DNA of 55,195 nt, taken from positions 1 through 55,195 of the IMG/VR virus record IMGVR_UViG_3300032323_002612; one strand, 5' to 3'. The stretch is from a virus. This document shows, in pieces, positions 1 to 55,195 of this stretch. The translations under genes and the position numbers were made by a program. How positions within the stretch are numbered: the stretch's first letter is position 1; each line of letters starts with the position of its first letter. The notes beneath the pieces are model-generated. The model was not told where the DNA came from, searched no databases, and saw only the letters and a program-made list of their open reading frames with translations.

Positions 1-1027
1 ACTGTGCAACATACTGGTCGTACACTTGTTGGCTGGCAAGATTCTTGCCCTTGGCTTCGACCTCGATGTCAAACTGGTCAGTAAATGTCAAAGCCCACTC
101 AGTCACAGCTGAATTCCACATAAAGTCTGAATGTGCACGAATCTTTTGTTTCTTCATGCCCTGACCAAGAAGAGCTGCAAGATCTGGGCGAGTTCGGGGG
201 CAATGGCCCACAAGAAGATCTTCGCGGCTAACACTGTAATGCATGCCAGGGCGCACACCACGCCAACTGTCAGCAACCCGCTGAACGCGATCATCCTGGG
301 CACTGATGTATTCGCCAGTGTTGACCCAATGGTGATGTACGTCCAACACAAGAGCCACATGCTGGCCCACAGTAAGAGTAGAGTCAAGGCCATTTGTTAT
401 TTCGTCATTTTCTATGGTAATAAGGTTGCGGGCTTCGGGAGTCAGGCGACCCAGAGTCTGCAAGAACTTGGCGGTACCACCCTTGCCGCTCAAGTGCACA
501 TTGATCATAAATCCGTGATCATGCCATGTTGAACCGTAACCCATCCAACGAGCCATGTCTGCATGATACTCGAATTCCAGGATACTGCGTTCCACAATTT
601 CGTCAGCTTCAGATGCCAACACACAAAACTGTCCGGGATGGAAGCTGAGTCGCACACCCAATCTGCGAGCAGTTTCGCCAATAGGTGCAAAGATTTGTTC
701 CAGGTGTCGTTGAATGTCGGGCTGTTGCCACCAGTCGATCCAGCTGGGTTCTGTGTAGCCTTGCAGCATTTCACTACCCAGTCGAACCATACGCCGTTCT
801 GGTGGCAGTGTGGCCACACGCTCGATCATGCGAACGGCTGCGGCAGCATTGTGATTCATGATGTCCCATTGCCGCTGTTCGGCTTGGTCCTTGTGCTCAC
901 GAAGCCATCGCATTGTAGTTGAACGCCCGTTAAGGTCCCGGTCTACTGCATTGACTTTCATGCCGCCGCATTCGGACGGGTCATTGAGCCATTTGCAACA
1001 GAAGCCAATTCGAGGATGTGTATTCAT
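1..1027 (-). CDS. uvsE: UV-damage endonuclease, UvdE/UvsE family (3' end cut by window edge)
   Basis: The reading frame is open from an ATG at 1027 to base 1 and covers 342 codons with no stop, so only the extreme C-terminus is missing. UvdE enzymes are TIM-barrel metalloenzymes that nick DNA 5' of UV photoproducts. Family motifs are in order: GFCCKWLN near the N-terminus, SFHPGQF (about 128-134), ENDE (206-209), LDVHHHW (228-234), MHYS (262-265), AHSD (298-301) and DIEVEAKGK (320-328). The His, Asp and Glu metal ligands known from the Thermus enzyme all have a counterpart. A TTGACC-17-TATAAT promoter sits so that +1 coincides with the ATG and no Shine-Dalgarno is present, so the transcript is probably leaderless. 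The family assignment is strong; use in repair of host or phage DNA is inferred. Confidence 0.9.
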   Translation of the reverse strand, partial: MNTHPRIGFCCKWLNDPSECGGMKVNAVDRDLNGRSTTMRWLREHKDQAEQRQWDIMNHNAAAAVRMIERVATLPPERRMVRLGSEMLQGYTEPSWIDWWQQPDIQRHLEQIFAPIGETARRLGVRLSFHPGQFCVLASEADEIVERSILEFEYHADMARWMGYGSTWHDHGFMINVHLSGKGGTAKFLQTLGRLTPEARNLITIENDEITNGLDSTLTVGQHVALVLDVHHHWVNTGEYISAQDDRVQRVADSWRGVRPGMHYSVSREDLLVGHCPRTRPDLAALLGQGMKKQKIRAHSDFMWNSAVTEWALTFTDQFDIEVEAKGKNLASQQVYDQYVAQ

Positions 1028-1033
1028 GCTTGT

Positions 1034-1062
1034 ATTATACAACAAAGCTGAATATTGGTCAA
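1034..1062 (-). promoter_or_regulatory. Sigma70-type promoter for the UV endonuclease
   Basis: On the minus strand TTGACC (1057-1062) and TATAAT (1034-1039) are separated by 17 nt. The -35 box overlaps the last codons of the amidinotransferase. The expected +1 is base 1027, the A of the next ATG. Confidence 0.85.
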
Positions 1063-1976
1063 CCACGTACCAAATCCAGGGTCGTGCAGTGAAAACCACC
1101 GCCCAAGGTTCGGCTGTGTCGCAAAGTGTGTGGAATTACTGTCATGCCCAGACGGTTTTCCAGGTTGTGAATTAGGTCAGTTTGGGCAGCATCCACAATC
1201 ACCGTGTGTGGATCAATGCTCAACATGTTGATAGCAATCCATTTTGACGCATAGGGATATTGGTAAAAATCCTGTGCCTTTACTTCGTTTACATACAGTA
1301 TGGTTTTGTCCTGCAACATCTTTGGCAATGTTTTTGCGTTGACTCTGCTGCCATTGACCACAAAGGTGTTTTGATTCAGGGCCACAATGGTTGAATCAAT
1401 GTGCACACCAGCATAGAAGTTGCACAACTCAATCTCCACATCGGGTACTTGTTTGCACAACCATTCGTAGGCAGCACGGTTGCCTGACGCTGACTCCAAA
1501 AACAACCATTTGTGACGTTCTATTCGCAACACATTGGCAGCGTCCAGAACCATGCCTGCGTTGCGTGGCATGTGAACAATGCTGCCTGCATCTTCTAGGT
1601 AGTCAATGTAGCACTGATACTCCATGTCTCGGCTGGGATACATCATGGCAGGATTGATGATTTTGTCACCATACACAATGAATCTGTCACGTGGGCAGTA
1701 GTTGTACATGCCATCATGTGTTTGAAAGTTCATGGCTTGAGGACGCACTACTTCTACGCCATGATCAGTCAGTATTTTGCACAGGCCTTCAAGATCCTGG
1801 TTGGCTTCGTCTATGATGCGTTGCGGCACTGGCCCGGAAGGCAAGGGTGTTTCTTTCCACAGTGTGGTTTCAGCTTCGGCTCTAAACACAGGATCATGCT
1901 GTGGCCAGTTGGCATGTGTGGCATCGCCCACTATGATTTTTTTCAGTGTGTCGTATTCGTTGTAGCTGGAGATCAT
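1059..1976 (-). CDS. Glycine-amidinotransferase-like enzyme (guanidino-modifying superfamily)
   Basis: 305 aa. Members of this family move the amidino group of arginine to an amine acceptor such as glycine or an aminocyclitol. The sequence follows the vertebrate arginine:glycine amidinotransferase pattern: PRD at 95-97, LDAAN with the catalytic Asp at 145, HIDST with His192, SKWIAINML at 244-252, and LGGGFHC with the catalytic Cys at 297. It is shorter than the roughly 350-420 residues of the best known members. The start overlaps the stop of the upstream 2OG oxygenase as ATGA, so the two are translationally coupled. The acceptor cannot be read from sequence; a sugar, amino acid or polyamine is possible. 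Enzyme class sure, substrate unknown. Confidence 0.88.
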   Translation of the reverse strand: MISSYNEYDTLKKIIVGDATHANWPQHDPVFRAEAETTLWKETPLPSGPVPQRIIDEANQDLEGLCKILTDHGVEVVRPQAMNFQTHDGMYNYCPRDRFIVYGDKIINPAMMYPSRDMEYQCYIDYLEDAGSIVHMPRNAGMVLDAANVLRIERHKWLFLESASGNRAAYEWLCKQVPDVEIELCNFYAGVHIDSTIVALNQNTFVVNGSRVNAKTLPKMLQDKTILYVNEVKAQDFYQYPYASKWIAINMLSIDPHTVIVDAAQTDLIHNLENRLGMTVIPHTLRHSRTLGGGFHCTTLDLVRG

Positions 1977-2491
1977 GAGTGTCCTGTGATTTGTAGTGTG
2001 TATCGATCTGCGAGTCCAATGTTGGCGGCCATGTGCGGCACATCATATACCCATTGTACCACTTGGCCTGCACGCCAGTCGACCACAGGCACACCGTCAA
2101 CTTCAAGATAGTGTCCGCTTTGCCAATCTTCCAGCAGTACCAATGCTCGGTTGATGGTGTGCTCACGTCCTTTTAGATCAAACAATTCTATGTATCGTTT
2201 GTATAGGTCTTGATGCACAGGCATCACTGTGCCTGTGCTCATGCGATAAAACGCAAGACCAATGTCCTTCCAACCTAGCTCTGTGTAGATTTTCATAAAG
2301 CGATCAACCCAGGTGGGCAGTCTGTGACGCATGTCGCACAAGTCACCACAGATTTTGGTGTGATATCCTTGTGTGGTCCAGATGGCCACACTGGCAGGGT
2401 CGTTAAACGGCTCTTGTATGTACTCAAGCCGTTTGAATTCATCATCCCAGAACACTGGGAGACAATACTTATTGACCGCGGGTGTTGCCAT
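1973..2491 (-). CDS. 2-oxoglutarate/Fe(II)-dependent oxygenase-like protein
   Basis: 172 aa from the ATG at 2491, which has a weak GAG Shine-Dalgarno; an upstream in-frame ATG at 2509 would add six residues. The jelly-roll iron site is visible as His93-x-Asp95 (PVHQD) with a distal His153 (VPHMAAN) and Arg163 that would hold 2-oxoglutarate. Such enzymes hydroxylate or otherwise oxidise small molecules or side chains. It lies between a UDP-sugar dehydrogenase, whose 3' end it overlaps, and an amidinotransferase that it overlaps by 4 nt. The three probably act on one product. The substrate is unknown. Confidence 0.72.
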   Translation of the reverse strand: MATPAVNKYCLPVFWDDEFKRLEYIQEPFNDPASVAIWTTQGYHTKICGDLCDMRHRLPTWVDRFMKIYTELGWKDIGLAFYRMSTGTVMPVHQDLYKRYIELFDLKGREHTINRALVLLEDWQSGHYLEVDGVPVVDWRAGQVVQWVYDVPHMAANIGLADRYTLQITGHS

Positions 2492-3707
2492 AGTGAACAA
2501 CTCGGACATTGGCCGTAGATGTTAACTTACGCCACGGATCCACAATCACAGATCCTGGTTTGATATCGCAATAGGCCTGTGTGTCTTTTTGCTCACCGGT
2601 GTATTCGTAAGTAATCTTGCGATTGTGTGCCCATAAAAATACCGCAGGGGTATCAACTTCTTTAACCACTTCGTCCATGTTGTCTGCTAACGGATCAACA
2701 TACACAACAGGCATGCCTGCTTCTTTGACATAGTGTCCCACCAAGGTCGAATAGCTGCCAATACAGTATTCAACATCGGGCTTGTAGGCTTTGCCGTGAA
2801 TCACAATTGGCAACCCTGTTGCTCGTGCTTGCTCTACCAAGAACAACGCCAAGTTTTTGGCTTGAATTTCTCTAGCATGCATGATGGTATCAAACAAGTC
2901 ATAGCCCACATCATAGTGTTCAGCCAACCAACGCAGGGCAATGTTGTCACGTGGATGGCAAGCACCTGCGTCGCCCATACCTGCTGTCATGTACTTGGGA
3001 CCTTGCAATCGCATAGTGCTTCGTGCCAGGGCGTTTGTGACAACGTCAACATTGATGTTGCCAATCTTCATAGCAAAGTCTTGGATCATGTTTACAATAC
3101 CAACCTTGGCCGAAATGTAGGTGTTGTAGAAGATCTTGATGGCTTCGCACTCGTCCCAGGTGCCGATTTCGTAACGTGGGTCGTTGTTCATGATGGTCTT
3201 GTACAGTTCGATCAGTTCGCCTGCAATGCCAGTGAGTTCACCGTCTTCGGTGCCAATGATAACCATTTCAGGATTGGCCATGTCCCACTTTACTGAACCC
3301 ATAGCAATGAGATAAGGATTGTATAAGAACTGATGCTTCTTGTCCAACAGAGGCACAAACTTGGCTCGTGTAGTGCCTGGCAATACTGTGGAGATCAACA
3401 CAACCTTCTTGCTGGTTTTGGCATGCTGATTGACTTTGTTGATAGCGTCAATTACAGCGTCGTGACCAAAGTCTTTTGGTGTCATGTGACTCGAAGGTAC
3501 TGATCCGTCATAGCCCTCAGCATGCGGTGTGGGCACAGCAATAAAGATCCACTCGCTTTCGTTTACCAACTCGTCAATGTCGCAGACTTTGACACTGTTG
3601 CTGGTGCGTGGGTAAATGTCGTAGCCACGAACTTCGTGTTTTTCAGCCATAACTTCGGCACAGTCAAGGCCAAGTTTACCGATACCGATAAATCCAATTT
3701 TTTTCAT
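2469..3707 (-). CDS. UDP-glucose/GDP-mannose dehydrogenase family protein
   Basis: 412 aa from the ATG at 3707, chosen because AAAGGA lies 9 nt upstream and MKKIGFIGIGKLG begins the NAD-binding fold; a longer frame to 3758 lacks this. Family members oxidise the C6 hydroxyl of a nucleotide sugar to the uronate in two NAD steps. Seen: glycine-rich loop at 8-14, VPTPHAEG at 58-65, STVLPGTT at 106-113, EAIKIFYNTY with Lys191 and Asn195, and GACHPRDN with nucleophile Cys250 and Asp254. All catalytic residues are present. It heads an operon from the promoter at 3730-3758. The product, a UDP-uronate or related sugar, would feed glycan synthesis; UDP- versus GDP-sugar cannot be decided. Confidence 0.9.
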   Translation of the reverse strand: MKKIGFIGIGKLGLDCAEVMAEKHEVRGYDIYPRTSNSVKVCDIDELVNESEWIFIAVPTPHAEGYDGSVPSSHMTPKDFGHDAVIDAINKVNQHAKTSKKVVLISTVLPGTTRAKFVPLLDKKHQFLYNPYLIAMGSVKWDMANPEMVIIGTEDGELTGIAGELIELYKTIMNNDPRYEIGTWDECEAIKIFYNTYISAKVGIVNMIQDFAMKIGNINVDVVTNALARSTMRLQGPKYMTAGMGDAGACHPRDNIALRWLAEHYDVGYDLFDTIMHAREIQAKNLALFLVEQARATGLPIVIHGKAYKPDVEYCIGSYSTLVGHYVKEAGMPVVYVDPLADNMDEVVKEVDTPAVFLWAHNRKITYEYTGEQKDTQAYCDIKPGSVIVDPWRKLTSTANVRVVHYGNTRGQ

Positions 3708-3729
3708 GTATGAGTGTTCCTTTAGATAG

Positions 3730-3758
3730 ATTATACAACCTGCAGATAGCATCAACAA
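3730..3758 (-). promoter_or_regulatory. Sigma70-type promoter for the nucleotide-sugar dehydrogenase operon
   Basis: Minus strand: TTGTTG (3753-3758), 17-nt spacer, perfect TATAAT (3730-3735). The predicted +1 at about 3723 leaves a 16-nt leader that carries the AAAGGA ribosome-binding site. Confidence 0.7.
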
Positions 3759-3783
3759 CCACTGCGATAATTTAATTTATGGG

Positions 3784-3805
3784 ATTTTGCCGTGGGTGGC
3801 AAAAT
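3784..3805. other. Inverted repeat, possible weak terminator
   Basis: ATTTTGCC (3784-3791) and GGCAAAAT (3798-3805) form an 8-bp stem with a 6-nt loop, just past the stop of the glycosyltransferase-like gene. Neither strand has a clean T tract after the stem, so termination is uncertain. Confidence 0.4.
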
Positions 3806-3811
3806 AAACAC

Positions 3812-4660
3812 TCAGGCTGTGCGTTTGAGTCGATCTAACACAGCGTCAAGATTGTACACAGTGTCTGTGGCATAGTCAAATGACAGGATCTGCCCCTGGG
3901 GATTCTTGTCGCTGACCACATTGAAGTCTGCGGGAAAATCTCTGTGTGTCAATGCTTCCAAACTCTTGAATTCAAATCGCTGTTGCGTAGTCAACACAAC
4001 GTTGTGATTCTGATACACTGACCAATTGGCCAACAGTTCGTATTCGCTGAACCATTTTACACCAGCACCATAATCCCAAGGAGTTTGATCAATTACGGTG
4101 TCTAGCCAGTGTCCTGAGAAAGTAGCAGCAATGCGTTCACGCAATGCAATCCAATCCCTTTTGAAAACCGGCATCATGTCACACACAAACGAATGCGGGT
4201 ATGGTCTTGGAAGCCCAGTGAGATTTTCAGCAGCTTGGTAATATCCCCAGTGATGATTGACGTTGGGCTGACAGAACAAATTTAGTTCATTGTCGATCAA
4301 GCACGAATAGGGTTGACTGCAAAATGTGTCAGCATCTTGCACAAACAACAGGTCTGCATCCACATGGTCTACACAGGCCAACTTCAGTGCTTGTTGAAAC
4401 AACCAACTGCCACGATAGTCATTGGTGAGATACCAGTTGTTGATTTGCGGATACTGTTGTGTTAGCTCTTCATCAGTGATGTACACAAACCCTGTGGTAT
4501 CGATATTGTAACGTTCAAAAACTTTTTGCAAGCGGTCGCCGGCCAAGGGACTCACAATATAGGTGTTGTCAAATTGATCAAGATTGTGATCAAACTGCAA
4601 AGAAAGGCAAGCATTGCCAATACGATGTGCCCCCACTGGCATAATTCTTGCTGTTTTCAC
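3812..4660 (-). CDS. Glycosyltransferase-like protein (DUF6492-like)
   Basis: 282 aa with a GTG start at 4660, fixed by AGGAGG a few bases upstream. The fold looks like a GT-A glycosyltransferase: FVQDADTF carries the D-x-D motif at 109-111, followed by MMPVFKRDW and WFSEYELLANW segments typical of DUF6492 proteins. It probably transfers a sugar from a nucleotide-sugar donor. It follows the UDP-sugar dehydrogenase operon on the same strand and has its own GATAAATA late-type box, so it may act on host surface or virion glycans. Donor and acceptor are unknown. Confidence 0.65.
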   Translation of the reverse strand: MKTARIMPVGAHRIGNACLSLQFDHNLDQFDNTYIVSPLAGDRLQKVFERYNIDTTGFVYITDEELTQQYPQINNWYLTNDYRGSWLFQQALKLACVDHVDADLLFVQDADTFCSQPYSCLIDNELNLFCQPNVNHHWGYYQAAENLTGLPRPYPHSFVCDMMPVFKRDWIALRERIAATFSGHWLDTVIDQTPWDYGAGVKWFSEYELLANWSVYQNHNVVLTTQQRFEFKSLEALTHRDFPADFNVVSDKNPQGQILSFDYATDTVYNLDAVLDRLKRTA

Positions 4661-4681
4661 GTTGCCTCCTGATATAGACTA

Positions 4682-5044
4682 TTATTTATCGGAGGTTACT
4701 GTGTAGGAGCCATCCCATGTTGCATCAGGTGGGTTACTGCGATATTGTTCCACACGTTGTTCAAGGTTGATATAAAAGCTGTCTAGTTCACCGTTCCATT
4801 TGCCCAACAACACTTGAATAGCTTGACCGCACTGATCCCATTCCTGATTGCGATAGTGTTGCAACAATTCACTGTGTAGTTGCTTGTTGGATTCAGCTAT
4901 GGGAAACTCTTGCAAAGGAATTTTGTCAATCACACAGTATGCGGTAATTGCAACATTGTCTGGCGGTCGTCGCACAGTATCTAGTTCCAGCACAGTGTGG
5001 CCATTGGGTATTTGTGCAGCAGTGTCTCCAAAAATAATGTACAT
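4682..5044 (-). CDS. Conserved hypothetical phage protein
   Basis: 120 aa, not recognised. The N-terminus (MYIIFGDTAAQ) is followed by a predicted alpha/beta segment with the short motif LELDTVRR and a helical C-terminal half. No catalytic motif, membrane segment or zinc site is evident. The gene sits directly upstream of the glycosyltransferase-like gene and back-to-back with a metallophosphoesterase, separated by 21 nt. The late-type box for the downstream gene lies in its last codons. It is probably a real gene because of fit and spacing. Confidence 0.6.
   Translation of the reverse strand: MYIIFGDTAAQIPNGHTVLELDTVRRPPDNVAITAYCVIDKIPLQEFPIAESNKQLHSELLQHYRNQEWDQCGQAIQVLLGKWNGELDSFYINLEQRVEQYRSNPPDATWDGSYTVTSDK
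4683..4690 (-). promoter_or_regulatory. T4-late-like promoter box GATAAATA
   Basis: GATAAATA on the minus strand. By T4 geometry +1 would be near 4677, leaving a 17-nt leader with AGGAGG before the GTG at 4660. Confidence 0.6.
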
Positions 5045-5054
5045 GTGTTTTCCT

Positions 5055-5062
5055 TTTAAATA
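5055..5062 (+). promoter_or_regulatory. T4-late-like promoter box TTTAAATA
   Basis: TTTAAATA ends 4 nt before the first ATG of the phosphoesterase. Predicted +1 is about 5068, next to the second ATG at 5069, so a leaderless transcript is likely. Confidence 0.45.
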
Positions 5063-5065
5063 TGT

Positions 5066-5857
5066 ATGATGACTTTTACATTTGACTTAATTTCTGATTT
5101 GCACGTAGAAACCTGGCCTGCAGTTGACTGGAGTGTTGTTCCCACTAGCCCAATATGTATTGTGGCCGGCGATGTCAGCCGTGATCGTAGACATGTTGTA
5201 GAAACTCTACGCGAGCTAGGTCGCAGCTATCAAGCAGTGTTCTATATCGACGGCAATGACGAACATGAACTACATCTAGATAATTTGGGCTACAGCTATG
5301 CCGATCTTGTGCACAAGATCAACAGAATACCCAATGTGGTGTATCTTCAAGACAATGTAGTTGTAGTAGACGGCGTGGCAATCCTGGGCACCAATGGTTG
5401 GTGGGGGTTTGATTTTGATCTCGGTATAGATCCCACGGGCAGTGCACAACAGTTCCAAGAACAGCATGCCCTTAGCAACGAAGCAATCAAGGCCATCAGC
5501 AGAATGTCCAACACAGATGCCATGTACATGGTGAACTCAGTGAAACGACTGCAAACTCATCCAGATGTCAAAAAGATTGTAATGGTCACGCACACAGTAC
5601 CTGATGCGTCATTGATCGCACACGACATCAATCTAGAAGGACGCCTGGCATTCAACACCATGGGCAACAGACTGATGCAACAGGCTCTCACTGTTGACAG
5701 CGAACGCAAAATACATACCTGGTGCTTTGGGCACTACCCAGGCTCGGTGGACCAGATACGTGGAGGTATTCGATACGTCAACAACTGCAAGGGAAAGGGC
5801 AATACAGCATGGTGTCACCATGTGTATCACCCCTTGAGAATCACCGTGGATTATTGA
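5066..5857 (+). CDS. Calcineurin-like metallophosphoesterase
   Basis: 263 aa; ATG at 5066 or 5069, neither with a Shine-Dalgarno. The dinuclear-metal phosphoesterase motifs are in order: SDLHVE (10-15), AGDVSRD (34-40), GNDEHE (63-68, a variant of GNHE), VTHTVP near 180 and GHYPG near 222. This superfamily hydrolyses phosphomono- or diesters, from nucleotides to RNA ends. It is one of few plus-strand genes and overlaps the 3' end of clpS by 7 nt in convergent orientation. The substrate is unknown; phage relatives are usually annotated only as phosphoesterase. Confidence 0.85.
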   Translation: MMTFTFDLISDLHVETWPAVDWSVVPTSPICIVAGDVSRDRRHVVETLRELGRSYQAVFYIDGNDEHELHLDNLGYSYADLVHKINRIPNVVYLQDNVVVVDGVAILGTNGWWGFDFDLGIDPTGSAQQFQEQHALSNEAIKAISRMSNTDAMYMVNSVKRLQTHPDVKKIVMVTHTVPDASLIAHDINLEGRLAFNTMGNRLMQQALTVDSERKIHTWCFGHYPGSVDQIRGGIRYVNNCKGKGNTAWCHHVYHPLRITVDY

Positions 5858-6162
5858 ATAGTGTCCGGTTCCAGTTTGATCTGCAACGGAAAGCTCATGG
5901 CTCTAGCACTCACAGTAACTTCAATGCCTTTTTGTTCAGCAATTTCAAAAGGCAGCACTGCAACCACAGCTGATCCTGCTTCGTGAATGTCTTCGGTGAT
6001 GGTAAATGCAGTTTCCTCGTTGTAGTCAAAAAACTCCATTAAACTGTCGATCACAAACTCCATTGTGGTTTGATTGTCATTGAGATAAATCACCTTGTAC
6101 ATTGGCGGTTCTTTCACTGCCTCTGAAGGTTTGATACGTGTTTTTGTTTCAGATTGAGACAT
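5851..6162 (-). CDS. clpS: ClpS-like N-end-rule adaptor
   Basis: 103 aa from the ATG at 6162, which has AAAGGA upstream. ClpS binds proteins with N-degron residues and delivers them to the Clp protease unfoldase (ClpA, or ClpC in some lineages). Seen: YKVIYLNDNQTTMEFV, the core NDD-T-MEFV strand with one Asp replaced by Asn-Gln, then IHEAGSAVV (metal and pocket His) and SARAMSFPLQIKLEPD at the C-terminus. The 20-residue N-terminal extension is of normal length. No ClpA gene is in the window, but a phage ClpX is 2.3 kb upstream in the same orientation. The protein could steer the host Clp system toward chosen substrates. Confidence 0.9.
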   Translation of the reverse strand: MSQSETKTRIKPSEAVKEPPMYKVIYLNDNQTTMEFVIDSLMEFFDYNEETAFTITEDIHEAGSAVVAVLPFEIAEQKGIEVTVSARAMSFPLQIKLEPDTIQ

Positions 6163-6838
6163 TGCCTGTTCCTTTGTTGTAATGTGCATGAATTTGCACG
6201 AGGTCTTTGTTGATAAACTTGTTGTACTTGTGCCAGTTTCCTGAGCAATGTATCTGTGATGCCAAGAAGAACACACCACTACCAGCAGTATAGCGAAAAA
6301 CGCCATCGGGTGTCAACCAGTCCAAAAAGTATTGCTGATGAACTGGATCAATTGAATGTTCAATGTCTTCGGTTTCACTGACGTTGCAGATCTTGGTATC
6401 TGGATTGGGGGCAGGGGTAGCCCAGTCGTGCAGCATCTGACTGAGATGATCATTGCTGCGAGCTTCTTCTTTGCACAGTATCACATTGAATTCAGGATGT
6501 GTGTCCAGTGCAATAATAACAGTATAGGTCGGAACATCATAATGTTTGCAATAGTCATCCACATGTGTGCTGTGTGGTAGACTTTGACGTTGATAGTTGG
6601 CCCATATGTTTTGGCATCCTGGCAAAAAGTGATGAGTAACTCTTTTTACAATATCCCAACACTGCTGACTTTTTGACGGTTCAATCAACAGTCTATGATC
6701 AATTATGGGTCCTTGATCAATCATGAGATGATCGTCGGTGGTAGCATTCACATACTTTTCTGTAGAGAATGTGTTGTAGTATTGTTTGAATAATGCAATC
6801 TCATCTGCAGTGATAAGATTGTGTTCAATTTGTGCCAT
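6149..6838 (-). CDS. 2OG-Fe(II) oxygenase-like phage protein
   Basis: 229 aa from the ATG at 6838 (AAGGAT upstream). The central SLPHSTHVDDY segment offers a His-x-Asp iron pair at about 98-100 and a distal His is available in the QIHCSGNWH segment, followed by a C-terminal NKFINKDL stretch seen in phage 2OG oxygenase-like proteins. The fit to the fold is by motif order only. The 3' end overlaps the clpS start by 14 nt, so the two are co-translated, downstream of hsp20. A role in protein or small-molecule hydroxylation is possible. Moderate certainty. Confidence 0.55.
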   Translation of the reverse strand: MAQIEHNLITADEIALFKQYYNTFSTEKYVNATTDDHLMIDQGPIIDHRLLIEPSKSQQCWDIVKRVTHHFLPGCQNIWANYQRQSLPHSTHVDDYCKHYDVPTYTVIIALDTHPEFNVILCKEEARSNDHLSQMLHDWATPAPNPDTKICNVSETEDIEHSIDPVHQQYFLDWLTPDGVFRYTAGSGVFFLASQIHCSGNWHKYNKFINKDLVQIHAHYNKGTGNVSI

Positions 6839-6887
6839 TGTGATCCTTGAAAGTGGCAAGTTTCCTTGCCACTGTATTTACACTACA

Positions 6888-7346
6888 TCAAGCAGTATAG
6901 CTGATAGCAATGGTCTTTGGTTTGGCTTCTTCGGGCACTTCACGTTTCAAGTGAATGCTCAAGATACCCAGTTCAAGATGTGCATTGGTGATTTCCACAT
7001 GATCAGCCAGTGTGAATTCTCTGCGGAAACTGCGTTCGCTGATGCCCTTGTGCAGGTATTTTGTTTCAGCATCTTCATTGTCCGCAGTCTCACGGCTGTG
7101 CTTGCCTTCAACCACCAGGGTCTTTTTGTCTTTGGTCACTGTCAGGTTGTCGTGTCCAAATCCAGCCACAGCTAGACTGATCATGTACTCATCATCACTG
7201 ATTTGCACAATGTCATAGGGTGGATAGTTGGTGTTGCTTTGTTGAGCAGTCACACGCATGAGTTCATCAAACATGTTGTCGAAACCGATACCAAATTTGT
7301 GAATTGCGGGAAGATCGAAACTGCGAAGGGTGAGAGTTTTTGTCAT
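6888..7346 (-). CDS. hsp20: Small heat shock protein (Hsp20/IbpA type)
   Basis: 152 aa. An ATP-independent holdase that keeps unfolding proteins soluble. The N-terminal arm (RSFDLPAIHKFGIGFDNMFDEL) resembles IbpA, followed by the alpha-crystallin domain PPYDIVQISDDEY, VAGFGHDNLTV and the signature LELGILSIHLKREVPEE, and a C-terminal PKTIAI that supplies the I-x-I assembly motif. Hsp20 genes are common in T4-like cyanophages. AAAGGAG precedes the ATG. The upstream region carries superposed host-type and late-type promoter elements, which suggests expression throughout infection, perhaps for virion assembly. Confidence 0.93.
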   Translation of the reverse strand: MTKTLTLRSFDLPAIHKFGIGFDNMFDELMRVTAQQSNTNYPPYDIVQISDDEYMISLAVAGFGHDNLTVTKDKKTLVVEGKHSRETADNEDAETKYLHKGISERSFRREFTLADHVEITNAHLELGILSIHLKREVPEEAKPKTIAISYTA

Positions 7347-7412
7347 TTGTTTTCTCCTTTATTAAGCAAGATGACGTTTTAAAATGTAGCCCGACCATCG
7401 GCACTACAAACA

Positions 7413-7443
7413 TATTTATACAGGAAATCTCAATTTCTGTCAA
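7413..7443 (-). promoter_or_regulatory. Superposed early (sigma70) and late (TATAAATA) promoter for hsp20
   Basis: Minus strand: TTGACA (7438-7443), 17-nt spacer, TATAAA (7415-7420). The same -10 region reads TATAAATA (7413-7420), the exact T4 late consensus. The element lies in and beyond the 3' end of the preceding gene. Confidence 0.75.
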
Positions 7444-7672
7444 TTTTCATTGGCTCAATTAAATGATAATCGGGCACAGGCAATGTGGGATTCCAGGTCA
7501 TGGCAAAGAAACTGTAGTGTGCATCATCGTCAAACGTAAATCTTTTGCCGTATTTGACTGTTTTGGTAAAGTAAGGAATACTATAGCGATCAGACCATGC
7601 ATGCATTTCATGATTGATCGCTGCTGTAATCATAGCCGACGGTGCGTACCTAAACTCTATGTACATATCCAT
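7430..7672 (-). CDS. Conserved hypothetical phage protein
   Basis: 80 aa, no function recognised. The sequence is rich in aromatic residues with a YGKRFTFDDD motif followed by YSFFAMTW, and looks like a compact alpha/beta protein without membrane segments or cysteine clusters. Its start overlaps the SGNH hydrolase stop by 16 nt, and its 3' end contains the hsp20 promoter -35 region. Position within the bS21/SGNH operon supports that it is translated. Confidence 0.6.
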   Translation of the reverse strand: MDMYIEFRYAPSAMITAAINHEMHAWSDRYSIPYFTKTVKYGKRFTFDDDAHYSFFAMTWNPTLPVPDYHLIEPMKIDRN

Positions 7673-8283
7673 TCTGCTAGTATGTCAGCGATGCGTTGAT
7701 GTCCCAGTTGGTTAGGGTGTCCCATATTTGGCCACACAAACCGATTCTTGGAGTTTTTGAGATGCATAATTTTACTGGTTCCGTTGGGTATTTCTGCACC
7801 TTCCAGAAACACATCAGCTATGGTATCTTTGTATATTTTAGTTTGATCAACTTCTGGCCAAAGTTCAACACGATCCCAACCCCAGATATAATAATCCTCT
7901 ATGTTGTGTTTTGCACACATGGACTGCAATGCCATCAAGGTTGTGTTGATACGATAATTTGTTAGTTCAGGACTGTTGTATTTTGCATACCAATCAGCAT
8001 CCCCAGAACTTGAGGGGTTGAGTTCTCGTGTACAATGTTCTTCCCACACCAAATCTCGATCTACGCCTGTGAGAAAGAATATTGCTTTTGTATCATTCGC
8101 CCCTTGTGCTATTGCACTTCTAAGCTGCAAGATCAGATGAGGAATGGAGGTTGATGCTTCTGCAAATGATTTTACATCATTGCATCCAACTCGTTGATAA
8201 AGCAACTGCCCATATGGATATTCGCCTGGTTGTAGTTCTGAACCATATGGCCAACTGTCACCAAAAACAAACAATGTTGCCAT
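7657..8283 (-). CDS. SGNH/GDSL-type hydrolase
   Basis: 208 aa. The block I motif FGDSWPYG (7-14) has the nucleophile Ser, and the C-terminal block GHPNQLGHQRIADIL supplies the His of the catalytic triad. These enzymes act as esterases, lipases or carbohydrate deacetylases. Internal blocks with Gly and Asn are not clear. The stop overlaps the downstream hypothetical gene, and the ATG touches the bS21 stop. A role in removing O-acetyl groups from host surface polysaccharide or in lipid modification is possible, but the neighbours are proteostasis genes, so the target is open. Confidence 0.75.
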   Translation of the reverse strand: MATLFVFGDSWPYGSELQPGEYPYGQLLYQRVGCNDVKSFAEASTSIPHLILQLRSAIAQGANDTKAIFFLTGVDRDLVWEEHCTRELNPSSSGDADWYAKYNSPELTNYRINTTLMALQSMCAKHNIEDYYIWGWDRVELWPEVDQTKIYKDTIADVFLEGAEIPNGTSKIMHLKNSKNRFVWPNMGHPNQLGHQRIADILAEWICT

Positions 8284-8507
8284 TAAAACATTTTTTTGGG
8301 CAGTTCCTGCTCACGCATTTTTTTACGCCAGCGGCTCTTGGCAGCACTGGCTTTGAGTTTGCGAGCAGTCGTGGGTTTGACATAGTGTTCGCGATCTCGC
8401 AAGTCATTCAACAGCCCCGAAGCAGCTATTTTTTTCTTGAACTTACGCAAGGCACGATCTACGTTGCCATCCTGTACCAGTACTGATCTACCGTGTAATT
8501 TTTCCAT
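8283..8507 (-). CDS. rpsU: Ribosomal protein bS21
   Basis: 74 aa from the ATG at 8507; AAGGA lies 9 nt upstream and a TTG two codons earlier is unlikely. bS21 binds the small subunit near the 3' end of 16S rRNA and helps select mRNAs. The sequence shows the usual VDRALRKFKKK helix, a RDREHYVKPT segment and a basic C-terminus rich in Lys and Arg. Full length for the family. Phage-encoded bS21 is known from aquatic phages and may replace or compete with host bS21 to favour phage mRNAs. The gene lies 2 nt after the clpX stop. Confidence 0.93.
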   Translation of the reverse strand: MEKLHGRSVLVQDGNVDRALRKFKKKIAASGLLNDLRDREHYVKPTTARKLKASAAKSRWRKKMREQELPKKMF

Positions 8508-8509
8508 TT

Positions 8510-9700
8510 TCAAAGTTCCTTGGGACTATTGACCAAAGCCTGATCAATATCTACCTGTTTGATGCCGTCTGACCGATAACGAGTCAAGTTGTACATGTGT
8601 GGCAACAACACACGCTCCAGTTCCGAGTGTAGGCCGCGAGCACCTGTTTTGTTCTTGATAGTACGCTCGGCAATAAGGTCCAGGCTGTCTTTGCTGAATC
8701 CCAGTTCAACATCGTCCTGGCGAAACAGCCACTGATACTGACTCACATAGTTGTGCTTGACATCTTGAAGAATACGCACAAGATCTGCTTTATCAAGTTC
8801 TTTTAGTGCTACCCAAGCTGGGAAGCGACCCACAAATTCAGGAATCAAGCCAAAGCGTACCAAGTCGTCAGGTGTGGTCTGACTCAACTGAGCTTTTTCA
8901 TTGGCCTGCACTTCAGCACCAAAACCAATGCTGGTACCTTTGACACGATTCTTTACAATATTTTCCATGCCCACAAATGCACCGCCAGCAATGAACAAGA
9001 TGTTGGTGGTATCAATTTCCACTGTGTCACCTGTGGGATGCTTGCGGCCACCTGTGGGAGTGATTCTGCATTTGGTACCTTCTACCAGTTTGAGCAGAGC
9101 CTGTTGTACTCCTTCTCCTGACACATCACGAGTAATGCTGGCACTTTCACTCTTGCGACTGATTTTGTCAATTTCGTCCACAAACACAATGCCACGCTGA
9201 GTTTTTTCAATGTCGCCGCCTGCGGCAGCAAACAGTCTTGATATCAGGCTTTCTACGTCATCGCCTACATAGCCTGCTTCAGTAAGGCTGGTGGCATCTG
9301 CAATCACAAAAGGAACGTCAAGATAACGTGCCACTGTGCGAGCCAACAATGTTTTGCCCGAGCCTGTGGGACCCAGCATGAGAATGTTGGCTTTTTCAAT
9401 TTCGTGTTCAGGATCTTGATTGGCAATGCGTTTGTAGTGATTGGCAATGGCCACACTCAGCAAGATCTTGGCTTGGTCTTGCCCGATCACGTACTGGTCC
9501 AGATGCTCACGAATTTTGCGAGGATCCAGGCTGGGTGCAGCCGGAGCTTTGATGTTTTCTGGTGCATCTACCAACAAATTTTGGCATAGATCCACGCACT
9601 CGTTGCAGATAGCAACGCTTTCGCCCACAATTAGCTTGGTCACAGCGTCTTTGTGTTTGCCGCAAAAACTGCAATTGTAGATAGAGTCAGTTGATTTCAT
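8510..9700 (-). CDS. clpX: ClpX unfoldase, full length
   Basis: 396 aa. ClpX is the AAA+ unfoldase of the ClpXP protease. The N-terminal zinc domain is complete (Cys10, Cys13, Cys32, Cys35). The AAA+ module has Walker A GPTGSGKT (110-117), pore loop GYVGDD (143-148), Walker B IVFVDEID (171-178), the RKH loop (219-221) and sensor-2 GARGL near 353. The IGF tripeptide that docks into ClpP is present (258-260), so the phage protein should be able to use host ClpP. No clpP is in the window. The gene overlaps the upstream membrane-protein gene by 4 nt. This looks like an active enzyme rather than a relic. Confidence 0.96.
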
Positions 9701-11193
9701 GTGTTGGATTCTGAGTTGTTTTGCAAGCGGTTGGTCACTTGTAGTTGTTCTGCATCAGTCAATAGTTCAGCGTCGTAGGCTCCTTGGCTGATCAATTGAA
9801 TGAGATGGTCAATGTAGGCCATATCGTAAGTATAGTTGTCTGTGGTGTTTTTGTCAACCTCGATCCAACGACTGCCGTTGAATTTGTACAACTGACTAGG
9901 TATTCTATCCATTCTAACAAAACTGTCACCTTTGGCAGGGTTTGGTGGAAACTCAACGCCAAAGCTGCTGGTGGGTCTGTGTAGATACTGCATCCAGGGT
10001 AATTCATCAATTTCACCGCGAGCCAACATGTTGCGTTGATTCTTTATGGTGGCACCCGGATTATCCTGTTTCCACTGCTTGATAGCTTCTTTGACTTTGG
10101 GGTCAGTTTCTTCATCAACCACCGAGTCCATTGCGCTGACTAATTGTTCTTGTTTTTCTTCTGGCCACGGTTGCTGAAACTCCGCTGGGTTTCCTGAATA
10201 TATTGTCGGCTCAGGTTTGTAGACCATGGGCTCCAGATCTTTAAAATGGTCAAATGGTTTCAGCAGGTAAGGATGCTGTTCAAATATTGATTTTTCTGGC
10301 ATTGGCTCGCTGTTGGACGTGAACATCCAACCTGTGGGATGTGGGTCTTGAACCACGGGTTTGTCTGGCTCAGGTTCTGGTGTTGGTTCAGGCTCAGGTT
10401 CCTTTGCTGGTGCCAGGCCTAGCCTTTCGAACACTCGCTGGCGTTCCCACTTCAAGCTTTCTGTTGCCGCCAACAGCATCATGATGGCCAAGGGATCAAA
10501 CACAGCAACAATCACAATGATCACCCAGGTCACTGCTTTTTCCAGCAAGTTGGCATCAGGGTTGTCGCCGTAGATCAACTTGGCAATGTATTTCAGTGGT
10601 CCGACCTCGGCTTCAACCTTGCGGATCTCGGCGGCAATAGGCGCACGAACTTCGTTGAGTTCCGCGATAAGCTTTTGCGACTGTGATATTTCTGCCAGAA
10701 GGCGACCACGTTCTTTCTGCTGGGAGCGACGCAGAGCCACTGCTCGGTCGGCACCCGTTTCTGTTGTTGAGCGGCCCAGTACTTGATCCACTCCTTCATC
10801 CATCTGTTTAAGTGCTCGACGGGCTGTTTCAATATTCTCTTTTTCAGTTTTGATCTTTTCATCATAGACAGCAATCTTGGCCTGTACATCGCCACTTACT
10901 AGGCTTTGGTCGCTGTGTGCTTTGCTCAAGAAACCAAAGATGCCCATGCTGGTGATCAACATCAGCACGGCCACAGCCGGGACCAGGTACAGTTTCATGA
11001 GCCAACGGCAACGGCTCCAGTACTCGTGCAGCCACAGCGTGACCACAACTTTGCCCACTTCCAGTATTGAACCCATTATGATGATGGGAATCACTGCCGC
11101 AGCAAAAATAGCAGCAAGACCTGCAATAGAATAGTAGGCGGCGATAACTGACAAACACAGGGCTACCGCCAAAGTAAGGTAGCTGAGAAACAT
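9697..11193 (-). CDS. Membrane protein with long coiled coil
   Basis: 498 aa. Three or four membrane segments are visible: two at about 1-60, one at about 70-92 (LYLVPAVAVLMLITSMGIFGFL) and one at about 228-250 before AATESLKWERQR. Between them, residues 100-215 are highly charged and form a long predicted coiled coil. The C-terminal third is Pro- and Glu-rich (repeated EPEPTPEPEP type) and probably soluble. Similar proteins occur in marine T4-like phages without known role. A late-type box AATAAATA predicts +1 on the A of the ATG. Function unknown; an inner-membrane scaffold or lysis-timing role is only a guess. Confidence 0.72.
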   Translation of the reverse strand: MFLSYLTLAVALCLSVIAAYYSIAGLAAIFAAAVIPIIIMGSILEVGKVVVTLWLHEYWSRCRWLMKLYLVPAVAVLMLITSMGIFGFLSKAHSDQSLVSGDVQAKIAVYDEKIKTEKENIETARRALKQMDEGVDQVLGRSTTETGADRAVALRRSQQKERGRLLAEISQSQKLIAELNEVRAPIAAEIRKVEAEVGPLKYIAKLIYGDNPDANLLEKAVTWVIIVIVAVFDPLAIMMLLAATESLKWERQRVFERLGLAPAKEPEPEPTPEPEPDKPVVQDPHPTGWMFTSNSEPMPEKSIFEQHPYLLKPFDHFKDLEPMVYKPEPTIYSGNPAEFQQPWPEEKQEQLVSAMDSVVDEETDPKVKEAIKQWKQDNPGATIKNQRNMLARGEIDELPWMQYLHRPTSSFGVEFPPNPAKGDSFVRMDRIPSQLYKFNGSRWIEVDKNTTDNYTYDMAYIDHLIQLISQGAYDAELLTDAEQLQVTNRLQNNSESNT

Positions 11194-11197
11194 AGAT

Positions 11198-11518
11198 CTA
11201 TTTATTGGTCATACCAACCACTTGAACAGCTAATTTAATGCTGACCCAACTGGCAAATGTTTGATCAGGAACATCAAACCATACTCTTACTTTGTTTCGT
11301 GCCCAGTTTTTTTCTAGTTTGCGTTTGACTCTGGGCTGACCACGCCAGTTATGCAGTCCGTAGAGTGCGTTGGCCTCACGGATGATTTTGTACCATTGAA
11401 CAGCGTTTTCCAGTTCAACGGTCACACGATAAAGTTGCATAGCATCGGTCGTTGCTTTAAGCGGGTCAAGGGACTGCAACGTGTCATTGCTGACAGCGGT
11501 TTCAATGTTGACAGACAT
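11198..11518 (-). CDS. Conserved hypothetical phage protein
   Basis: 106 aa, not recognised. The middle is basic (QPRVKRKLEKNWARNKVRVWF) and the C-terminal half looks beta-rich, which could fit nucleic-acid contact. AAGGAT precedes the ATG at 11518. It ends 4 nt before the next gene starts. A promoter at 11707-11735 and a possible 48-residue frame lie upstream. Confidence 0.65.
   Translation of the reverse strand: MSVNIETAVSNDTLQSLDPLKATTDAMQLYRVTVELENAVQWYKIIREANALYGLHNWRGQPRVKRKLEKNWARNKVRVWFDVPDQTFASWVSIKLAVQVVGMTNK
11199..11206 (-). promoter_or_regulatory. T4-late-like box AATAAATA
   Basis: AATAAATA overlaps the stop codon of the upstream gene. By T4 spacing +1 is 11193, exactly the A of the membrane-protein ATG. 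It could be chance, since it also encodes Asn-Lys-stop. Confidence 0.4.
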
Positions 11519-11527
11519 AATATCCTT

Positions 11528-11674
11528 TCACTGTTGATTCTCACTGGGCTTACTCCCGGGTACCAGCCGGGTTTTGACTTGCGTCTGAGACAGTGCCACA
11601 CCTTGTGGATTTCTGCTGATGAGCCACGGCATTAACCGGGCAATTACCCCCGATTTCCATTCAGCGACCACCAT
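11528..11674 (-). CDS. Possible small ORF (48 aa) in the leader region
   Basis: An open frame runs from an ATG at 11674 to a TGA 9 nt before the next gene. Its product is basic and has no recognised motif. The only Shine-Dalgarno-like AGGA is 1 nt from the ATG, which is too close, but the frame continues upstream to a TTG. The 213-bp gap also has short inverted repeats (for example CCCGG with CCGGG around 11560-11580), so it could instead be a structured leader RNA. Low certainty. Confidence 0.3.
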   Translation of the reverse strand: MVVAEWKSGVIARLMPWLISRNPQGVALSQTQVKTRLVPGSKPSENQQ

Positions 11675-11706
11675 ATCCTGGCCAGGCCCGACGCTATGCA
11701 ACAACT

Positions 11707-11735
11707 ATTTTACAGTAATGCATGCCGCTGGTCAA
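11707..11735 (-). promoter_or_regulatory. Sigma70-type promoter
   Basis: Minus strand: TTGACC (11730-11735), 17-nt spacer, TAAAAT (11707-11712). The -35 box overlaps the stop codon of the upstream gene, as in the other members of this promoter set. Confidence 0.7.
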
Positions 11736-12640
11736 GAGAATTCTGTGATGATATTGTCCAGTTCTTCCCGAACAAAGTGTTCGTCAGGATCGTAGGCCAC
11801 ACCACGCCACTTCTTGATGGCCAATGTATCTTCAGGGCTCCACTCATTGTACCAACGTTCACCATTGAACACTGCCTGGTATTCGTGGCCTGTTGCTGTT
11901 TGTACTTCGTACTTGCCTTCTCGAACTGGTCGGGTCTTGGCTGGGAACCAATCAGTTAGTTTGTACTTGATGTCATCCATGTCACGATAGCGTTCGTATC
12001 CTGAACCCCGATTTGATCCAGCAATGTAGAACGCATGCTCGGAACCTTTGCCATTGGTGTTGCCACCGTTGTTGTCCAGTTCCTCATCGTCGTATTCCAC
12101 ACCTACCACGATTTCGTTGCCATCAAAATCTGAAATGTTAATCAAGAGTTTTTCAGGGTCAAACGGCTCCTTGAGTTCAATGTCGGCTTCAAAGAAACTG
12201 CCTTTTTCAGAACTGTATCCGTAGTAGACCACAGTGCCTGCAGGCTTTTCGTCAACCCAGACTTCTTCAAATGTGCTGAGTTGAACATCGCATCCGTCAA
12301 GATCGCTGAGTTCTCTTTGATACACTACCTCGCCTTTTTCGTTGGTGACCTGTAGAGTACCAGAATTTCTATCTACACCACTGACATGCCCCATATCGTC
12401 ATTGTCATACCAGCAACCGGGTTCAAACGGACGCATGTCTTCGGGCACATCATCAAACTCGTCACCGCCCCAGGCATAGTCGGGCACACTGAGTCTGTGT
12501 TGCCGGAAGTAGTCGTAGATCCGGCGATCCACAGTGCCCATCACATACTCGCCACCGTAGCCCCACAGTTCAACTTTGTAGGTGCGAGGTGTAAACTTCA
12601 ACACCTCCATCAAGTGTTCTTGTTCTTTAGTTGTTGCCAT
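11732..12640 (-). CDS. Conserved hypothetical acidic phage protein
   Basis: 302 aa, strongly acidic, with many Asp, Glu, Tyr and Trp residues. No known domain was recognised. The central part (about residues 90-190) alternates short hydrophobic and charged stretches that suggest beta structure, and a Gly/Asn-rich linker sits near residue 190. AAAGGA lies upstream of the ATG. The start overlaps the upstream gene by 14 nt. The acidity and lack of catalytic motifs fit a DNA-mimic or binding protein, but nothing supports this directly. Confidence 0.65.
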   Translation of the reverse strand: MATTKEQEHLMEVLKFTPRTYKVELWGYGGEYVMGTVDRRIYDYFRQHRLSVPDYAWGGDEFDDVPEDMRPFEPGCWYDNDDMGHVSGVDRNSGTLQVTNEKGEVVYQRELSDLDGCDVQLSTFEEVWVDEKPAGTVVYYGYSSEKGSFFEADIELKEPFDPEKLLINISDFDGNEIVVGVEYDDEELDNNGGNTNGKGSEHAFYIAGSNRGSGYERYRDMDDIKYKLTDWFPAKTRPVREGKYEVQTATGHEYQAVFNGERWYNEWSPEDTLAIKKWRGVAYDPDEHFVREELDNIITEFS

Positions 12641-13094
12641 TATCTTTTTCCTTTACAAGTTTGCACACCAGTTGAAATTGCTCGTAGGCATCACGAACCG
12701 CTGGATGTTGCATGAGCTTGTCTGCTTCAACCTGCATAGCCTTTACACCGGCTTCCACAATGTCACGAGTACTGCTACCTTGTAGAGTACAGAGTTCGTC
12801 GCCGAACTCCTTGGCCAATTTCTTCCACGCCCGTCGTTGCCCTTCCGTAAGTGGAGTTCGTTGTGGTCTTAATTCGCTAGCATCCATCATGGCCTTACAC
12901 ATAGCATCTTCAGCCACTCTCCCAGCGGCAATCATGGGTGCCAAGGCTGGATCAATGTTGAACCTGCGACTAGTGCCGCCTGGATACACCATCACAAGAT
13001 GATTGCCCTTGTGAAAACTGTCCATGAGATCGTTGTCGTACTCGGCCACAGGCTTGTACCTGCGACCTTCTTTGACATAGTAGATTTTTTTCAT
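12627..13094 (-). CDS. Hypothetical phage protein with PAV-D-A-QFQ C-terminal motif
   Basis: 155 aa, mostly helical after residue 45. The C-terminal stretch HPAVRDAYEQFQLVCKL is closely matched by RPAVKDAWDQFQMLAGL in the gene immediately upstream, so the two share a helix motif that may be a common interaction site. No catalytic residues are evident. The start overlaps the upstream gene by 4 nt. Function unknown. Confidence 0.65.
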   Translation of the reverse strand: MKKIYYVKEGRRYKPVAEYDNDLMDSFHKGNHLVMVYPGGTSRRFNIDPALAPMIAAGRVAEDAMCKAMMDASELRPQRTPLTEGQRRAWKKLAKEFGDELCTLQGSSTRDIVEAGVKAMQVEADKLMQHPAVRDAYEQFQLVCKLVKEKDNGNN

Positions 13095-13489
13095 TGGTAT
13101 TTCTTGTCCAGTTTGGTGTTGGTAAGTCCAGCCAGCATTTGAAATTGATCCCAGGCATCTTTTACAGCAGGACGCGATGCCAGTTCAGAATCTGGCAGCA
13201 CAGTTTCCAACCAAAACTCCCGACGGCGAGGCGGATTACGACCAAACTTGCGAGGCTGATGCATACGACCCGAAGCCCACAAATCCATAACAACTGCGTA
13301 CACAGCGTCATGCTCCAGGTCGTACCATTCAGGATTGTATGAGGTGTACCCATCCCAAATGCTGTCCCATTGTTCCGGATCCGTGGGATCAAAGTCTGTG
13401 CGAGTGATCAGCACCAACACATCGTCGATGTCCACACGACCTTCCACAATGTCGCGAACGCAACGACTGAGACTCAATCCAACTTTCAT
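13091..13489 (-). CDS. Conserved phage protein (LSLSRCVRDIVEGRVD type)
   Basis: 132 aa. The N-terminus LSLSRCVRDIVEGRVDIDDV and the later ITRTDFDP and FGRNPPRR segments recur in marine T4-like phage genomes, from memory, without a known role. The C-terminus shares the PAVKDAWDQFQ motif with the next gene downstream. No membrane or zinc site. It is followed by a 4-nt overlap, consistent with coupled translation. Confidence 0.65.
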   Translation of the reverse strand: MKVGLSLSRCVRDIVEGRVDIDDVLVLITRTDFDPTDPEQWDSIWDGYTSYNPEWYDLEHDAVYAVVMDLWASGRMHQPRKFGRNPPRRREFWLETVLPDSELASRPAVKDAWDQFQMLAGLTNTKLDKKYQ

Positions 13490-13720
13490 TTAACCACCAT
13501 AATGTTTGATAACTGTGTTCAATGCTTCAATCATGCGAGTGTTGATAGCAACATCTTCTGGATGCAGCCAATAGCCATCAGGATTGGTATCTGTGCGTGG
13601 ATTCTTTTTCCACTCACTCAACTCTTTCTTGAGATAGGCTCGTTGTTCTTTCAAATTCAGCACAGTGATGCGATCGGCGGCCTCGCCGTCTAGTGTGATA
13701 GGCCCAACTCGTTTGCTCAC
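13490..13720 (-). CDS. Small hypothetical phage protein
   Basis: 76 aa with a GTG start at 13720, fixed by AGGAG upstream and by GTGA overlap with the ligase stop. The product is a charged, helix-rich protein with the stretch LKEQRAYLKKELSEWKK, perhaps a coiled coil. No function recognised. Confidence 0.6.
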   Translation of the reverse strand: MSKRVGPITLDGEAADRITVLNLKEQRAYLKKELSEWKKNPRTDTNPDGYWLHPEDVAINTRMIEALNTVIKHYGG

Positions 13721-15093
13721 AGTTTTTCTCCTGGTTCAAATCCACGGAATCGTTTGTGACGAGGGAACCTCAGTGAGTATGTTCCGTCTTGGTTTTGCGT
13801 AACTGCATCAGCTTCAACTTCGCCGATGACACCAAGTAACTGATCCCGTGCGGCCCAAAACTCATCACGATCGCCATCGCTATAACCAGTACCAACATTA
13901 ACCCGAATATTGCGTCCATTGTCAACTCCTTCGTAAATTATAGCACCCAACCGGCCCTCATTGCGACCAGTACCTTCTTCAAAACCCACAATGGTCAAGT
14001 CCACAGTGATAGTGGGTTTCCATTTCATCCAACTATCACTACGCTTGCAGAGATAGGGTGCATCCAGATCCTTGATCATAATGCCTTCATAGCCCTGTTC
14101 CACTGATGCTTCAGCGAATCGACGCATGATGTCATGCCCTTCTGCTGTGTCCAGGTCTACATCCATGCCCGGCATAATACGCAGGTTAGCAGTCTCTTCC
14201 AAGGCAGATTTGGCACTGTCAAGCCACTCCAACCTTTTGTGCTGTTGCACATTCCAATGGCCTTCTTTGAGTGCGTCCAAGGGCAACACATCAAAAATGT
14301 GATACACCATGTTGCTAGTTTCAGCATCACTCTTGCGGTGTGCCTGCTTCATGAGCTTTTGAAAGCTTTCGCCCACAATCTCGCCGTCTAGCACAAACTG
14401 GCCACCAGTACCACGACCGTATTGAAACGCCTTACGGTTGTCTTCAATGGCTTCGGCAATCTGCGGGAAGTTTTCAAACACCTTGCCATTACGGCTGTAC
14501 AGTGTGCAAACATCGCCTTGTACCACAGCCACCACACGAACACCATCCAGTTTGACCTCTAGACGCTTGATGCCCTTCATTTTTTTGGGCTGTCCAGCAC
14601 TGTCCTGAGCCAACTGTACACTGAACACTGGAATCTTCCACTCTGTGTTGCCCACAACTTTGTTGATGGTTTTTTCAGAGATACCGCAACGCAGATCCTT
14701 GATGATTACTCTGCGGGCCAGGTTGTTCCATTCGTCCGAGTCAAACTGTTCGGCCACTTCTTGAATACGGTCACGGGCACGATGTCCTGTGATACCACGG
14801 GTGCGTAGATTTTCCAGCAAGGCCCAGAACACTGGCCAAGGATTGTCGCGGCCAGTCAGCCCCGACGTCTCTGGCACTTGCCTGACGTTGAATGTGTAGA
14901 AAGGATTGTAGGCCTGATAGCAGTTGAACAAGAAAATCTGTGCGTCACTACTGCCCAGTTTTGCAGCCATCAAGGCTTTTTCGATTGTTTTTTCTTTGTG
15001 AATTCTACTGTCCGAGCTTTCAAGATCGCGGATCCATCCTGCGGCCATTACACCCTCAAACCGGTTGTCGCTGAAGTCAATTTCATTAATCAT
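13717..15093 (-). CDS. ATP-dependent DNA ligase (T4 gp30-like)
   Basis: 458 aa from the ATG at 15093; a longer frame runs through the upstream gene and is not used. The adenylation motifs are in order: EVKLDG with the nucleophile Lys (motif I, about residue 180), YSRNGK (Ia), FVLDGEIVG (III), GYEGIMIKD (IV) and SWMKWKP (V). An N-terminal helical DNA-binding region of about 170 residues and a C-terminal OB-fold region (LTIVGFEEG onward) complete the T4-type layout. It seals nicks during replication and repair. It sits in a run of early genes behind the promoter at 15816-15844. Confidence 0.93.
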   Translation of the reverse strand: MINEIDFSDNRFEGVMAAGWIRDLESSDSRIHKEKTIEKALMAAKLGSSDAQIFLFNCYQAYNPFYTFNVRQVPETSGLTGRDNPWPVFWALLENLRTRGITGHRARDRIQEVAEQFDSDEWNNLARRVIIKDLRCGISEKTINKVVGNTEWKIPVFSVQLAQDSAGQPKKMKGIKRLEVKLDGVRVVAVVQGDVCTLYSRNGKVFENFPQIAEAIEDNRKAFQYGRGTGGQFVLDGEIVGESFQKLMKQAHRKSDAETSNMVYHIFDVLPLDALKEGHWNVQQHKRLEWLDSAKSALEETANLRIMPGMDVDLDTAEGHDIMRRFAEASVEQGYEGIMIKDLDAPYLCKRSDSWMKWKPTITVDLTIVGFEEGTGRNEGRLGAIIYEGVDNGRNIRVNVGTGYSDGDRDEFWAARDQLLGVIGEVEADAVTQNQDGTYSLRFPRHKRFRGFEPGEKL

Positions 15094-15103
15094 ATTTACG
15101 CTT

Positions 15104-15511
15104 TCACCATGAACTATTGTAGAACACTTTGAGTCCCAGGAACAACTCGGCACGAGCATTCTTGATAAACTCCAGGTCAATTTGTCGATAGTATTCGTCA
15201 GCGGCTTCGCCAAAGAAAAATCCTGTTGTGCCTGGCAACTGTCCATGCGTTACTGCCAGTTCCAGTGCATCAAGATCCTGCCAGGTCAACTCCAGCTCGT
15301 CGCCATTGAAGCCACCTTTGTTGCCTTTTGATTCCCAAAGGTCTCGCATCCAACCATGCAGGTTGGGATGTTTGCGCCAGTAGGCAAGTTCACGGGGTTT
15401 GGTCTTGCCGGGCACAGTCCACTCACCGTCTTCGTAGGCCCCGGGTGCGGCATAGTATTCGTCATATTCGCCAGCCTTAGCGGCCACGTATGCATACATA
15501 TCCAGTCCCAT
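15104..15511 (-). CDS. Conserved phage protein, MGLDMYAY family
   Basis: 135 aa. It starts MGLDMYAY and has LAYWRKHPNLHGWM and GFFFG motifs, followed by a C-terminal FLGLKVFYNSSW. This set is widespread in phages and some bacteria, where it has at times been labelled phosphoglycerate kinase without basis. No catalytic site is known. The family is recognised; the function is not. Confidence 0.75.
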   Translation of the reverse strand: MGLDMYAYVAAKAGEYDEYYAAPGAYEDGEWTVPGKTKPRELAYWRKHPNLHGWMRDLWESKGNKGGFNGDELELTWQDLDALELAVTHGQLPGTTGFFFGEAADEYYRQIDLEFIKNARAELFLGLKVFYNSSW

Positions 15512-15786
15512 TATGCAGCCTCCAACATGTTGGCAGGAACCTTGAACAACATTTGACCAGTGTCCACTGTGATGTACTTGATGGCAATTTTGCGAACGGT
15601 GCCGCGATAAGTCATGCCATTGCGGTTGCTGGTAAACTTCACAGTGTCGCCCAGCATGAGACTGCGTTTGGCTCGCTGTGTGAGTTGAGCACGAGCATAC
15701 TTCACAGCGTCGATGATGCTGGTGAGTTCAGTGTTAGAGAAGTTACCAAACATGATTGCAGAATTAACATCTTTGATGCTGAGCAT
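15511..15786 (-). CDS. Small beta-rich phage protein
   Basis: 91 aa. A helical N-terminal half is followed by LGDTVKF, YRGTVRKIA and YITVDT, spaced as in SH3/KOW-like small barrels that bind nucleic acid or protein. AGGAG precedes the ATG. First gene of the transcript from the promoter at 15816-15844. Its ATG/stop joins the next gene with 1-nt overlap. Confidence 0.65.
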   Translation of the reverse strand: MLSIKDVNSAIMFGNFSNTELTSIIDAVKYARAQLTQRAKRSLMLGDTVKFTSNRNGMTYRGTVRKIAIKYITVDTGQMLFKVPANMLEAA

Positions 15787-15815
15787 TGCTGACTCCTTTG
15801 TGTTACAATGTGTAT

Positions 15816-15844
15816 ATTATAGCAAATTGGCGATTTTTGGTCAA
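15816..15844 (-). promoter_or_regulatory. Sigma70-type promoter of the ligase operon
   Basis: Minus strand: TTGACC (15839-15844), 17-nt spacer, TATAAT (15816-15821). The spacer is nearly the same as at 16185, 50232, 50418 and 50685. Confidence 0.88.
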
Positions 15845-15869
15845 CCAAAACGTTGGTAATACTTGTGTA

Positions 15870-16154
15870 TTACATGCTCCAATAAGTTTCGCTGGCAGGG
15901 TTGCAACACCAGGGAGTGTCGCGGTCAATTTGGACATCTGCACCGGTTATCAAGTTCTTGACAGTGACCATTGTGGGCAGAAACTCAATGCGGTAGCCTC
16001 GGCTTGTGGGCCACATTTCGTATTGCAATTCACGGACTTCACGATGCATCTCGGCTGCGTCACGATTTCGCCAAACACTAGTGCTGACCAGGCGTTCACC
16101 ACTCTTGGTACGACGATCTGCTTTGTAGATGTACATGGTGTGATCTTGTTTCAT
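15870..16154 (-). CDS. Small hypothetical phage protein
   Basis: 94 aa from the ATG at 16154, which has AGGAG upstream and lies just after a strong promoter; the longer open frame crosses that promoter and a terminator and is not real. The sequence has YKADRRTKSGERLVSTSVWRN and a C-terminal part with two adjacent Cys. Similar small proteins occur in related phages. No function recognised. Confidence 0.7.
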   Translation of the reverse strand: MKQDHTMYIYKADRRTKSGERLVSTSVWRNRDAAEMHREVRELQYEMWPTSRGYRIEFLPTMVTVKNLITGADVQIDRDTPWCCNPASETYWSM

Positions 16155-16184
16155 TGCTGGCTCCTTTTTGCTGTCTATGTGTGT

Positions 16185-16213
16185 ATTATAGCAAATTGGG
16201 CATTTTGGGTCAA
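16185..16213 (-). promoter_or_regulatory. Sigma70-type promoter
   Basis: Minus strand: TTGACC (16208-16213), 17-nt spacer, TATAAT (16185-16190). It lies directly after the terminator at 16216-16246. Confidence 0.88.
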
Positions 16214-16215
16214 CC

Positions 16216-16246
16216 AAAAGAAAAACCCGCTGAATTGGCGGGTTTT
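16216..16246 (-). terminator. Rho-independent terminator after the large virion gene
   Basis: AAACCCGC (16223-16230) pairs with GCGGGTTT (16239-16246) across an 8-nt loop. On the minus strand the stem is followed by a T-rich run, so it ends transcription of the 16271-18859 gene before the next promoter. Confidence 0.85.
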
Positions 16247-16270
16247 GTAGTACTTGAGTATTAGTTTTTG

Positions 16271-18859
16271 TTAGCCGTGTACTGTAAACGATTGTGTTAC
16301 CACACTGCCAGTGGCTGGATATGTGACCTGTACCTGATATGCACCCACAGGTGGTGCTGACAATCCAGTTACAGTAGCTTGCCCTGATGCGTTTAGTGTA
16401 CCAGACCCTGTGCCAAATGCACCAGAGTATGTGTAGGCTGCCAACGCTGTGCCAGTAATGGTCAGTGTTGCAGTGCTGCCGCTGGCAATGTCGTTGGGAG
16501 TGTTGAACCAACCAGTTTGATTTACTGTGACAGATTCTGTTGTGATAGATGCCACAGCATTTACCAATGTACTGGCCTGAGCACTACCTACTGTGACTGT
16601 GATGTTTGCAAGGCCCACAGGAATCATCCAACCAGGCACTGAGTAAAAAACTCCTGTTGCTAGGGCAGCAGCATCAGTTACTCGCACTGTCATGGTATTG
16701 GCAATAGCTGAAGACGATATCACGGCTGTCATGCTGTCGTCTGCTGGCAAGATTCTGACCTGCAACAAAAAGTCCTGTGCTGCCAGCACTGTGGTATTGG
16801 TGGTCCCGTTGATGCCCAGTATCTCAATCTGTTGTGGCGGCAATGGTGTTGCAGGATTCACTGCCTGTGCCACAGAGTAATCCGCAGACAATGCACTGTT
16901 GGTGGTCTGAAACTCTGGTGCGGGCAACGGGGTTGGTGGTGGCTGCGTCAGTGTCTGATCAGTTAGCACAGTAGCAGACGAACCTACATCTGCAGGTCCA
17001 GGCCAAGTAGTAGGCACTTGGTTGTTGGCGGTTATTCCTGCGGTATTCAATGCACGATTGTTGCGACCTTCTCGCAATGCACCCACAATGGCCTGGCCGC
17101 TGATAACTGATGTATCGGCCACGGTATTCAAAAATTCAGACGCATCTCCAGGAGAGTCACTTTGTCCGTACTGCGGTAAACTGGTCACAAAACTCAGCAC
17201 AACGGTTTGATTGTCTGCTACAGAGCCATCATAGTTTATGCCAGCACGAGCTTGATTCACAGCTTCAGTTTCAATTTGCTGACAGATAGTGTTGAATGCT
17301 GTGTTCAGTGTGGTGTTCTGAACAGGATTGGCAGCTATCAATCCAGATATTATGGTAGTAGCCGCTGGAATCAATCCTGTAGTAAATGCAGCATTGCCAT
17401 TGGCATATACCCCGGCAGCAGGGCCGCTGGGAATAGTCACTGGACCGGAGAATACACCATAGTCTCCTTCCACAGTGTTCAACATGTCAGCATAGATACT
17501 GGTCAAGCTGGTCAGAGTCATGGTATTCAAAGTGGCGGTGACTTCGCTCATGAGATCTGTTACTGTGGCACCTGCGGCTGTGCCCAGCAAGTCGTTGATG
17601 GTAAAAGTTCCAAACTCACCAGTGCCCGTGGCAAACGATGTTTGATAGTAGTCAGTGGTGCTGGACGGCACGGGGCTGGTCAGTGTTTGCAGCAACGACA
17701 ATCCTTTGAGTGTGTTCAATTCAGCCGCAGCAGCGGCTAACTCAGGCAAGGTAGTATTTTCGATGCCTTTGATCTGAGCCAATGCGGCCACAACAGCACG
17801 AGTAGACACCGCTTGATCTGGCGGAATAATCTTGGCCAGTTGATCGCAACCAGTGGGACTTTGTACAACAATATCTGGACTAACTGTAGAGTCTGCACCA
17901 TATATCAACGCAGGACCATTGGCAGTGGGGGTCAACAAAGCAGGATAGCTAGTGGGAAACACTCGCACAGGATTCAACAGCTGACTCATGTTTACTTCAG
18001 GATTGGCGGAATCAAACCCAGGAGTGGTAACGCCCAGTATATCCAGCACGTTTTGCAAACAGTCACCAGTGACTTGACGCATGCCTTGGTAGGCCTTCTT
18101 TTGCAATACGTCAAATTCGGTCACAGTCAGTGTAATTGGGCCCGATGGTGTGGCCAATAGATCAATTTCGTCGGGTGTTAGTCCTGCGGCCAACATAGCT
18201 GTTTCTACACAGGGAATAGTGCCTTGAACTATTCCTGCCTGACTAGACAGTTGTTGCATGAGGCCTGCAGGAGTAAGAACCAGTTCTAGATTTGCAAGAT
18301 TATATGCGTTGCCTAGGTGTGCAAGATCATCGGCCAATGCCGGCAGTGCCAAGGAAACACCCGACACATCTCCGGTGATCAGATTATCCATGTTGGAAAA
18401 TGTAGGACCAAGATAAGTGGTGGCGTTGACCGCACTGTAGATTAAGTCCGTGGTCTGTTGTTGATATCCAACCGTGGACAGAAACACGCTGGCGAACTGT
18501 GCCAAATTACCATTGCCCAAATATCTGTCAGCAGTGTCGATGATCAGATTGCCAAACCCGCCTGTGACTGTGGCAGGAATCACTGGATCAGTTTGCACAG
18601 CTACCACAGTGTTGGCATAAGCAGTAGGTATGCTAGCACTCAAGGCAGGACATGTATTGGCACTCAGTGTTTGCAAGGTGGTCACTATGCTGTTGCTGAT
18701 TCCATATGTGTTGGCCAAGCTTATGGTGTCGATCAAGTTCTCCACAAATGTCAGTGAAGAATAAGATGACACTGCACTAGTCAGTGACGTGGGTGTAGCG
18801 ATGCCTACGTTGGCCAACAAACCAGCACCTGCAATCAACTGCAACGGAGAGTAGCTCAT
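16271..18859 (-). CDS. Large virion structural protein with C-terminal Ig-like domain
   Basis: 862 aa. The composition is low in Lys and rich in Thr, Ser, Ala and Val, typical of phage fibre or baseplate proteins. The first roughly 650 residues are repetitive and helix-prone with many LxTLxxL stretches. A Pro-rich linker (PPPTPLPAPEF) leads to beta-rich modules, and the last 90 residues (SGSTATLTITG to SFTVHG) look like an Ig-like domain. It directly follows the PAAR gene with a 1-nt stop/start overlap and ends at a strong terminator. A tail or baseplate role is inferred from this. Confidence 0.7.
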   Translation of the reverse strand: MSYSPLQLIAGAGLLANVGIATPTSLTSAVSSYSSLTFVENLIDTISLANTYGISNSIVTTLQTLSANTCPALSASIPTAYANTVVAVQTDPVIPATVTGGFGNLIIDTADRYLGNGNLAQFASVFLSTVGYQQQTTDLIYSAVNATTYLGPTFSNMDNLITGDVSGVSLALPALADDLAHLGNAYNLANLELVLTPAGLMQQLSSQAGIVQGTIPCVETAMLAAGLTPDEIDLLATPSGPITLTVTEFDVLQKKAYQGMRQVTGDCLQNVLDILGVTTPGFDSANPEVNMSQLLNPVRVFPTSYPALLTPTANGPALIYGADSTVSPDIVVQSPTGCDQLAKIIPPDQAVSTRAVVAALAQIKGIENTTLPELAAAAAELNTLKGLSLLQTLTSPVPSSTTDYYQTSFATGTGEFGTFTINDLLGTAAGATVTDLMSEVTATLNTMTLTSLTSIYADMLNTVEGDYGVFSGPVTIPSGPAAGVYANGNAAFTTGLIPAATTIISGLIAANPVQNTTLNTAFNTICQQIETEAVNQARAGINYDGSVADNQTVVLSFVTSLPQYGQSDSPGDASEFLNTVADTSVISGQAIVGALREGRNNRALNTAGITANNQVPTTWPGPADVGSSATVLTDQTLTQPPPTPLPAPEFQTTNSALSADYSVAQAVNPATPLPPQQIEILGINGTTNTTVLAAQDFLLQVRILPADDSMTAVISSSAIANTMTVRVTDAAALATGVFYSVPGWMIPVGLANITVTVGSAQASTLVNAVASITTESVTVNQTGWFNTPNDIASGSTATLTITGTALAAYTYSGAFGTGSGTLNASGQATVTGLSAPPVGAYQVQVTYPATGSVVTQSFTVHG

Positions 18860-19158
18860 TATCGTCCGCCTACGAATACATTGGGCGAACCACCAACACG
18901 AGCATGTCCGCAGGAATCAGTATTTCCAGTAACTACCACTGGTTGATTGCCTGCCCTGACAGATGCAACACCGCCAGCTGTAACTTGACTTCCGTCGTTG
19001 TGCACAGTGGTTCTTCCTCTGCGACCATAAGGAGGATGTGCAGTCACAGCCTGTGCAGGAATCATGATTGGCAGGTTGTTTACACGCACAGAAGCAACAC
19101 CACCCTTGGCTGCTCCTCCTCCTGCATTTAAATCATTTTGACGCTGTGCTGCTGGCAT
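18859..19158 (-). CDS. PAAR-domain tail spike tip protein (T4 gp5.4-like)
   Basis: 99 aa. PAAR proteins form a small cone with a metal-binding tip that caps the central tail spike. The chain starts PAAQR and has two GGVASVR repeats (about 19-25 and 62-68), a short HPPYGRRGR stretch and a C-terminal GHARVGGSPNVFVGG with conserved Cys/His. Length is normal for stand-alone PAAR proteins. AGGATA precedes the ATG. Its neighbour is the large virion protein. Confidence 0.85.
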   Translation of the reverse strand: MPAAQRQNDLNAGGGAAKGGVASVRVNNLPIMIPAQAVTAHPPYGRRGRTTVHNDGSQVTAGGVASVRAGNQPVVVTGNTDSCGHARVGGSPNVFVGGR

Positions 19159-19159
19159 G

Positions 19160-19468
19160 TTATCCTAGTATAAGTTTCTTTTCTGGCACCTTGATACCAG
19201 TTGTTGCTTCTAGGTATTTCATTTTGACTGAGTCATCAGTTTTGGATACCAAAGAAACGCTGTTAGTATTTAACTTAATTTCTTCCTTGGGATCTGCTGT
19301 AAACAAACTGGGCACCAGTCCCATACCTTGTGGGCCTGGAGCAATGCTGACAGGTTCTTCCAGGGTGATCCAGTCGCCGCCGGACATTTTTACTTTGGCA
19401 ACCATTTCTTCGCCAGAGTTCATTTTGAATGTGTATACTTGATTGTGTTCCAGTGATAGTTGCGTCAT
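19160..19468 (-). CDS. LSm-like small protein
   Basis: 102 aa. The first half reads as an Sm-fold strand set: YTFKMNSGEEMVAKV then GGDWITLEEPV, resembling Sm1. The second half has a Gly/Pro-rich loop and basic segment. Sm-like proteins bind RNA, but phage members near structural genes have unknown roles. The start overlaps the glutaredoxin stop by 4 nt. Confidence 0.5.
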   Translation of the reverse strand: MTQLSLEHNQVYTFKMNSGEEMVAKVKMSGGDWITLEEPVSIAPGPQGMGLVPSLFTADPKEEIKLNTNSVSLVSKTDDSVKMKYLEATTGIKVPEKKLILG

Positions 19469-19686
19469 GCTAGTTTCTTTCTGAGTTCTGTAAATCCGCC
19501 CACATGTTCTCCATCCAAGAAAATTTGTGGTAGTGTGCGAGCTGTTGGTACAGCTTCAAATAGTTGTTCTCGAGTCCAGTCCTGACTCACGTTGCGTTCT
19601 TCGTATTCAATACCTCGGCTCTCTAGCAGAGATTTGGCTTGAACACAAAATGGACATTGGTCCTTGGACCATACAATTGCTTTCAT
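19465..19686 (-). CDS. Glutaredoxin
   Basis: 73 aa from the ATG at 19686 with AAGGA upstream; the longer frame to 19725 lies inside the upstream gene. CPFC is the redox site at 11-14, followed by TLPQIF with the cis-Pro and GGFTEL for glutathione binding. It would reduce the nearby ribonucleotide reductase, as T4 NrdC does. It is in the same operon run as nrdA and nrdB. Confidence 0.92.
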   Translation of the reverse strand: MKAIVWSKDQCPFCVQAKSLLESRGIEYEERNVSQDWTREQLFEAVPTARTLPQIFLDGEHVGGFTELRKKLA

Positions 19687-19687
19687 T

Positions 19688-20098
19688 TTAGTTTCCTTCT
19701 TTTGATTTGTCGTAGGTTTTGGCAAAGATGTCAGCTTTGACTACCCCGTAGTCGCCGGGCCCATGTTTGACAATGTAATCGTTGCCCTTGGTATATTCTA
19801 AATTGCCCCATGATGCTTTCACAACTCCGTCATGATCAGCCAGTTTGGCTACTTTCATGATTTTCTTGGGGACGGCTGTACCGTCACCGTTGTCGTCATA
19901 GTAAGCAGCGAACTTGATGTGACTCACAGGATATTTCTCGCCCTTGGGACCAGTAATAATCTTGTGACCTACTGTATAGTTCACTGGGCCTTCCAGTGTT
20001 TGTACAGTACCGTTGTCAGTTGCGGTTTCGTAACTGATTGGGGTGGGATGTTTGTAGGTAGCAAAGCTGCCTTGGTTGAACCATTGGTCGTTAATCAT
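19688..20098 (-). CDS. PGDYG-motif protein
   Basis: 136 aa. The C-terminal GPGDYGVVKADIFAKTYD matches the PGDYG family (PF14083), whose function is unknown; such motifs also appear in small proteins near nucleotide genes. The N-terminal part has several GP/GPK turns and looks beta-rich. The start overlaps the nrdB stop as ATGA, so it is co-translated with the reductase. A role linked to nucleotide supply is possible by context only. Confidence 0.65.
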   Translation of the reverse strand: MINDQWFNQGSFATYKHPTPISYETATDNGTVQTLEGPVNYTVGHKIITGPKGEKYPVSHIKFAAYYDDNGDGTAVPKKIMKVAKLADHDGVVKASWGNLEYTKGNDYIVKHGPGDYGVVKADIFAKTYDKSKEGN

Positions 20099-21195
20099 AA
20101 GTTTGGTAATTCATCGTAGTCAAGAGAATCGCTCATAACACCAATAACATAGTTAGTGCTTTCGTTCTCTTGCAGTGCAGTTTGTTTCTTGCTGGTGTCC
20201 ACGTGCTTGTTGAACCAAGGAATAGGTGTACTGCGTGGTGCAGACTCCAGATACTTGATGCCAATTTCGTGCAAGGCGTTCTTGGCAGTGTAGTCCACAA
20301 AGTCTCGCAGGATGTTGGCGTTGAGGCCAATCACAGGACCGTGCTTGAACAAGTAGTTGGCCCAGTCTTTTTCTTCACGAATCACATCCTGGTACATTTG
20401 ATACACTTCAGCTTCGCAGCGAATCTTGGCCGCAGCAAAACGCGGATCTTCTTTGACCACTTGATTGATCATCCAAGCTGTCCATTCCTTGTGCATGATT
20501 TCGTCCTGCAGGATTAGACTGATGATGTTGCCGTTGCCGATAAAGATACGATTCTCTACCATGGCCAAGCTGGTGGCAAAGCTCACCATGAAGCGGAATG
20601 CTTCCAGAGCATAGCTGGCATTGAGTGCTAGCCAGATAGCATCAATGTGTTCTGTTTCTGTAACAACGCCACCTGTTTCTTTGCGGCAGTTGATCAAATG
20701 TAACTTGTCATAGTAGTCGCCCACACTGGAGGCCATGGCCACAATCTCTTCTGTGTCATGGATGGTATTGAACACATCCTTGGGCACGTTGTAGATGTTG
20801 CGAATAATGTGGCTATAGCTGCGACTGTGAATGTTGGTTTCAAAGAAACTCCAGTTGTACATCAAGGCTTCTAGTTCAGGAATGCTGCACACAGGTGTAA
20901 AAATTTGACTGGGGCCACGGCCTTGCAAACTGTCCAGTGCTGTTTGTCGCAGTAGATTTGATGTAAAGATGTGTTTGACAGTGTCGCTAGCGTCTTTGAA
21001 GTCTTGGCTGTCTTTGGTCAAACTGACTTCTTCAGGTACCCAAAAGAAACCACGAGCCTCTTGTTCGAACTTGGCCAGCTTGTTGTACTTGACTTCTTCA
21101 AATCGTTGAATGGTCACAGGACCAGATGGGTCCAGAAACATCTTGCGACTCAGGTAGTCTGTTTTTGTTTTTAGATTGTATTGTGCTTTGCTCAT
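20095..21195 (-). CDS. nrdB: Ribonucleoside-diphosphate reductase, class I beta subunit
   Basis: 366 aa. It holds the di-iron/tyrosyl radical cofactor used by NrdA. Ligand motifs are LDSLQGR (Asp), FFETNIHSRSY (Glu, His and the radical Tyr), LEAFRF (Glu) and QDEIMH (Glu, His). The E-T-N-I-H spacing has one residue more than the usual ExxH in E. coli and T4. The C-terminal tail (DYDELPNL) would dock on the alpha subunit. Operon with nrdA, glutaredoxin and a small membrane protein. Confidence 0.95.
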   Translation of the reverse strand: MSKAQYNLKTKTDYLSRKMFLDPSGPVTIQRFEEVKYNKLAKFEQEARGFFWVPEEVSLTKDSQDFKDASDTVKHIFTSNLLRQTALDSLQGRGPSQIFTPVCSIPELEALMYNWSFFETNIHSRSYSHIIRNIYNVPKDVFNTIHDTEEIVAMASSVGDYYDKLHLINCRKETGGVVTETEHIDAIWLALNASYALEAFRFMVSFATSLAMVENRIFIGNGNIISLILQDEIMHKEWTAWMINQVVKEDPRFAAAKIRCEAEVYQMYQDVIREEKDWANYLFKHGPVIGLNANILRDFVDYTAKNALHEIGIKYLESAPRSTPIPWFNKHVDTSKKQTALQENESTNYVIGVMSDSLDYDELPNL

Positions 21196-21201
21196 GATTT
21201 G

Positions 21202-21351
21202 TTACCAATGTCTAATTACCCCTGCCACAATAAACATGTTTGTGATTATGTAACATGCTACTATGGCAGTTCTTATCCAGGCAACGCGATCGGCTTCACG
21301 ATCGTCGTTACTGGCTTTGTCCCCTAGTGCTTTTGCCCAAAGACGCCACAT
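21202..21351 (-). CDS. Small membrane protein between nrdA and nrdB
   Basis: 49 aa, read directly from the sequence. The N-terminal half is charged (MWRLWAKALGDKASNDDR) and the C-terminal half is one transmembrane segment (about 27-45), ending RHW. It starts 4 nt after the nrdA stop and ends 6 nt before nrdB. Similar short MWRLWAKAL proteins recur at this spot in related phages, from memory. Role unknown. Confidence 0.75.
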   Translation of the reverse strand: MWRLWAKALGDKASNDDREADRVAWIRTAIVACYIITNMFIVAGVIRHW

Positions 21352-21354
21352 AGT

Positions 21355-23670
21355 TTATAGTTTGCAGCTTTCGCAATCTTCTTGATCGTCAAAGTTGATT
21401 GCTTCCAACGGAGTTTCAGTTTCTACCTGTTTTGAACCTTGCTTGTTGATTAGGCTGTAGTAGAATGTTTTCAGCCCCCACATGTGTGCCTGCATCAAGT
21501 TCTTGGCAATCAAGGTAGTAGGCACTTTGCGACCTTCAAAGTGTGCAGGATTGTAGAAAGTGTTGGTGGAGATTGACTGATCCACATAGGCCGCCAACAC
21601 CGCCGCAGTTTTTAAATAACCGTCGCAGTCCTTTTGTGCCCACATCAGTTGATACTTGTTCTTGAGTTTGTGATACTCAGGTACAACCTGTGTCAGGCTA
21701 CCAGCCTTGCTTTCTTTGACACTGATAAGGCTCATGGGCATTTCAATGCCGTTGGTTGAGTTGATTACCACTGAGCTAGATTCCACAGGTGCAATGGCCA
21801 TTGTGGTAGCGTTGCGAACGCCATGCCCACGCATTTGAGCACGTAAGCCTTCCCAGTTCAGCTCAGGAGCAAAGTTGGTTAACTCGTTGACTCCTTTGGC
21901 ACGCAGTTCCCAGGGAAACACACCCTTGCCGTATCGAGTTTGGTCTGATCCTGCACAGCGGCCACGCTCCTTGGCCAGTTCCACACTCATCTCAGTGAGA
22001 TAATATGCTTGATGTTCCATCCATGACTTGACTTCTGCCAGTGCATCCTTTTCGCCGTACTGCAAGCCACGCTTGGCATGCCAGTAGGCCAGGTTGGTGA
22101 TACCAATACCCAGGGGGCGAATTTCATCATTGCTTAACTTGCTTTGAATACTCAAAAAGTCCTGGTAATCAAGTATATTGTTGAGACTGCGGTGAAGAAT
22201 ACGGCAAGCCCTACGCATATCTTCTGGGTTACGGAAAGCTCCCCAGTTGATACTGCCCAATGTGCATAGTGCAATGCGACCATCAGGATCATCGAGACGT
22301 TTAAAAGGTTTAGTAGGGAGTAGAATTTCACAGCAAAGGTTACTCTGGTAAATGGTATGATACTCAGGATCAAACGGGCCCTGGTTCATGACGTTGTCTA
22401 TAAACACAAGATAGATACGTCCTGTGTCTGTTCGCTCTTTCAAAATGCCGCCTTTGAATACTTCTTCAGCTGACATTACTTTTTTTCTCAAATCTCGACG
22501 AGATTCGTACTTGACATAAAGTTCTTCAAACAAGGCAGTATCTTGATAGAAGGCTTCGTATAGATCCGGCACTTCGTTAGGGTCAAAGAACGTGATGTTC
22601 TCTTTGTTTTTAAATCGACGCCAGAAAAAAGCACTAAGCACCACCCCATAGTCCATGTGTCGGACACGGGTTTCTTCGGTTCCTTGATTGTTCTTGAGCA
22701 CAATAAGGTCATCGAACTGATGATGCCAAATGGGATAGAAAACAGTTGCACTAGCATTGCGAATGCCTCCTTGACTACAACTACGCAGGTCACCAAACCA
22801 CTTCTTCAAGAAAGGAACCATGCCAGTGTGTTGTATTTCGCCACCACGAATAGGCGAACCTAGGCTACGCAGTCTGCCAATCTCTAAACCAATGCCAGCA
22901 CGTTTGCTAGCATACTTGGCCATCATCTCTCCACTAGCAAAAATACTATCCAGATCATCATCACTGCGAATAAGAACGCAACTACTGAACTGCTTAGTAG
23001 GAGTCCCAAGCCCAGCAAGCACAGGAGTAGCAAGAGTAAATAGGCCATCACTAGCCGCATTGTAGTATTCCTTTATGTAACGCATGCGAGCACTGTTGGG
23101 TTCTTCTGCGTGAAACACAGTGGCTGCTGCAACCATGTATCGTACCTGTGGTGTCTCGTACATTTCTTTGGTTGAACGATTCTTGACCAGGTACTTTTCA
23201 ATCAGTTGCTCAATGGCAGCATAACTGTATTGCTCGTCTTTGGCATGATCCATCATGTCGTTCATACGGTTCCAGTCAGCCTCATCGTACCATTCCAAGA
23301 GTTCAGGAGTGTACAGGCCTGTGGCCACATTACGCTTCACAATTTCATACAAGTGGGGAGGCTCGTAGCTGCCGTAAACGTCTTTACGCAACATGCTGAC
23401 TCGTTGTTTCCCAGCTACATATTGGTAATTGGTGTGTCCTACATCAGGGTTGGCTTCAACGTCAATCAAGTCCACAATGGCTCGCAAGGTAATTTCGTCA
23501 ATTTCTTTGGTGGTGATCCCATCATAAAAATGTAGTTGGGCTTTGATCTCTACCATGCTTTGACTAACATCTGCAATGCCTGTGCATATTTTGGCAATTT
23601 GTGTCTGCCACTTTTCTAAGGCCAAGGGTTCACGCTGGCCACTGCGTTTAACGACGGTGATAATTTTCAT
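21355..23670 (-). CDS. nrdA: Ribonucleoside-diphosphate reductase, class I alpha subunit
   Basis: 771 aa, full length. It makes dNDPs from NDPs. An ATP-cone (about 3-90) is present. Active-site elements are FSSCVLI (redox Cys), NLCCEI (thiyl-radical Cys), IALCTLGSINWG (second redox Cys), the TMAIAPVESSS phosphate loop near 630, and the C-terminal CESCKL thiol shuttle. All catalytic cysteines are there, so it should be active with the adjacent NrdB and glutaredoxin. Confidence 0.97.
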   Translation of the reverse strand: MKIITVVKRSGQREPLALEKWQTQIAKICTGIADVSQSMVEIKAQLHFYDGITTKEIDEITLRAIVDLIDVEANPDVGHTNYQYVAGKQRVSMLRKDVYGSYEPPHLYEIVKRNVATGLYTPELLEWYDEADWNRMNDMMDHAKDEQYSYAAIEQLIEKYLVKNRSTKEMYETPQVRYMVAAATVFHAEEPNSARMRYIKEYYNAASDGLFTLATPVLAGLGTPTKQFSSCVLIRSDDDLDSIFASGEMMAKYASKRAGIGLEIGRLRSLGSPIRGGEIQHTGMVPFLKKWFGDLRSCSQGGIRNASATVFYPIWHHQFDDLIVLKNNQGTEETRVRHMDYGVVLSAFFWRRFKNKENITFFDPNEVPDLYEAFYQDTALFEELYVKYESRRDLRKKVMSAEEVFKGGILKERTDTGRIYLVFIDNVMNQGPFDPEYHTIYQSNLCCEILLPTKPFKRLDDPDGRIALCTLGSINWGAFRNPEDMRRACRILHRSLNNILDYQDFLSIQSKLSNDEIRPLGIGITNLAYWHAKRGLQYGEKDALAEVKSWMEHQAYYLTEMSVELAKERGRCAGSDQTRYGKGVFPWELRAKGVNELTNFAPELNWEGLRAQMRGHGVRNATTMAIAPVESSSVVINSTNGIEMPMSLISVKESKAGSLTQVVPEYHKLKNKYQLMWAQKDCDGYLKTAAVLAAYVDQSISTNTFYNPAHFEGRKVPTTLIAKNLMQAHMWGLKTFYYSLINKQGSKQVETETPLEAINFDDQEDCESCKL

Positions 23671-23677
23671 TCTGTGC

Positions 23678-24103
23678 TTACTTAATTTGTTGTTTTATTT
23701 GGGACTGGGTAATACTGTGCCGAGTTTTCTTGGGACTCAGGTTGATATTTACGATAGTGTCGCGGTCCCAATTCAATATATATTTCTCTTTGCTGATCAG
23801 GACTAAATTGTCTCCGTCCACCTCTGTCAACACCGCATCCTGCAGATCTTCACGGTCCAACATAGCTATAGTATACATGATTCCCAACCCTCTTGCAACA
23901 CTGCAATACAAGTTGTCATCCAACAATTGCCATGGATCGGGCCAATTTGGCTGATCATCCCAGTGCAGGTGATAGGGCGTCCAAGGAGCATCAAACCACC
24001 AAGAGTTGATAGCCGTGAGTGCAGATTCGGTATCTAGAGTTTTGCAATGGTGACGAAGAGTCGACCAGCTAGCTAGTCGTTCAGCAAAAGTTTTGGGCCA
24101 CAT
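23678..24103 (-). CDS. Conserved phage protein (WPKTFAERL/WPDPWQLL type)
   Basis: 141 aa, rich in Trp and Asp. MWPKTFAERL, INSWWFDAPW, LHWDD, WPDPWQLL and LARGLGIMYT-like stretches form a pattern found in T4-like marine phages, from memory. No catalytic motif is known. It lies between the tailspike and nrdA genes, which belong to different expression classes, so it could belong to either. Role unknown. Confidence 0.65.
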   Translation of the reverse strand: MWPKTFAERLASWSTLRHHCKTLDTESALTAINSWWFDAPWTPYHLHWDDQPNWPDPWQLLDDNLYCSVARGLGIMYTIAMLDREDLQDAVLTEVDGDNLVLISKEKYILNWDRDTIVNINLSPKKTRHSITQSQIKQQIK

Positions 24104-25882
24104 TTATGCTAAGTGTGCAATTGAGTAAGTGATAGTCCCGGCTGTGCCAGTTGATGTGGTAGCATAGGCCACAGTGATATTGCCGCCTGGGCTGGCTTCG
24201 GTCACAGTGAGAGTCACCCCAGTACTGTTATTTTCCACGTAATCGTCTGTGTAGGTAAAACCACTAGTGGTGCCGTTGACCACTAGTATTGAACCTGTTC
24301 TAAATGTTGCTCCTCGAGAGATAGTGTAATCTACTCGAAACGCTTTGATGGTACTGGTAGATATCACAAACAGAGTGCCAGAGTTGTTGTCGGCCAACAC
24401 AGAATCAATACCAGCGGTGCGTTGATAATTGCCCAGATTTATCTGGTTGGCTACGGTGGTGTTGCTGACTCCGTTGACAGTGAATGCAATACCACGAATG
24501 TTCATGCCTAGTGCAATACTGTTGGTCCTGGTCAAATTAATTCTAGGAAAAGTAGCACTCTGTGCAGTGGTACGCTCAAACATGTCACCAATGCTGACGT
24601 TGTTGTTGCCGTCAATGTCAATGATGGAATAACCAGGGGACGCAAAGATAGAATTGCCCACATTGTAGAATGTGTTGTAGGCTGTGGCATTTAGTGCTGT
24701 GCTGTCAAACACAATGCCTTGTGCGTAGATTTGATCAAAAGTATTTTGTACAAAGCGTACACCAGTGGGATTGGTGGTCAACACAGCACCTTGATACAAT
24801 GTGTCAAAATAGCTGTTGCTGACAGTGACTCCTTTGAGCACCTGATCGGTAGCAAACGCATACACGGCGTTGGAGAATTTGCAGTTGTCAAACTTGATCT
24901 GAGTACATGGACTTGATCCTGTACTGGCAAATCTCACACAGCTAAGATCGTCTGTGCTGGCAGTAATGTCGTCTACTGTGAGTGGCCCAATGAAGCTTAC
25001 ATTTTGATAAGTGATCTGTTCAGCGTTTTCTGTAAGGCTGATACTGTGAGGCTGTGGCGGAGATGCTGACATGTCACCAACGTTGAATGTTTGAATACTC
25101 ATGTTGGTAACTTCAACATTTCGAGGAGAAATACCGCCGTTGGTACCAATACTACCGCCTACTTGTTGCAAGCTGTCAGACGTACGGATCACATATGCAG
25201 GCAAATCTTCTGGTTGCCAATACACTGTGTTGTCAATACTGACTCCTACTGGGACTTCGCCTAGCGATCTATAGTAATCGCCGCTGTACTTGACCAACAC
25301 TCCAGACTGATATGCAATGTTTCCCACAGTGCCTGAACCACTGAAAGTGTCTACCTTGAACTGAATTATGCTAGAATCAATGCCTTCGCCGTACAACAGG
25401 GCATAAGGAGGAATCAATAAGGTGCCTGTGACTAGATACACACCAGCTGGGAAGAACAGGCTGCGACGAATTTGTGGGTTGATTTCTCTGCAGTAGATTT
25501 GAAACAGTGCACGATTGATAGCAGCAGTGTCATCTGTGACACCGTCGCCTACTGCACCAAAGTTAGTGACCACAGCATAACTATCCAGTCTGTTTTGCAG
25601 ACTTTGAGTAACAGGACTTCCTGAAGTTGCACCAGTCTGTACCACATACCCGCCAGCATTGCCCTCGTATGTGTAGGCAGTGCTGTAGGCCAATAGGTCA
25701 CTGAACTCTGTGAGAATTTCAGTGTTGCCCACAACAGGAGCACCTTCGGCTAGCTCACCGTTGCCAATGAAAAGTCTGCGTTGGTCTACAGCCCAGCCAA
25801 ATTCAGCACCTGCCAGCGGTTGTGGAAGATCTTGTTCAAGTCCCTTGCGTTGGGTAATTCTAGATATTTGTAAAATGGCCAC
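24104..25882 (-). CDS. Tailspike or fibre with pectate-lyase-type beta helix
   Basis: 592 aa with a GTG start (GAGGAT upstream). Residues 1-80 (SRITQRKGLEQDLPQPLAG, LFIGNGELAEGAPVVGNTE) form a baseplate-attachment module also seen in other phage fibres. From about 105, NFGAVGDGVTDDTAAINRAL opens a pectate-lyase superfamily beta helix, with FFPAGVYLVTGTLLIPP next. The last 100 residues are a beta cap. Such spikes bind or cleave host polysaccharide. A GCTAAATA box precedes it. Enzyme activity is not proven by sequence. Confidence 0.82.
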   Translation of the reverse strand: MAILQISRITQRKGLEQDLPQPLAGAEFGWAVDQRRLFIGNGELAEGAPVVGNTEILTEFSDLLAYSTAYTYEGNAGGYVVQTGATSGSPVTQSLQNRLDSYAVVTNFGAVGDGVTDDTAAINRALFQIYCREINPQIRRSLFFPAGVYLVTGTLLIPPYALLYGEGIDSSIIQFKVDTFSGSGTVGNIAYQSGVLVKYSGDYYRSLGEVPVGVSIDNTVYWQPEDLPAYVIRTSDSLQQVGGSIGTNGGISPRNVEVTNMSIQTFNVGDMSASPPQPHSISLTENAEQITYQNVSFIGPLTVDDITASTDDLSCVRFASTGSSPCTQIKFDNCKFSNAVYAFATDQVLKGVTVSNSYFDTLYQGAVLTTNPTGVRFVQNTFDQIYAQGIVFDSTALNATAYNTFYNVGNSIFASPGYSIIDIDGNNNVSIGDMFERTTAQSATFPRINLTRTNSIALGMNIRGIAFTVNGVSNTTVANQINLGNYQRTAGIDSVLADNNSGTLFVISTSTIKAFRVDYTISRGATFRTGSILVVNGTTSGFTYTDDYVENNSTGVTLTVTEASPGGNITVAYATTSTGTAGTITYSIAHLA

Positions 25883-25900
25883 AGTGTAATCCTCAATTGA

Positions 25901-26617
25901 TTACATATTTAGCATGTAGTACTGCTCAACTCGGTGCCACCAAAGACTGCGATATTTTTCAAACTCTGCACCCTCCAGCACAAATTCTTGATATTGTGGG
26001 GGTTTAATGATGTTGAATTGTTCGTCTACGTCGGGTTTGACGCACATCAAGATCACGCCTTTGCGAATCTGTGTCCCGTGCAGTTCATTGTGTGCTTCAG
26101 CATAGGCACACAGTTGCAAAAAGTAATCTTCAATGTACTCGCGTTTTTTGGGCTTGTTGCTTTGCTTGTAGTCAAGAATAGCTTCCTGATTCAAGTGTAT
26201 GCCTGCACCGTCGGTGGTGCCTGCGTACACAGCAGGAAAATACAGCGGAACCTCAATGCCCCAAAATTCATTGACGTTGCACAGGCCTTTGGTGACCACT
26301 TCGTGTGCCATGGCATGACTGGCCCATGAATAAGGATTAGTGGTACGTTCCTTGATTGCACCATGCTTGACATAGTCTTCAAGGTAAGTGTGCATGCGGG
26401 TGCCGCGATTGGCTGCTTCTGTAGTGATCTGCTGTGCCCGAGCTTCACCTACAGATTTTCTCCAATTGGCCAGGGCAATACGACTCTCTGCGGGTTTGGT
26501 TTTGTCCAGTATGGTGGTTACACTGGGTAGTTTGTTGCCATCGGGTGTGGCATAAAATCTTTTGCCATTGACTTCCACACGAGGGATAGGTTTGTATTCA
26601 AATTTTGGGTTGTACAT
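25901..26617 (-). CDS. PD-(D/E)XK exonuclease
   Basis: 238 aa. Motifs fit the RecB/Cas4-like nuclease fold: PSVTTIL (31-37), GTRMHTYLE (72-80), GTTDGAG with Asp136, ILDYKQSNK with Asp149 and Lys151, and YFLQLCAYA (165-173). It would act on DNA ends in recombination or host DNA breakdown. No Fe-S cysteine pattern is present. Its start overlaps the stop of the radical SAM gene upstream. Confidence 0.85.
   Translation of the reverse strand: MYNPKFEYKPIPRVEVNGKRFYATPDGNKLPSVTTILDKTKPAESRIALANWRKSVGEARAQQITTEAANRGTRMHTYLEDYVKHGAIKERTTNPYSWASHAMAHEVVTKGLCNVNEFWGIEVPLYFPAVYAGTTDGAGIHLNQEAILDYKQSNKPKKREYIEDYFLQLCAYAEAHNELHGTQIRKGVILMCVKPDVDEQFNIIKPPQYQEFVLEGAEFEKYRSLWWHRVEQYYMLNM
25906..25913 (-). 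promoter_or_regulatory. T4-late-like box GCTAAATA
   Basis: GCTAAATA lies in the final codons of the exonuclease gene. Predicted +1 is about 25900, giving an 18-nt leader with GAGGAT. Confidence 0.5.
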
Positions 26618-27984
26618 TATTTAAAAATCATTGCTCGTGTTAGAGCAATTGTTGGGTCAGTGTTGTGTTGTATTGTTTTAAATTTTTGTTGATCTTCTGT
26701 GGTCAGTATATTGTACAATCTTTGATTGAAAGTTGCAATGCTCAAATTAGTCTTTTGATCAAAGTATGCTGTGTGACGCAAAAACTTTTCCCACAGCTCT
26801 GGCTGCGGACGATTGTTTTCTAATTCAGCTATGGTAATATTCAAAAAGTTATACACTGCGGCCAGGTGATTGGGATATGCATCAAAGATAGGATGCAACA
26901 AACATTTTCTTAGAGATTCTGCCAGCTGCGGTCTATATTGTGTAGGCAGTGCTTGTACATCCAGATGATTGGTTTGCATGGTCAAATTGGCCACAAAGTT
27001 ATGAAACACAATGCCATGACTACGGTACCATTGATACCAGTACTCCAGCCAGTCATCTATATAAAAAATATTGTTGAGGCTAAACACAGGGCTCACTGCA
27101 CACTTCCATCTAGGCACAGAAGTTTTGCGACCGTTTTTTACAGTCAAACTTGGTCGGAATGTGATCAATGATTCAAGGTTGTCTTCTACCTTTGAAAATC
27201 GTGCTGGCCATCGTACATACTGATAATTTTGACCCACACTGTCAATACTGAGATTTATGTCTACACTGGCAAATTTTGTCAACAACTCCAGTAGCTCAGT
27301 CGACGGGTTCACAGTCATTGCTGTAGTAAGTCTGATATTGACACGAGATGCAATATCTTGATCAACCATCCATCGCAATAGTTTGCTCATGCCCGGTTGT
27401 ATCAGTGTTTCGCCACCAATGAAATGCACAAAAAAATATTCAGCCTTGTCAATCAATGCTGGAATTTGAGAAGTGATTCTGCTCCAATGCTCTGCGTCCT
27501 CGCTGATATCATTTTCGTAAAATTCACTGACCACTGCATTTGTGAGTTTGGCAAACGTGCTGCTTTCAAATGGGGTACAACTACGACATGCAAGTCCACA
27601 AAAATTGCTGAATTTGATTCGAAATTCAAATTCTCTGATCTCTTGAGTTTCGGTAAACAATTCAAAACGATCTTGTGGTAATTCTGCAAATGCTCTTAAA
27701 CGTTCACTTTGCCCACCGTTGGCTTCTTCTTTCCAGCATCGATAGCAAGCAGACGGCCACTCTCCTTCAAGCTGTTGTTGTTTGATTTCAGCAAACACAT
27801 CTGTTCCTGCTGCAGGAACAAACAATGACTCGTCTAGATTACAACAACAAGTTTGATACACTGGTTGTTTTTTGTCGTCGCTGTGTCGTATGTCAATTGT
27901 GGTGTAAGGTGCTGGACATAACGTAGGATGGTTCAACGCCCATTTCATACGCTTGGACATTTGATCCTGTACTTGTTCTATCAT
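26617..27984 (-). CDS. Radical SAM protein with N-terminal cysteine module
   Basis: 455 aa. The radical SAM site is FCGLACRSC (Cys129, Cys133, Cys136), which holds a 4Fe-4S cluster for S-adenosylmethionine cleavage, and GGETL at about 195 fits the glycine-rich motif. Extra cysteines lie before this core: TCCC (46-48) and SACYRCWKEE (Cys80, Cys83), likely an auxiliary Fe-S site. The same module occurs in the gene at 38087-39283. The start overlaps iscA by 4 nt. Target unknown, perhaps a peptide or sugar. Confidence 0.85.
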   Translation of the reverse strand: MIEQVQDQMSKRMKWALNHPTLCPAPYTTIDIRHSDDKKQPVYQTCCCNLDESLFVPAAGTDVFAEIKQQQLEGEWPSACYRCWKEEANGGQSERLRAFAELPQDRFELFTETQEIREFEFRIKFSNFCGLACRSCTPFESSTFAKLTNAVVSEFYENDISEDAEHWSRITSQIPALIDKAEYFFVHFIGGETLIQPGMSKLLRWMVDQDIASRVNIRLTTAMTVNPSTELLELLTKFASVDINLSIDSVGQNYQYVRWPARFSKVEDNLESLITFRPSLTVKNGRKTSVPRWKCAVSPVFSLNNIFYIDDWLEYWYQWYRSHGIVFHNFVANLTMQTNHLDVQALPTQYRPQLAESLRKCLLHPIFDAYPNHLAAVYNFLNITIAELENNRPQPELWEKFLRHTAYFDQKTNLSIATFNQRLYNILTTEDQQKFKTIQHNTDPTIALTRAMIFK

Positions 27985-28301
27985 ACTCTAAAACTTTCTC
28001 CACAACCACATCGATCTCGCTCATTGGGATTTCGAAATTCAAATCCTTCGTTTAGTCCGTTACGCACAAAATCCACTGTCATCCCTTGCATGTAAACACA
28101 GCTTTTGGGATCAATGAATATTTGACATCCGTCACACTCAACACACTGATCTTCAGGTTTGGGAGAATCTACAAATTCCAATACATATGCTAGCCCTGAG
28201 CATCCTGTGGTTTTTACCCCAAGTCTGATGCCGGCACCGTGACCTCGACGTTGTAGTGTTTGAGAAATTTTACGGGCTGCTGTTGGTGTTAGTGTTATCA
28301 T
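27981..28301 (-). CDS. iscA: IscA/HesB-type Fe-S carrier
   Basis: 106 aa from the ATG at 28301. It carries or inserts Fe-S clusters. The three conserved cysteines are present: TGCSGLAY (Cys34) and RCGCGESF (Cys98, Cys100), with FRNPNERDRCGCG as in bacterial IscA. The N-terminus ITLTPTAARKI is typical. It sits between two radical SAM genes and overlaps both, so it may mature them. Confidence 0.93.
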   Translation of the reverse strand: MITLTPTAARKISQTLQRRGHGAGIRLGVKTTGCSGLAYVLEFVDSPKPEDQCVECDGCQIFIDPKSCVYMQGMTVDFVRNGLNEGFEFRNPNERDRCGCGESFRV

Positions 28302-29280
28302 TATGAGTGCAAAAATATTGACATACCCCAGGCTGATCGTTGGTATCCCAGGATGCAGACAGGTTGTCAAACCATTCTAGTGCTGCTTCTATACCAACCG
28401 TGGGAGCATGGTTATGTGCTATGTATTTACCCAACTCAGTGTTCCAGGCACTAACTCCGGTATGAGATCGATATGTTGCAGGATTGAATCCAGTCCAACA
28501 ACAAGGATAAACATGACCGTCGGCGGCCATGTACACACTGCGTTCACGAATGGCCCAGCATGCTATTTTGACTGTTTTTTTGTTCTCAACAATCTGTTGT
28601 TGTTTTGCAATTTTTATTTCAATAAAAGATTCGTCTATCTGATCTGGCCAATCCCAATCAGATTTTATAACAGCAACTTTTTTCCCATGTCGATTGTACA
28701 CAGGACCGTTGTCACGTACAGTAGGTCGAACTTGAACCTCTGAGAATCCTATTTTGTTGGCCAGTGCATGTATCTCGGGCATCTGTGATTGGTTGTGATC
28801 AAATTCATTGATGCACCAGATAGCGTTGCCGCCAGCTGCAATAAAGATTTCTGCATTTCGTATGATATTGTCAAAATTAGTATCTTGTCGATACAGTGCG
28901 TGAGTATCTTCTAGTCCGTCAATGCCAAACAACACAGTGACTCCAATATTGCCCAGAGTGTGCCAGAATTCTCGATCCCTTGCACTGCCATTGGTGTGAA
29001 TACGAATATCCATGGTGTGACGACTGCGACGTAGATACTTAATGATATCTATGCTTTCGGGGTTCATTACAAAATCCCCGAAGTTGCCATTGATCACAGT
29101 TTGATGTATTCTGCCCAGTCTCGGCGGTACAAATGCTTTTCTAAAATCGGCCAGGCTTAGATTGGTTTCAACAAATCCTAAATTTGTAGGGTAACCTTGC
29201 ACTGTTCTTGGACAAAAAGGACACCGTGCGTTGCACAGGCTACTCAGCTCAAGATGTAAATGATTGATTTCATACTGCAT
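28270..29280 (-). CDS. Radical SAM/SPASM-like protein
   Basis: 336 aa from the ATG at 29280; the longer frame to 29430 is part of the upstream paralogue's region. CNARCPFC (Cys16, Cys20, Cys23) is the radical SAM site. The C-terminal part has CWAIRERSVYMAADG, YPCCW and GVCQYFC, a SPASM/twitch-like auxiliary cluster. The whole chain is collinear with the next gene upstream, so the two arose by duplication. It overlaps iscA by 32 nt. Confidence 0.88.
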   Translation of the reverse strand: MQYEINHLHLELSSLCNARCPFCPRTVQGYPTNLGFVETNLSLADFRKAFVPPRLGRIHQTVINGNFGDFVMNPESIDIIKYLRRSRHTMDIRIHTNGSARDREFWHTLGNIGVTVLFGIDGLEDTHALYRQDTNFDNIIRNAEIFIAAGGNAIWCINEFDHNQSQMPEIHALANKIGFSEVQVRPTVRDNGPVYNRHGKKVAVIKSDWDWPDQIDESFIEIKIAKQQQIVENKKTVKIACWAIRERSVYMAADGHVYPCCWTGFNPATYRSHTGVSAWNTELGKYIAHNHAPTVGIEAALEWFDNLSASWDTNDQPGVCQYFCTHNDNTNTNSSP

Positions 29281-29320
29281 AATTGTGGGAGATCCGTGTT
29301 TTAATGTATTGTTGATGTCA

Positions 29321-30307
29321 TCATGTTGAACAAGTGTATAAACACACTCCTGGTTTGTTGTCTGACTGCCAGGTATCAGCCAATGTCTCAAACCATGCCA
29401 TGGCCGCGTTGATGCCCACAGTAGGAGCATGATTGTTGTTGATCAGAGGAGCAGTTTCTTGATTCCATTGCGAAATGCCATCAAAACTTCTGTAGGTCTT
29501 GGGACTGTGACCTACCCAACAGCATGGGTATGCATGACCGTCAGCTGAAATATAAACAGATTTTACTTTTTCAGCCCAGCAAGATATGGTGTTGTTCTGA
29601 GGTTTGTTTACAGGATAGTTTTGAGATTCTGTTACTCGCTGTTGAATAAACAATTCATCAATTTGATCAGGCCAGTTCCAATCAGTTTTGAGCCAATGAA
29701 TTTTTGTGCCTTTTCTGTTGTAAACAGGACCACGGTCACGGTCAGTGTCTCTGAATGTACTTTCAGCGAATCCCAGTTCGCGGGCCATGATCTTGACTTG
29801 ATCAATTTGATGTCGGTTGTGGTCAAATATTGTCATGTTCCATACGGCATGGCCGCCGGCTGCAATAAATGTCTGGGCATTTTTTATAATGGTATCAAAG
29901 TTTGTGTCTTGTCTATACAAGTTGTTGGTATCACCAATGCCGTCAATGTTGAACTTGATTCGTATGTTCATGCTGCCAAGGTCAGTCCAAAACTGTCGAT
30001 CACGAGCACTACCATTGGTATGCACTTCTATTTTACCGTAGCGAGGAATATGCTGTCTGAGGTATTGAATAATTTCAACACTTTGGGGATTCATTACAAA
30101 ATCTCCAAAGTTGCCATTGATCAGAACAAAGTTTACCTTGCTCAGCAAATCAGGAGGCAACGCTTTTTGCACATCGACTAGGTCAAGATTGGTTTCTTCA
30201 TAACCCATGTTGGACGGAAACCCTTGAAAGGTGCGGGGACAAAGTGGGCAACGAGCATTGCACATCGAGCTCAGTTCAAGATGTAGGTTATTGATCTCAT
30301 ACTGCAT
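29321..30307 (-). CDS. Radical SAM/SPASM-like protein, tandem paralogue
   Basis: 328 aa. CNARCPLC (Cys16, Cys20, Cys23), INGNFGDFVMNP (about 93-104) and HTNGSARDR match the neighbour at 28270-29280 closely. C-terminal CWAEKVKSVYISADG, YPCCW and GVCLYTC give the auxiliary cluster. Both copies keep all cysteines, so both should be active, perhaps on different substrates. It overlaps the GNAT gene by 11 nt. Confidence 0.88.
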   Translation of the reverse strand: MQYEINNLHLELSSMCNARCPLCPRTFQGFPSNMGYEETNLDLVDVQKALPPDLLSKVNFVLINGNFGDFVMNPQSVEIIQYLRQHIPRYGKIEVHTNGSARDRQFWTDLGSMNIRIKFNIDGIGDTNNLYRQDTNFDTIIKNAQTFIAAGGHAVWNMTIFDHNRHQIDQVKIMARELGFAESTFRDTDRDRGPVYNRKGTKIHWLKTDWNWPDQIDELFIQQRVTESQNYPVNKPQNNTISCWAEKVKSVYISADGHAYPCCWVGHSPKTYRSFDGISQWNQETAPLINNNHAPTVGINAAMAWFETLADTWQSDNKPGVCLYTCST

Positions 30308-30866
30308 GGTTGGGATTGATCCAATTTTTCAACCATGTACGTTGCAGTCGCACAATGTCCTTGGCCAACTCACGCTGTTCACTCACAAAGTTTGTGGTGT
30401 AATCCAAAGCAGTAGCCGGGGGCAATTCTACCTGTGCTGTGATTTCGTGCCCTGCACGACTCATGGTTTTCAATCCATGTTTGCGGGCTAGGTGTTGTAT
30501 TTTTTGATTGCCTGTGATACAGTGCATGAATACCACGTGCACACCATGTGTTTTGCCCCAGGCAATCATATGAGCCATCAGTTGGTCTGCAATGCCACGA
30601 CCTTGGTAATCACGCTCTACGCTGACTGCCAACTCCCAGTCAGCGTCATCTCTAGCCAAGTGACCAAATCCCACAATACGATCGTCCTGATAGTAGGTAA
30701 ACAAGTGATGCTGATCCTGATGATACAGCATATTCAAGATCATAGCATCAATGGATTCAGGGGACACCGCATAGCCAAACCGTGTGTAGCGATCTTGCTC
30801 GGGCAAGTTCTTTAGGTGAGTTGCATACTCAGCAAGATGCTCAGTGTGGCTGTGTTGTATTTTCAT
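30297..30866 (-). CDS. GNAT-family N-acetyltransferase
   Basis: 189 aa. The acetyl-CoA motif VERDYQGRGIADQLMAH (about 83-99, Q-x-x-G-x-G/A) is clear, preceded by GFGHLARDDADWELAVSV. The rest of the chain is the usual mixed fold with a C-terminal extension of about 40 residues. It overlaps the iscU 3' end by 26 nt and the radical SAM gene by 11 nt, so all are co-expressed. Acceptor unknown. Confidence 0.85.
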   Translation of the reverse strand: MKIQHSHTEHLAEYATHLKNLPEQDRYTRFGYAVSPESIDAMILNMLYHQDQHHLFTYYQDDRIVGFGHLARDDADWELAVSVERDYQGRGIADQLMAHMIAWGKTHGVHVVFMHCITGNQKIQHLARKHGLKTMSRAGHEITAQVELPPATALDYTTNFVSEQRELAKDIVRLQRTWLKNWINPNHAV

Positions 30867-31236
30867 GACGTTTCTTGTAATCTTCTACCGCGGCTTTGAT
30901 TGCGTCTTCAGCAAGGATGCTACAATGGATTTTGACTGGGGGCAAGGCAAGTTCTTCAGCAATTTGGCTATTTTTAAGAGCTGCGGCTTCGTCCAATGTC
31001 TTGCCTTTAACCCACTCGGTAACAAGAGAGGAACTCGCGATCGCACTACCGCAACCGTAGGTTTTGAATCTGGCATCTGTGATAACTCCATCTTGAACTC
31101 GAATTTGCAGTTTCATTACGTCACCGCAGGCCGGTGCTCCCACCATACCAGTGCCCACGTCAGTATCGTTTTTGTCAAACGATCCTACGTTGCGTGGATT
31201 TTCATAATGATCAACTACTTGTTGTGAATAAGCCAT
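30841..31236 (-). CDS. iscU: IscU Fe-S cluster scaffold
   Basis: 131 aa, full length. IscU is the scaffold on which IscS builds 2Fe-2S clusters. Ligands Cys37 (PACGD), Asp39, Cys62 (YGCGS), His104 and Cys105 are all present, as is LPPVK (98-102), the site recognised by HscA. It should therefore plug into the host ISC machinery. It is first in an operon that leads to GNAT, three radical SAM genes and iscA, behind its own promoter. AAGGAG precedes the ATG. Confidence 0.95.
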   Translation of the reverse strand: MAYSQQVVDHYENPRNVGSFDKNDTDVGTGMVGAPACGDVMKLQIRVQDGVITDARFKTYGCGSAIASSSLVTEWVKGKTLDEAAALKNSQIAEELALPPVKIHCSILAEDAIKAAVEDYKKRHENTTQPH

Positions 31237-31254
31237 AAGAAGACTCCTTAATTG

Positions 31255-31283
31255 ATTATAAGGTATTTAAGTCGAATTGTCTA
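31255..31283 (-). promoter_or_regulatory. Promoter of the iscU operon, with an overlapping late-type box
   Basis: Minus strand: TAGACA (31278-31283), 17-nt spacer, TATAAT (31255-31260). A CTTAAATA late-type box (31264-31271) lies within the spacer. Predicted +1 near 31248 gives a 12-nt leader with AAGGAG. Confidence 0.7.
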
Positions 31284-31293
31284 GAGATTTGAG

Positions 31294-31650
31294 TTAGATG
31301 CCGCGATCTTTTTTGGCAGCAGATTTGGCAGCAGCGGCCACGATGTCTTGTGCTTTGTTTACGGGCATTTGAACAGGACCTTCTTGTCCTGCACCTTTGA
31401 ACACAATTTGGTTTGTGTTGGGATCCAGTGGCTCTAACACACTGCTCAGTGGTGGCTGACCCACAATCTCCTGAACGTTGTTTCGGTTTACGTTGATATC
31501 CAGGCTTTGTGCCAAGTTTATAAACGCATCTACACTGATCTGTTTTGGAGCGCTAGTGTCATCTGCTCGTCCAGCCAAGAACTGCACCAGTCCCAACAAT
31601 TGGTCAGGACTGGGAGTAGACGAAGATCCAGCGACTTCAAATATTTTCAT
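31294..31650 (-). CDS. Small virion-associated protein (candidate)
   Basis: 118 aa. The N-terminus MKIFEVAG has an I-x-E site like that cut by the T4 prohead protease. The rest is Ala/Gln/Pro-rich with no known domain. It lies in the virion block and starts with the stop of the 301-aa gene upstream. A head-internal role is only inferred from place and N-terminus. Confidence 0.55.
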   Translation of the reverse strand: MKIFEVAGSSSTPSPDQLLGLVQFLAGRADDTSAPKQISVDAFINLAQSLDINVNRNNVQEIVGQPPLSSVLEPLDPNTNQIVFKGAGQEGPVQMPVNKAQDIVAAAAKSAAKKDRGI

Positions 31651-32555
31651 TATCTACGTGCACGGCCCAACACTGCACCAGCTGGTTCAGCATCAGGTTC
31701 AACTGGTTCAGCAGCCATCTCGCCTGCTTCTGCACCTAGTTCAGCACCCATATCAGCACCTAGTTCAGCACCCATATCGGCACCGGCTTGTGCACCCATG
31801 GCAGCAGCGTCTGGTGCAGCAGGAGCAGCAGTACCAGTTACCACGCCCAGGGCTTGATCCAGTTGTTGTTTGGCACCTTGTAGATTTTGCATGAGTCCGC
31901 TGAGTGCAGCACTAGCGTCAGCATTGAATTGTGTGGCTTGGTCAATACCAACTTGGTTCTTGATTGAGTCAACCAAGGCAGGCAATTCTTTGAATTGCAG
32001 TTCGCTGACATCTTCCAACATGCCTTGCATTTTATCAACCATGTCTTGAGCTGCCAACACCACTTGAGCCTGTTGTACTTCTGATTCTTTCAGCATACGA
32101 TATGCACGACGCAGACGACTTTCTTGAGCCATCATAGCAGCGCCAGCTACCATCTTTTGTTCTTCAGGATTCAGTGTCTGTCCTGCTTGACTCTTCTTGA
32201 GTGCGGCCGCAAGTTTGGGATCCTTGGCAGCAGCCCCAGCCACAGCAGGCTTGGGTTGACCAGCAGGAGCAGCAGCAGGTTGTTGACCGGCAGCAGCAGG
32301 AGGCATGTTCTCTTTGACTCGTTGAGCGAGAGCTTGCTCCATCATGACCAGTTTGAGATAACTGGGGTTCTGCTCGCTGGTGTGTCTCGCGGTGGTACTG
32401 CGATGTTCACCCAACAAGCTACGCACACGAGTCAACAGTTGTTGAGTCTGAGTGCGAGTCAAGTTTTCAAACTTGATGCTGGGACCAAAGTAACTTTCAA
32501 ATACTTTGGCGATTTGCTTTGTGGGACGCGGAGCGGCCAGGTCGTTCAGTTTCAT
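31650..32555 (-). CDS. Predicted virion or prohead protein, Ala-rich
   Basis: 301 aa. The first 100 residues are helical and basic; residues 90-120 form an Ala/Pro/Gln linker; 150-245 are long helices (EVQQAQVVLAAQDMVDK) that could form a coiled coil; the C-terminus is an Ala/Gly/Glu low-complexity tail with MGAELGAD repeats. This layout resembles prohead core or scaffold proteins. GAGGAT and a GCTAAATA box precede it. Confidence 0.6.
   Translation of the reverse strand: MKLNDLAAPRPTKQIAKVFESYFGPSIKFENLTRTQTQQLLTRVRSLLGEHRSTTARHTSEQNPSYLKLVMMEQALAQRVKENMPPAAAGQQPAAAPAGQPKPAVAGAAAKDPKLAAALKKSQAGQTLNPEEQKMVAGAAMMAQESRLRRAYRMLKESEVQQAQVVLAAQDMVDKMQGMLEDVSELQFKELPALVDSIKNQVGIDQATQFNADASAALSGLMQNLQGAKQQLDQALGVVTGTAAPAAPDAAAMGAQAGADMGAELGADMGAELGAEAGEMAAEPVEPDAEPAGAVLGRARR
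31732..31779. repeat. Two 24-nt tandem repeats in the Ala-rich gene
   Basis: Units 31732-31755 and 31756-31779 differ at one base and encode two copies of an 8-residue MGAELGAD-type unit in the acidic tail. They may vary in copy number by slippage. Confidence 0.8.
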
Positions 32556-33003
32556 TGGAGAATCCTCTTATTTGCCAATATTTAGCCGAATTAATACATT
32601 TCTCTAATTCGTTGTTCAATGCATTATAGTACTCAACCTTGCTTTGTATCTTGGTTGTTACTGATTCGTAGAAGTCTTGGCTACGACTTCTTTCCGCTAG
32701 GGCCCGTCGGCATCGTATGTCTGCCGCTAGGCTGTGTTTTTTGTTGTCCAGCAAATGAATGCTGCGTGCTAGTGCGTGCTGGTTTAGGTGATCGGCTATG
32801 CACCAGCTAATGGCACTGCGTTTGCTGCTAAAAGTCAAAGAATCTTGATTTTTGATGCTGACAGCAACATTGTGTTGTGCAGGAATCACATGATATTTGC
32901 CAAATGCGTTATAACCATTTTTGCCGTCAGGCACAATGAGTTTGCTAGCTAAACTCTGAATTTCTTTGGTAGCAAAACGTTCAAGTTTTTCGTGGCGTAT
33001 CAT
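32497..33003 (-). CDS. Conserved phage protein (RHEKLERFATKEIQ type)
   Basis: 168 aa from the ATG at 33003, which overlaps the upstream stop as ATGA. The chain is basic and helical, with SLASKLIVPDGK, YHVIPAQHNV and CINSAKYWQIRGF motifs familiar from T4-like marine phages. Its last 19 codons overlap the start of the downstream gene by 59 nt, an unusually long overlap here. Function unknown. Confidence 0.62.
   Translation of the reverse strand: MIRHEKLERFATKEIQSLASKLIVPDGKNGYNAFGKYHVIPAQHNVAVSIKNQDSLTFSSKRSAISWCIADHLNQHALARSIHLLDNKKHSLAADIRCRRALAERSRSQDFYESVTTKIQSKVEYYNALNNELEKCINSAKYWQIRGFSNETERPGRSASHKANRQSI
32579..32586 (-). promoter_or_regulatory. T4-late-like box GCTAAATA
   Basis: GCTAAATA with predicted +1 near 32573, giving an 18-nt leader with GAGGAT for the 301-aa gene. 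It lies within the overlapping upstream gene. Confidence 0.5.
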
Positions 33004-33263
33004 TTGAATACGTATTGAGTCAGCAACCATACCACTGTAGATGTCAAGGCACCGATTATGCCAATGCCCCAACCAATTAGTTGATCGTTGCGTTTTTCAG
33101 CCATCTTGTTTACTGTGGCTGCAATAACACCAACATCTGAATGCACTTCTGCGATTTTGCCGTCAACAGATTCCAGCTTGAGCTCCAGCATTTTGTAACG
33201 CTCGGCACACAATTCAACGTGGGCTTCCAAGCTCTTTTTTTCAATGTCAGTGGTATCGACCAT
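33000..33263 (-). CDS. XhlA-like membrane protein, possible lysis accessory
   Basis: 87 aa. A charged helical N-terminal part (about 10-55, heptad-like) is followed by one transmembrane segment (about 63-84, GWGIGIIGALTSTVVWLL) and a short basic end. This is the layout of XhlA/haemolysin-type holin partners and of some tail-anchored phage proteins. GGAGA precedes the ATG and CATAAATA is 19 nt upstream. Lysis is an inference; no endolysin is next to it. Confidence 0.5.
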   Translation of the reverse strand: MVDTTDIEKKSLEAHVELCAERYKMLELKLESVDGKIAEVHSDVGVIAATVNKMAEKRNDQLIGWGIGIIGALTSTVVWLLTQYVFK

Positions 33264-33264
33264 G

Positions 33265-33699
33265 TCAAATCTCCAGTGGTGTATTTATGGGTTCAAACCA
33301 AATGTTTTGATCTGCACCTTGAGTAATCAACACAGTTTCTTCAGTAAGAGTTTCTGTTAGTCCAGTGATCATGGGCACGCCTGTGCACTCATTGACCAAA
33401 CCTGATAGGTCATCTTCTTGACCGGACGTACTGTATACTAATCCAGATTCTACTTCAAATTCAAAACTCCATACACCACTATCTTGCCCCAAATTAGTGA
33501 CTGATATAGGTTGTGTTCTTAGACTGATCAACTGGGTCAGTGTTTCCCAGTTTCGTTGTTGGTTTCTGGCATAGATCCAGGTCAGCTGATCCCGAACCAC
33601 ACCGCCGGCACCATGTTCAAATGGTACCTGACTGGGTCTAAAATGACCAGTTACTCCAGTAGCACTGCAATCAAAAAAAGTTCTACATATGATTTTCAT
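33265..33699 (-). CDS. Predicted virion protein
   Basis: 144 aa. Starts MKIICRTFFDCSATGVTGHF and is beta-rich with many Thr, Gln and Trp. Similar proteins lie in the structural blocks of related phages, from memory. No domain recognised. A GTTAAATA box puts +1 at about 33702, three bases before the ATG, so the mRNA may be leaderless. Confidence 0.6.
   Translation of the reverse strand: MKIICRTFFDCSATGVTGHFRPSQVPFEHGAGGVVRDQLTWIYARNQQRNWETLTQLISLRTQPISVTNLGQDSGVWSFEFEVESGLVYSTSGQEDDLSGLVNECTGVPMITGLTETLTEETVLITQGADQNIWFEPINTPLEI
33282..33289 (-). promoter_or_regulatory. T4-late-like box CATAAATA
   Basis: CATAAATA lies in the last codons of the upstream gene. Predicted +1 near 33276 leaves a 13-nt leader with GGAGA. 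Confidence 0.6.
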
Positions 33700-33707
33700 T
33701 CTACGGG

Positions 33708-33715
33708 TATTTAAC
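33708..33715 (-). promoter_or_regulatory. T4-late-like box GTTAAATA
   Basis: GTTAAATA between the terminator at 33723-33752 and the ATG at 33699. The predicted +1 is 33702. Confidence 0.55.
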
Positions 33716-33722
33716 GGCCAAC

Positions 33723-33752
33723 AAAAAGCCCAGGATATTTCTATCCTGGGCT
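33723..33752 (-). terminator. Rho-independent terminator
   Basis: An 11-bp perfect stem, AGCCCAGGATA (33727-33737) with TATCCTGGGCT (33742-33752), has a 4-nt loop. On the minus strand it is followed by TTTTT. It ends the 33773-34174 transcript. Confidence 0.92.
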
Positions 33753-33772
33753 GTTGCTTAATCAGCTAGTGA

Positions 33773-34174
33773 TTAGGAAGTAGCTAGTTTGAAGCCTGTG
33801 CTAGCAGCACTGTTCAACTGGAAACCAGTGTAAGTGATGTTGGCAGCAGCCAAGAATTCAGCAGCTGATGTGTTGGTAGTTGCGTTGGCGAATGCACCTG
33901 TTGGGAATATGCCAAAGCTGATCTGTGCTCCGTCAACTTGATACACAGCCACTGTGCATGTTTGTTGAACAGCTTGAATAACGTTGGCAACGTATTCTTG
34001 AACGTCTTGTTGTGCAGCAACTGATGTGTTAGCAGTTACGCTGAAGAAGTCCAGCTTGGGACCAGCAGGGTTTACTGGTGTTGCTGCGGTAGAAGCACCG
34101 GCTGCAACTGGTTGACGAACGTCAATGGCGAATACTGGTTGTGCGTCGCCGTTTACTGGGGTAATGAATGCCAT
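33773..34174 (-). CDS. Predicted virion protein
   Basis: 133 aa, very low in Lys and Arg and rich in Ala, Thr, Val and Asn, as in abundant capsid or tail decoration proteins. No domain recognised. It stands alone between a CATAAATA box and a strong terminator, a pattern that fits a highly expressed single-gene late transcript. Confidence 0.62.
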   Translation of the reverse strand: MAFITPVNGDAQPVFAIDVRQPVAAGASTAATPVNPAGPKLDFFSVTANTSVAAQQDVQEYVANVIQAVQQTCTVAVYQVDGAQISFGIFPTGAFANATTNTSAAEFLAAANITYTGFQLNSAASTGFKLATS

Positions 34175-34214
34175 GATAAATTTCCTTTAAGTTAGTGGGT
34201 TTTAGCCCTACACT

Positions 34215-34222
34215 TATTTATG
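34215..34222 (-). promoter_or_regulatory. T4-late-like box CATAAATA
   Basis: CATAAATA, 41 nt upstream of the ATG at 34174. Predicted leader is about 35 nt. Confidence 0.65.
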
Positions 34223-34235
34223 TCTTTGGCAAAAA

Positions 34236-36128
34236 TCACCGAGTTTGCGGATTGTTTTGCATGCGATTTTGAGCAGCAAAAGCATTGGGATCAAAGCGAT
34301 TCACTGCCTTGGCATAGCCTGCAGGTGTGGCCATAACCCAACCTTCTTGTCCAGGATGCTCAAGATCAGCCTGTCGCAAGATATCCATCTTGATGTCATG
34401 CAACAACAAGAATGCTGTAAATGCAGCAGCCATGGCCTGTGTGTTTGATGTAGGGCTTTGCAAGTATTCCACAATGTTGCGGAACTTTTGAGGTGTTACC
34501 TTGGTCTTGAGCCATTCTCCAAACTCGGGCAACAATGTTTGCGGATTCAGGGGTGTACCTACTTTGGTGTTGATGTAGTCCACACACAGTTTGGCCAAGT
34601 CAGTGATCTTGTTGGCACGCAGTTCCACAGGATTGAACAAGGTATTGATCGCTGCACCACTGGTGCGTACCAGTTGCTTGAGTTGTTTGACTTTGGTAGG
34701 CTCAACAGCAAGTTGTCGTGGTGTAGCAGGACGCTCCAGCATCAAGCCAGGTACTTCGTTGAAACTAACGCCGCTCAAGGGCTGTCGAGCATCGCCAACA
34801 TCCCCATACATGCTATGAATAGCAATACCAATGTTGCTGTTGCCAATGCGTTGTCCCAAGGAACTTCGTGCTGGAATTTTGTACTCAACAGTGTTGGGAC
34901 GGAACACATAGTTTCCTGCAATTTCAGGTGGTGTCTGCATGTACAACAAGTCACCTTTGACATAGCCACGGAAGTTGGAGGGTAATGCAGCCTCTAGTAC
35001 TGGAAACAGTTCAGCATACAACTGAATCAGTTCTGTGCGATCACCTGAACGACGATTCTGTATGTCCGCCATCATGCGTGGGCTAGTAGCTAAACCATCG
35101 TAACCTTTGGCTTCAAAACCTGATCCGTCTGTGAGCACAAACTCACCTGTGGAGGGTTTGCGACCAAATATCACAGCAGGTTTGCCGTCCCACTTGGCAG
35201 TGGTAGTGCTGGGTTTTTCTGTGGCGTGCTGCACAATTTCTAGAGCGTCCAAGATGCCCTGGGTGCCACGGCGAAACACTAAATCTTCCAAGTGTTCAAT
35301 ACCCTTGGCCCTACCACCTACACCGGGCTCTTCTGCTTCTACTAAGGCAACATAGCCCTTGTTGACAATGCGATCGCGTAGACGTCCCAGGAACCCCACG
35401 TCATCTTCAGACATAGATTGCTGTGGTTCCTGCAGACCTTCACGTGCCAGATATTCACGGAAATCTTTTAGTTTGACTTCTCGATCAGGATCATTGCTGA
35501 GTGCTTTGTAGATGCTTTCTACATTCTTTAGATTTTCTCGAGAGAATGCAGGACCCAGTAGTACTTTGGCCACATAGTTAGGGTCTTGTCCGCCTTTGAC
35601 CAATTCATTTGTGGTGCGACTAAACATGCCATTGGCACCCACTTTGAGTCCCAGGACCTTGGCAATGCTTGACATCAACACATTGCGGTTCATGCCTTTG
35701 TAGTTGGATCCTTCTGCACCGCCGTAGAAGAATGTGCCCCAGTCCAGGTTAGGGAAAAACATAAAGTCTGTTTGCACATAGCCTTTGTCGGGATCTCCAG
35801 CAATAGGAGTACGGAAATGTACTTCGCCAGCTTTTTTGACCCATTCACGTGGATCTTGTTTTTGACTTTGCACAAACTGTGTGAGTTTGGCAGCAAGTTG
35901 ATCTTTGTTGATTTCACTGAGATCCACAGCTAAATCCAGGTCTCCAGATGTGGGCTTGCGACCTGTGGATCCTAACCAACGCTCTTCAGGGAATTCCATG
36001 CCCAGAACGTTTTCAAGATACGCAATGGTAGCAGGTACATCTGCTTGATTGATGCGTTGTGTCAATGGGCTGCCTTGCTGGTCCTTAAAGACATTGCCAC
36101 CTTCCAGTAGTGTGTGTAGTAGTTTCAT
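34236..36128 (-). CDS. Two-domain nucleotidyltransferase-like virion-associated protein (DUF6267-like C-terminal half)
   Basis: 630 aa. Residues 50-130 look like a small nucleotidyltransferase fold: GSTGR (53-57), GDLDLAVD with Asp63 and Asp65, and QTDF with Asp121. Residues 278-450 resemble the DUF6267 family: IEHLEDLVF, then AKWDGKPAV with a K-x-D-G (312-315) like the ligase/capping nucleophile motif, SGFEAKGYDG, GYVKGDLLY and TVEYKIP. The N-terminus KLLHTLLEG contains L-x-E followed by Gly, like T4 prohead-protease sites. It is in the virion block and overlaps the upstream gene by 4 nt. Activity is unproven. Confidence 0.68.
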   Translation of the reverse strand: MKLLHTLLEGGNVFKDQQGSPLTQRINQADVPATIAYLENVLGMEFPEERWLGSTGRKPTSGDLDLAVDLSEINKDQLAAKLTQFVQSQKQDPREWVKKAGEVHFRTPIAGDPDKGYVQTDFMFFPNLDWGTFFYGGAEGSNYKGMNRNVLMSSIAKVLGLKVGANGMFSRTTNELVKGGQDPNYVAKVLLGPAFSRENLKNVESIYKALSNDPDREVKLKDFREYLAREGLQEPQQSMSEDDVGFLGRLRDRIVNKGYVALVEAEEPGVGGRAKGIEHLEDLVFRRGTQGILDALEIVQHATEKPSTTTAKWDGKPAVIFGRKPSTGEFVLTDGSGFEAKGYDGLATSPRMMADIQNRRSGDRTELIQLYAELFPVLEAALPSNFRGYVKGDLLYMQTPPEIAGNYVFRPNTVEYKIPARSSLGQRIGNSNIGIAIHSMYGDVGDARQPLSGVSFNEVPGLMLERPATPRQLAVEPTKVKQLKQLVRTSGAAINTLFNPVELRANKITDLAKLCVDYINTKVGTPLNPQTLLPEFGEWLKTKVTPQKFRNIVEYLQSPTSNTQAMAAAFTAFLLLHDIKMDILRQADLEHPGQEGWVMATPAGYAKAVNRFDPNAFAAQNRMQNNPQTR

Positions 36129-36826
36129 GTTTTGGGAAGATTTTGGGTTTGCATTTTTTGTGCCAAAACGTGACTGGGATCACCAGCATTGAATGGTTTT
36201 CCATTGTACAACATTTGACCAGCAGGATCAAATGTTACTTTGGCTGGCTGGCCACGCTCAGAGCCCTCTGCATCTGTGCCAGAAAATGCTCTGACGTTTT
36301 GTGCTTGAGCAATCATGGTGGCCAGACTTTCCCAGGCACGACTCATTGCAGCAGGATCTGTCTTGGGTGCCATGGTGGCCTTGATCACTTCTTCTTTGGC
36401 TTGCATTAATTTTTCAATAGTTGCTTGGCTTTGCCCGCTAGTATCTTTGGCATTAGCCAGCTTGGTTACATCAAATCCCGACAGGCTGTTGATCAAGGTC
36501 TGAAGTTCCAATTCAATTGCAGGCAGTTTGATTTGATCTACACTTATGATCTTGGGCTTGTGTTGTACAATCATGTTTTGTACTTCGGTGGCCCAGGTTT
36601 CTTGAGCTTTCTTGGCCAAGGCCTTTATCATGCCAGCATTCATTTTCATTGCAGCACCTTGTCGCTGTGCTGCGGTTGCATAGGGACCTTCACGACCACT
36701 GGGATCATCTAAATTGGCACCCACTGCTGATGCAGCTTTTTGTGCTAGAGCACCGCCTAGAGTACTGGCCATTGCACCCAGTACTTCATTGACTCTGGGT
36801 TTTCTTGTTATTTCATAAATCTGCAT
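36125..36826 (-). CDS. Predicted virion-associated protein
   Basis: 233 aa. Starts MQIYEITRK, again with an I-x-E near the N-terminus, then an Ala/Gly-rich stretch and long helices (about 60-150). The C-terminal DPAGQMLYNGKPFNAGD part looks like a short beta hairpin. No known domain. It overlaps the 630-aa gene by ATGA and the upstream gene by 14 nt. Head-internal location is inferred only. Confidence 0.58.
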   Translation of the reverse strand: MQIYEITRKPRVNEVLGAMASTLGGALAQKAASAVGANLDDPSGREGPYATAAQRQGAAMKMNAGMIKALAKKAQETWATEVQNMIVQHKPKIISVDQIKLPAIELELQTLINSLSGFDVTKLANAKDTSGQSQATIEKLMQAKEEVIKATMAPKTDPAAMSRAWESLATMIAQAQNVRAFSGTDAEGSERGQPAKVTFDPAGQMLYNGKPFNAGDPSHVLAQKMQTQNLPKT

Positions 36827-37073
36827 CAGTTTTCCTTACTGATCTGGAAAACTTTCCAGAATCTTTGGTTCGTATGGCATTGAGCAATTTGCGTGTGAGA
36901 TTTTCTGCCTGGTCTCTAGGAAACTCGGATTCAATCTGTTCTATCAAGCGTATAGCAGAAGCAATCACATTGCTGGCACGACTTTCAATGATATGCCTGC
37001 GATCACGCTCAGCATACTTTTCTTCGTACAATGTGTCCAATTCTTCCAGGATACTTTTTGTTTTCTTCTGCAT
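36813..37073 (-). CDS. Small helical phage protein
   Basis: 86 aa, almost entirely helical and charged (KKTKSILEELDTLYEEKY), likely a coiled coil. First gene after a GCTAAATA box, predicted leader 14 nt. It overlaps the next gene by 14 nt. Function unknown. Confidence 0.6.
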   Translation of the reverse strand: MQKKTKSILEELDTLYEEKYAERDRRHIIESRASNVIASAIRLIEQIESEFPRDQAENLTRKLLNAIRTKDSGKFSRSVRKTDADL

Positions 37074-37092
37074 TGTTCAAGGGCCTTTGGAT

Positions 37093-37100
37093 TATTTAGC
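37093..37100 (-). promoter_or_regulatory. T4-late-like box GCTAAATA (divergent pair)
   Basis: GCTAAATA on the minus strand, back-to-back with a plus-strand box at 37115-37122. It serves the 36813-37073 gene. Confidence 0.6.
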
Positions 37101-37114
37101 GGATTCTGAATTCT

Positions 37115-37122
37115 AATAAATA
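37115..37122 (+). promoter_or_regulatory. T4-late-like box AATAAATA (divergent pair)
   Basis: AATAAATA on the plus strand. Predicted +1 near 37128, 25-nt leader with AAGGA before the ATG at 37153. Confidence 0.65.
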
Positions 37123-37152
37123 TCTACAACTGCTGCAAAGCAAAGGAACAAC

Positions 37153-38106
37153 ATGACCAGTCAAATCAACCCCCAAGACATCAACGGCAACTATCCAGTT
37201 GCTGGGCAACCCAACAACACCAAAGGGTTTCGTGATAATTTTACCAATACCAAAACCAACTTTGAGTATGCGGCCAACGAGATCACCGAATTACAAAACA
37301 AAGCTGTGCTCAAGCAAGCATTGACTGGTGGTACTTTGGACAACAACATGAATGATGCCTTGCTCTATGCAGCCAAGATACAAGATTTTAGTGCAACGTC
37401 GGTGCAGATTGCAACCACTTCGGGCTTGGTCAACATTGACTATACTGCTGGTCATTATCAGCGTGTGAGTACCACAGGCAGTATCAATTTGGGTTTCTCT
37501 AATTGGCCTGCCAACAACTCAGCTGGTTGGGTCCGCGTGGTCATCAACATTACTAGCACTGCTCACACAGTAACTCTGCCCGCTGAAGTAAGTGTGGGTA
37601 CCACTGGTATTCAGGGTCTAGCAGGCACTGTGATCACATTTGCTGCCACTGGCACATACAGTTTTGAGTTTGTGAGTTATGACAGCGGAGCAACTATTAC
37701 CATCCAAGACCTTAGTCGTCCACTGAACCGTTATACCAACGGAGTGACTTCTAATTCTGCCACAGCAGGCATTGGATATGCCACAGGTGCTGGAGGTGCT
37801 GTAACTCAATTGACCAGCAAAAGTACTGGTGTTACCCTAAACAGAGTGTCGGGACAAATTACCATGAACAATGCGTCGTTGGCCGCGGCTGCAGAAGTCA
37901 GCTTTACACTGACCAACAGCACCATTGCTGCCACTGACGTAGTTTATACCTGCATTGGATCTGGTGCCACCGCTGGTGCTTACAACACACAGGTAGATGC
38001 TGTGGCCGACGGCAGTTGCAGAATTGGAGTGGGCAACAAAAGCACCGGCCCTCTCAGCGAAGCCATTGTGTTGAACTTTGTTGTGATCAAGGCGGTAGCC
38101 GGCTAA
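37153..38106 (+). CDS. Virion structural protein (fibre-like)
   Basis: 317 aa. The N-terminus (SQINPQDINGNYPVAGQ, GFRDNFTNTKTNFE) recurs in cyanophage virion proteins. The rest is Thr/Ala/Gly-rich beta structure typical of tail fibres or decoration proteins. AAGGA precedes the ATG. It converges on the radical SAM gene with a 20-nt overlap of coding ends. Confidence 0.75.
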   Translation: MTSQINPQDINGNYPVAGQPNNTKGFRDNFTNTKTNFEYAANEITELQNKAVLKQALTGGTLDNNMNDALLYAAKIQDFSATSVQIATTSGLVNIDYTAGHYQRVSTTGSINLGFSNWPANNSAGWVRVVINITSTAHTVTLPAEVSVGTTGIQGLAGTVITFAATGTYSFEFVSYDSGATITIQDLSRPLNRYTNGVTSNSATAGIGYATGAGGAVTQLTSKSTGVTLNRVSGQITMNNASLAAAAEVSFTLTNSTIAATDVVYTCIGSGATAGAYNTQVDAVADGSCRIGVGNKSTGPLSEAIVLNFVVIKAVAG

Positions 38107-39283
38107 TCATCTCTGCCAGTTCATGAAACGTCAAAGCTAGATCTTGTTGTCGCAACAGGTCTAGCTTTTTTGTTGACTCCAAGAACTTGGTCCACAGTTG
38201 AGGTTGATTGCTCAATGGCATATCCATGAAATCCAAGATGCTGGTGATTTGCCAATTAGGCGAACTTGCTTCTAATTTGGCTCGCACTTGTTGTTTGATA
38301 ACATCGGGCATGGCTCGCACATTGAGATATTGAGGATGGTGCACCATGTTGTAAAACACAGGAATACTGCGAGCACAAAAATATTCTTGTAGTTCTATGA
38401 CCTGCAACACATTCAAAACACACACTGTGATGCAAACATGCATGCGAATGTTGTTGTGATTGCGAACAAGATTCTGATAGCGAGCAAGATTTTGTTCCAC
38501 TGTACTCCAGGTTTCACCATAGCGTATGTAATCATAATGTGCACCAATACCGTCAATGCTGACATCAATTACTACACTTTTGAATTGAGCAAGAATGTCA
38601 ATGTAGTCTTGATTCCATACTGTGCAATTGGTGTTGATGTGTATGCTTTGCTGTGCCGCTCGTCCTGACTCCACACTTTTTTGTAGAATCACAAACACAT
38701 TGTCCAACAGCATAGGTTCTGCACCATAGATATCGTAGTACTCTACATCAGTGAACCAAGTTTCTAGGTCAGACCATAGCTGTGTGTTGTCCCGATCATA
38801 GCTGGTGCGTATTCGACGCCATCTTTCGAGATATTTGCGATAATCAGGTTCCTGTTCACGTGCTTCAACTTCCCAGTAGTCCCGATACCATTTGCTTGAC
38901 ACCTCGGGCCAGCATGTTCTGCAGGCCAAGTTACAGGTGTTACCGGGCTTGAGATCTACCAGCTGTGGACGTTCAGGATTGACTGTGATATCGGCAAACT
39001 GTCGGTTGGCCTCAGTGCGACGGCTTGTACGGCCAGCACTTTCTTCATTCCAACATGCACTGCAATTTGGATGCTGAATGCCAGCTTCGAGATCTGCTTG
39101 AATTTGTTTTCGAGTAGGACTATTCCAGGCCTGTTCAATGGTGCCTGTGTCTAGATATATTTCTTGCCCTGACTCATCTTGCAAGTAGGTTTGGCTGTGG
39201 CAGCACAGCAAACATCGTCCCGAATTGTGTAATGCTAGGCCTGTGTCAGCCCAAGCACAATACAAATTTTTGCCTTTTTCCAT
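38087..39283 (-). CDS. Radical SAM protein with N-terminal cysteine module
   Basis: 398 aa. CNLACRTC (Cys117, Cys121, Cys124) is the radical SAM site. As at 26617-27984, extra cysteines lie before it: CLLCC (24-28) and PNCSACWNEESAG (Cys74, Cys77). IDGIGAHYDYIRYG and the C-terminal VHHPQYLNVRAMP pattern also match that protein. It stands alone, away from the iscU operon. Substrate unknown. Confidence 0.85.
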   Translation of the reverse strand: MEKGKNLYCAWADTGLALHNSGRCLLCCHSQTYLQDESGQEIYLDTGTIEQAWNSPTRKQIQADLEAGIQHPNCSACWNEESAGRTSRRTEANRQFADITVNPERPQLVDLKPGNTCNLACRTCWPEVSSKWYRDYWEVEAREQEPDYRKYLERWRRIRTSYDRDNTQLWSDLETWFTDVEYYDIYGAEPMLLDNVFVILQKSVESGRAAQQSIHINTNCTVWNQDYIDILAQFKSVVIDVSIDGIGAHYDYIRYGETWSTVEQNLARYQNLVRNHNNIRMHVCITVCVLNVLQVIELQEYFCARSIPVFYNMVHHPQYLNVRAMPDVIKQQVRAKLEASSPNWQITSILDFMDMPLSNQPQLWTKFLESTKKLDLLRQQDLALTFHELAEMISRLPP

Positions 39284-39300
39284 TGTGTCCGTATCCTATG

Positions 39301-39308
39301 ATTAAATA
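39301..39308 (+). promoter_or_regulatory. T4-late-like box ATTAAATA
   Basis: ATTAAATA touches the first ATG at 39308. Predicted +1 near 39314 favours the in-frame ATG at 39317. Confidence 0.45.
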
Positions 39309-39964
39309 TGTATGCTATGACAGAACTATCAACTATATTCACTCCTATTCGTTACCTTGTGAGCAAACTGCATCTCAAAATGCCGTATTCTTATGCAGAA
39401 TTGATTGCTGAACTTGAAAACGAAGATTGGAAACCACACGGCGATGTTGCTCCTGTGGGACACAATCCATGGCCAGGCATGCGGTATAAAGTGCTGAGCC
39501 CAAAATGGGAGAACAAAAAACTAACTGAAATTAGTCGTTACTTTGGTAGTTCAGCATTCAAACGTCAGGCTATCAACTGGATGTACGACAACTACCCTGG
39601 CACAGATGTTGCCTGGGGTATGGATCGAGACACTATGTTCCGTCAAAGCGAATCACACATTGAATTTACCAGAGACATGCCGGGTTTTGTGAACGCCTTG
39701 CACACTGACTATAGAAAACTAATTGCCACTGGCATGATTTACTTTAGCAATCGTGATACAGAAGATCTCAGTAGTTATTTCTACAAATCAGAACAGCGTG
39801 ATGATCCTGTGCGTATGACCACCAACTTTGGAGACGGTTGGTGGCATCAAAATGGCAACTATACCTGGCACGAAGGATGGAATCGCACAGACTCTGTACG
39901 CTACAGTGGCCTGTTGGGACTGACTATATACACCGCCGATGCTCCTGTGTGGCCAGGTCAGTAA
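39308..39964 (+). CDS. 2OG-Fe(II) oxygenase-like protein
   Basis: 218 aa from 39308, or 215 from the ATG at 39317. FVNALHTDYRKLIATGMIYFSN has a His-x-Asp iron pair followed by the usual short strand, and TWHEGWNRTDSVRYSG has the distal His and an Arg. It is the third such protein in the window. It ends just before the helicase gene in convergent orientation. Substrate unknown. Confidence 0.55.
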   Translation: MYAMTELSTIFTPIRYLVSKLHLKMPYSYAELIAELENEDWKPHGDVAPVGHNPWPGMRYKVLSPKWENKKLTEISRYFGSSAFKRQAINWMYDNYPGTDVAWGMDRDTMFRQSESHIEFTRDMPGFVNALHTDYRKLIATGMIYFSNRDTEDLSSYFYKSEQRDDPVRMTTNFGDGWWHQNGNYTWHEGWNRTDSVRYSGLLGLTIYTADAPVWPGQ

Positions 39965-41410
39965 TTACCCTGCCTTGATCTTGCCCAACATCTGTTTTAG
40001 TTTGGAACTTTGAACGTCTGCTGACACTTTGGGAGTGTCTGCGTATCTGCCTTGAGTGCTGGCAGCTGGTTCCCATGGAGCGGTGCTGTCTGTGTCGGCA
40101 TCAGCAGCCTTGACCTGACTACGGGCCTTGATACTTTCCATGATGTTGCTTTGAGACTTGTTGTATCCGCCTTCGTCCCCACCTTCATCAGTAATGCGCA
40201 TAGTTTCAATGTTGTACTCCAAATCAATTTTTTGACCAACGCCGGTCGAGCTTCGAGACTTCATACATTGTATTTGATACTTGCCACGCTCTTTCATAGC
40301 ACGACTTGTAAAGATACCAAATACGTTGTCAGCAGTGTTGATCTTTGAAATACCACCTGAAATGTGGCTGTGATCAAATTCAATTTCTTCCACTGCTGAT
40401 CGATTCAACTGTGATGCTGTTACCAGCAACACACCCAGCTCTTTGGCCAAGTTTCGTAGTTCTTCTGAAACATACTTGTCTTTCACAAACAAGTCGTTGG
40501 GACTGACCTTTGCACTCACCGGCATCAACAAGTCCAAGTAGTCTACCATAATAAAGTCTACTTTGATACCAGTTTGAATTTGTACTTCTTTGATGTAACT
40601 GCGAATGTCGTTGATGTTGCTTTGTGCCGGCAGGGCCTTGACTCTGTACTTGCCTGCTGTACGTCCTGTCATTTTGACCTTGAGCTCTGCTGAATCAATG
40701 TCCTTGCGAATCGCTTTGGTACTCATGCTGGTCAACATAGCGTCAGTTCGCAAACTGGTAAGTTCCTCACTCAATTCCAAACTGATATACACACCGCTGA
40801 GTCCTTGTTGCAACCAGTTTAGAGCAATGTTCATCATCACAAGCGATTTACCTGAGCCCGAGCCACCTGCAAAAATGTTGAGTTCACCTCTACTGAATCC
40901 ACCATAAAGCAGTTTGTCCAGTTGTGGCCAACCTGTTGATACTTGTCCACCTGAGTTGAAATATCGGTTGATACGAGCTGCAGGATCAGCAAAGTAGTCT
41001 GTGCCCATGTCCTTAGTCAGTGATATTTGTACAGCATCCTTGATCAGCTTTTCCACAGGATCAAACTCGCCTTTTTCTAGCAAGTCATAAGACTTTAAAA
41101 TAGCCCTAGACAGTTCTTCTTTTTTAGTAAAACCTTCGAACTCTTCCAAAAACCAAGCTTCGTGATTATCGCCCTGTAGTTCAGGCGGCAGCTCATTGAT
41201 CTTGATTCCTGTTTCTGCTGAAATTTGTAGTCGAGTGGGTAATGTGTTGTATTTGGCAGAGTAAGTTTTAATAAATTCAGCCGCTGGTCTAATACTTTTA
41301 TCAAAGTTTTCTGGATTATAAATGTTCTGCACACGCACATAACTTTGTGCGTCAGACAACATCATCTCTAAGAATAGTTTCTGGAAATCAATTCCGTAAT
41401 CTTTTTGCAA
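39965..41410 (-). CDS. DnaB-type replicative helicase (T4 gp41-like)
   Basis: 481 aa. RecA-fold hexameric helicase that unwinds DNA at the fork. Walker A GGSGSGKS (182-189), STGWPQLD before it, LSLELSEE-like ISLELSEE, and Walker B FIMVDYLDLL (about 295) with TASQLNR (about 337) are in order. The N-terminal 130 residues are the primase-binding helical domain. The last 60 residues are a charged tail. It overlaps the primase gene by 23 nt. Confidence 0.94.
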   Translation of the reverse strand: MQKDYGIDFQKLFLEMMLSDAQSYVRVQNIYNPENFDKSIRPAAEFIKTYSAKYNTLPTRLQISAETGIKINELPPELQGDNHEAWFLEEFEGFTKKEELSRAILKSYDLLEKGEFDPVEKLIKDAVQISLTKDMGTDYFADPAARINRYFNSGGQVSTGWPQLDKLLYGGFSRGELNIFAGGSGSGKSLVMMNIALNWLQQGLSGVYISLELSEELTSLRTDAMLTSMSTKAIRKDIDSAELKVKMTGRTAGKYRVKALPAQSNINDIRSYIKEVQIQTGIKVDFIMVDYLDLLMPVSAKVSPNDLFVKDKYVSEELRNLAKELGVLLVTASQLNRSAVEEIEFDHSHISGGISKINTADNVFGIFTSRAMKERGKYQIQCMKSRSSTGVGQKIDLEYNIETMRITDEGGDEGGYNKSQSNIMESIKARSQVKAADADTDSTAPWEPAASTQGRYADTPKVSADVQSSKLKQMLGKIKAG

Positions 41411-42356
41411 GTTGTTTCTTCCTTATTTCAATTTTGTACTTGTTTGTTTCCCGAGCCTGCATAATAGTTAGCAAGGTACCTAGACGACCATATTTCTTCA
41501 CAGCATCATTGACGTCTTTGACGCCGTCTTGCCAGTTAGGTATACTCACTGCCCATCCCAGTTCTACAGCACGGTCAATTAGTTCTAGTCCTGCACTGTC
41601 TTGATCAGGCACTACTGTGATCTGTCGATCTAGGCTGCGTATCAGTCTGGCTTGTGCATCATTGATATCATTGTGCATCAAAGCCAGACCGCCTATACAG
41701 AGTGCATCAAATATACCTTCGGTCACAATCACATGCTGCCAGTCTGGATTCTGTAGATCAGTGCCAAACACATAGCCAGGCTGACTGTCGCTGAAGTATC
41801 TAGGGTTGTGTGCATCCAAAAAACGCTTGGTCCAACCTACCACACGATTGTTGTGTGTAAAAGGTATAATAATGCCTCGGCGTTTGCTCATGGGATCAAT
41901 CATGAATGGAAAATCCATTGGTGCATGACGTGCGTTCAAGTAACTCCAGTATGTGGTACCGGGCTGCACAAACTCTGCACCAGCAGGCAGTTCACGCTCT
42001 TCAAACTCAATGCCTTGCAACACGTTGAATGTTCGTTGTCGATCTTCTATCAGGCCATTGACGCTGCGATGACGTAGGCTTTCTAAATTGGCAAATTCAA
42101 TATCTCGATCAGACACACCCAACCAGCTCAAGAGCCTACGGGCCTTATAACTTAATGTACGGCCCTGGATAAAGCTGGCAGTGTATCCGCAGTTGAAGCA
42201 GTGATAACTCCAACCCTGATCAGACAACTTGATACCGCCGCGACTACGACGGTCTGAACTGGAACCATTGTGATGACAACATACTGCATTGAAACTCAGC
42301 CAGCCGCTGGGGCTAGCTTTGCGTTTGGCAGGTAGGTATGTAACAATATCCAGCAT
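41388..42356 (-). CDS. DNA primase (T4 gp61-like, TOPRIM)
   Basis: 322 aa. A zinc-binding N-terminus (CCHH at 26-29, CFNC at 53-56) is followed by the TOPRIM core: VIVTEGIFDAL (about 210-220) and VVPDQDSAG (about 253-261). It makes RNA primers for the lagging strand with the adjacent helicase. An extended -10 like TGCTACAAT lies just upstream but without a clear -35. Confidence 0.93.
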   Translation of the reverse strand: MLDIVTYLPAKRKASPSGWLSFNAVCCHHNGSSSDRRSRGGIKLSDQGWSYHCFNCGYTASFIQGRTLSYKARRLLSWLGVSDRDIEFANLESLRHRSVNGLIEDRQRTFNVLQGIEFEERELPAGAEFVQPGTTYWSYLNARHAPMDFPFMIDPMSKRRGIIIPFTHNNRVVGWTKRFLDAHNPRYFSDSQPGYVFGTDLQNPDWQHVIVTEGIFDALCIGGLALMHNDINDAQARLIRSLDRQITVVPDQDSAGLELIDRAVELGWAVSIPNWQDGVKDVNDAVKKYGRLGTLLTIMQARETNKYKIEIRKKQLAKRLRN

Positions 42357-42380
42357 CTGCTTATTGTAGCAGATTATTGC

Positions 42381-43451
42381 TTATCTATACAGCAAATTGG
42401 TGACAGTACCATTGTTTATGACAACATTGGCATAGGTAGTGCTGCCGAATGTGATGGGTAAGTATCCTGACCCGCCAGCAGTAACTGTGATAGCTCCAAT
42501 CTGGCCATCGCCGGCATAGGATCCAACGGCTTCTGCACCTGCACCGTTGCCCACAATAACTATGTTGGGTGCAGCAATGTAGTTTTGCCCAGCATTGGTT
42601 ACCGCGATGCCAGTGACCACACCATCCACAACTGTGGCAGTGGCTTGTGCACCATAACCCTGACTTTGATTCAAGGCCACACGGATTAAGGGATGAAACC
42701 CTTCTACATTGAGATAGATAGTTTTGGTTTCGTTTAGATATTGAGTACTGTCCGTGACATCATACCAAGCCGACAGGTAATCTTCTGCTGCCTGAGCCTT
42801 GATGGTACCTGTAAAATGATGCAGATCCATTTTGATGGTGGTCAAACTTGCACCGTGTGTAGGAATTTCACTGCTGTAAAATTCAGTTGTTTGAGTGTAG
42901 TTCTGCGGCTGTGGAGTCAGTGCCCAGTCTGGCCATCCTGCAGGGGGGTTTTGGGGCCAGCTAGTTGGACCATATATTGTGGGTATAGTGAGATTGTTGC
43001 TGAGTTGAAATTCAGGAAAAATTGAATCCACAATGTTGCAGTCAGCACGAGCTTGACTGTTGGCGTCTGTGTAAACTGCCTGTACATAATCTCCAGATGT
43101 GCGTTGGATGCTGTAGCTAGCTGGTTGTGCTATGAGATTGATAGTGTCTGTGGTAGTTAGCGTTACTTTGACCCTACCAGTAGCAGCACTGAGAATAGTC
43201 ATGTCTTTGGTCAGCAACAGTTCGTCACCGTCTTGGCTGATCAATCTAAACACAAAGGCACTGCCAGTAATGTTCACAGGCTTTTGATCCTGGTTGATAA
43301 ATTCAAACAACAGCACGTTGTCCACGCCCTTGTTGATAGTTAGTTGTTTTGCGTACACTGGGTTATACCTCGCTGTGAAATAGCCACCACCGGTGTCAAT
43401 CAATAATACTTTGGTAATTTGTTGGTATAAGTATGCTGTGGTGGAATACAT
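42381..43451 (-). CDS. Virion structural protein
   Basis: 356 aa from the ATG at 43451, chosen because GAGG lies upstream; an in-frame TTG at 43466 overlaps the late box. The N-terminal 120 residues resemble baseplate proteins (LFEFINQDQKPVNITGSAFVFRL). The middle is Pro/Trp-rich and the C-terminus has two repeats of a GGAGAEAV/GSGYLP-type Gly-rich beta motif (VTNAGQNYIAAPNIVIVGNG, ITVTAGGSGYLPITFG). It is not related to the adjacent primase in function. Confidence 0.72.
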   Translation of the reverse strand: MYSTTAYLYQQITKVLLIDTGGGYFTARYNPVYAKQLTINKGVDNVLLFEFINQDQKPVNITGSAFVFRLISQDGDELLLTKDMTILSAATGRVKVTLTTTDTINLIAQPASYSIQRTSGDYVQAVYTDANSQARADCNIVDSIFPEFQLSNNLTIPTIYGPTSWPQNPPAGWPDWALTPQPQNYTQTTEFYSSEIPTHGASLTTIKMDLHHFTGTIKAQAAEDYLSAWYDVTDSTQYLNETKTIYLNVEGFHPLIRVALNQSQGYGAQATATVVDGVVTGIAVTNAGQNYIAAPNIVIVGNGAGAEAVGSYAGDGQIGAITVTAGGSGYLPITFGSTTYANVVINNGTVTNLLYR

Positions 43452-43466
43452 AGGATCCTCGAACAA

Positions 43467-43474
43467 TATTTATG
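43467..43474 (-). promoter_or_regulatory. T4-late-like box CATAAATA
   Basis: CATAAATA with predicted +1 near 43461, a 10-nt leader with GAGG before the ATG at 43451. It overlaps the ATG of the divergent plus-strand gene. Confidence 0.6.
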
Positions 43475-43849
43475 GGCAACGACATCTTTACTAAATTGGC
43501 AGAAAAATATCCCTTTATCACGCTGTGCTTGTATGCAAACGTGGAATATGTGGGCATAGTTCAAAACAGGGACGACACTGTTACTACCATCTACGACTTT
43601 GGGCATGTTACAGACTTGCAGGACAAACTAACGTTTTTGGAATTGGCCAACACTTGGTGGTGGGAAAGCAATCGCAGTATACCTATCAACATCTTTTTAC
43701 GCGGTGAATGGGACCAATTTAGACACACTCTACGCACATTCAGCAACAAAGATTTGGAGATTTTACACGGCCCTGCTTGCAGTTTGCTGGACATTGCTCG
43801 CAAAAAGAGCAAGCGAAAATCTATTACACTGGTTCGACGGCTTGATTGA
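43472..43849 (+). CDS. Conserved hypothetical phage protein
   Basis: 125 aa. Aromatic alpha/beta protein with WWWESNRSIPINIFLRGEW and a C-terminal HGPACSLLDIARKKSKR, recalled from T4-like marine phages. No catalytic site. It converges on the mini polymerase gene with a 26-nt overlap. No clear promoter on its strand; a weak GGA is upstream. Confidence 0.6.
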   Translation: MGNDIFTKLAEKYPFITLCLYANVEYVGIVQNRDDTVTTIYDFGHVTDLQDKLTFLELANTWWWESNRSIPINIFLRGEWDQFRHTLRTFSNKDLEILHGPACSLLDIARKKSKRKSITLVRRLD

Positions 43850-44393
43850 GTAAATTCATATGCAGTGCCACCAAGGCTGCATAACTGATTGCATGGGCTT
43901 TTTTAAACGTATAACCCCGGCTGGTATCTCCATCCCACACACTTGCAAACACTTCTGCCCAGGGTCGGCGTTGTAGATGTGCTTTGCCCGGACGAATAAT
44001 CGATATAAAAGCAGCCAGTCTTGGTATTGAATCTGGCTTCATTTCTTTCAACAAATCATAGTAATTGCCCACGTGTGCTAATTGACTAACCCAATGTGCG
44101 TCAGTCCACAGTCGGTGCCACGGAGGCGTTGCGGCCAGCATGGCTTCGTAGTGCTCAGGCGTTTGTATCAAACTGTACACACTCATGTTCAGGAAGTCTA
44201 GTTTGAAATAACCACGCTGTTCCGCTGTTTCGTAGTCTATGGCTGCACACTGATTTACAGAATCTTGCGGAATATCAGTTACGTATACTCCTGAATTGTG
44301 TTTTCTTCCATCACTTTGTCGTGCAGCAGTATGCCGAATCAATTTCAGCACAGTATTGCGATCAGCAAAGTCAATGTCAATATCTGCACTCAT
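43824..44393 (-). CDS. Miniature DNA polymerase III alpha (C-family) palm-like protein
   Basis: 189 aa against about 1160 for DnaE. Three collinear DnaE palm elements are seen: ADIDIDF (3-9) matching PDFDVDF with the two catalytic Asp, KHNSGVYVT (31-39) matching HAGGVVI, and RGYFKLDFLNMS (60-71) matching the segment with the third catalytic Asp. FKKAHAISYAALVALH near the C-terminus matches the conserved helix after the palm. PHP, thumb and most of the fingers are absent. Polymerase activity is unlikely without partners. It overlaps the next gene by 4 nt. Confidence 0.65.
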   Translation of the reverse strand: MSADIDIDFADRNTVLKLIRHTAARQSDGRKHNSGVYVTDIPQDSVNQCAAIDYETAEQRGYFKLDFLNMSVYSLIQTPEHYEAMLAATPPWHRLWTDAHWVSQLAHVGNYYDLLKEMKPDSIPRLAAFISIIRPGKAHLQRRPWAEVFASVWDGDTSRGYTFKKAHAISYAALVALHMNLLNQAVEPV

Positions 44394-44737
44394 TTTACAT
44401 CACACAAGGCCACTGCAATACGCACAGCTTCCTCGGCTCGTTGTTGTGCAGCCAGTGCATCGGCCACTGCGGAATGTTTGGCAGCAAGGGCCTTCATGCG
44501 TTCTTCTTCAACCATACGGTTCTGTGCCCAACGTATGATTTCCCGTGTTTCGCCGTCCAGTTCAACGGTTGGATAGCCGGATAGCAGCACCAACCACGAG
44601 CTGCCATCATATACTTCAAGATTGCCGTTGATGTAGCGAACCATTCCTGCACTGGGTATGTTGGTGTTGATATAAGGAGCACTGTACGCACTGCCCGTTA
44701 CGGTTATGCCTGCACCGCCTGTGATGTTTCTAATCAT
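44390..44737 (-). CDS. Small phage protein with helical C-terminal half
   Basis: 115 aa. The first half looks like a short beta tip (GGAGITVTG, YINGNLEVYDGSSW); the second half is a long charged helix (LDGETREIIRWAQNRMVEEE) with an Ala-rich end. This shape fits a small virion accessory. No known function. ATGA overlap with the mini polymerase. Confidence 0.6.
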   Translation of the reverse strand: MIRNITGGAGITVTGSAYSAPYINTNIPSAGMVRYINGNLEVYDGSSWLVLLSGYPTVELDGETREIIRWAQNRMVEEERMKALAAKHSAVADALAAQQRAEEAVRIAVALCDVK

Positions 44738-44738
44738 G

Positions 44739-45428
44739 TTACCATCCTGCTTGAGTTAAAATTTGTTGTGCATATGCCTTGTCATCGGGGCTTTGTTGTA
44801 GCTTTTTGAGCCACACATCCGAATCAATATAGGGCCAGATCATGCTGACCTGTTGAGGATGCAAACTGGCCAAGAACTGCTGACCTGAATCACTACAGTA
44901 TATGGTCCATGGACTGAGCCTGCCCGATGAAATAGCATAACACACAGCATGTATATTGCCATATCTCAAGCAGTCATGTGGAGCCGCTTGATTGTTTTCT
45001 GCCCAGGTCAGGCTGTACTCAATGGCTCGGGCCAGTGCATCTTCCACAGCCTCCACTTTGAGATAGTCCAACAAATATTCTGTGTACACTCGATCTGAAC
45101 ACCAGTAATCAATTTTTTTGTTGTGCTTCAACAACCATGTCATGAACTGACCAGGATTTATTGTGCGAGTGTCTACACAGTAACGTCCAAACTTTACAAA
45201 CGCACGATAGTATGCACTGCTGGCAAAGTCTTCAAAGGTCTTGGCTTTTGTTGATCGTTGCACTGTGGCATAAAACTTTATGTAGGCCTGAAAGCCCAGT
45301 CTCACACCAGGCTCATTCTGTTCTTGATGCCGCCGCTTGGCTTCGCACACATGAACAGCCATACTGGTTTCTTTGGCAAAGGTTTTGTTGCAAAAGTCAC
45401 AGCTGAATTTACTTGGGGTCGTTGCCAT
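44739..45428 (-). CDS. C2H2 zinc-finger phage protein
   Basis: 229 aa from the ATG at 45428; an earlier ATG at 45446 is possible. The first 30 residues are a single C2H2 finger (CDFCNKTFAKETSMAVHVCEA), then a helical body with FEDFASSAYYRAFVKFGRYC and GRLSPW. Related proteins occur in marine phages, from memory. DNA binding is suggested by the finger. Overlaps the upstream gene by 20 nt. Confidence 0.68.
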   Translation of the reverse strand: MATTPSKFSCDFCNKTFAKETSMAVHVCEAKRRHQEQNEPGVRLGFQAYIKFYATVQRSTKAKTFEDFASSAYYRAFVKFGRYCVDTRTINPGQFMTWLLKHNKKIDYWCSDRVYTEYLLDYLKVEAVEDALARAIEYSLTWAENNQAAPHDCLRYGNIHAVCYAISSGRLSPWTIYCSDSGQQFLASLHPQQVSMIWPYIDSDVWLKKLQQSPDDKAYAQQILTQAGW

Positions 45429-45855
45429 GCTGACGAATGTATGCATCTAGTTCTTTTTTGGTTGTGATTGACGCCAACAAGTCAATCTCATCATTTTTCA
45501 AATGCGGAAACAGTTCGCTGAGTTGTTTCTTGAACGAACTAGCACCGGGTTCTTTTTTCTTGGGTGCAATCCAGGGATGCCGAGGCGTACCCATGTCTGG
45601 GCTCACAGTAGTCGCCAACAGCCATTGCAGTTTGGGATGTTTGCCCAGATCAAAGAAGTGCTTGTTGAATCGTTCATTGCAGCTAATCACATAGAACTCC
45701 TGCAGGTCTCGCGATCCCTCCACTGAACTGCCCCAACGTATCATGAGATAGTTTGAGAACTTCTTGCGTTCTTCAGGAGTAAGCTCATCGTAAAAGTCTC
45801 GATTCTTGCGATCAAATTGTCGCATCTCGTTAGCAATGTTTAGTTTGTCACTCAT
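45409..45855 (-). CDS. Conserved phage protein, possibly clamp-loader small subunit (gp62-like)
   Basis: 148 aa. ELTPEERKKFSNYLMIRWG and LQWLLATTVSPDMGTPRHPWI are conserved in T4-like marine phages. The layout (helical, FxxYLM motif, W-H-W near the middle) weakly recalls clamp-loader gp62, but no gp44 or gp45 lies beside it. I treat the function as unknown. Confidence 0.5.
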   Translation of the reverse strand: MSDKLNIANEMRQFDRKNRDFYDELTPEERKKFSNYLMIRWGSSVEGSRDLQEFYVISCNERFNKHFFDLGKHPKLQWLLATTVSPDMGTPRHPWIAPKKKEPGASSFKKQLSELFPHLKNDEIDLLASITTKKELDAYIRQHGNDPK

Positions 45856-46090
45856 GGGATTTCTTTAGATTATACAGCACAAACAATTGATCCAGCAACT
45901 CCCGCATAGCCGGATCTGTTTCGCACATGGTCAGCACCGAATTTATTTCACTGGCATACTCACGCATGGACACACTGTTGCTGTCAGTCCAGCCAACCAT
46001 GCGTCGTTTGGTCTGACCCATTTCTCGAGCATAGATTCGATTGTCCACACGCTCGTAGATGTAGGTTGTGCCAGGAGTGAGATTACCCAT
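45848..46090 (-). CDS. Small conserved phage protein
   Basis: 80 aa. TPGTTYIYERVDNRIYARE opens a short beta hairpin, then helices to the end. The 3' end overlaps the next gene by 8 nt and the start overlaps the cupin stop by 1 nt. No function recognised. Confidence 0.6.
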   Translation of the reverse strand: MGNLTPGTTYIYERVDNRIYAREMGQTKRRMVGWTDSNSVSMREYASEINSVLTMCETDPAMRELLDQLFVLYNLKKSHE

Positions 46091-46425
46091 TAGTGATCTC
46101 TTTGTCCATTGAACACACAGTTAAACACCATGTTCATGTCACCATCGTTGATCACACGATGAAACGCACCATCAGGAATCAATATGATGTCGCCAGCATT
46201 GACTCTAAAACGTTGTTCGTCTACCAACATGATACCTGTGCCTTGCACAAAAAAGTAAACTTCTTCTTGTCCCACATGGCTGTGCCCACGAGTGGCTTGA
46301 CCTCGATACAGCTCTGTGCTGCTCAACACAAGACTTTTCAATGTCTTGTTGTCTTTGAGCAAGTAAGTATTGTTGTCTTTGACAACTTCTCCGCCAACAT
46401 CGTGTATAGTGTATTTGATATTCAT
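46090..46425 (-). CDS. Cupin-fold protein
   Basis: 111 aa, one cupin barrel. GHSHVGQEEVYFFVQG gives metal ligands His48, His50 and Glu54/55, and PDGAFHRVIN gives His89. Cupins of this size may be sugar isomerases, dioxygenases or ligand-binding proteins. The neighbours do not show which. Confidence 0.82.
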   Translation of the reverse strand: MNIKYTIHDVGGEVVKDNNTYLLKDNKTLKSLVLSSTELYRGQATRGHSHVGQEEVYFFVQGTGIMLVDEQRFRVNAGDIILIPDGAFHRVINDGDMNMVFNCVFNGQRDH

Positions 46426-46426
46426 A

Positions 46427-46927
46427 TTACCAGGCCTTGTTGTAGTCTACGATTTCGCAGTTGCGACTGACGTCTTTTACAAAGTACACGCAGTCAGGTT
46501 CGGGATCGTCATTTAACGGCACTGCTAGCATTTGGCCGTTTTTGAGTTTGGGTGCGTACCACGACACTTCATGATAAACATCCAGGATTTCAATGTCAGG
46601 AAAACTGGGTCTGAAACTGGTCAATGGATTGAACTGAAATACTCGGAATCCTCGATCATTGATCGACGTCAATGGCAGCACTTCGAGATCACCTACTTCA
46701 GGTTCACCTATTAGGATCTGCCAATCCATGGGCATGCGAATTGTATTGTTGCCTATTCTTAGTACCAATGCAGGTGAATTGAAACTTTCTAAAAATATCA
46801 GTGGTATAAAATGATAGTCTGGATCCGTGGGCGTAGAGTTGTCGAGAATAGCAAATCGCATGTCATCAACTTCTTCTGGCAAGTGATCTAGGTCGTAGTG
46901 TTTGTTGTCTAAGGTTAAAATTCTCAT
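46427..46927 (-). CDS. Conserved hypothetical phage protein
   Basis: 166 aa from the ATG at 46927, set by the promoter at 46936-46964. Motifs FIPLIFLESFNSPALVLRIG, LEVLPLTSINDRGF and LKNGQMLAVPL recur in marine phages. Beta-rich, no catalytic site seen. The predicted +1 is only 2 nt before the ATG and there is no Shine-Dalgarno. Confidence 0.62.
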   Translation of the reverse strand: MRILTLDNKHYDLDHLPEEVDDMRFAILDNSTPTDPDYHFIPLIFLESFNSPALVLRIGNNTIRMPMDWQILIGEPEVGDLEVLPLTSINDRGFRVFQFNPLTSFRPSFPDIEILDVYHEVSWYAPKLKNGQMLAVPLNDDPEPDCVYFVKDVSRNCEIVDYNKAW

Positions 46928-46935
46928 ATGTAGTA

Positions 46936-46964
46936 AGTGTATATGGCCGGACATCAAATGTCAA
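46936..46964 (-). promoter_or_regulatory. Sigma70-type promoter
   Basis: Minus strand: TTGACA (46959-46964), 17-nt spacer, TACACT (46936-46941). It overlaps the stop of uvsW. Confidence 0.65.
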
Positions 46965-48430
46965 GCAATTTTCATCCAATCCAGTTTCTCAGCAGTGAAC
47001 GGATAGTTGGCTTCTTTGTAGAACTGTTTGCGTTTGGTCAAGTGACGCTTGGCAAACTTGCAGGTCGATGTCACGTCCCAGATCTGAACATGGTCTTTGT
47101 CTTCCGCTTTACGTATGCCACGACCAATACTCTGAATAACTCTAACAAAACTCTTGCCAGGCTCAACAAGAACCAAATTAAAAATACGGGGGATATTAAT
47201 ACCAACAGCAGCCACTCCATATGTGGCCACAATGATTTTGTCCGTTGCCTCAGCCACTTGATCATATTCATCTTGACGGTCTTTTGATTTGGTTGCTCCT
47301 GACACAAACACTGCTTTGTCACCCAAGCGGGCCACTAGTTCTGTGCCTGCTGCCACACGATCAACCAGCACTAGAGTATTGCCTGTTTCGTTGATTTGCA
47401 GAATCAACCCTGCCATGGCATCCAGCCGACCTTTTTCCTCCAGCAAGTATTTAAGCTCGCTTTGATAGTTGCTGAACTCCACATGGTCCAGCAGTTGTAC
47501 AATGTTCACATGGCATTGTGCCAACACTCCACGGTCCTGCAATTCGCTGGCACTGAGCTTGCTGATAACTGGACCCAAGCTCACCAACAGGCTTTGGCTT
47601 TCAAACTTTTCTTTGGGCACTGTGCCTGTAAGACCCCAACGAATTGGCACTCGCGACATCACGCCTGTGAGCATGGTCTTGAGTGCATCGGCTTTGGCCA
47701 TGTGTACTTCGTCCACTATGACACATACCACACCTTCCATAAAGTCCAATATGGTAAAGTCTGCTGTACCGCTGGATGTGTTTTTCATCAACACGTTGAG
47801 ACTTTGCCATGTACAAATGGTGTGCGTTTTGCCCAGCTCTTTGCGATCACCAAAGTACACGCCCACATCAAGCCCTAGATTGATGTAGTCCTTTTCGGTT
47901 TGTCGCACAAGGTCTTTGTTGGGCACAATAATGATTGAACGCCCATACTTCTGCACGTTCCAACTCAAGGCCGCTGTCATTAGAGTCTTGCCTGCACCTG
48001 TGGCCACTTCTTGAATACACTGCGGATTCTGCAAGTAGTTGTTGACAATTTCCACTTGGTAGTCACGCAACATCACAGGTTGGCCTGCCATGGGATGGCC
48101 CACAGGCCACAGTGTATGCTGGAATGTGTCTTCCCGCATGGCCTCAAACTCAAATGTATTGGAGTAGTCACGCTGATCATCTAGCTCAATGTCGTAGTCG
48201 TACTGCTCCAGGATGGGAATGATCTCGGGCAATAAGTTGATGTAGCTAGATCCGCCCAGCTGAAAGTAGGCCACTTTGCCATCCCAACGGCCCAGTCGCA
48301 CAGCAGGTTGATACCGTGCTCCAGGAATTTCATACTTGAATGTGTTGACTAGTTTTTTGCGGCAGTCAAGATCCAGGCCCTCGATCTTGATGTTTACTTC
48401 GTCTTTAATAATTATTGTTGCTTGTTTCAT
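46961..48430 (-). CDS. uvsW: UvsW-type DNA/RNA helicase
   Basis: 489 aa. Superfamily 2 helicase that remodels forks and R-loops and aids the switch from origin to recombination replication in T4. Motifs: QEVATGAGKT (Walker A), VIVDEVH (DEVH box), WGLTGTVPKEK (III) and VIQSIGRGIRK (VI). The N-terminal 110 residues match the UvsW double-stranded-DNA-binding domain. The promoter places +1 one base before the ATG. Confidence 0.95.
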   Translation of the reverse strand: MKQATIIIKDEVNIKIEGLDLDCRKKLVNTFKYEIPGARYQPAVRLGRWDGKVAYFQLGGSSYINLLPEIIPILEQYDYDIELDDQRDYSNTFEFEAMREDTFQHTLWPVGHPMAGQPVMLRDYQVEIVNNYLQNPQCIQEVATGAGKTLMTAALSWNVQKYGRSIIIVPNKDLVRQTEKDYINLGLDVGVYFGDRKELGKTHTICTWQSLNVLMKNTSSGTADFTILDFMEGVVCVIVDEVHMAKADALKTMLTGVMSRVPIRWGLTGTVPKEKFESQSLLVSLGPVISKLSASELQDRGVLAQCHVNIVQLLDHVEFSNYQSELKYLLEEKGRLDAMAGLILQINETGNTLVLVDRVAAGTELVARLGDKAVFVSGATKSKDRQDEYDQVAEATDKIIVATYGVAAVGINIPRIFNLVLVEPGKSFVRVIQSIGRGIRKAEDKDHVQIWDVTSTCKFAKRHLTKRKQFYKEANYPFTAEKLDWMKIA

Positions 48431-48437
48431 ATGTTAT

Positions 48438-48466
48438 ATATTACACTGTTGCTTTCGCAAAGTCAA
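48438..48466 (-). promoter_or_regulatory. Sigma70-type promoter of uvsW
   Basis: Minus strand: TTGACT (48461-48466), 17-nt spacer, TAATAT (48438-48443). The -35 box begins in the T tract of the terminator at 48465-48495. Confidence 0.78.
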
Positions 48467-48495
48467 AAAAACAGGTACCTTTTTAGGGGTACCTG
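48465..48495 (-). terminator. Rho-independent terminator overlapping the uvsW promoter
   Basis: An 8-bp palindromic stem CAGGTACC (48472-48479) and GGTACCTG (48488-48495) with an 8-nt loop, then TTTTTTT on the minus strand. It ends the operon that includes the AAA+ ATPase side of the genome. Confidence 0.88.
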
Positions 48496-48503
48496 CTGTA
48501 AAG

Positions 48504-48535
48504 CCTGGGCCGGAGCCAACCGTATAATGCCCAGG
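48504..48535. other. Inverted repeat upstream of the terminator
   Basis: CCTGGGC (48504-48510) pairs with GCCCAGG (48529-48535), with a small inner CGG/CCG stem. It may be a structured 3' end of the small-gene operon. No T tract. Confidence 0.4.
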
Positions 48536-48561
48536 AAAAAAGGAATCAAAATGAACTACAT

Positions 48562-48666
48562 CTACTCTGCTACTACCACTTGAAAACCCTGTTGCTGTTG
48601 TTCGTCTGCTTCATGCTGGCTGTCTACAACGAACAAAAACAAATCACCATCCCAAATTTCAAACAT
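48562..48666 (-). CDS. Very small acidic protein
   Basis: 34 aa, read directly from the sequence. AAGGA precedes the ATG at 48666. The chain is acidic with four adjacent Gln (EQQQQ). It follows the 50-aa membrane protein by 8 nt. No function recognised. Confidence 0.55.
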   Translation of the reverse strand: MFEIWDGDLFLFVVDSQHEADEQQQQGFQVVVAE

Positions 48667-48674
48667 ACTGTTCC

Positions 48675-48827
48675 TTAAAGAATTGAGTTAGCGGCCGCTG
48701 CCGCGTTCCAGGCACTGAAAAAGATATTGACCCATCCCAGTTTGTTGTGGCCGTTTTCAAAGTCACGCTGGGCCCAGGTCCACAAAAGCCAAGCCGCCAA
48801 AATGTTAACGATTGTCCAAGCAGTCAT
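48675..48827 (-). CDS. Small membrane protein, 50 aa
   Basis: Read directly from the sequence. One hydrophobic segment (about 3-18, WTIVNILAAWLLWTWA), a short charged loop (RDFENGHNKLGW) and a second amphipathic stretch ending AAAAANSIL. The start overlaps the stop of the 35-aa protein as ATGA. Could be an inner-membrane accessory or holin-like protein. Confidence 0.7.
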   Translation of the reverse strand: MTAWTIVNILAAWLLWTWAQRDFENGHNKLGWVNIFFSAWNAAAAANSIL

Positions 48828-48931
48828 GACATCACCGCAACCAAAAAGATAAAAAATGCCGCAACAGGATAACCAAACAACAAGGCCATCATGGCAAGTA
48901 TGGTGCCAAAGAAAGCCTTGTCGCTACCCAT
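48824..48931 (-). CDS. Small membrane protein, 35 aa
   Basis: Read directly. MGSDKAFFGT leads into a single long hydrophobic segment (about 9-34). Its ATG overlaps the TGA of the upstream 77-aa gene, so three genes here are translationally coupled. Role unknown. Confidence 0.7.
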   Translation of the reverse strand: MGSDKAFFGTILAMMALLFGYPVAAFFIFLVAVMS

Positions 48932-49164
48932 CACATGCCACCATTCTTCAACAAGTGCATTGTGACATCCGCTGCCGGCACTTGCACCATTTCCCGGCTG
49001 TACTTTTGCACAGGTCGGGATGTTTTGCTGGCTGGATAGATCTTGATCTTTACATAACCATGATCCGAAGGTGTTGGGCGACCCAATGCAGTGACTTGAT
49101 AAAGATTGGCGTAGAACACCACAAAGTCACCCACTGCAAGATTGCGACCCAACATATCCTTCAT
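48931..49164 (-). CDS. Small hypothetical phage protein
   Basis: 77 aa from the ATG at 49164 (GAAGAG 8 nt upstream); a GTG at 49173 is an alternative. AVGDFVVFYANLYQVTAL looks like a small beta barrel of SH3/KOW type. It overlaps the next gene's start (TGATG). No function recognised. Confidence 0.6.
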   Translation of the reverse strand: MKDMLGRNLAVGDFVVFYANLYQVTALGRPTPSDHGYVKIKIYPASKTSRPVQKYSREMVQVPAADVTMHLLKNGGM

Positions 49165-49165
49165 A

Positions 49166-50185
49166 TCAAGCACTCTTCATGCAAGTTGTTTCTGCCAGTC
49201 GCTTCCAGTTCAGCACACTCATCTTGCGAAGATCTGCAATCTTGATTGCCATACGCAGGCTCACTTCACGCAGGCGATTCTGGTTGGCGTCCATGAAGTC
49301 AATGATGTCGTCTTGAACTTCTGGAGCAAAGTCATAGTCTGCAAACAACACACCGTCTTTGGCAATCTGCTTGATACGCAACAGTTTGTCACGCATGGTG
49401 TCCAGGGTCAAGTCCAGGTAGTGGCAACGGCTTTGCAGTGCATCCAAGTGATCCCGCAGTTTCTGCGACTTCATCTTGTCAAACTTCAAGTTGGTGATAA
49501 AGATGGCACTACCTTTGAACTCAAAACTGTCTGGAATGCCTTCGCGACGCAGGCTGCTGGATTCGCTCAACCAGGAGATCTTGCGCTTCTTGCCAGAGTC
49601 CAGGGCACCTTTCAGCAAGTTCAGTGCAACGTCATCCAGCAAGATGCTGTCGCAGTCGTCAAACACAACCACGCAGTTAGAGTCTGAATACTTGTAGAGA
49701 GTTTGGTACAGGCCGATGGGAGTTGCTGAGCCTTTGACAACTTCGGCACGCAGTCGCTTGCCAGCCAGTTTGTCAAACATAGTGGCCTTGTCAATTTCTT
49801 GCTCAACGCCAAAGCTCTTGCCCACGCCAGGAGGGCCGCTCACAATCATGGCACGGATGTCGCCACTCACAGTGGCCTTGGTCATTTCGTGCAGGATGTC
49901 AAAACGCTCACGGATACGATCCATGGCTTGTTCATCAGTTTCTGCGGCACGGGTGGGTTCTGGTACTGCGGTAGGTTCTGTAGTCATGCCGTTAGTGTAC
50001 TCGATATCTGCGATGTTGTCAACACGAATACGGATAGTGTCGGGGCACTTGGGGAAATGTCCAGAATTTTTCACTGTGACATAGCTGCCTTTGGCACCAG
50101 ATTGAAAACCAGACACCAGTTCAAATGTGGTGTTCTGAACAGTGTTGCCACGGTAGTTACCGTTAAGGACTCGAATTGCACTCAT
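49166..50185 (-). CDS. AAA+ ATPase
   Basis: 339 aa. Walker A GPPGVGKS (117-124), Walker B VVVFDDCDS (about 173-181), and sensor-like IFITNLKF (about 230). The first 65 residues are a separate small beta domain (VLNGNYRGNTV, GSYVTVKNSG). Related phage ATPases have unknown targets. Own promoter at 50232-50260 and AAAGGAG. Confidence 0.85.
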   Translation of the reverse strand: MSAIRVLNGNYRGNTVQNTTFELVSGFQSGAKGSYVTVKNSGHFPKCPDTIRIRVDNIADIEYTNGMTTEPTAVPEPTRAAETDEQAMDRIRERFDILHEMTKATVSGDIRAMIVSGPPGVGKSFGVEQEIDKATMFDKLAGKRLRAEVVKGSATPIGLYQTLYKYSDSNCVVVFDDCDSILLDDVALNLLKGALDSGKKRKISWLSESSSLRREGIPDSFEFKGSAIFITNLKFDKMKSQKLRDHLDALQSRCHYLDLTLDTMRDKLLRIKQIAKDGVLFADYDFAPEVQDDIIDFMDANQNRLREVSLRMAIKIADLRKMSVLNWKRLAETTCMKSA

Positions 50186-50231
50186 GGTTGGCTCCTTTAG
50201 TGTGCGGTTGAAGTTTACTGTCTATGCTGTT

Positions 50232-50260
50232 ATTATAGCAAAATGGCGATTATTGGTCAA
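50232..50260 (-). promoter_or_regulatory. Sigma70-type promoter of the AAA+ ATPase
   Basis: Minus strand: TTGACC (50255-50260), 17-nt spacer, TATAAT (50232-50237). It overlaps the end of the small gene upstream. Confidence 0.9.
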
Positions 50261-50387
50261 CCATTTGTTCTGCCAGTACTTGTGGCGTAATTACAACACC
50301 ACCGTAGCATTGTTGGTACAATTCTGCAACACTTTTCAGGAAAAAAGTGTATACTTTACCATTACCAGCAATCAATGTGTACTGCAT
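50250..50387 (-). CDS. Small protein, 45 aa
   Basis: Read directly. MQYTLIAGNGKVYTFF begins the chain and TAA falls inside the next promoter. AAGGA precedes the ATG and a strong promoter lies 31 nt upstream, so it is very likely expressed. Its single-gene layout equals that of its neighbours. Function unknown. Confidence 0.72.
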   Translation of the reverse strand: MQYTLIAGNGKVYTFFLKSVAELYQQCYGGVVITPQVLAEQMVDQ

Positions 50388-50417
50388 TATGATTCCTTTT
50401 TGCTTTGCTATACGAGT

Positions 50418-50446
50418 ATTATAGCAAAATGGCGATTATTGGTCAA
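50418..50446 (-). promoter_or_regulatory. Sigma70-type promoter
   Basis: Minus strand: TTGACC (50441-50446), 17-nt spacer, TATAAT (50418-50423). Confidence 0.9.
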
Positions 50447-50451
50447 CCTTT

Positions 50452-50655
50452 TTACTGCTTTTTCAGCAAATCAAAGATTTGATTTTGCAGTTCGTTGACC
50501 TGATCCAACTCAACATAAAAGTCTGTAGTAGGATCGTAGTACATTCCTTCACGAACATCATAGTACAAGACCTGCCCGTTGGGGTAGTGAAATGGGCCTT
50601 CCAAGCCTTTGCGGGGACCGTACTCTTTGGCGTTTTTAAAAACCACATAAGACAT
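50452..50655 (-). CDS. Small hypothetical phage protein
   Basis: 67 aa, rich in Tyr with GPFHYPNGQVLYYD and YYDPTTDFYVELDQ, probably a small beta sheet followed by a helix. AAGGAG precedes the ATG. Own promoter at 50685-50713. Confidence 0.65.
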   Translation of the reverse strand: MSYVVFKNAKEYGPRKGLEGPFHYPNGQVLYYDVREGMYYDPTTDFYVELDQVNELQNQIFDLLKKQ

Positions 50656-50684
50656 ATCAGCTCCTTGTTGTGTTGTATGTCCTA

Positions 50685-50713
50685 ATTATAGCAAATTGGC
50701 AAATTTTGGTCAA
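50685..50713 (-). promoter_or_regulatory. Sigma70-type promoter
   Basis: Minus strand: TTGACC (50708-50713), 17-nt spacer, TATAAT (50685-50690). It overlaps the stop of the gene upstream. Confidence 0.9.
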
Positions 50714-50988
50714 CCTAAAGAAAGTAGTACTAAAGTTAAATCTGACTCCCTGCGGAATGTGATCCAGTAGGGCCTGCCAATATCACGATCATAGCGACTG
50801 TTTCGTTCGCCGTAGTATGAATACCAGTCATGTTCACGCAACCAGCCACCGCCTTTTAATCGATCGCGACAGACTTTTTCAACCGCTCGAATTTTGTCAC
50901 TGTTCCAGCCGTTGTAAAACTTCAAGGCCACAACATGCCCATGGTCTCGGAACTGGCGGAATCTGCGATTGAGTTTGACTATTTTCAT
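50710..50988 (-). CDS. Conserved small basic phage protein
   Basis: 92 aa from the ATG at 50988; the longer frame to 51012 crosses the promoter. MKIVKLNRRFRQFRDHGHVVALKF and GGGWLREHDW recur in marine T4-like phages. Basic N-terminus. Predicted +1 equals the A of the ATG, so a leaderless mRNA. Function unknown. Confidence 0.7.
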   Translation of the reverse strand: MKIVKLNRRFRQFRDHGHVVALKFYNGWNSDKIRAVEKVCRDRLKGGGWLREHDWYSYYGERNSRYDRDIGRPYWITFRRESDLTLVLLSLG

Positions 50989-50994
50989 GTGCCA

Positions 50995-51023
50995 ATTATA
51001 ACACTGACACATTTATTGGTCAA
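50995..51023 (-). promoter_or_regulatory. Sigma70-type promoter
   Basis: Minus strand: TTGACC (51018-51023), 17-nt spacer, TATAAT (50995-51000). +1 is 50988. Confidence 0.88.
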
Positions 51024-51761
51024 TTAGCACCAAAGTTTTACGATTTCAGGATCAGTGATCTTGTGGGGTTTGGGATTGCCGTGAAACACCAGCACACTGG
51101 CATCGCCACTGATTACCGTGCCTGTGCCTGGACGACGATGTACTCTGTGTGCAAAATCGTAGCCACCATCTAGACACTGCCAACGCCAGCTTTGAACAAG
51201 GTGCTGGTCAAAGTAGCGTATGCGGTTGTGACCCAGAGCTGCCTGTATGTAATCTTGATCCCCCGGATATCTGCGTGTGACTTCATTGATGTTTTCTCTG
51301 CTGAAATTGTGCCACACATCGCCAAACGTGGGCACATGCCACCACATGATGCTACTGTTTAGAGTCAGCTTGTTGGGATTCTGTAGATATTTGAAATCAT
51401 GTATGCCCCACAAGTATTTGGGATCCAGACTCGGTATCCATCCAAGATCCCGCACAATCACAGTGTCAAGGTCAAAGTACAGCATGTTGCCTTGATGATG
51501 ACGGGGATCAAATAATTGCAGCTTGTACCACCAACTGCGTCTAGGTCCCGACACCCCAGGCCATGCAACAAGATCGTGTCGTATCATGTGATCAGGAACT
51601 GGCCGTTCTGCTTCAGTATAAACATGCATGCGAATGCCCTGAGGTATGTTTCGCTGTAGCATGTTGTACAATCGATCCACATACACCCAGTCGTAGCCAG
51701 TGCCATGTATCACACATGCACAGTCTACAGGTTCAGTGCCGGTGCTAGTCTGGTGAGCCAT
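51024..51761 (-). CDS. Glycosyltransferase, GT8-like
   Basis: 245 aa from the ATG at 51761; the longer frame lies in the upstream gene. MLYFDLDTVIV carries the D-x-D motif, and WWYKLQLF, YPGDQDYI and VLVFHGNPKPH fit GT-A transferases that use nucleotide sugars. It overlaps the upstream gene by 37 nt. Likely acts on surface or virion glycans. Confidence 0.78.
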   Translation of the reverse strand: MAHQTSTGTEPVDCACVIHGTGYDWVYVDRLYNMLQRNIPQGIRMHVYTEAERPVPDHMIRHDLVAWPGVSGPRRSWWYKLQLFDPRHHQGNMLYFDLDTVIVRDLGWIPSLDPKYLWGIHDFKYLQNPNKLTLNSSIMWWHVPTFGDVWHNFSRENINEVTRRYPGDQDYIQAALGHNRIRYFDQHLVQSWRWQCLDGGYDFAHRVHRRPGTGTVISGDASVLVFHGNPKPHKITDPEIVKLWC

Positions 51762-52561
51762 AGTCCTGCTTTGATTTCTTCTACGGTATATTCTGTGTGG
51801 CAAATCTGTGTGAGCCACAGATCTCTATTCACAGTGTAGGGTTTTTCAATGTCTGCATACTGCACAGATACTGGTTCTGCCAAACTGGTTTCATCCACAA
51901 CGGGACGTACACCTGCAATGGCTGCTTGAATGCCTGGGCCTGAATTGTAATTGACCACAGCATGACAGTTGAAGTGCATGTCATAATTGTCGTAGGTATT
52001 GGGCACACGCTGTGGTTGTTGTACTGCAATGCCTGCGGGCAATGCGATGCGGCATCTAGGATGCGGACGCACCACTATTGAGCGATCTGTGTGTTGCCGT
52101 AGCGTGGTCACTGTATCTTGCACCCATTGTGTCATGTTGGCAATAGCTTCAACCTGCAGGCTTTTGACATGTTGTAGTGCAATCACAATCTCAGGTGTGG
52201 TCATTGTCTGTGTGGCCAAACTGATACCTAACTTGCGAGGACGATCCCAGTCCAATCGAGTCTGATGCCCATAATAGCCTTCGGCAGTGACATTGTTCAC
52301 AGAGATCTTCCAGGTGTTGCCACGATACAGTGCACCCACTTCCACAACGATCACTGGCAAACCCAAAGATCTATAGTGAGCATGCACTGCTTGATTGGCG
52401 GCCATGCGACCCGACCACAACACACTCCAAATCACTGCGGCATCTGCACACCAGGAATTCTCTTGCGTTTCATGACCGGCTGCTTGCAAACAGTCCAGCA
52501 CAGCCTCCATCACAGGTCTGCCATTGAGTGCAACTTGACCGGGAAAGTAGGCAATTTTCAT
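51725..52561 (-). CDS. Capsule-synthesis/GT-B-like protein
   Basis: 278 aa. The C-terminal half has VVRPHPRCR, NYNSGPGIQAAIAG and PVVDETSLA, spaced as in the KpsC/KpsS type capsule polysaccharide transferases. The N-terminal half is a weak Rossmann-like fold. A CTTAAATA box puts +1 one base before the ATG. Substrate unknown. Confidence 0.62.
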   Translation of the reverse strand: MKIAYFPGQVALNGRPVMEAVLDCLQAAGHETQENSWCADAAVIWSVLWSGRMAANQAVHAHYRSLGLPVIVVEVGALYRGNTWKISVNNVTAEGYYGHQTRLDWDRPRKLGISLATQTMTTPEIVIALQHVKSLQVEAIANMTQWVQDTVTTLRQHTDRSIVVRPHPRCRIALPAGIAVQQPQRVPNTYDNYDMHFNCHAVVNYNSGPGIQAAIAGVRPVVDETSLAEPVSVQYADIEKPYTVNRDLWLTQICHTEYTVEEIKAGLWLTRLAPALNL

Positions 52562-52567
52562 ACAGGA

Positions 52568-52575
52568 TATTTAAG
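52568..52575 (-). promoter_or_regulatory. T4-late-like box CTTAAATA (divergent pair)
   Basis: Serves the 51725-52561 gene. Predicted +1 is 52562, one base before the ATG. Confidence 0.5.
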
Positions 52576-52577
52576 CT

Positions 52578-52585
52578 AGTAAATA
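52578..52585 (+). promoter_or_regulatory. T4-late-like box AGTAAATA (divergent pair)
   Basis: Serves the plus-strand gene at 52593. Predicted +1 is 52591, two bases before the ATG. Confidence 0.45.
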
Positions 52586-52592
52586 CCCCAAT

Positions 52593-53387
52593 ATGATATT
52601 ACCCACAATGCACGGTGCTATGGCACCAGTAGACTTTTTCATTTACAGTGCTTGCGACTCATCTTACTTTGACGAGTTTGCTGGATCCTTGGTTGGCAGC
52701 ATACAGGCCAACAGTGTAGACCATTTGCACTTGCACATATTCAATCCGCGTCAGGACCAACTGGCATGGTGTGCCACACAGCCCAGGCTCAGTGTCAGCT
52801 ATGAACATGTGGACTTGTCAGCATTTGATGCTGCTGCCGAATACTGGAACCAGCCGCTGACTGACACTGTATCCAAGTCTAGACTGGAACGCACTCGTAA
52901 TGCCATGAAAAAAGGACAGGATCGTGATCTGCATCATCGCATGCAAAAAACCTACTATGCTTGTGCAAGGTTTATTAGACTGGCTGAATTGGCACCTGCA
53001 ACATCGTTCATGAGCATGGATGTAGACGCTGTGGTTCGTGCACCAATACCCAGACTTGGTCAAGAACACGACTTTTATTTGCACAAGATCACAGGAGCCA
53101 AGGCTCGCATACTAGCTGGGGGCATGTATCTACACTGTCAAGGACGTAGTCAGCAGTTTTTAACTGAGTACAGTCAGACACTGAGATCCAGTCTAGAAAG
53201 TGATTGCATTTATTGGGGTCTGGACCAAGACATCCTGGATCAAGTTGTGCCACGCTATGACAGCGGTCACTTGCCTATCAGCATGATTGACTGGGACATG
53301 AGACCCAACAGCGTGATATGGACCGCCAAAGGCACACGCAAGGACTTGCCGCAATTTATCGCCGAGCAGAAGCGATATAGTTCTTGA
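52593..53387 (+). CDS. Glycosyltransferase-like protein
   Basis: 264 aa. FMSMDVDAVVR has a D-x-D-like site in the middle, with GGMYLHCQGRS and WGLDQDILDQV after it, as in GT-A enzymes acting late in glycan assembly. A later ATG at 52620 is possible. It converges on the next gene with a 32-nt overlap. Confidence 0.62.
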   Translation: MILPTMHGAMAPVDFFIYSACDSSYFDEFAGSLVGSIQANSVDHLHLHIFNPRQDQLAWCATQPRLSVSYEHVDLSAFDAAAEYWNQPLTDTVSKSRLERTRNAMKKGQDRDLHHRMQKTYYACARFIRLAELAPATSFMSMDVDAVVRAPIPRLGQEHDFYLHKITGAKARILAGGMYLHCQGRSQQFLTEYSQTLRSSLESDCIYWGLDQDILDQVVPRYDSGHLPISMIDWDMRPNSVIWTAKGTRKDLPQFIAEQKRYSS

Positions 53388-54267
53388 TAGCAGCCCACAA
53401 CTGACCTGAACGCACTTCGTCATTGCTCCAGTGTATGTTGGCAATTCGATGAGCCCAGTCAGTGCGATCTGGCATAGGCGGATTATCTATTTGAGTTATG
53501 TCAGTAAACGCCACGTCTGCAGCCCAGCTATGAACAGTGTCTTCGATATAGCCTGGTACGCCTTCTATGGCAGCAACTACATTAGGTGTTGAGTTGATGC
53601 CCACAGTGCACCAACAGTTGACCAAAGCATCACGAATGTTGGCATGTTCGCTGATGGTGACTGCGGCCCCGTACTTTTTCTGTATCTTTTCTATTTGCTT
53701 GAAACGTGTGCCGTCGCCTGGATGCATGCGAATCATGATGGGCCGAGAACTGTATTTGCGAATACGTTTAATGATCTTGTCCAACCAAACTTCTTGGTCT
53801 GTGAACATGTTGAAACCCTTGGGACGCTGACAAAGAACCAGAATATGATTGCCTGTGGTACGCCAGGGCTTCAACTCAGTGTTGTGCCATCCAGCAAATC
53901 TATCCCATTTGGTATTATCTATGTTGCCAAAGAAGTAGGTGCCTGAGTCGGGGTACACCGAGTTAAGGCTATAGCGATGCCATTCATGTTCTGACCTAGC
54001 ATAGTGCAAGATATTGCTGTCCACAAACACACTGGGAGTTTTTTGCAGTCGCAGTTGATCAATGATTTTGCGGCGAAAATTGTCTTCTAGAGTGTAGCCC
54101 AACACAAAGCCAGCATCCAGTTTCTGATCAGGCAGTCGATTGTCTCTGTAATCTACTACTTCATCACCGTGTGCTCGAACACCAGCAGCAAAGTTGTCCA
54201 TCAACATGACCTTGTTTGAAAACTTAGCAGGATTGGATATGGAGTTGTAAAATATTCCTACTTTCAT
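53356..54267 (-). CDS. Capsule-polysaccharide-synthesis-like protein
   Basis: 303 aa. IMIRMHPGD, VGINSTPNVVAAIEGVPG and HWSNDEVRSG match the KpsC/KpsS-like layout also seen at 51725-52561. ATGA overlap with the GT25 gene upstream. Probably transfers a sugar such as a Kdo-type residue, but donor and acceptor are unknown. Confidence 0.65.
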   Translation of the reverse strand: MKVGIFYNSISNPAKFSNKVMLMDNFAAGVRAHGDEVVDYRDNRLPDQKLDAGFVLGYTLEDNFRRKIIDQLRLQKTPSVFVDSNILHYARSEHEWHRYSLNSVYPDSGTYFFGNIDNTKWDRFAGWHNTELKPWRTTGNHILVLCQRPKGFNMFTDQEVWLDKIIKRIRKYSSRPIMIRMHPGDGTRFKQIEKIQKKYGAAVTISEHANIRDALVNCWCTVGINSTPNVVAAIEGVPGYIEDTVHSWAADVAFTDITQIDNPPMPDRTDWAHRIANIHWSNDEVRSGQLWAAIKNYIASARR

Positions 54268-55019
54268 ACCCAGTCCTTTGACTTGGTCATTGAAATATTG
54301 CCTTCTTCGGGCAAGGTATTACGGCCCATAATGTAGGTGCTGATCTGCATGGGCACCAAAAACTGATTGATAGCATTGTCTGCTGGATACCAATAAGGAC
54401 GATAAAACTTGGTCAATGCCAACGCAGCATCTGGAGTAATAGCATAACCACTGGCTCCGGGCATACTGAAGTTCTGCCACTTGCGAGCCTGTGCTGGACC
54501 TGTGGGATTTTCTAGGTAGCTTTTTTGTGGCTCGGTCATGAATGAACTTTTGCCCAGACTCAAGATCAGTACTCCGTCAAACTCCACAGGAGTGTAACCA
54601 CGATAGAACTTGACGTCATCTTCAAAGATCATTATGGGCTCATTGAGCTCTACACACTTAGACCACAGATTGTAGTGACTGTAAAAACATCCTATCACTC
54701 CTGGACGACTCAGTTTGCCCATATCTTTTTTATCAATGAGTTGGCGTTCAATGATTTCGTAACGATGTTTCCGTTTGAATTCTTCGTAGAGTTCAGGCCT
54801 TATCAATTGCTCAATGTCATGATCATCCAGCACACGGTTCTTGATACTGTAAGGGTACAAGGTCTTTTGTGCTTTCTTGGCCATGGCCACTGCTTTGTCA
54901 CCTGGTGTGCCTTCAAACAACTCTGCTTCAATATTGTACTCAGCAAGTTGATCCAGCATCTGCCGTGATGATTTTACACTGTGATCACGTTCAGGTAGGT
55001 ATATTACAAATGCTTTCAT
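54264..55019 (-). CDS. Glycosyltransferase family 25-like protein
   Basis: 251 aa. AFVIYLPERDHS opens the chain, GVIGCFYSHYNLWSKC and IMIFEDDVKF are the GT25 signature (LPS galactosyltransferase and collagen-type families), and GASGYAITPDAA fits the acceptor side. ATGA overlaps on both sides. Likely decorates host LPS or a phage glycan. Confidence 0.85.
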   Translation of the reverse strand: MKAFVIYLPERDHSVKSSRQMLDQLAEYNIEAELFEGTPGDKAVAMAKKAQKTLYPYSIKNRVLDDHDIEQLIRPELYEEFKRKHRYEIIERQLIDKKDMGKLSRPGVIGCFYSHYNLWSKCVELNEPIMIFEDDVKFYRGYTPVEFDGVLILSLGKSSFMTEPQKSYLENPTGPAQARKWQNFSMPGASGYAITPDAALALTKFYRPYWYPADNAINQFLVPMQISTYIMGRNTLPEEGNISMTKSKDWV

Positions 55020-55195
55020 ACAGAGAAAACAGCTTCGTGGCGATATCTATCTATGATCCGGTATCCAAACTGTGCAAGATATTTTTCAACTTCGGGGAAA
55101 GGCTTGTCGTATCTCAAACCATGTCCGGCTTCTTCTACAGCAATGATTGGCAGATATTTTTTGATTGTTTGTTCTGCCCCATTGAGAGCAAACCA
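55016..55195 (-). CDS. FkbM-type methyltransferase, C-terminal end (cut by window edge)
   Basis: 59 codons plus stop lie in the window. LNGAEQTIKKYLPIIAVEE, then HGLRYDKPFPEVEKYL and GYRIIDRY match the C-terminal part of FkbM-family O-methyltransferases, where the LxGA..TI..Y.P motif recurs. The SAM-binding half is outside. Its stop overlaps the GT25 start as ATGA. Confidence 0.7.
   Translation of the reverse strand, partial: WFALNGAEQTIKKYLPIIAVEEAGHGLRYDKPFPEVEKYLAQFGYRIIDRYRHEAVFSV

Follow-up and report, generated by a model that had tools for sequence, protein, structure and literature searches.

Bacterial LigD combines a polymerase and a ligase in one NHEJ enzyme; its polymerase has the primase fold and its ligase carries an OB domain. 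The phage protein described here resembles LigD in holding a polymerase-like and a covalent ligase-like module in a single polypeptide, but differs from it in both of these structural respects. Surveys of jumbo phages have described RlaP (RNA-ligase-associated Pol-beta nucleotidyltransferase, PF10127), which is encoded beside Rnl1 or Rnl2 RNA ligases and, in this predicted RNA-repair system, would restore lost nucleotides before sealing (PMC7824862). RlaP shares with our protein a Pol-beta-superfamily transferase associated with a ligase-type partner, which in the present family is fused or adjacent. In contrast to RlaP, however, the N-terminal domain studied here has no RlaP match and looks PolX-like instead, and the ligase is the unannotated DUF6267, placed in the same chain behind a prohead-protease-like leader. 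With family X DNA polymerases the N-terminal domain has in common the palm fold, the GS..GD.D..D catalytic set and a thumb-like register, but it lacks the 8-kDa HhH and PHP domains, has a GS-to-D spacing that is one residue shorter, and is phage-specific; ASFV PolX also lacks the 8-kDa domain (PMC5330486). The C-terminal half is a member of DUF6267/phrog_455 of T4-like cyanophages, where this domain stands alone or before a cytidylyltransferase-like domain, whereas here it follows the PolX-like domain.

Two further groups of phage proteins invite comparison. The T4 protease gp21 cleaves behind L/I-X-E, and leaders of ten residues direct internal proteins into the head; Alt and IPI-III, which carry such short leaders, are processed by gp21, packaged and then ejected (PMC9026906). 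The leader of our protein is similar, and its packaging and cleavage are suggested by sequence. Polyvalent proteins likewise combine several enzymes in one phage protein and are presumed to be injected early; in the parts of that survey considered here, their Pol-beta domains are minimal nucleotidyltransferases mainly of firmicute elements, and no PolX-ligase fusion was found among them (PMC5512222). The original prediction knew of no described function. This holds for the window protein and for DUF6267, for which our literature search found no paper, but a closely comparable pairing, RlaP with RNA ligase, is published (PMC7824862), and the idea of a Pol-beta enzyme paired with an RNA ligase in phages is thus known. 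As for the N-terminal family and its fusion, what DUF6267 is, and the processing tag, the literature searched does not seem to describe them.

The window, a fragmentary virus record of 55,195 bases, contains an open reading frame of 630 residues, and the positions, strand and residue numbers first given for it are correct. Both sets of motifs reported for it, GS..SGDLD..QTDF and KWDG / GYVKGD / EYKI, were found within this frame, and its ATG at 36128 overlaps the stop of the upstream gene as ATGA (36128-36125). The frame and the neighbours that matter here are as follows.

34236..36128, minus strand: 630-residue frame with the PolX-like and the DUF6267 ligase-like domain, a fusion seen in 221 loci
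36125..36826, minus strand: overlapping gene on the upstream side, which has a leader of its own, MQI(H/Y)E..[V/I/L]xE (family cluster 5)
36813..37073, minus strand: phrog_11854, virion structural protein (E 1.2e-13)
31650..32555, minus strand: phrog_14154, virion structural protein (E 8.5e-12)
39965..41410, minus strand: DnaB/gp41-type helicase, syntenic with cyanophage DUF6267 loci
13717..15246, minus strand: DNA ligase encoded separately by this phage (PF01068, E 7.9e-24; phrog_114, E 4e-91)

The fusion gene sits beside helicase/primase genes as well as virion genes, and the presence of a separate DNA ligase shows that DUF6267 is not the replicative ligase of this phage. Also present in the window are a frame that by eye resembles an IscU/NifU-type Fe-S scaffold protein (30841-31236, minus strand) and, near it, radical SAM-like frames at 26617-27984 (by Pfam) and 38087-39283 (by eye); both kinds are unusual for a phage structural region.

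The proposal that two unrelated nucleotidyl-transfer folds share one chain, each with intact catalytic residues, was borne out. Both domains could be modelled, and across homologues Asp63 is kept in 130 of 131 sequences, Asp65 in 131 of 131 and Lys312 in 91 of 91. A chance origin of the motifs was rejected, the catalytic residues being near-invariant in the 131 N-domains and invariant in the 91 DUF6267 domains. Both folds and their intact active sites are therefore well supported by alignment and structural models. The N-terminal domain comprises the following elements.

35355..36101, minus strand: PolX-like nucleotidyltransferase domain, residues 10-258 (AlphaFold2 pLDDT 93.3, PDB fold matches, hhalign)
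35934..35972, minus strand: conserved catalytic motif GSTGRKPTSGDLD, residues 53-65, with D63 and D65
35760..35777, minus strand: conserved motif VQTDFM, residues 118-123, with the third catalytic carboxylate D121
35628..35699, minus strand: thumb-like signature KGMNRN..A..LG.K...G, residues 144-167, aligned with the PolX thumb HN..LR..A...G.....GLF

In an alignment of 131 diverse sequences, with identities down to about 21-25%, D121 and R148 are each found in 130 members, and S54 of the GS motif is conserved alongside D63, D65 and D121. The AlphaFold2 model is confident (pLDDT 93.3), with residues 1-8 below 50 and order thereafter; the 8-kDa HhH DNA-binding domain is absent from it, the chain starting at the palm. 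When the model was searched against the PDB, the matches listed, at least 50, were all PolX or pol beta, lambda or mu (prob 1.00, E 6e-5 to 5e-4), and 114 matches reached E 1e-3 or better. When bacterial PolX sequences taken from genomes were compared by hhalign, P was 6.2e-7 across some 140 columns, and the register holds from GS..GDLD past the third Asp to the thumb-like LR..A...G.....GLF, whereas control profiles gave P 0.011 (MNT), 0.14 (ligase) and 0.61 (RlaP). Sequence searches of the PDB with the protein and with the profiles of both domains yielded no relevant match. No Pfam model covers the N-terminal half of the window protein, and among the 131 family members only weak matches to Polbeta (5/131) and DNA_pol_B_thumb (3/131) were seen, with a best E of 0.01. 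An identity as RlaP was rejected on its profile score and because PF10127 had no match to the domain at E up to 10; that of a minimal nucleotidyltransferase was rejected on the MNT score set against PolX. By profile and model, the domain is PolX-like and belongs to the Pol-beta superfamily. The first fold had been described as a small nucleotidyltransferase, of which the transferase stands and the minimal type falls, while the structure prediction and fold search proposed for this half gave the confident model and uniformly PolX-type listed matches given above. Because the genome contigs held a single relative, L355, the family is essentially viral. This distant homologue (L355, 304-984, plus strand) starts with IKE^GGNA and lies on a phage-like contig filed under an uncultured Clostridium MAG.

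The remainder of the chain is assigned to DUF6267, with these features.

34239..35354, minus strand: DUF6267 ligase-like covalent nucleotidyltransferase domain, residues 259-630 (Pfam, AlphaFold2, hhalign)
35184..35195, minus strand: ligase motif I KWDG, K312 being the predicted AMP-accepting lysine (91/91)
34947..34958, minus strand: motif III-like KGDL with D393, where ligases usually have E (91/91)
34881..34904, minus strand: motif IIIa-like FRPNTVEY, residues 409-416 (F409, P411 and Y416, 91/91)
34350..34700, minus strand: helical insert, residues 477-593, roughly 117 residues (DSSP of the model)
34335..34346, minus strand: ligase motif IV EGWV, residues 595-598 (E595 and G596, 91/91)
34296..34310, minus strand: ligase motif V KAVNR, residues 607-611 (K607, V609 and R611, 91/91)

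Pfam places residues 277-612 in DUF6267 (PF19782) at E 2.2e-30 and 106.7 bits, with a cut-off of 27, as the original prediction had suspected. In an alignment of 91 sequences that leaves out the neighbour genes of Atu_ph07, PA5oct and Phosso, K312, D314, G315, D393, E595, G596, K607 and R611 are invariant, and the invariant residues follow one another as ligase motifs I, III, IIIa, IV and V do; EGWV and KAVNR, near the C-terminus, add two ligase-like motifs to those first noted. The AlphaFold2 model from these 91 sequences (pLDDT 92.6) has a strand and helix order that fits the ligase core, with the helical insert between IIIa and IV. The fold search proposed for this half returned ligases or capping enzymes for all of its first ten PDB matches, DNA ligases ranking first, yet the matches are weak (E 0.03-0.7, TM about 0.2). 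In the structure library BFVD, the best named ligases outside the DUF6267 family were RNA ligases (E 4e-3, prob 0.85), including the Atu_ph07 gene beside an N-terminal-type gene. The DUF6267 profile gave no significant direct match to T4 Rnl1, T4 Rnl2, cellular PF09414 or DNA-ligase profiles; Pfam found neither PF01068 DNA ligase nor PF09511/PF09414 RNA ligase in the window protein, and PF09511 finds a weak match in two of the 91 members (E 0.01). A PF09511 search of the relatives matched nothing, its controls included, and carries no weight. Only 19 residues follow motif V, too few for the C-terminal OB domain with motif VI that DNA ligases carry, and on this ground a classical DNA ligase was rejected.

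A bridge to RNA ligases is provided by those N-terminal-type genes that lack DUF6267 and adjoin an RNA-ligase-type gene instead (Atu_ph07, Phosso, PA5oct EST35_0228, L180, L199, L248, L259 and L266). This adjacent family carries EK.DG and, mostly, EG[VIL]V-like motifs, and aligns with DUF6267 end to end over 289 columns (hhalign P 6.5e-11) with all motifs in register, motif IIIa falling on its PNxIxY. Some of its members match Pfam RNA_ligase PF09414 at 1.2e-5, 6.8e-4, 2e-3 and 2.9e-3, all of them weak and below the curated cut-off, the best just under it, and against RNA- and DNA-ligase profiles from which shared sequences had been removed the family gave no significant match (0.0034-0.22). 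BFVD names the Atu_ph07 member 'RNA ligase'. The bridge alignment and the BFVD RNA ligases place DUF6267 on the RNA-ligase side, with the bridge family's own label being sub-threshold. We consider it very probable, from profiles and models, that DUF6267 belongs to the covalent nucleotidyltransferase superfamily on this side; the earlier call of a ligase or capping type thus stands for the superfamily and is refined towards RNA ligases by the bridge and the motif layout. In PA5oct (L085, 6300-7640), EST35_0228 is annotated as hypothetical and shows EKIDG and VEGYV motifs; from its sequence it looks like the ligase partner of EST35_0231, a protein detected by mass spectrometry.

A scan of viral contigs identified 498 stretches encoding relatives, the best 80 of which are 68-94% identical and mostly full length, some of them in contigs of 300-332 kb. 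After wider searches the fusion recurs in 221 loci, and it is carried by many freshwater giant phages. In 32 loci the N-terminal module is followed by DUF6267 as a separate, mostly overlapping gene, and in 10 a separate N-terminal gene has the other RNA-ligase-type gene beside it. Another 34 loci have other partners, a large protein with a second, weakly similar transferase domain and often a HIGH-type domain, with no ligase on the DNA examined, and in 37 the N-terminal gene stands alone on the DNA examined. The recurrent pairing of a PolX-like with a ligase-type module is well supported, and the finding that either of two ligase-type families can accompany the one PolX-like family speaks for a common task. 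The two modules need not occur together, given the 34 loci without a ligase and the cyanophage DUF6267 genes, which have no PolX-like neighbour, lie among replication genes and are often joined to a cytidylyltransferase-like domain (the phrog_455 layout).

A cyanophage DUF6267 member is matched by 467 phage records. In L082, L083 and S-PM2 (H83), from cyanophages and Melnitz phage, DUF6267 has a cytidylyltransferase-like protein close by or fused to it, the two being joined in a 591-residue protein in S-PM2; a BFVD entry carrying DUF6267, H8ZNG8, is named NrdB, apparently a misannotation. Frames of 780 residues with DUF6267 occur in L251 (1992-4331, minus strand) and L277 (9865-12204, minus strand), that of L251 combining it with a cytidylyltransferase-like and an Acb1-type 2H domain (PF23474, E 3.6e-15) on the strand opposite the N-terminal gene. 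Proteins of 912-1282 residues directly follow the N-terminal gene in L169 (2174-6019, minus strand), L196 (2674-6309, minus strand), L179 (4241-7603, plus strand) and L211 (1472-4207, plus strand); in them a HIGH-type transferase accompanies a second domain of the Pol-beta type, and a DUF6934 or RegB-like domain is variously added.

The start of the chain was compared with homologues on account of one short element.

36102..36128, minus strand: putative nine-residue leader MKLLHTLLE, predicted cut E9^G10 (homologue leaders; pLDDT)

Glutamate directly precedes GG in 220 homologues, 218 of which have L, I or V at P3; as the survey sought E, D or M before GG, P1 is partly selected and P3 is free. 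Another 33 homologues are leaderless and start M^GG or M^SG, so that with an [L/I/V]xE^GG leader or a bare M^GG the mature N-terminus would be identical, and in the model order begins right at this predicted terminus. A gene for an S77 T4-type prohead protease is present in three of five long relatives. In PA5oct, EST35_0231, a distant, split and leaderless homologue of the N-terminal domain, is recorded as 'structural protein, ESI-MS/MS', and the ligase-like EST35_0228 is not marked as detected. Of 108 members of the upstream gene's family, 68 have one of [AGSV] following the E of their leader pattern. A conserved cut-like leader is thus well supported by homologue sequences, and the reading of L-L-E-G as a T4 prohead-protease site gains from this leader, the relatives' protease and the PA5oct record. 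Together with the neighbouring genes, the same evidence supports packaging; for the fused protein itself, packaging, cleavage and injection are predictions. In L200 (7769-11119, minus strand) and L193 (3-1217, plus strand) the N-terminal domain makes up the C-terminal portion of a longer frame, after a long low-complexity stretch of repetitive or proline-rich sequence. These two frames keep an LNE^GG (L193) or ITE^GG (L200) site at the domain junction, far from the start codon.

We tentatively prefer to read the protein as a pre-packaged enzyme that would refill and reseal nucleic-acid ends, RNA being favoured, and that would be packaged and delivered. Made late, it would be guided into the prohead by its short leader and cut after Leu-Leu-Glu by a T4-type prohead protease, giving a mature chain that starts at Gly10 and is delivered together with the phage DNA. 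There the PolX-like module might add one or a few missing nucleotides to a 3'-OH end, and the DUF6267 module, with K312 charged with AMP, would activate the 5'-phosphate and seal the break; the favoured substrate would be RNA, most likely tRNA of host or phage origin that nucleases of the host cleave as infection begins. That it is at once a single-chain PolX-ligase resealing RNA (or DNA), head-packed after trimming, active from the onset of infection and representative of a new ligase family, DUF6267, is possible but rather doubtful.

RNA is moderately favoured as the substrate, being somewhat more likely than DNA, because a separate DNA ligase is encoded in the window and in five relatives, because DUF6267 has no room for an OB domain and leans in similarity to RNA ligases, and because one split homologue locus, L251, carries the Acb1-type 2H domain. 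DNA is the main rival on account of the PolX affinity of the N-terminal domain and the helicase/primase neighbourhood. A protein of this kind might refill and seal gaps, nicks or packaged ends of the phage genome in the capsid or just after injection, as a PolX and ligase pair does in base excision or end joining; repair pairs of PolX and DNA ligase are known in a eukaryotic DNA virus (PMC5330486). The fold matches speak for it, those listed for the N-terminal domain (at least 50) being all family X DNA polymerases and the top ones for DUF6267 being DNA ligases, the latter weak (E 0.03, TM 0.2). We nevertheless regard DNA repair as somewhat unlikely, since the sequence bridge leads to RNA-ligase-type proteins, not DNA ligases, and the ordinary ligase and the missing OB domain argue in the same direction. 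Nucleotidylation of a protein, sugar-phosphate or cofactor, with the PolX-like, ligase-like and HIGH folds forming a modification pathway, would account for the joining of DUF6267 to cytidylyltransferase-like domains in cyanophages and L251, and for the large proteins, encoded after N-terminal-type genes, in which a HIGH domain is found along with a second transferase. The palm and thumb-like PolX register and the full ligase motif set are, however, features of nucleic-acid enzymes, and where the genes are split, in Atu_ph07, Phosso and PA5oct, the N-terminal gene is paired with an RNA-ligase-type gene, which makes such a target quite improbable.

A different question is where the enzyme acts, and it overlaps all of these readings. 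It is unlikely that the protein is an ordinary cytosolic enzyme, never packaged, with its leader removed or kept for some other reason. The 33 leaderless homologues and the cyanophage DUF6267 genes among replication genes would fit such an enzyme, and the virion record comes from the split PA5oct homologue, not from a fused member; this record is nonetheless of an N-terminal homologue, the leader motif is retained far from the start codon in L193 and L200, and virion-type neighbours bear similar leaders. That the chain is a catalytically dead structural protein reusing two enzyme folds, as the virion-gene neighbourhood might suggest, is very improbable indeed, the catalytic residues of both domains being invariant down to about 25 percent identity.

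If the refill-and-reseal reading is true, DUF6267, unnamed across hundreds of cyanophage records, would gain a biochemical identity as a new family of ligases whose transferase partner modules are exchangeable. The reading would also set apart from RlaP a PolX-like family specific to phages, and would suggest that nucleic-acid repair may arrive ready-made in the virion.
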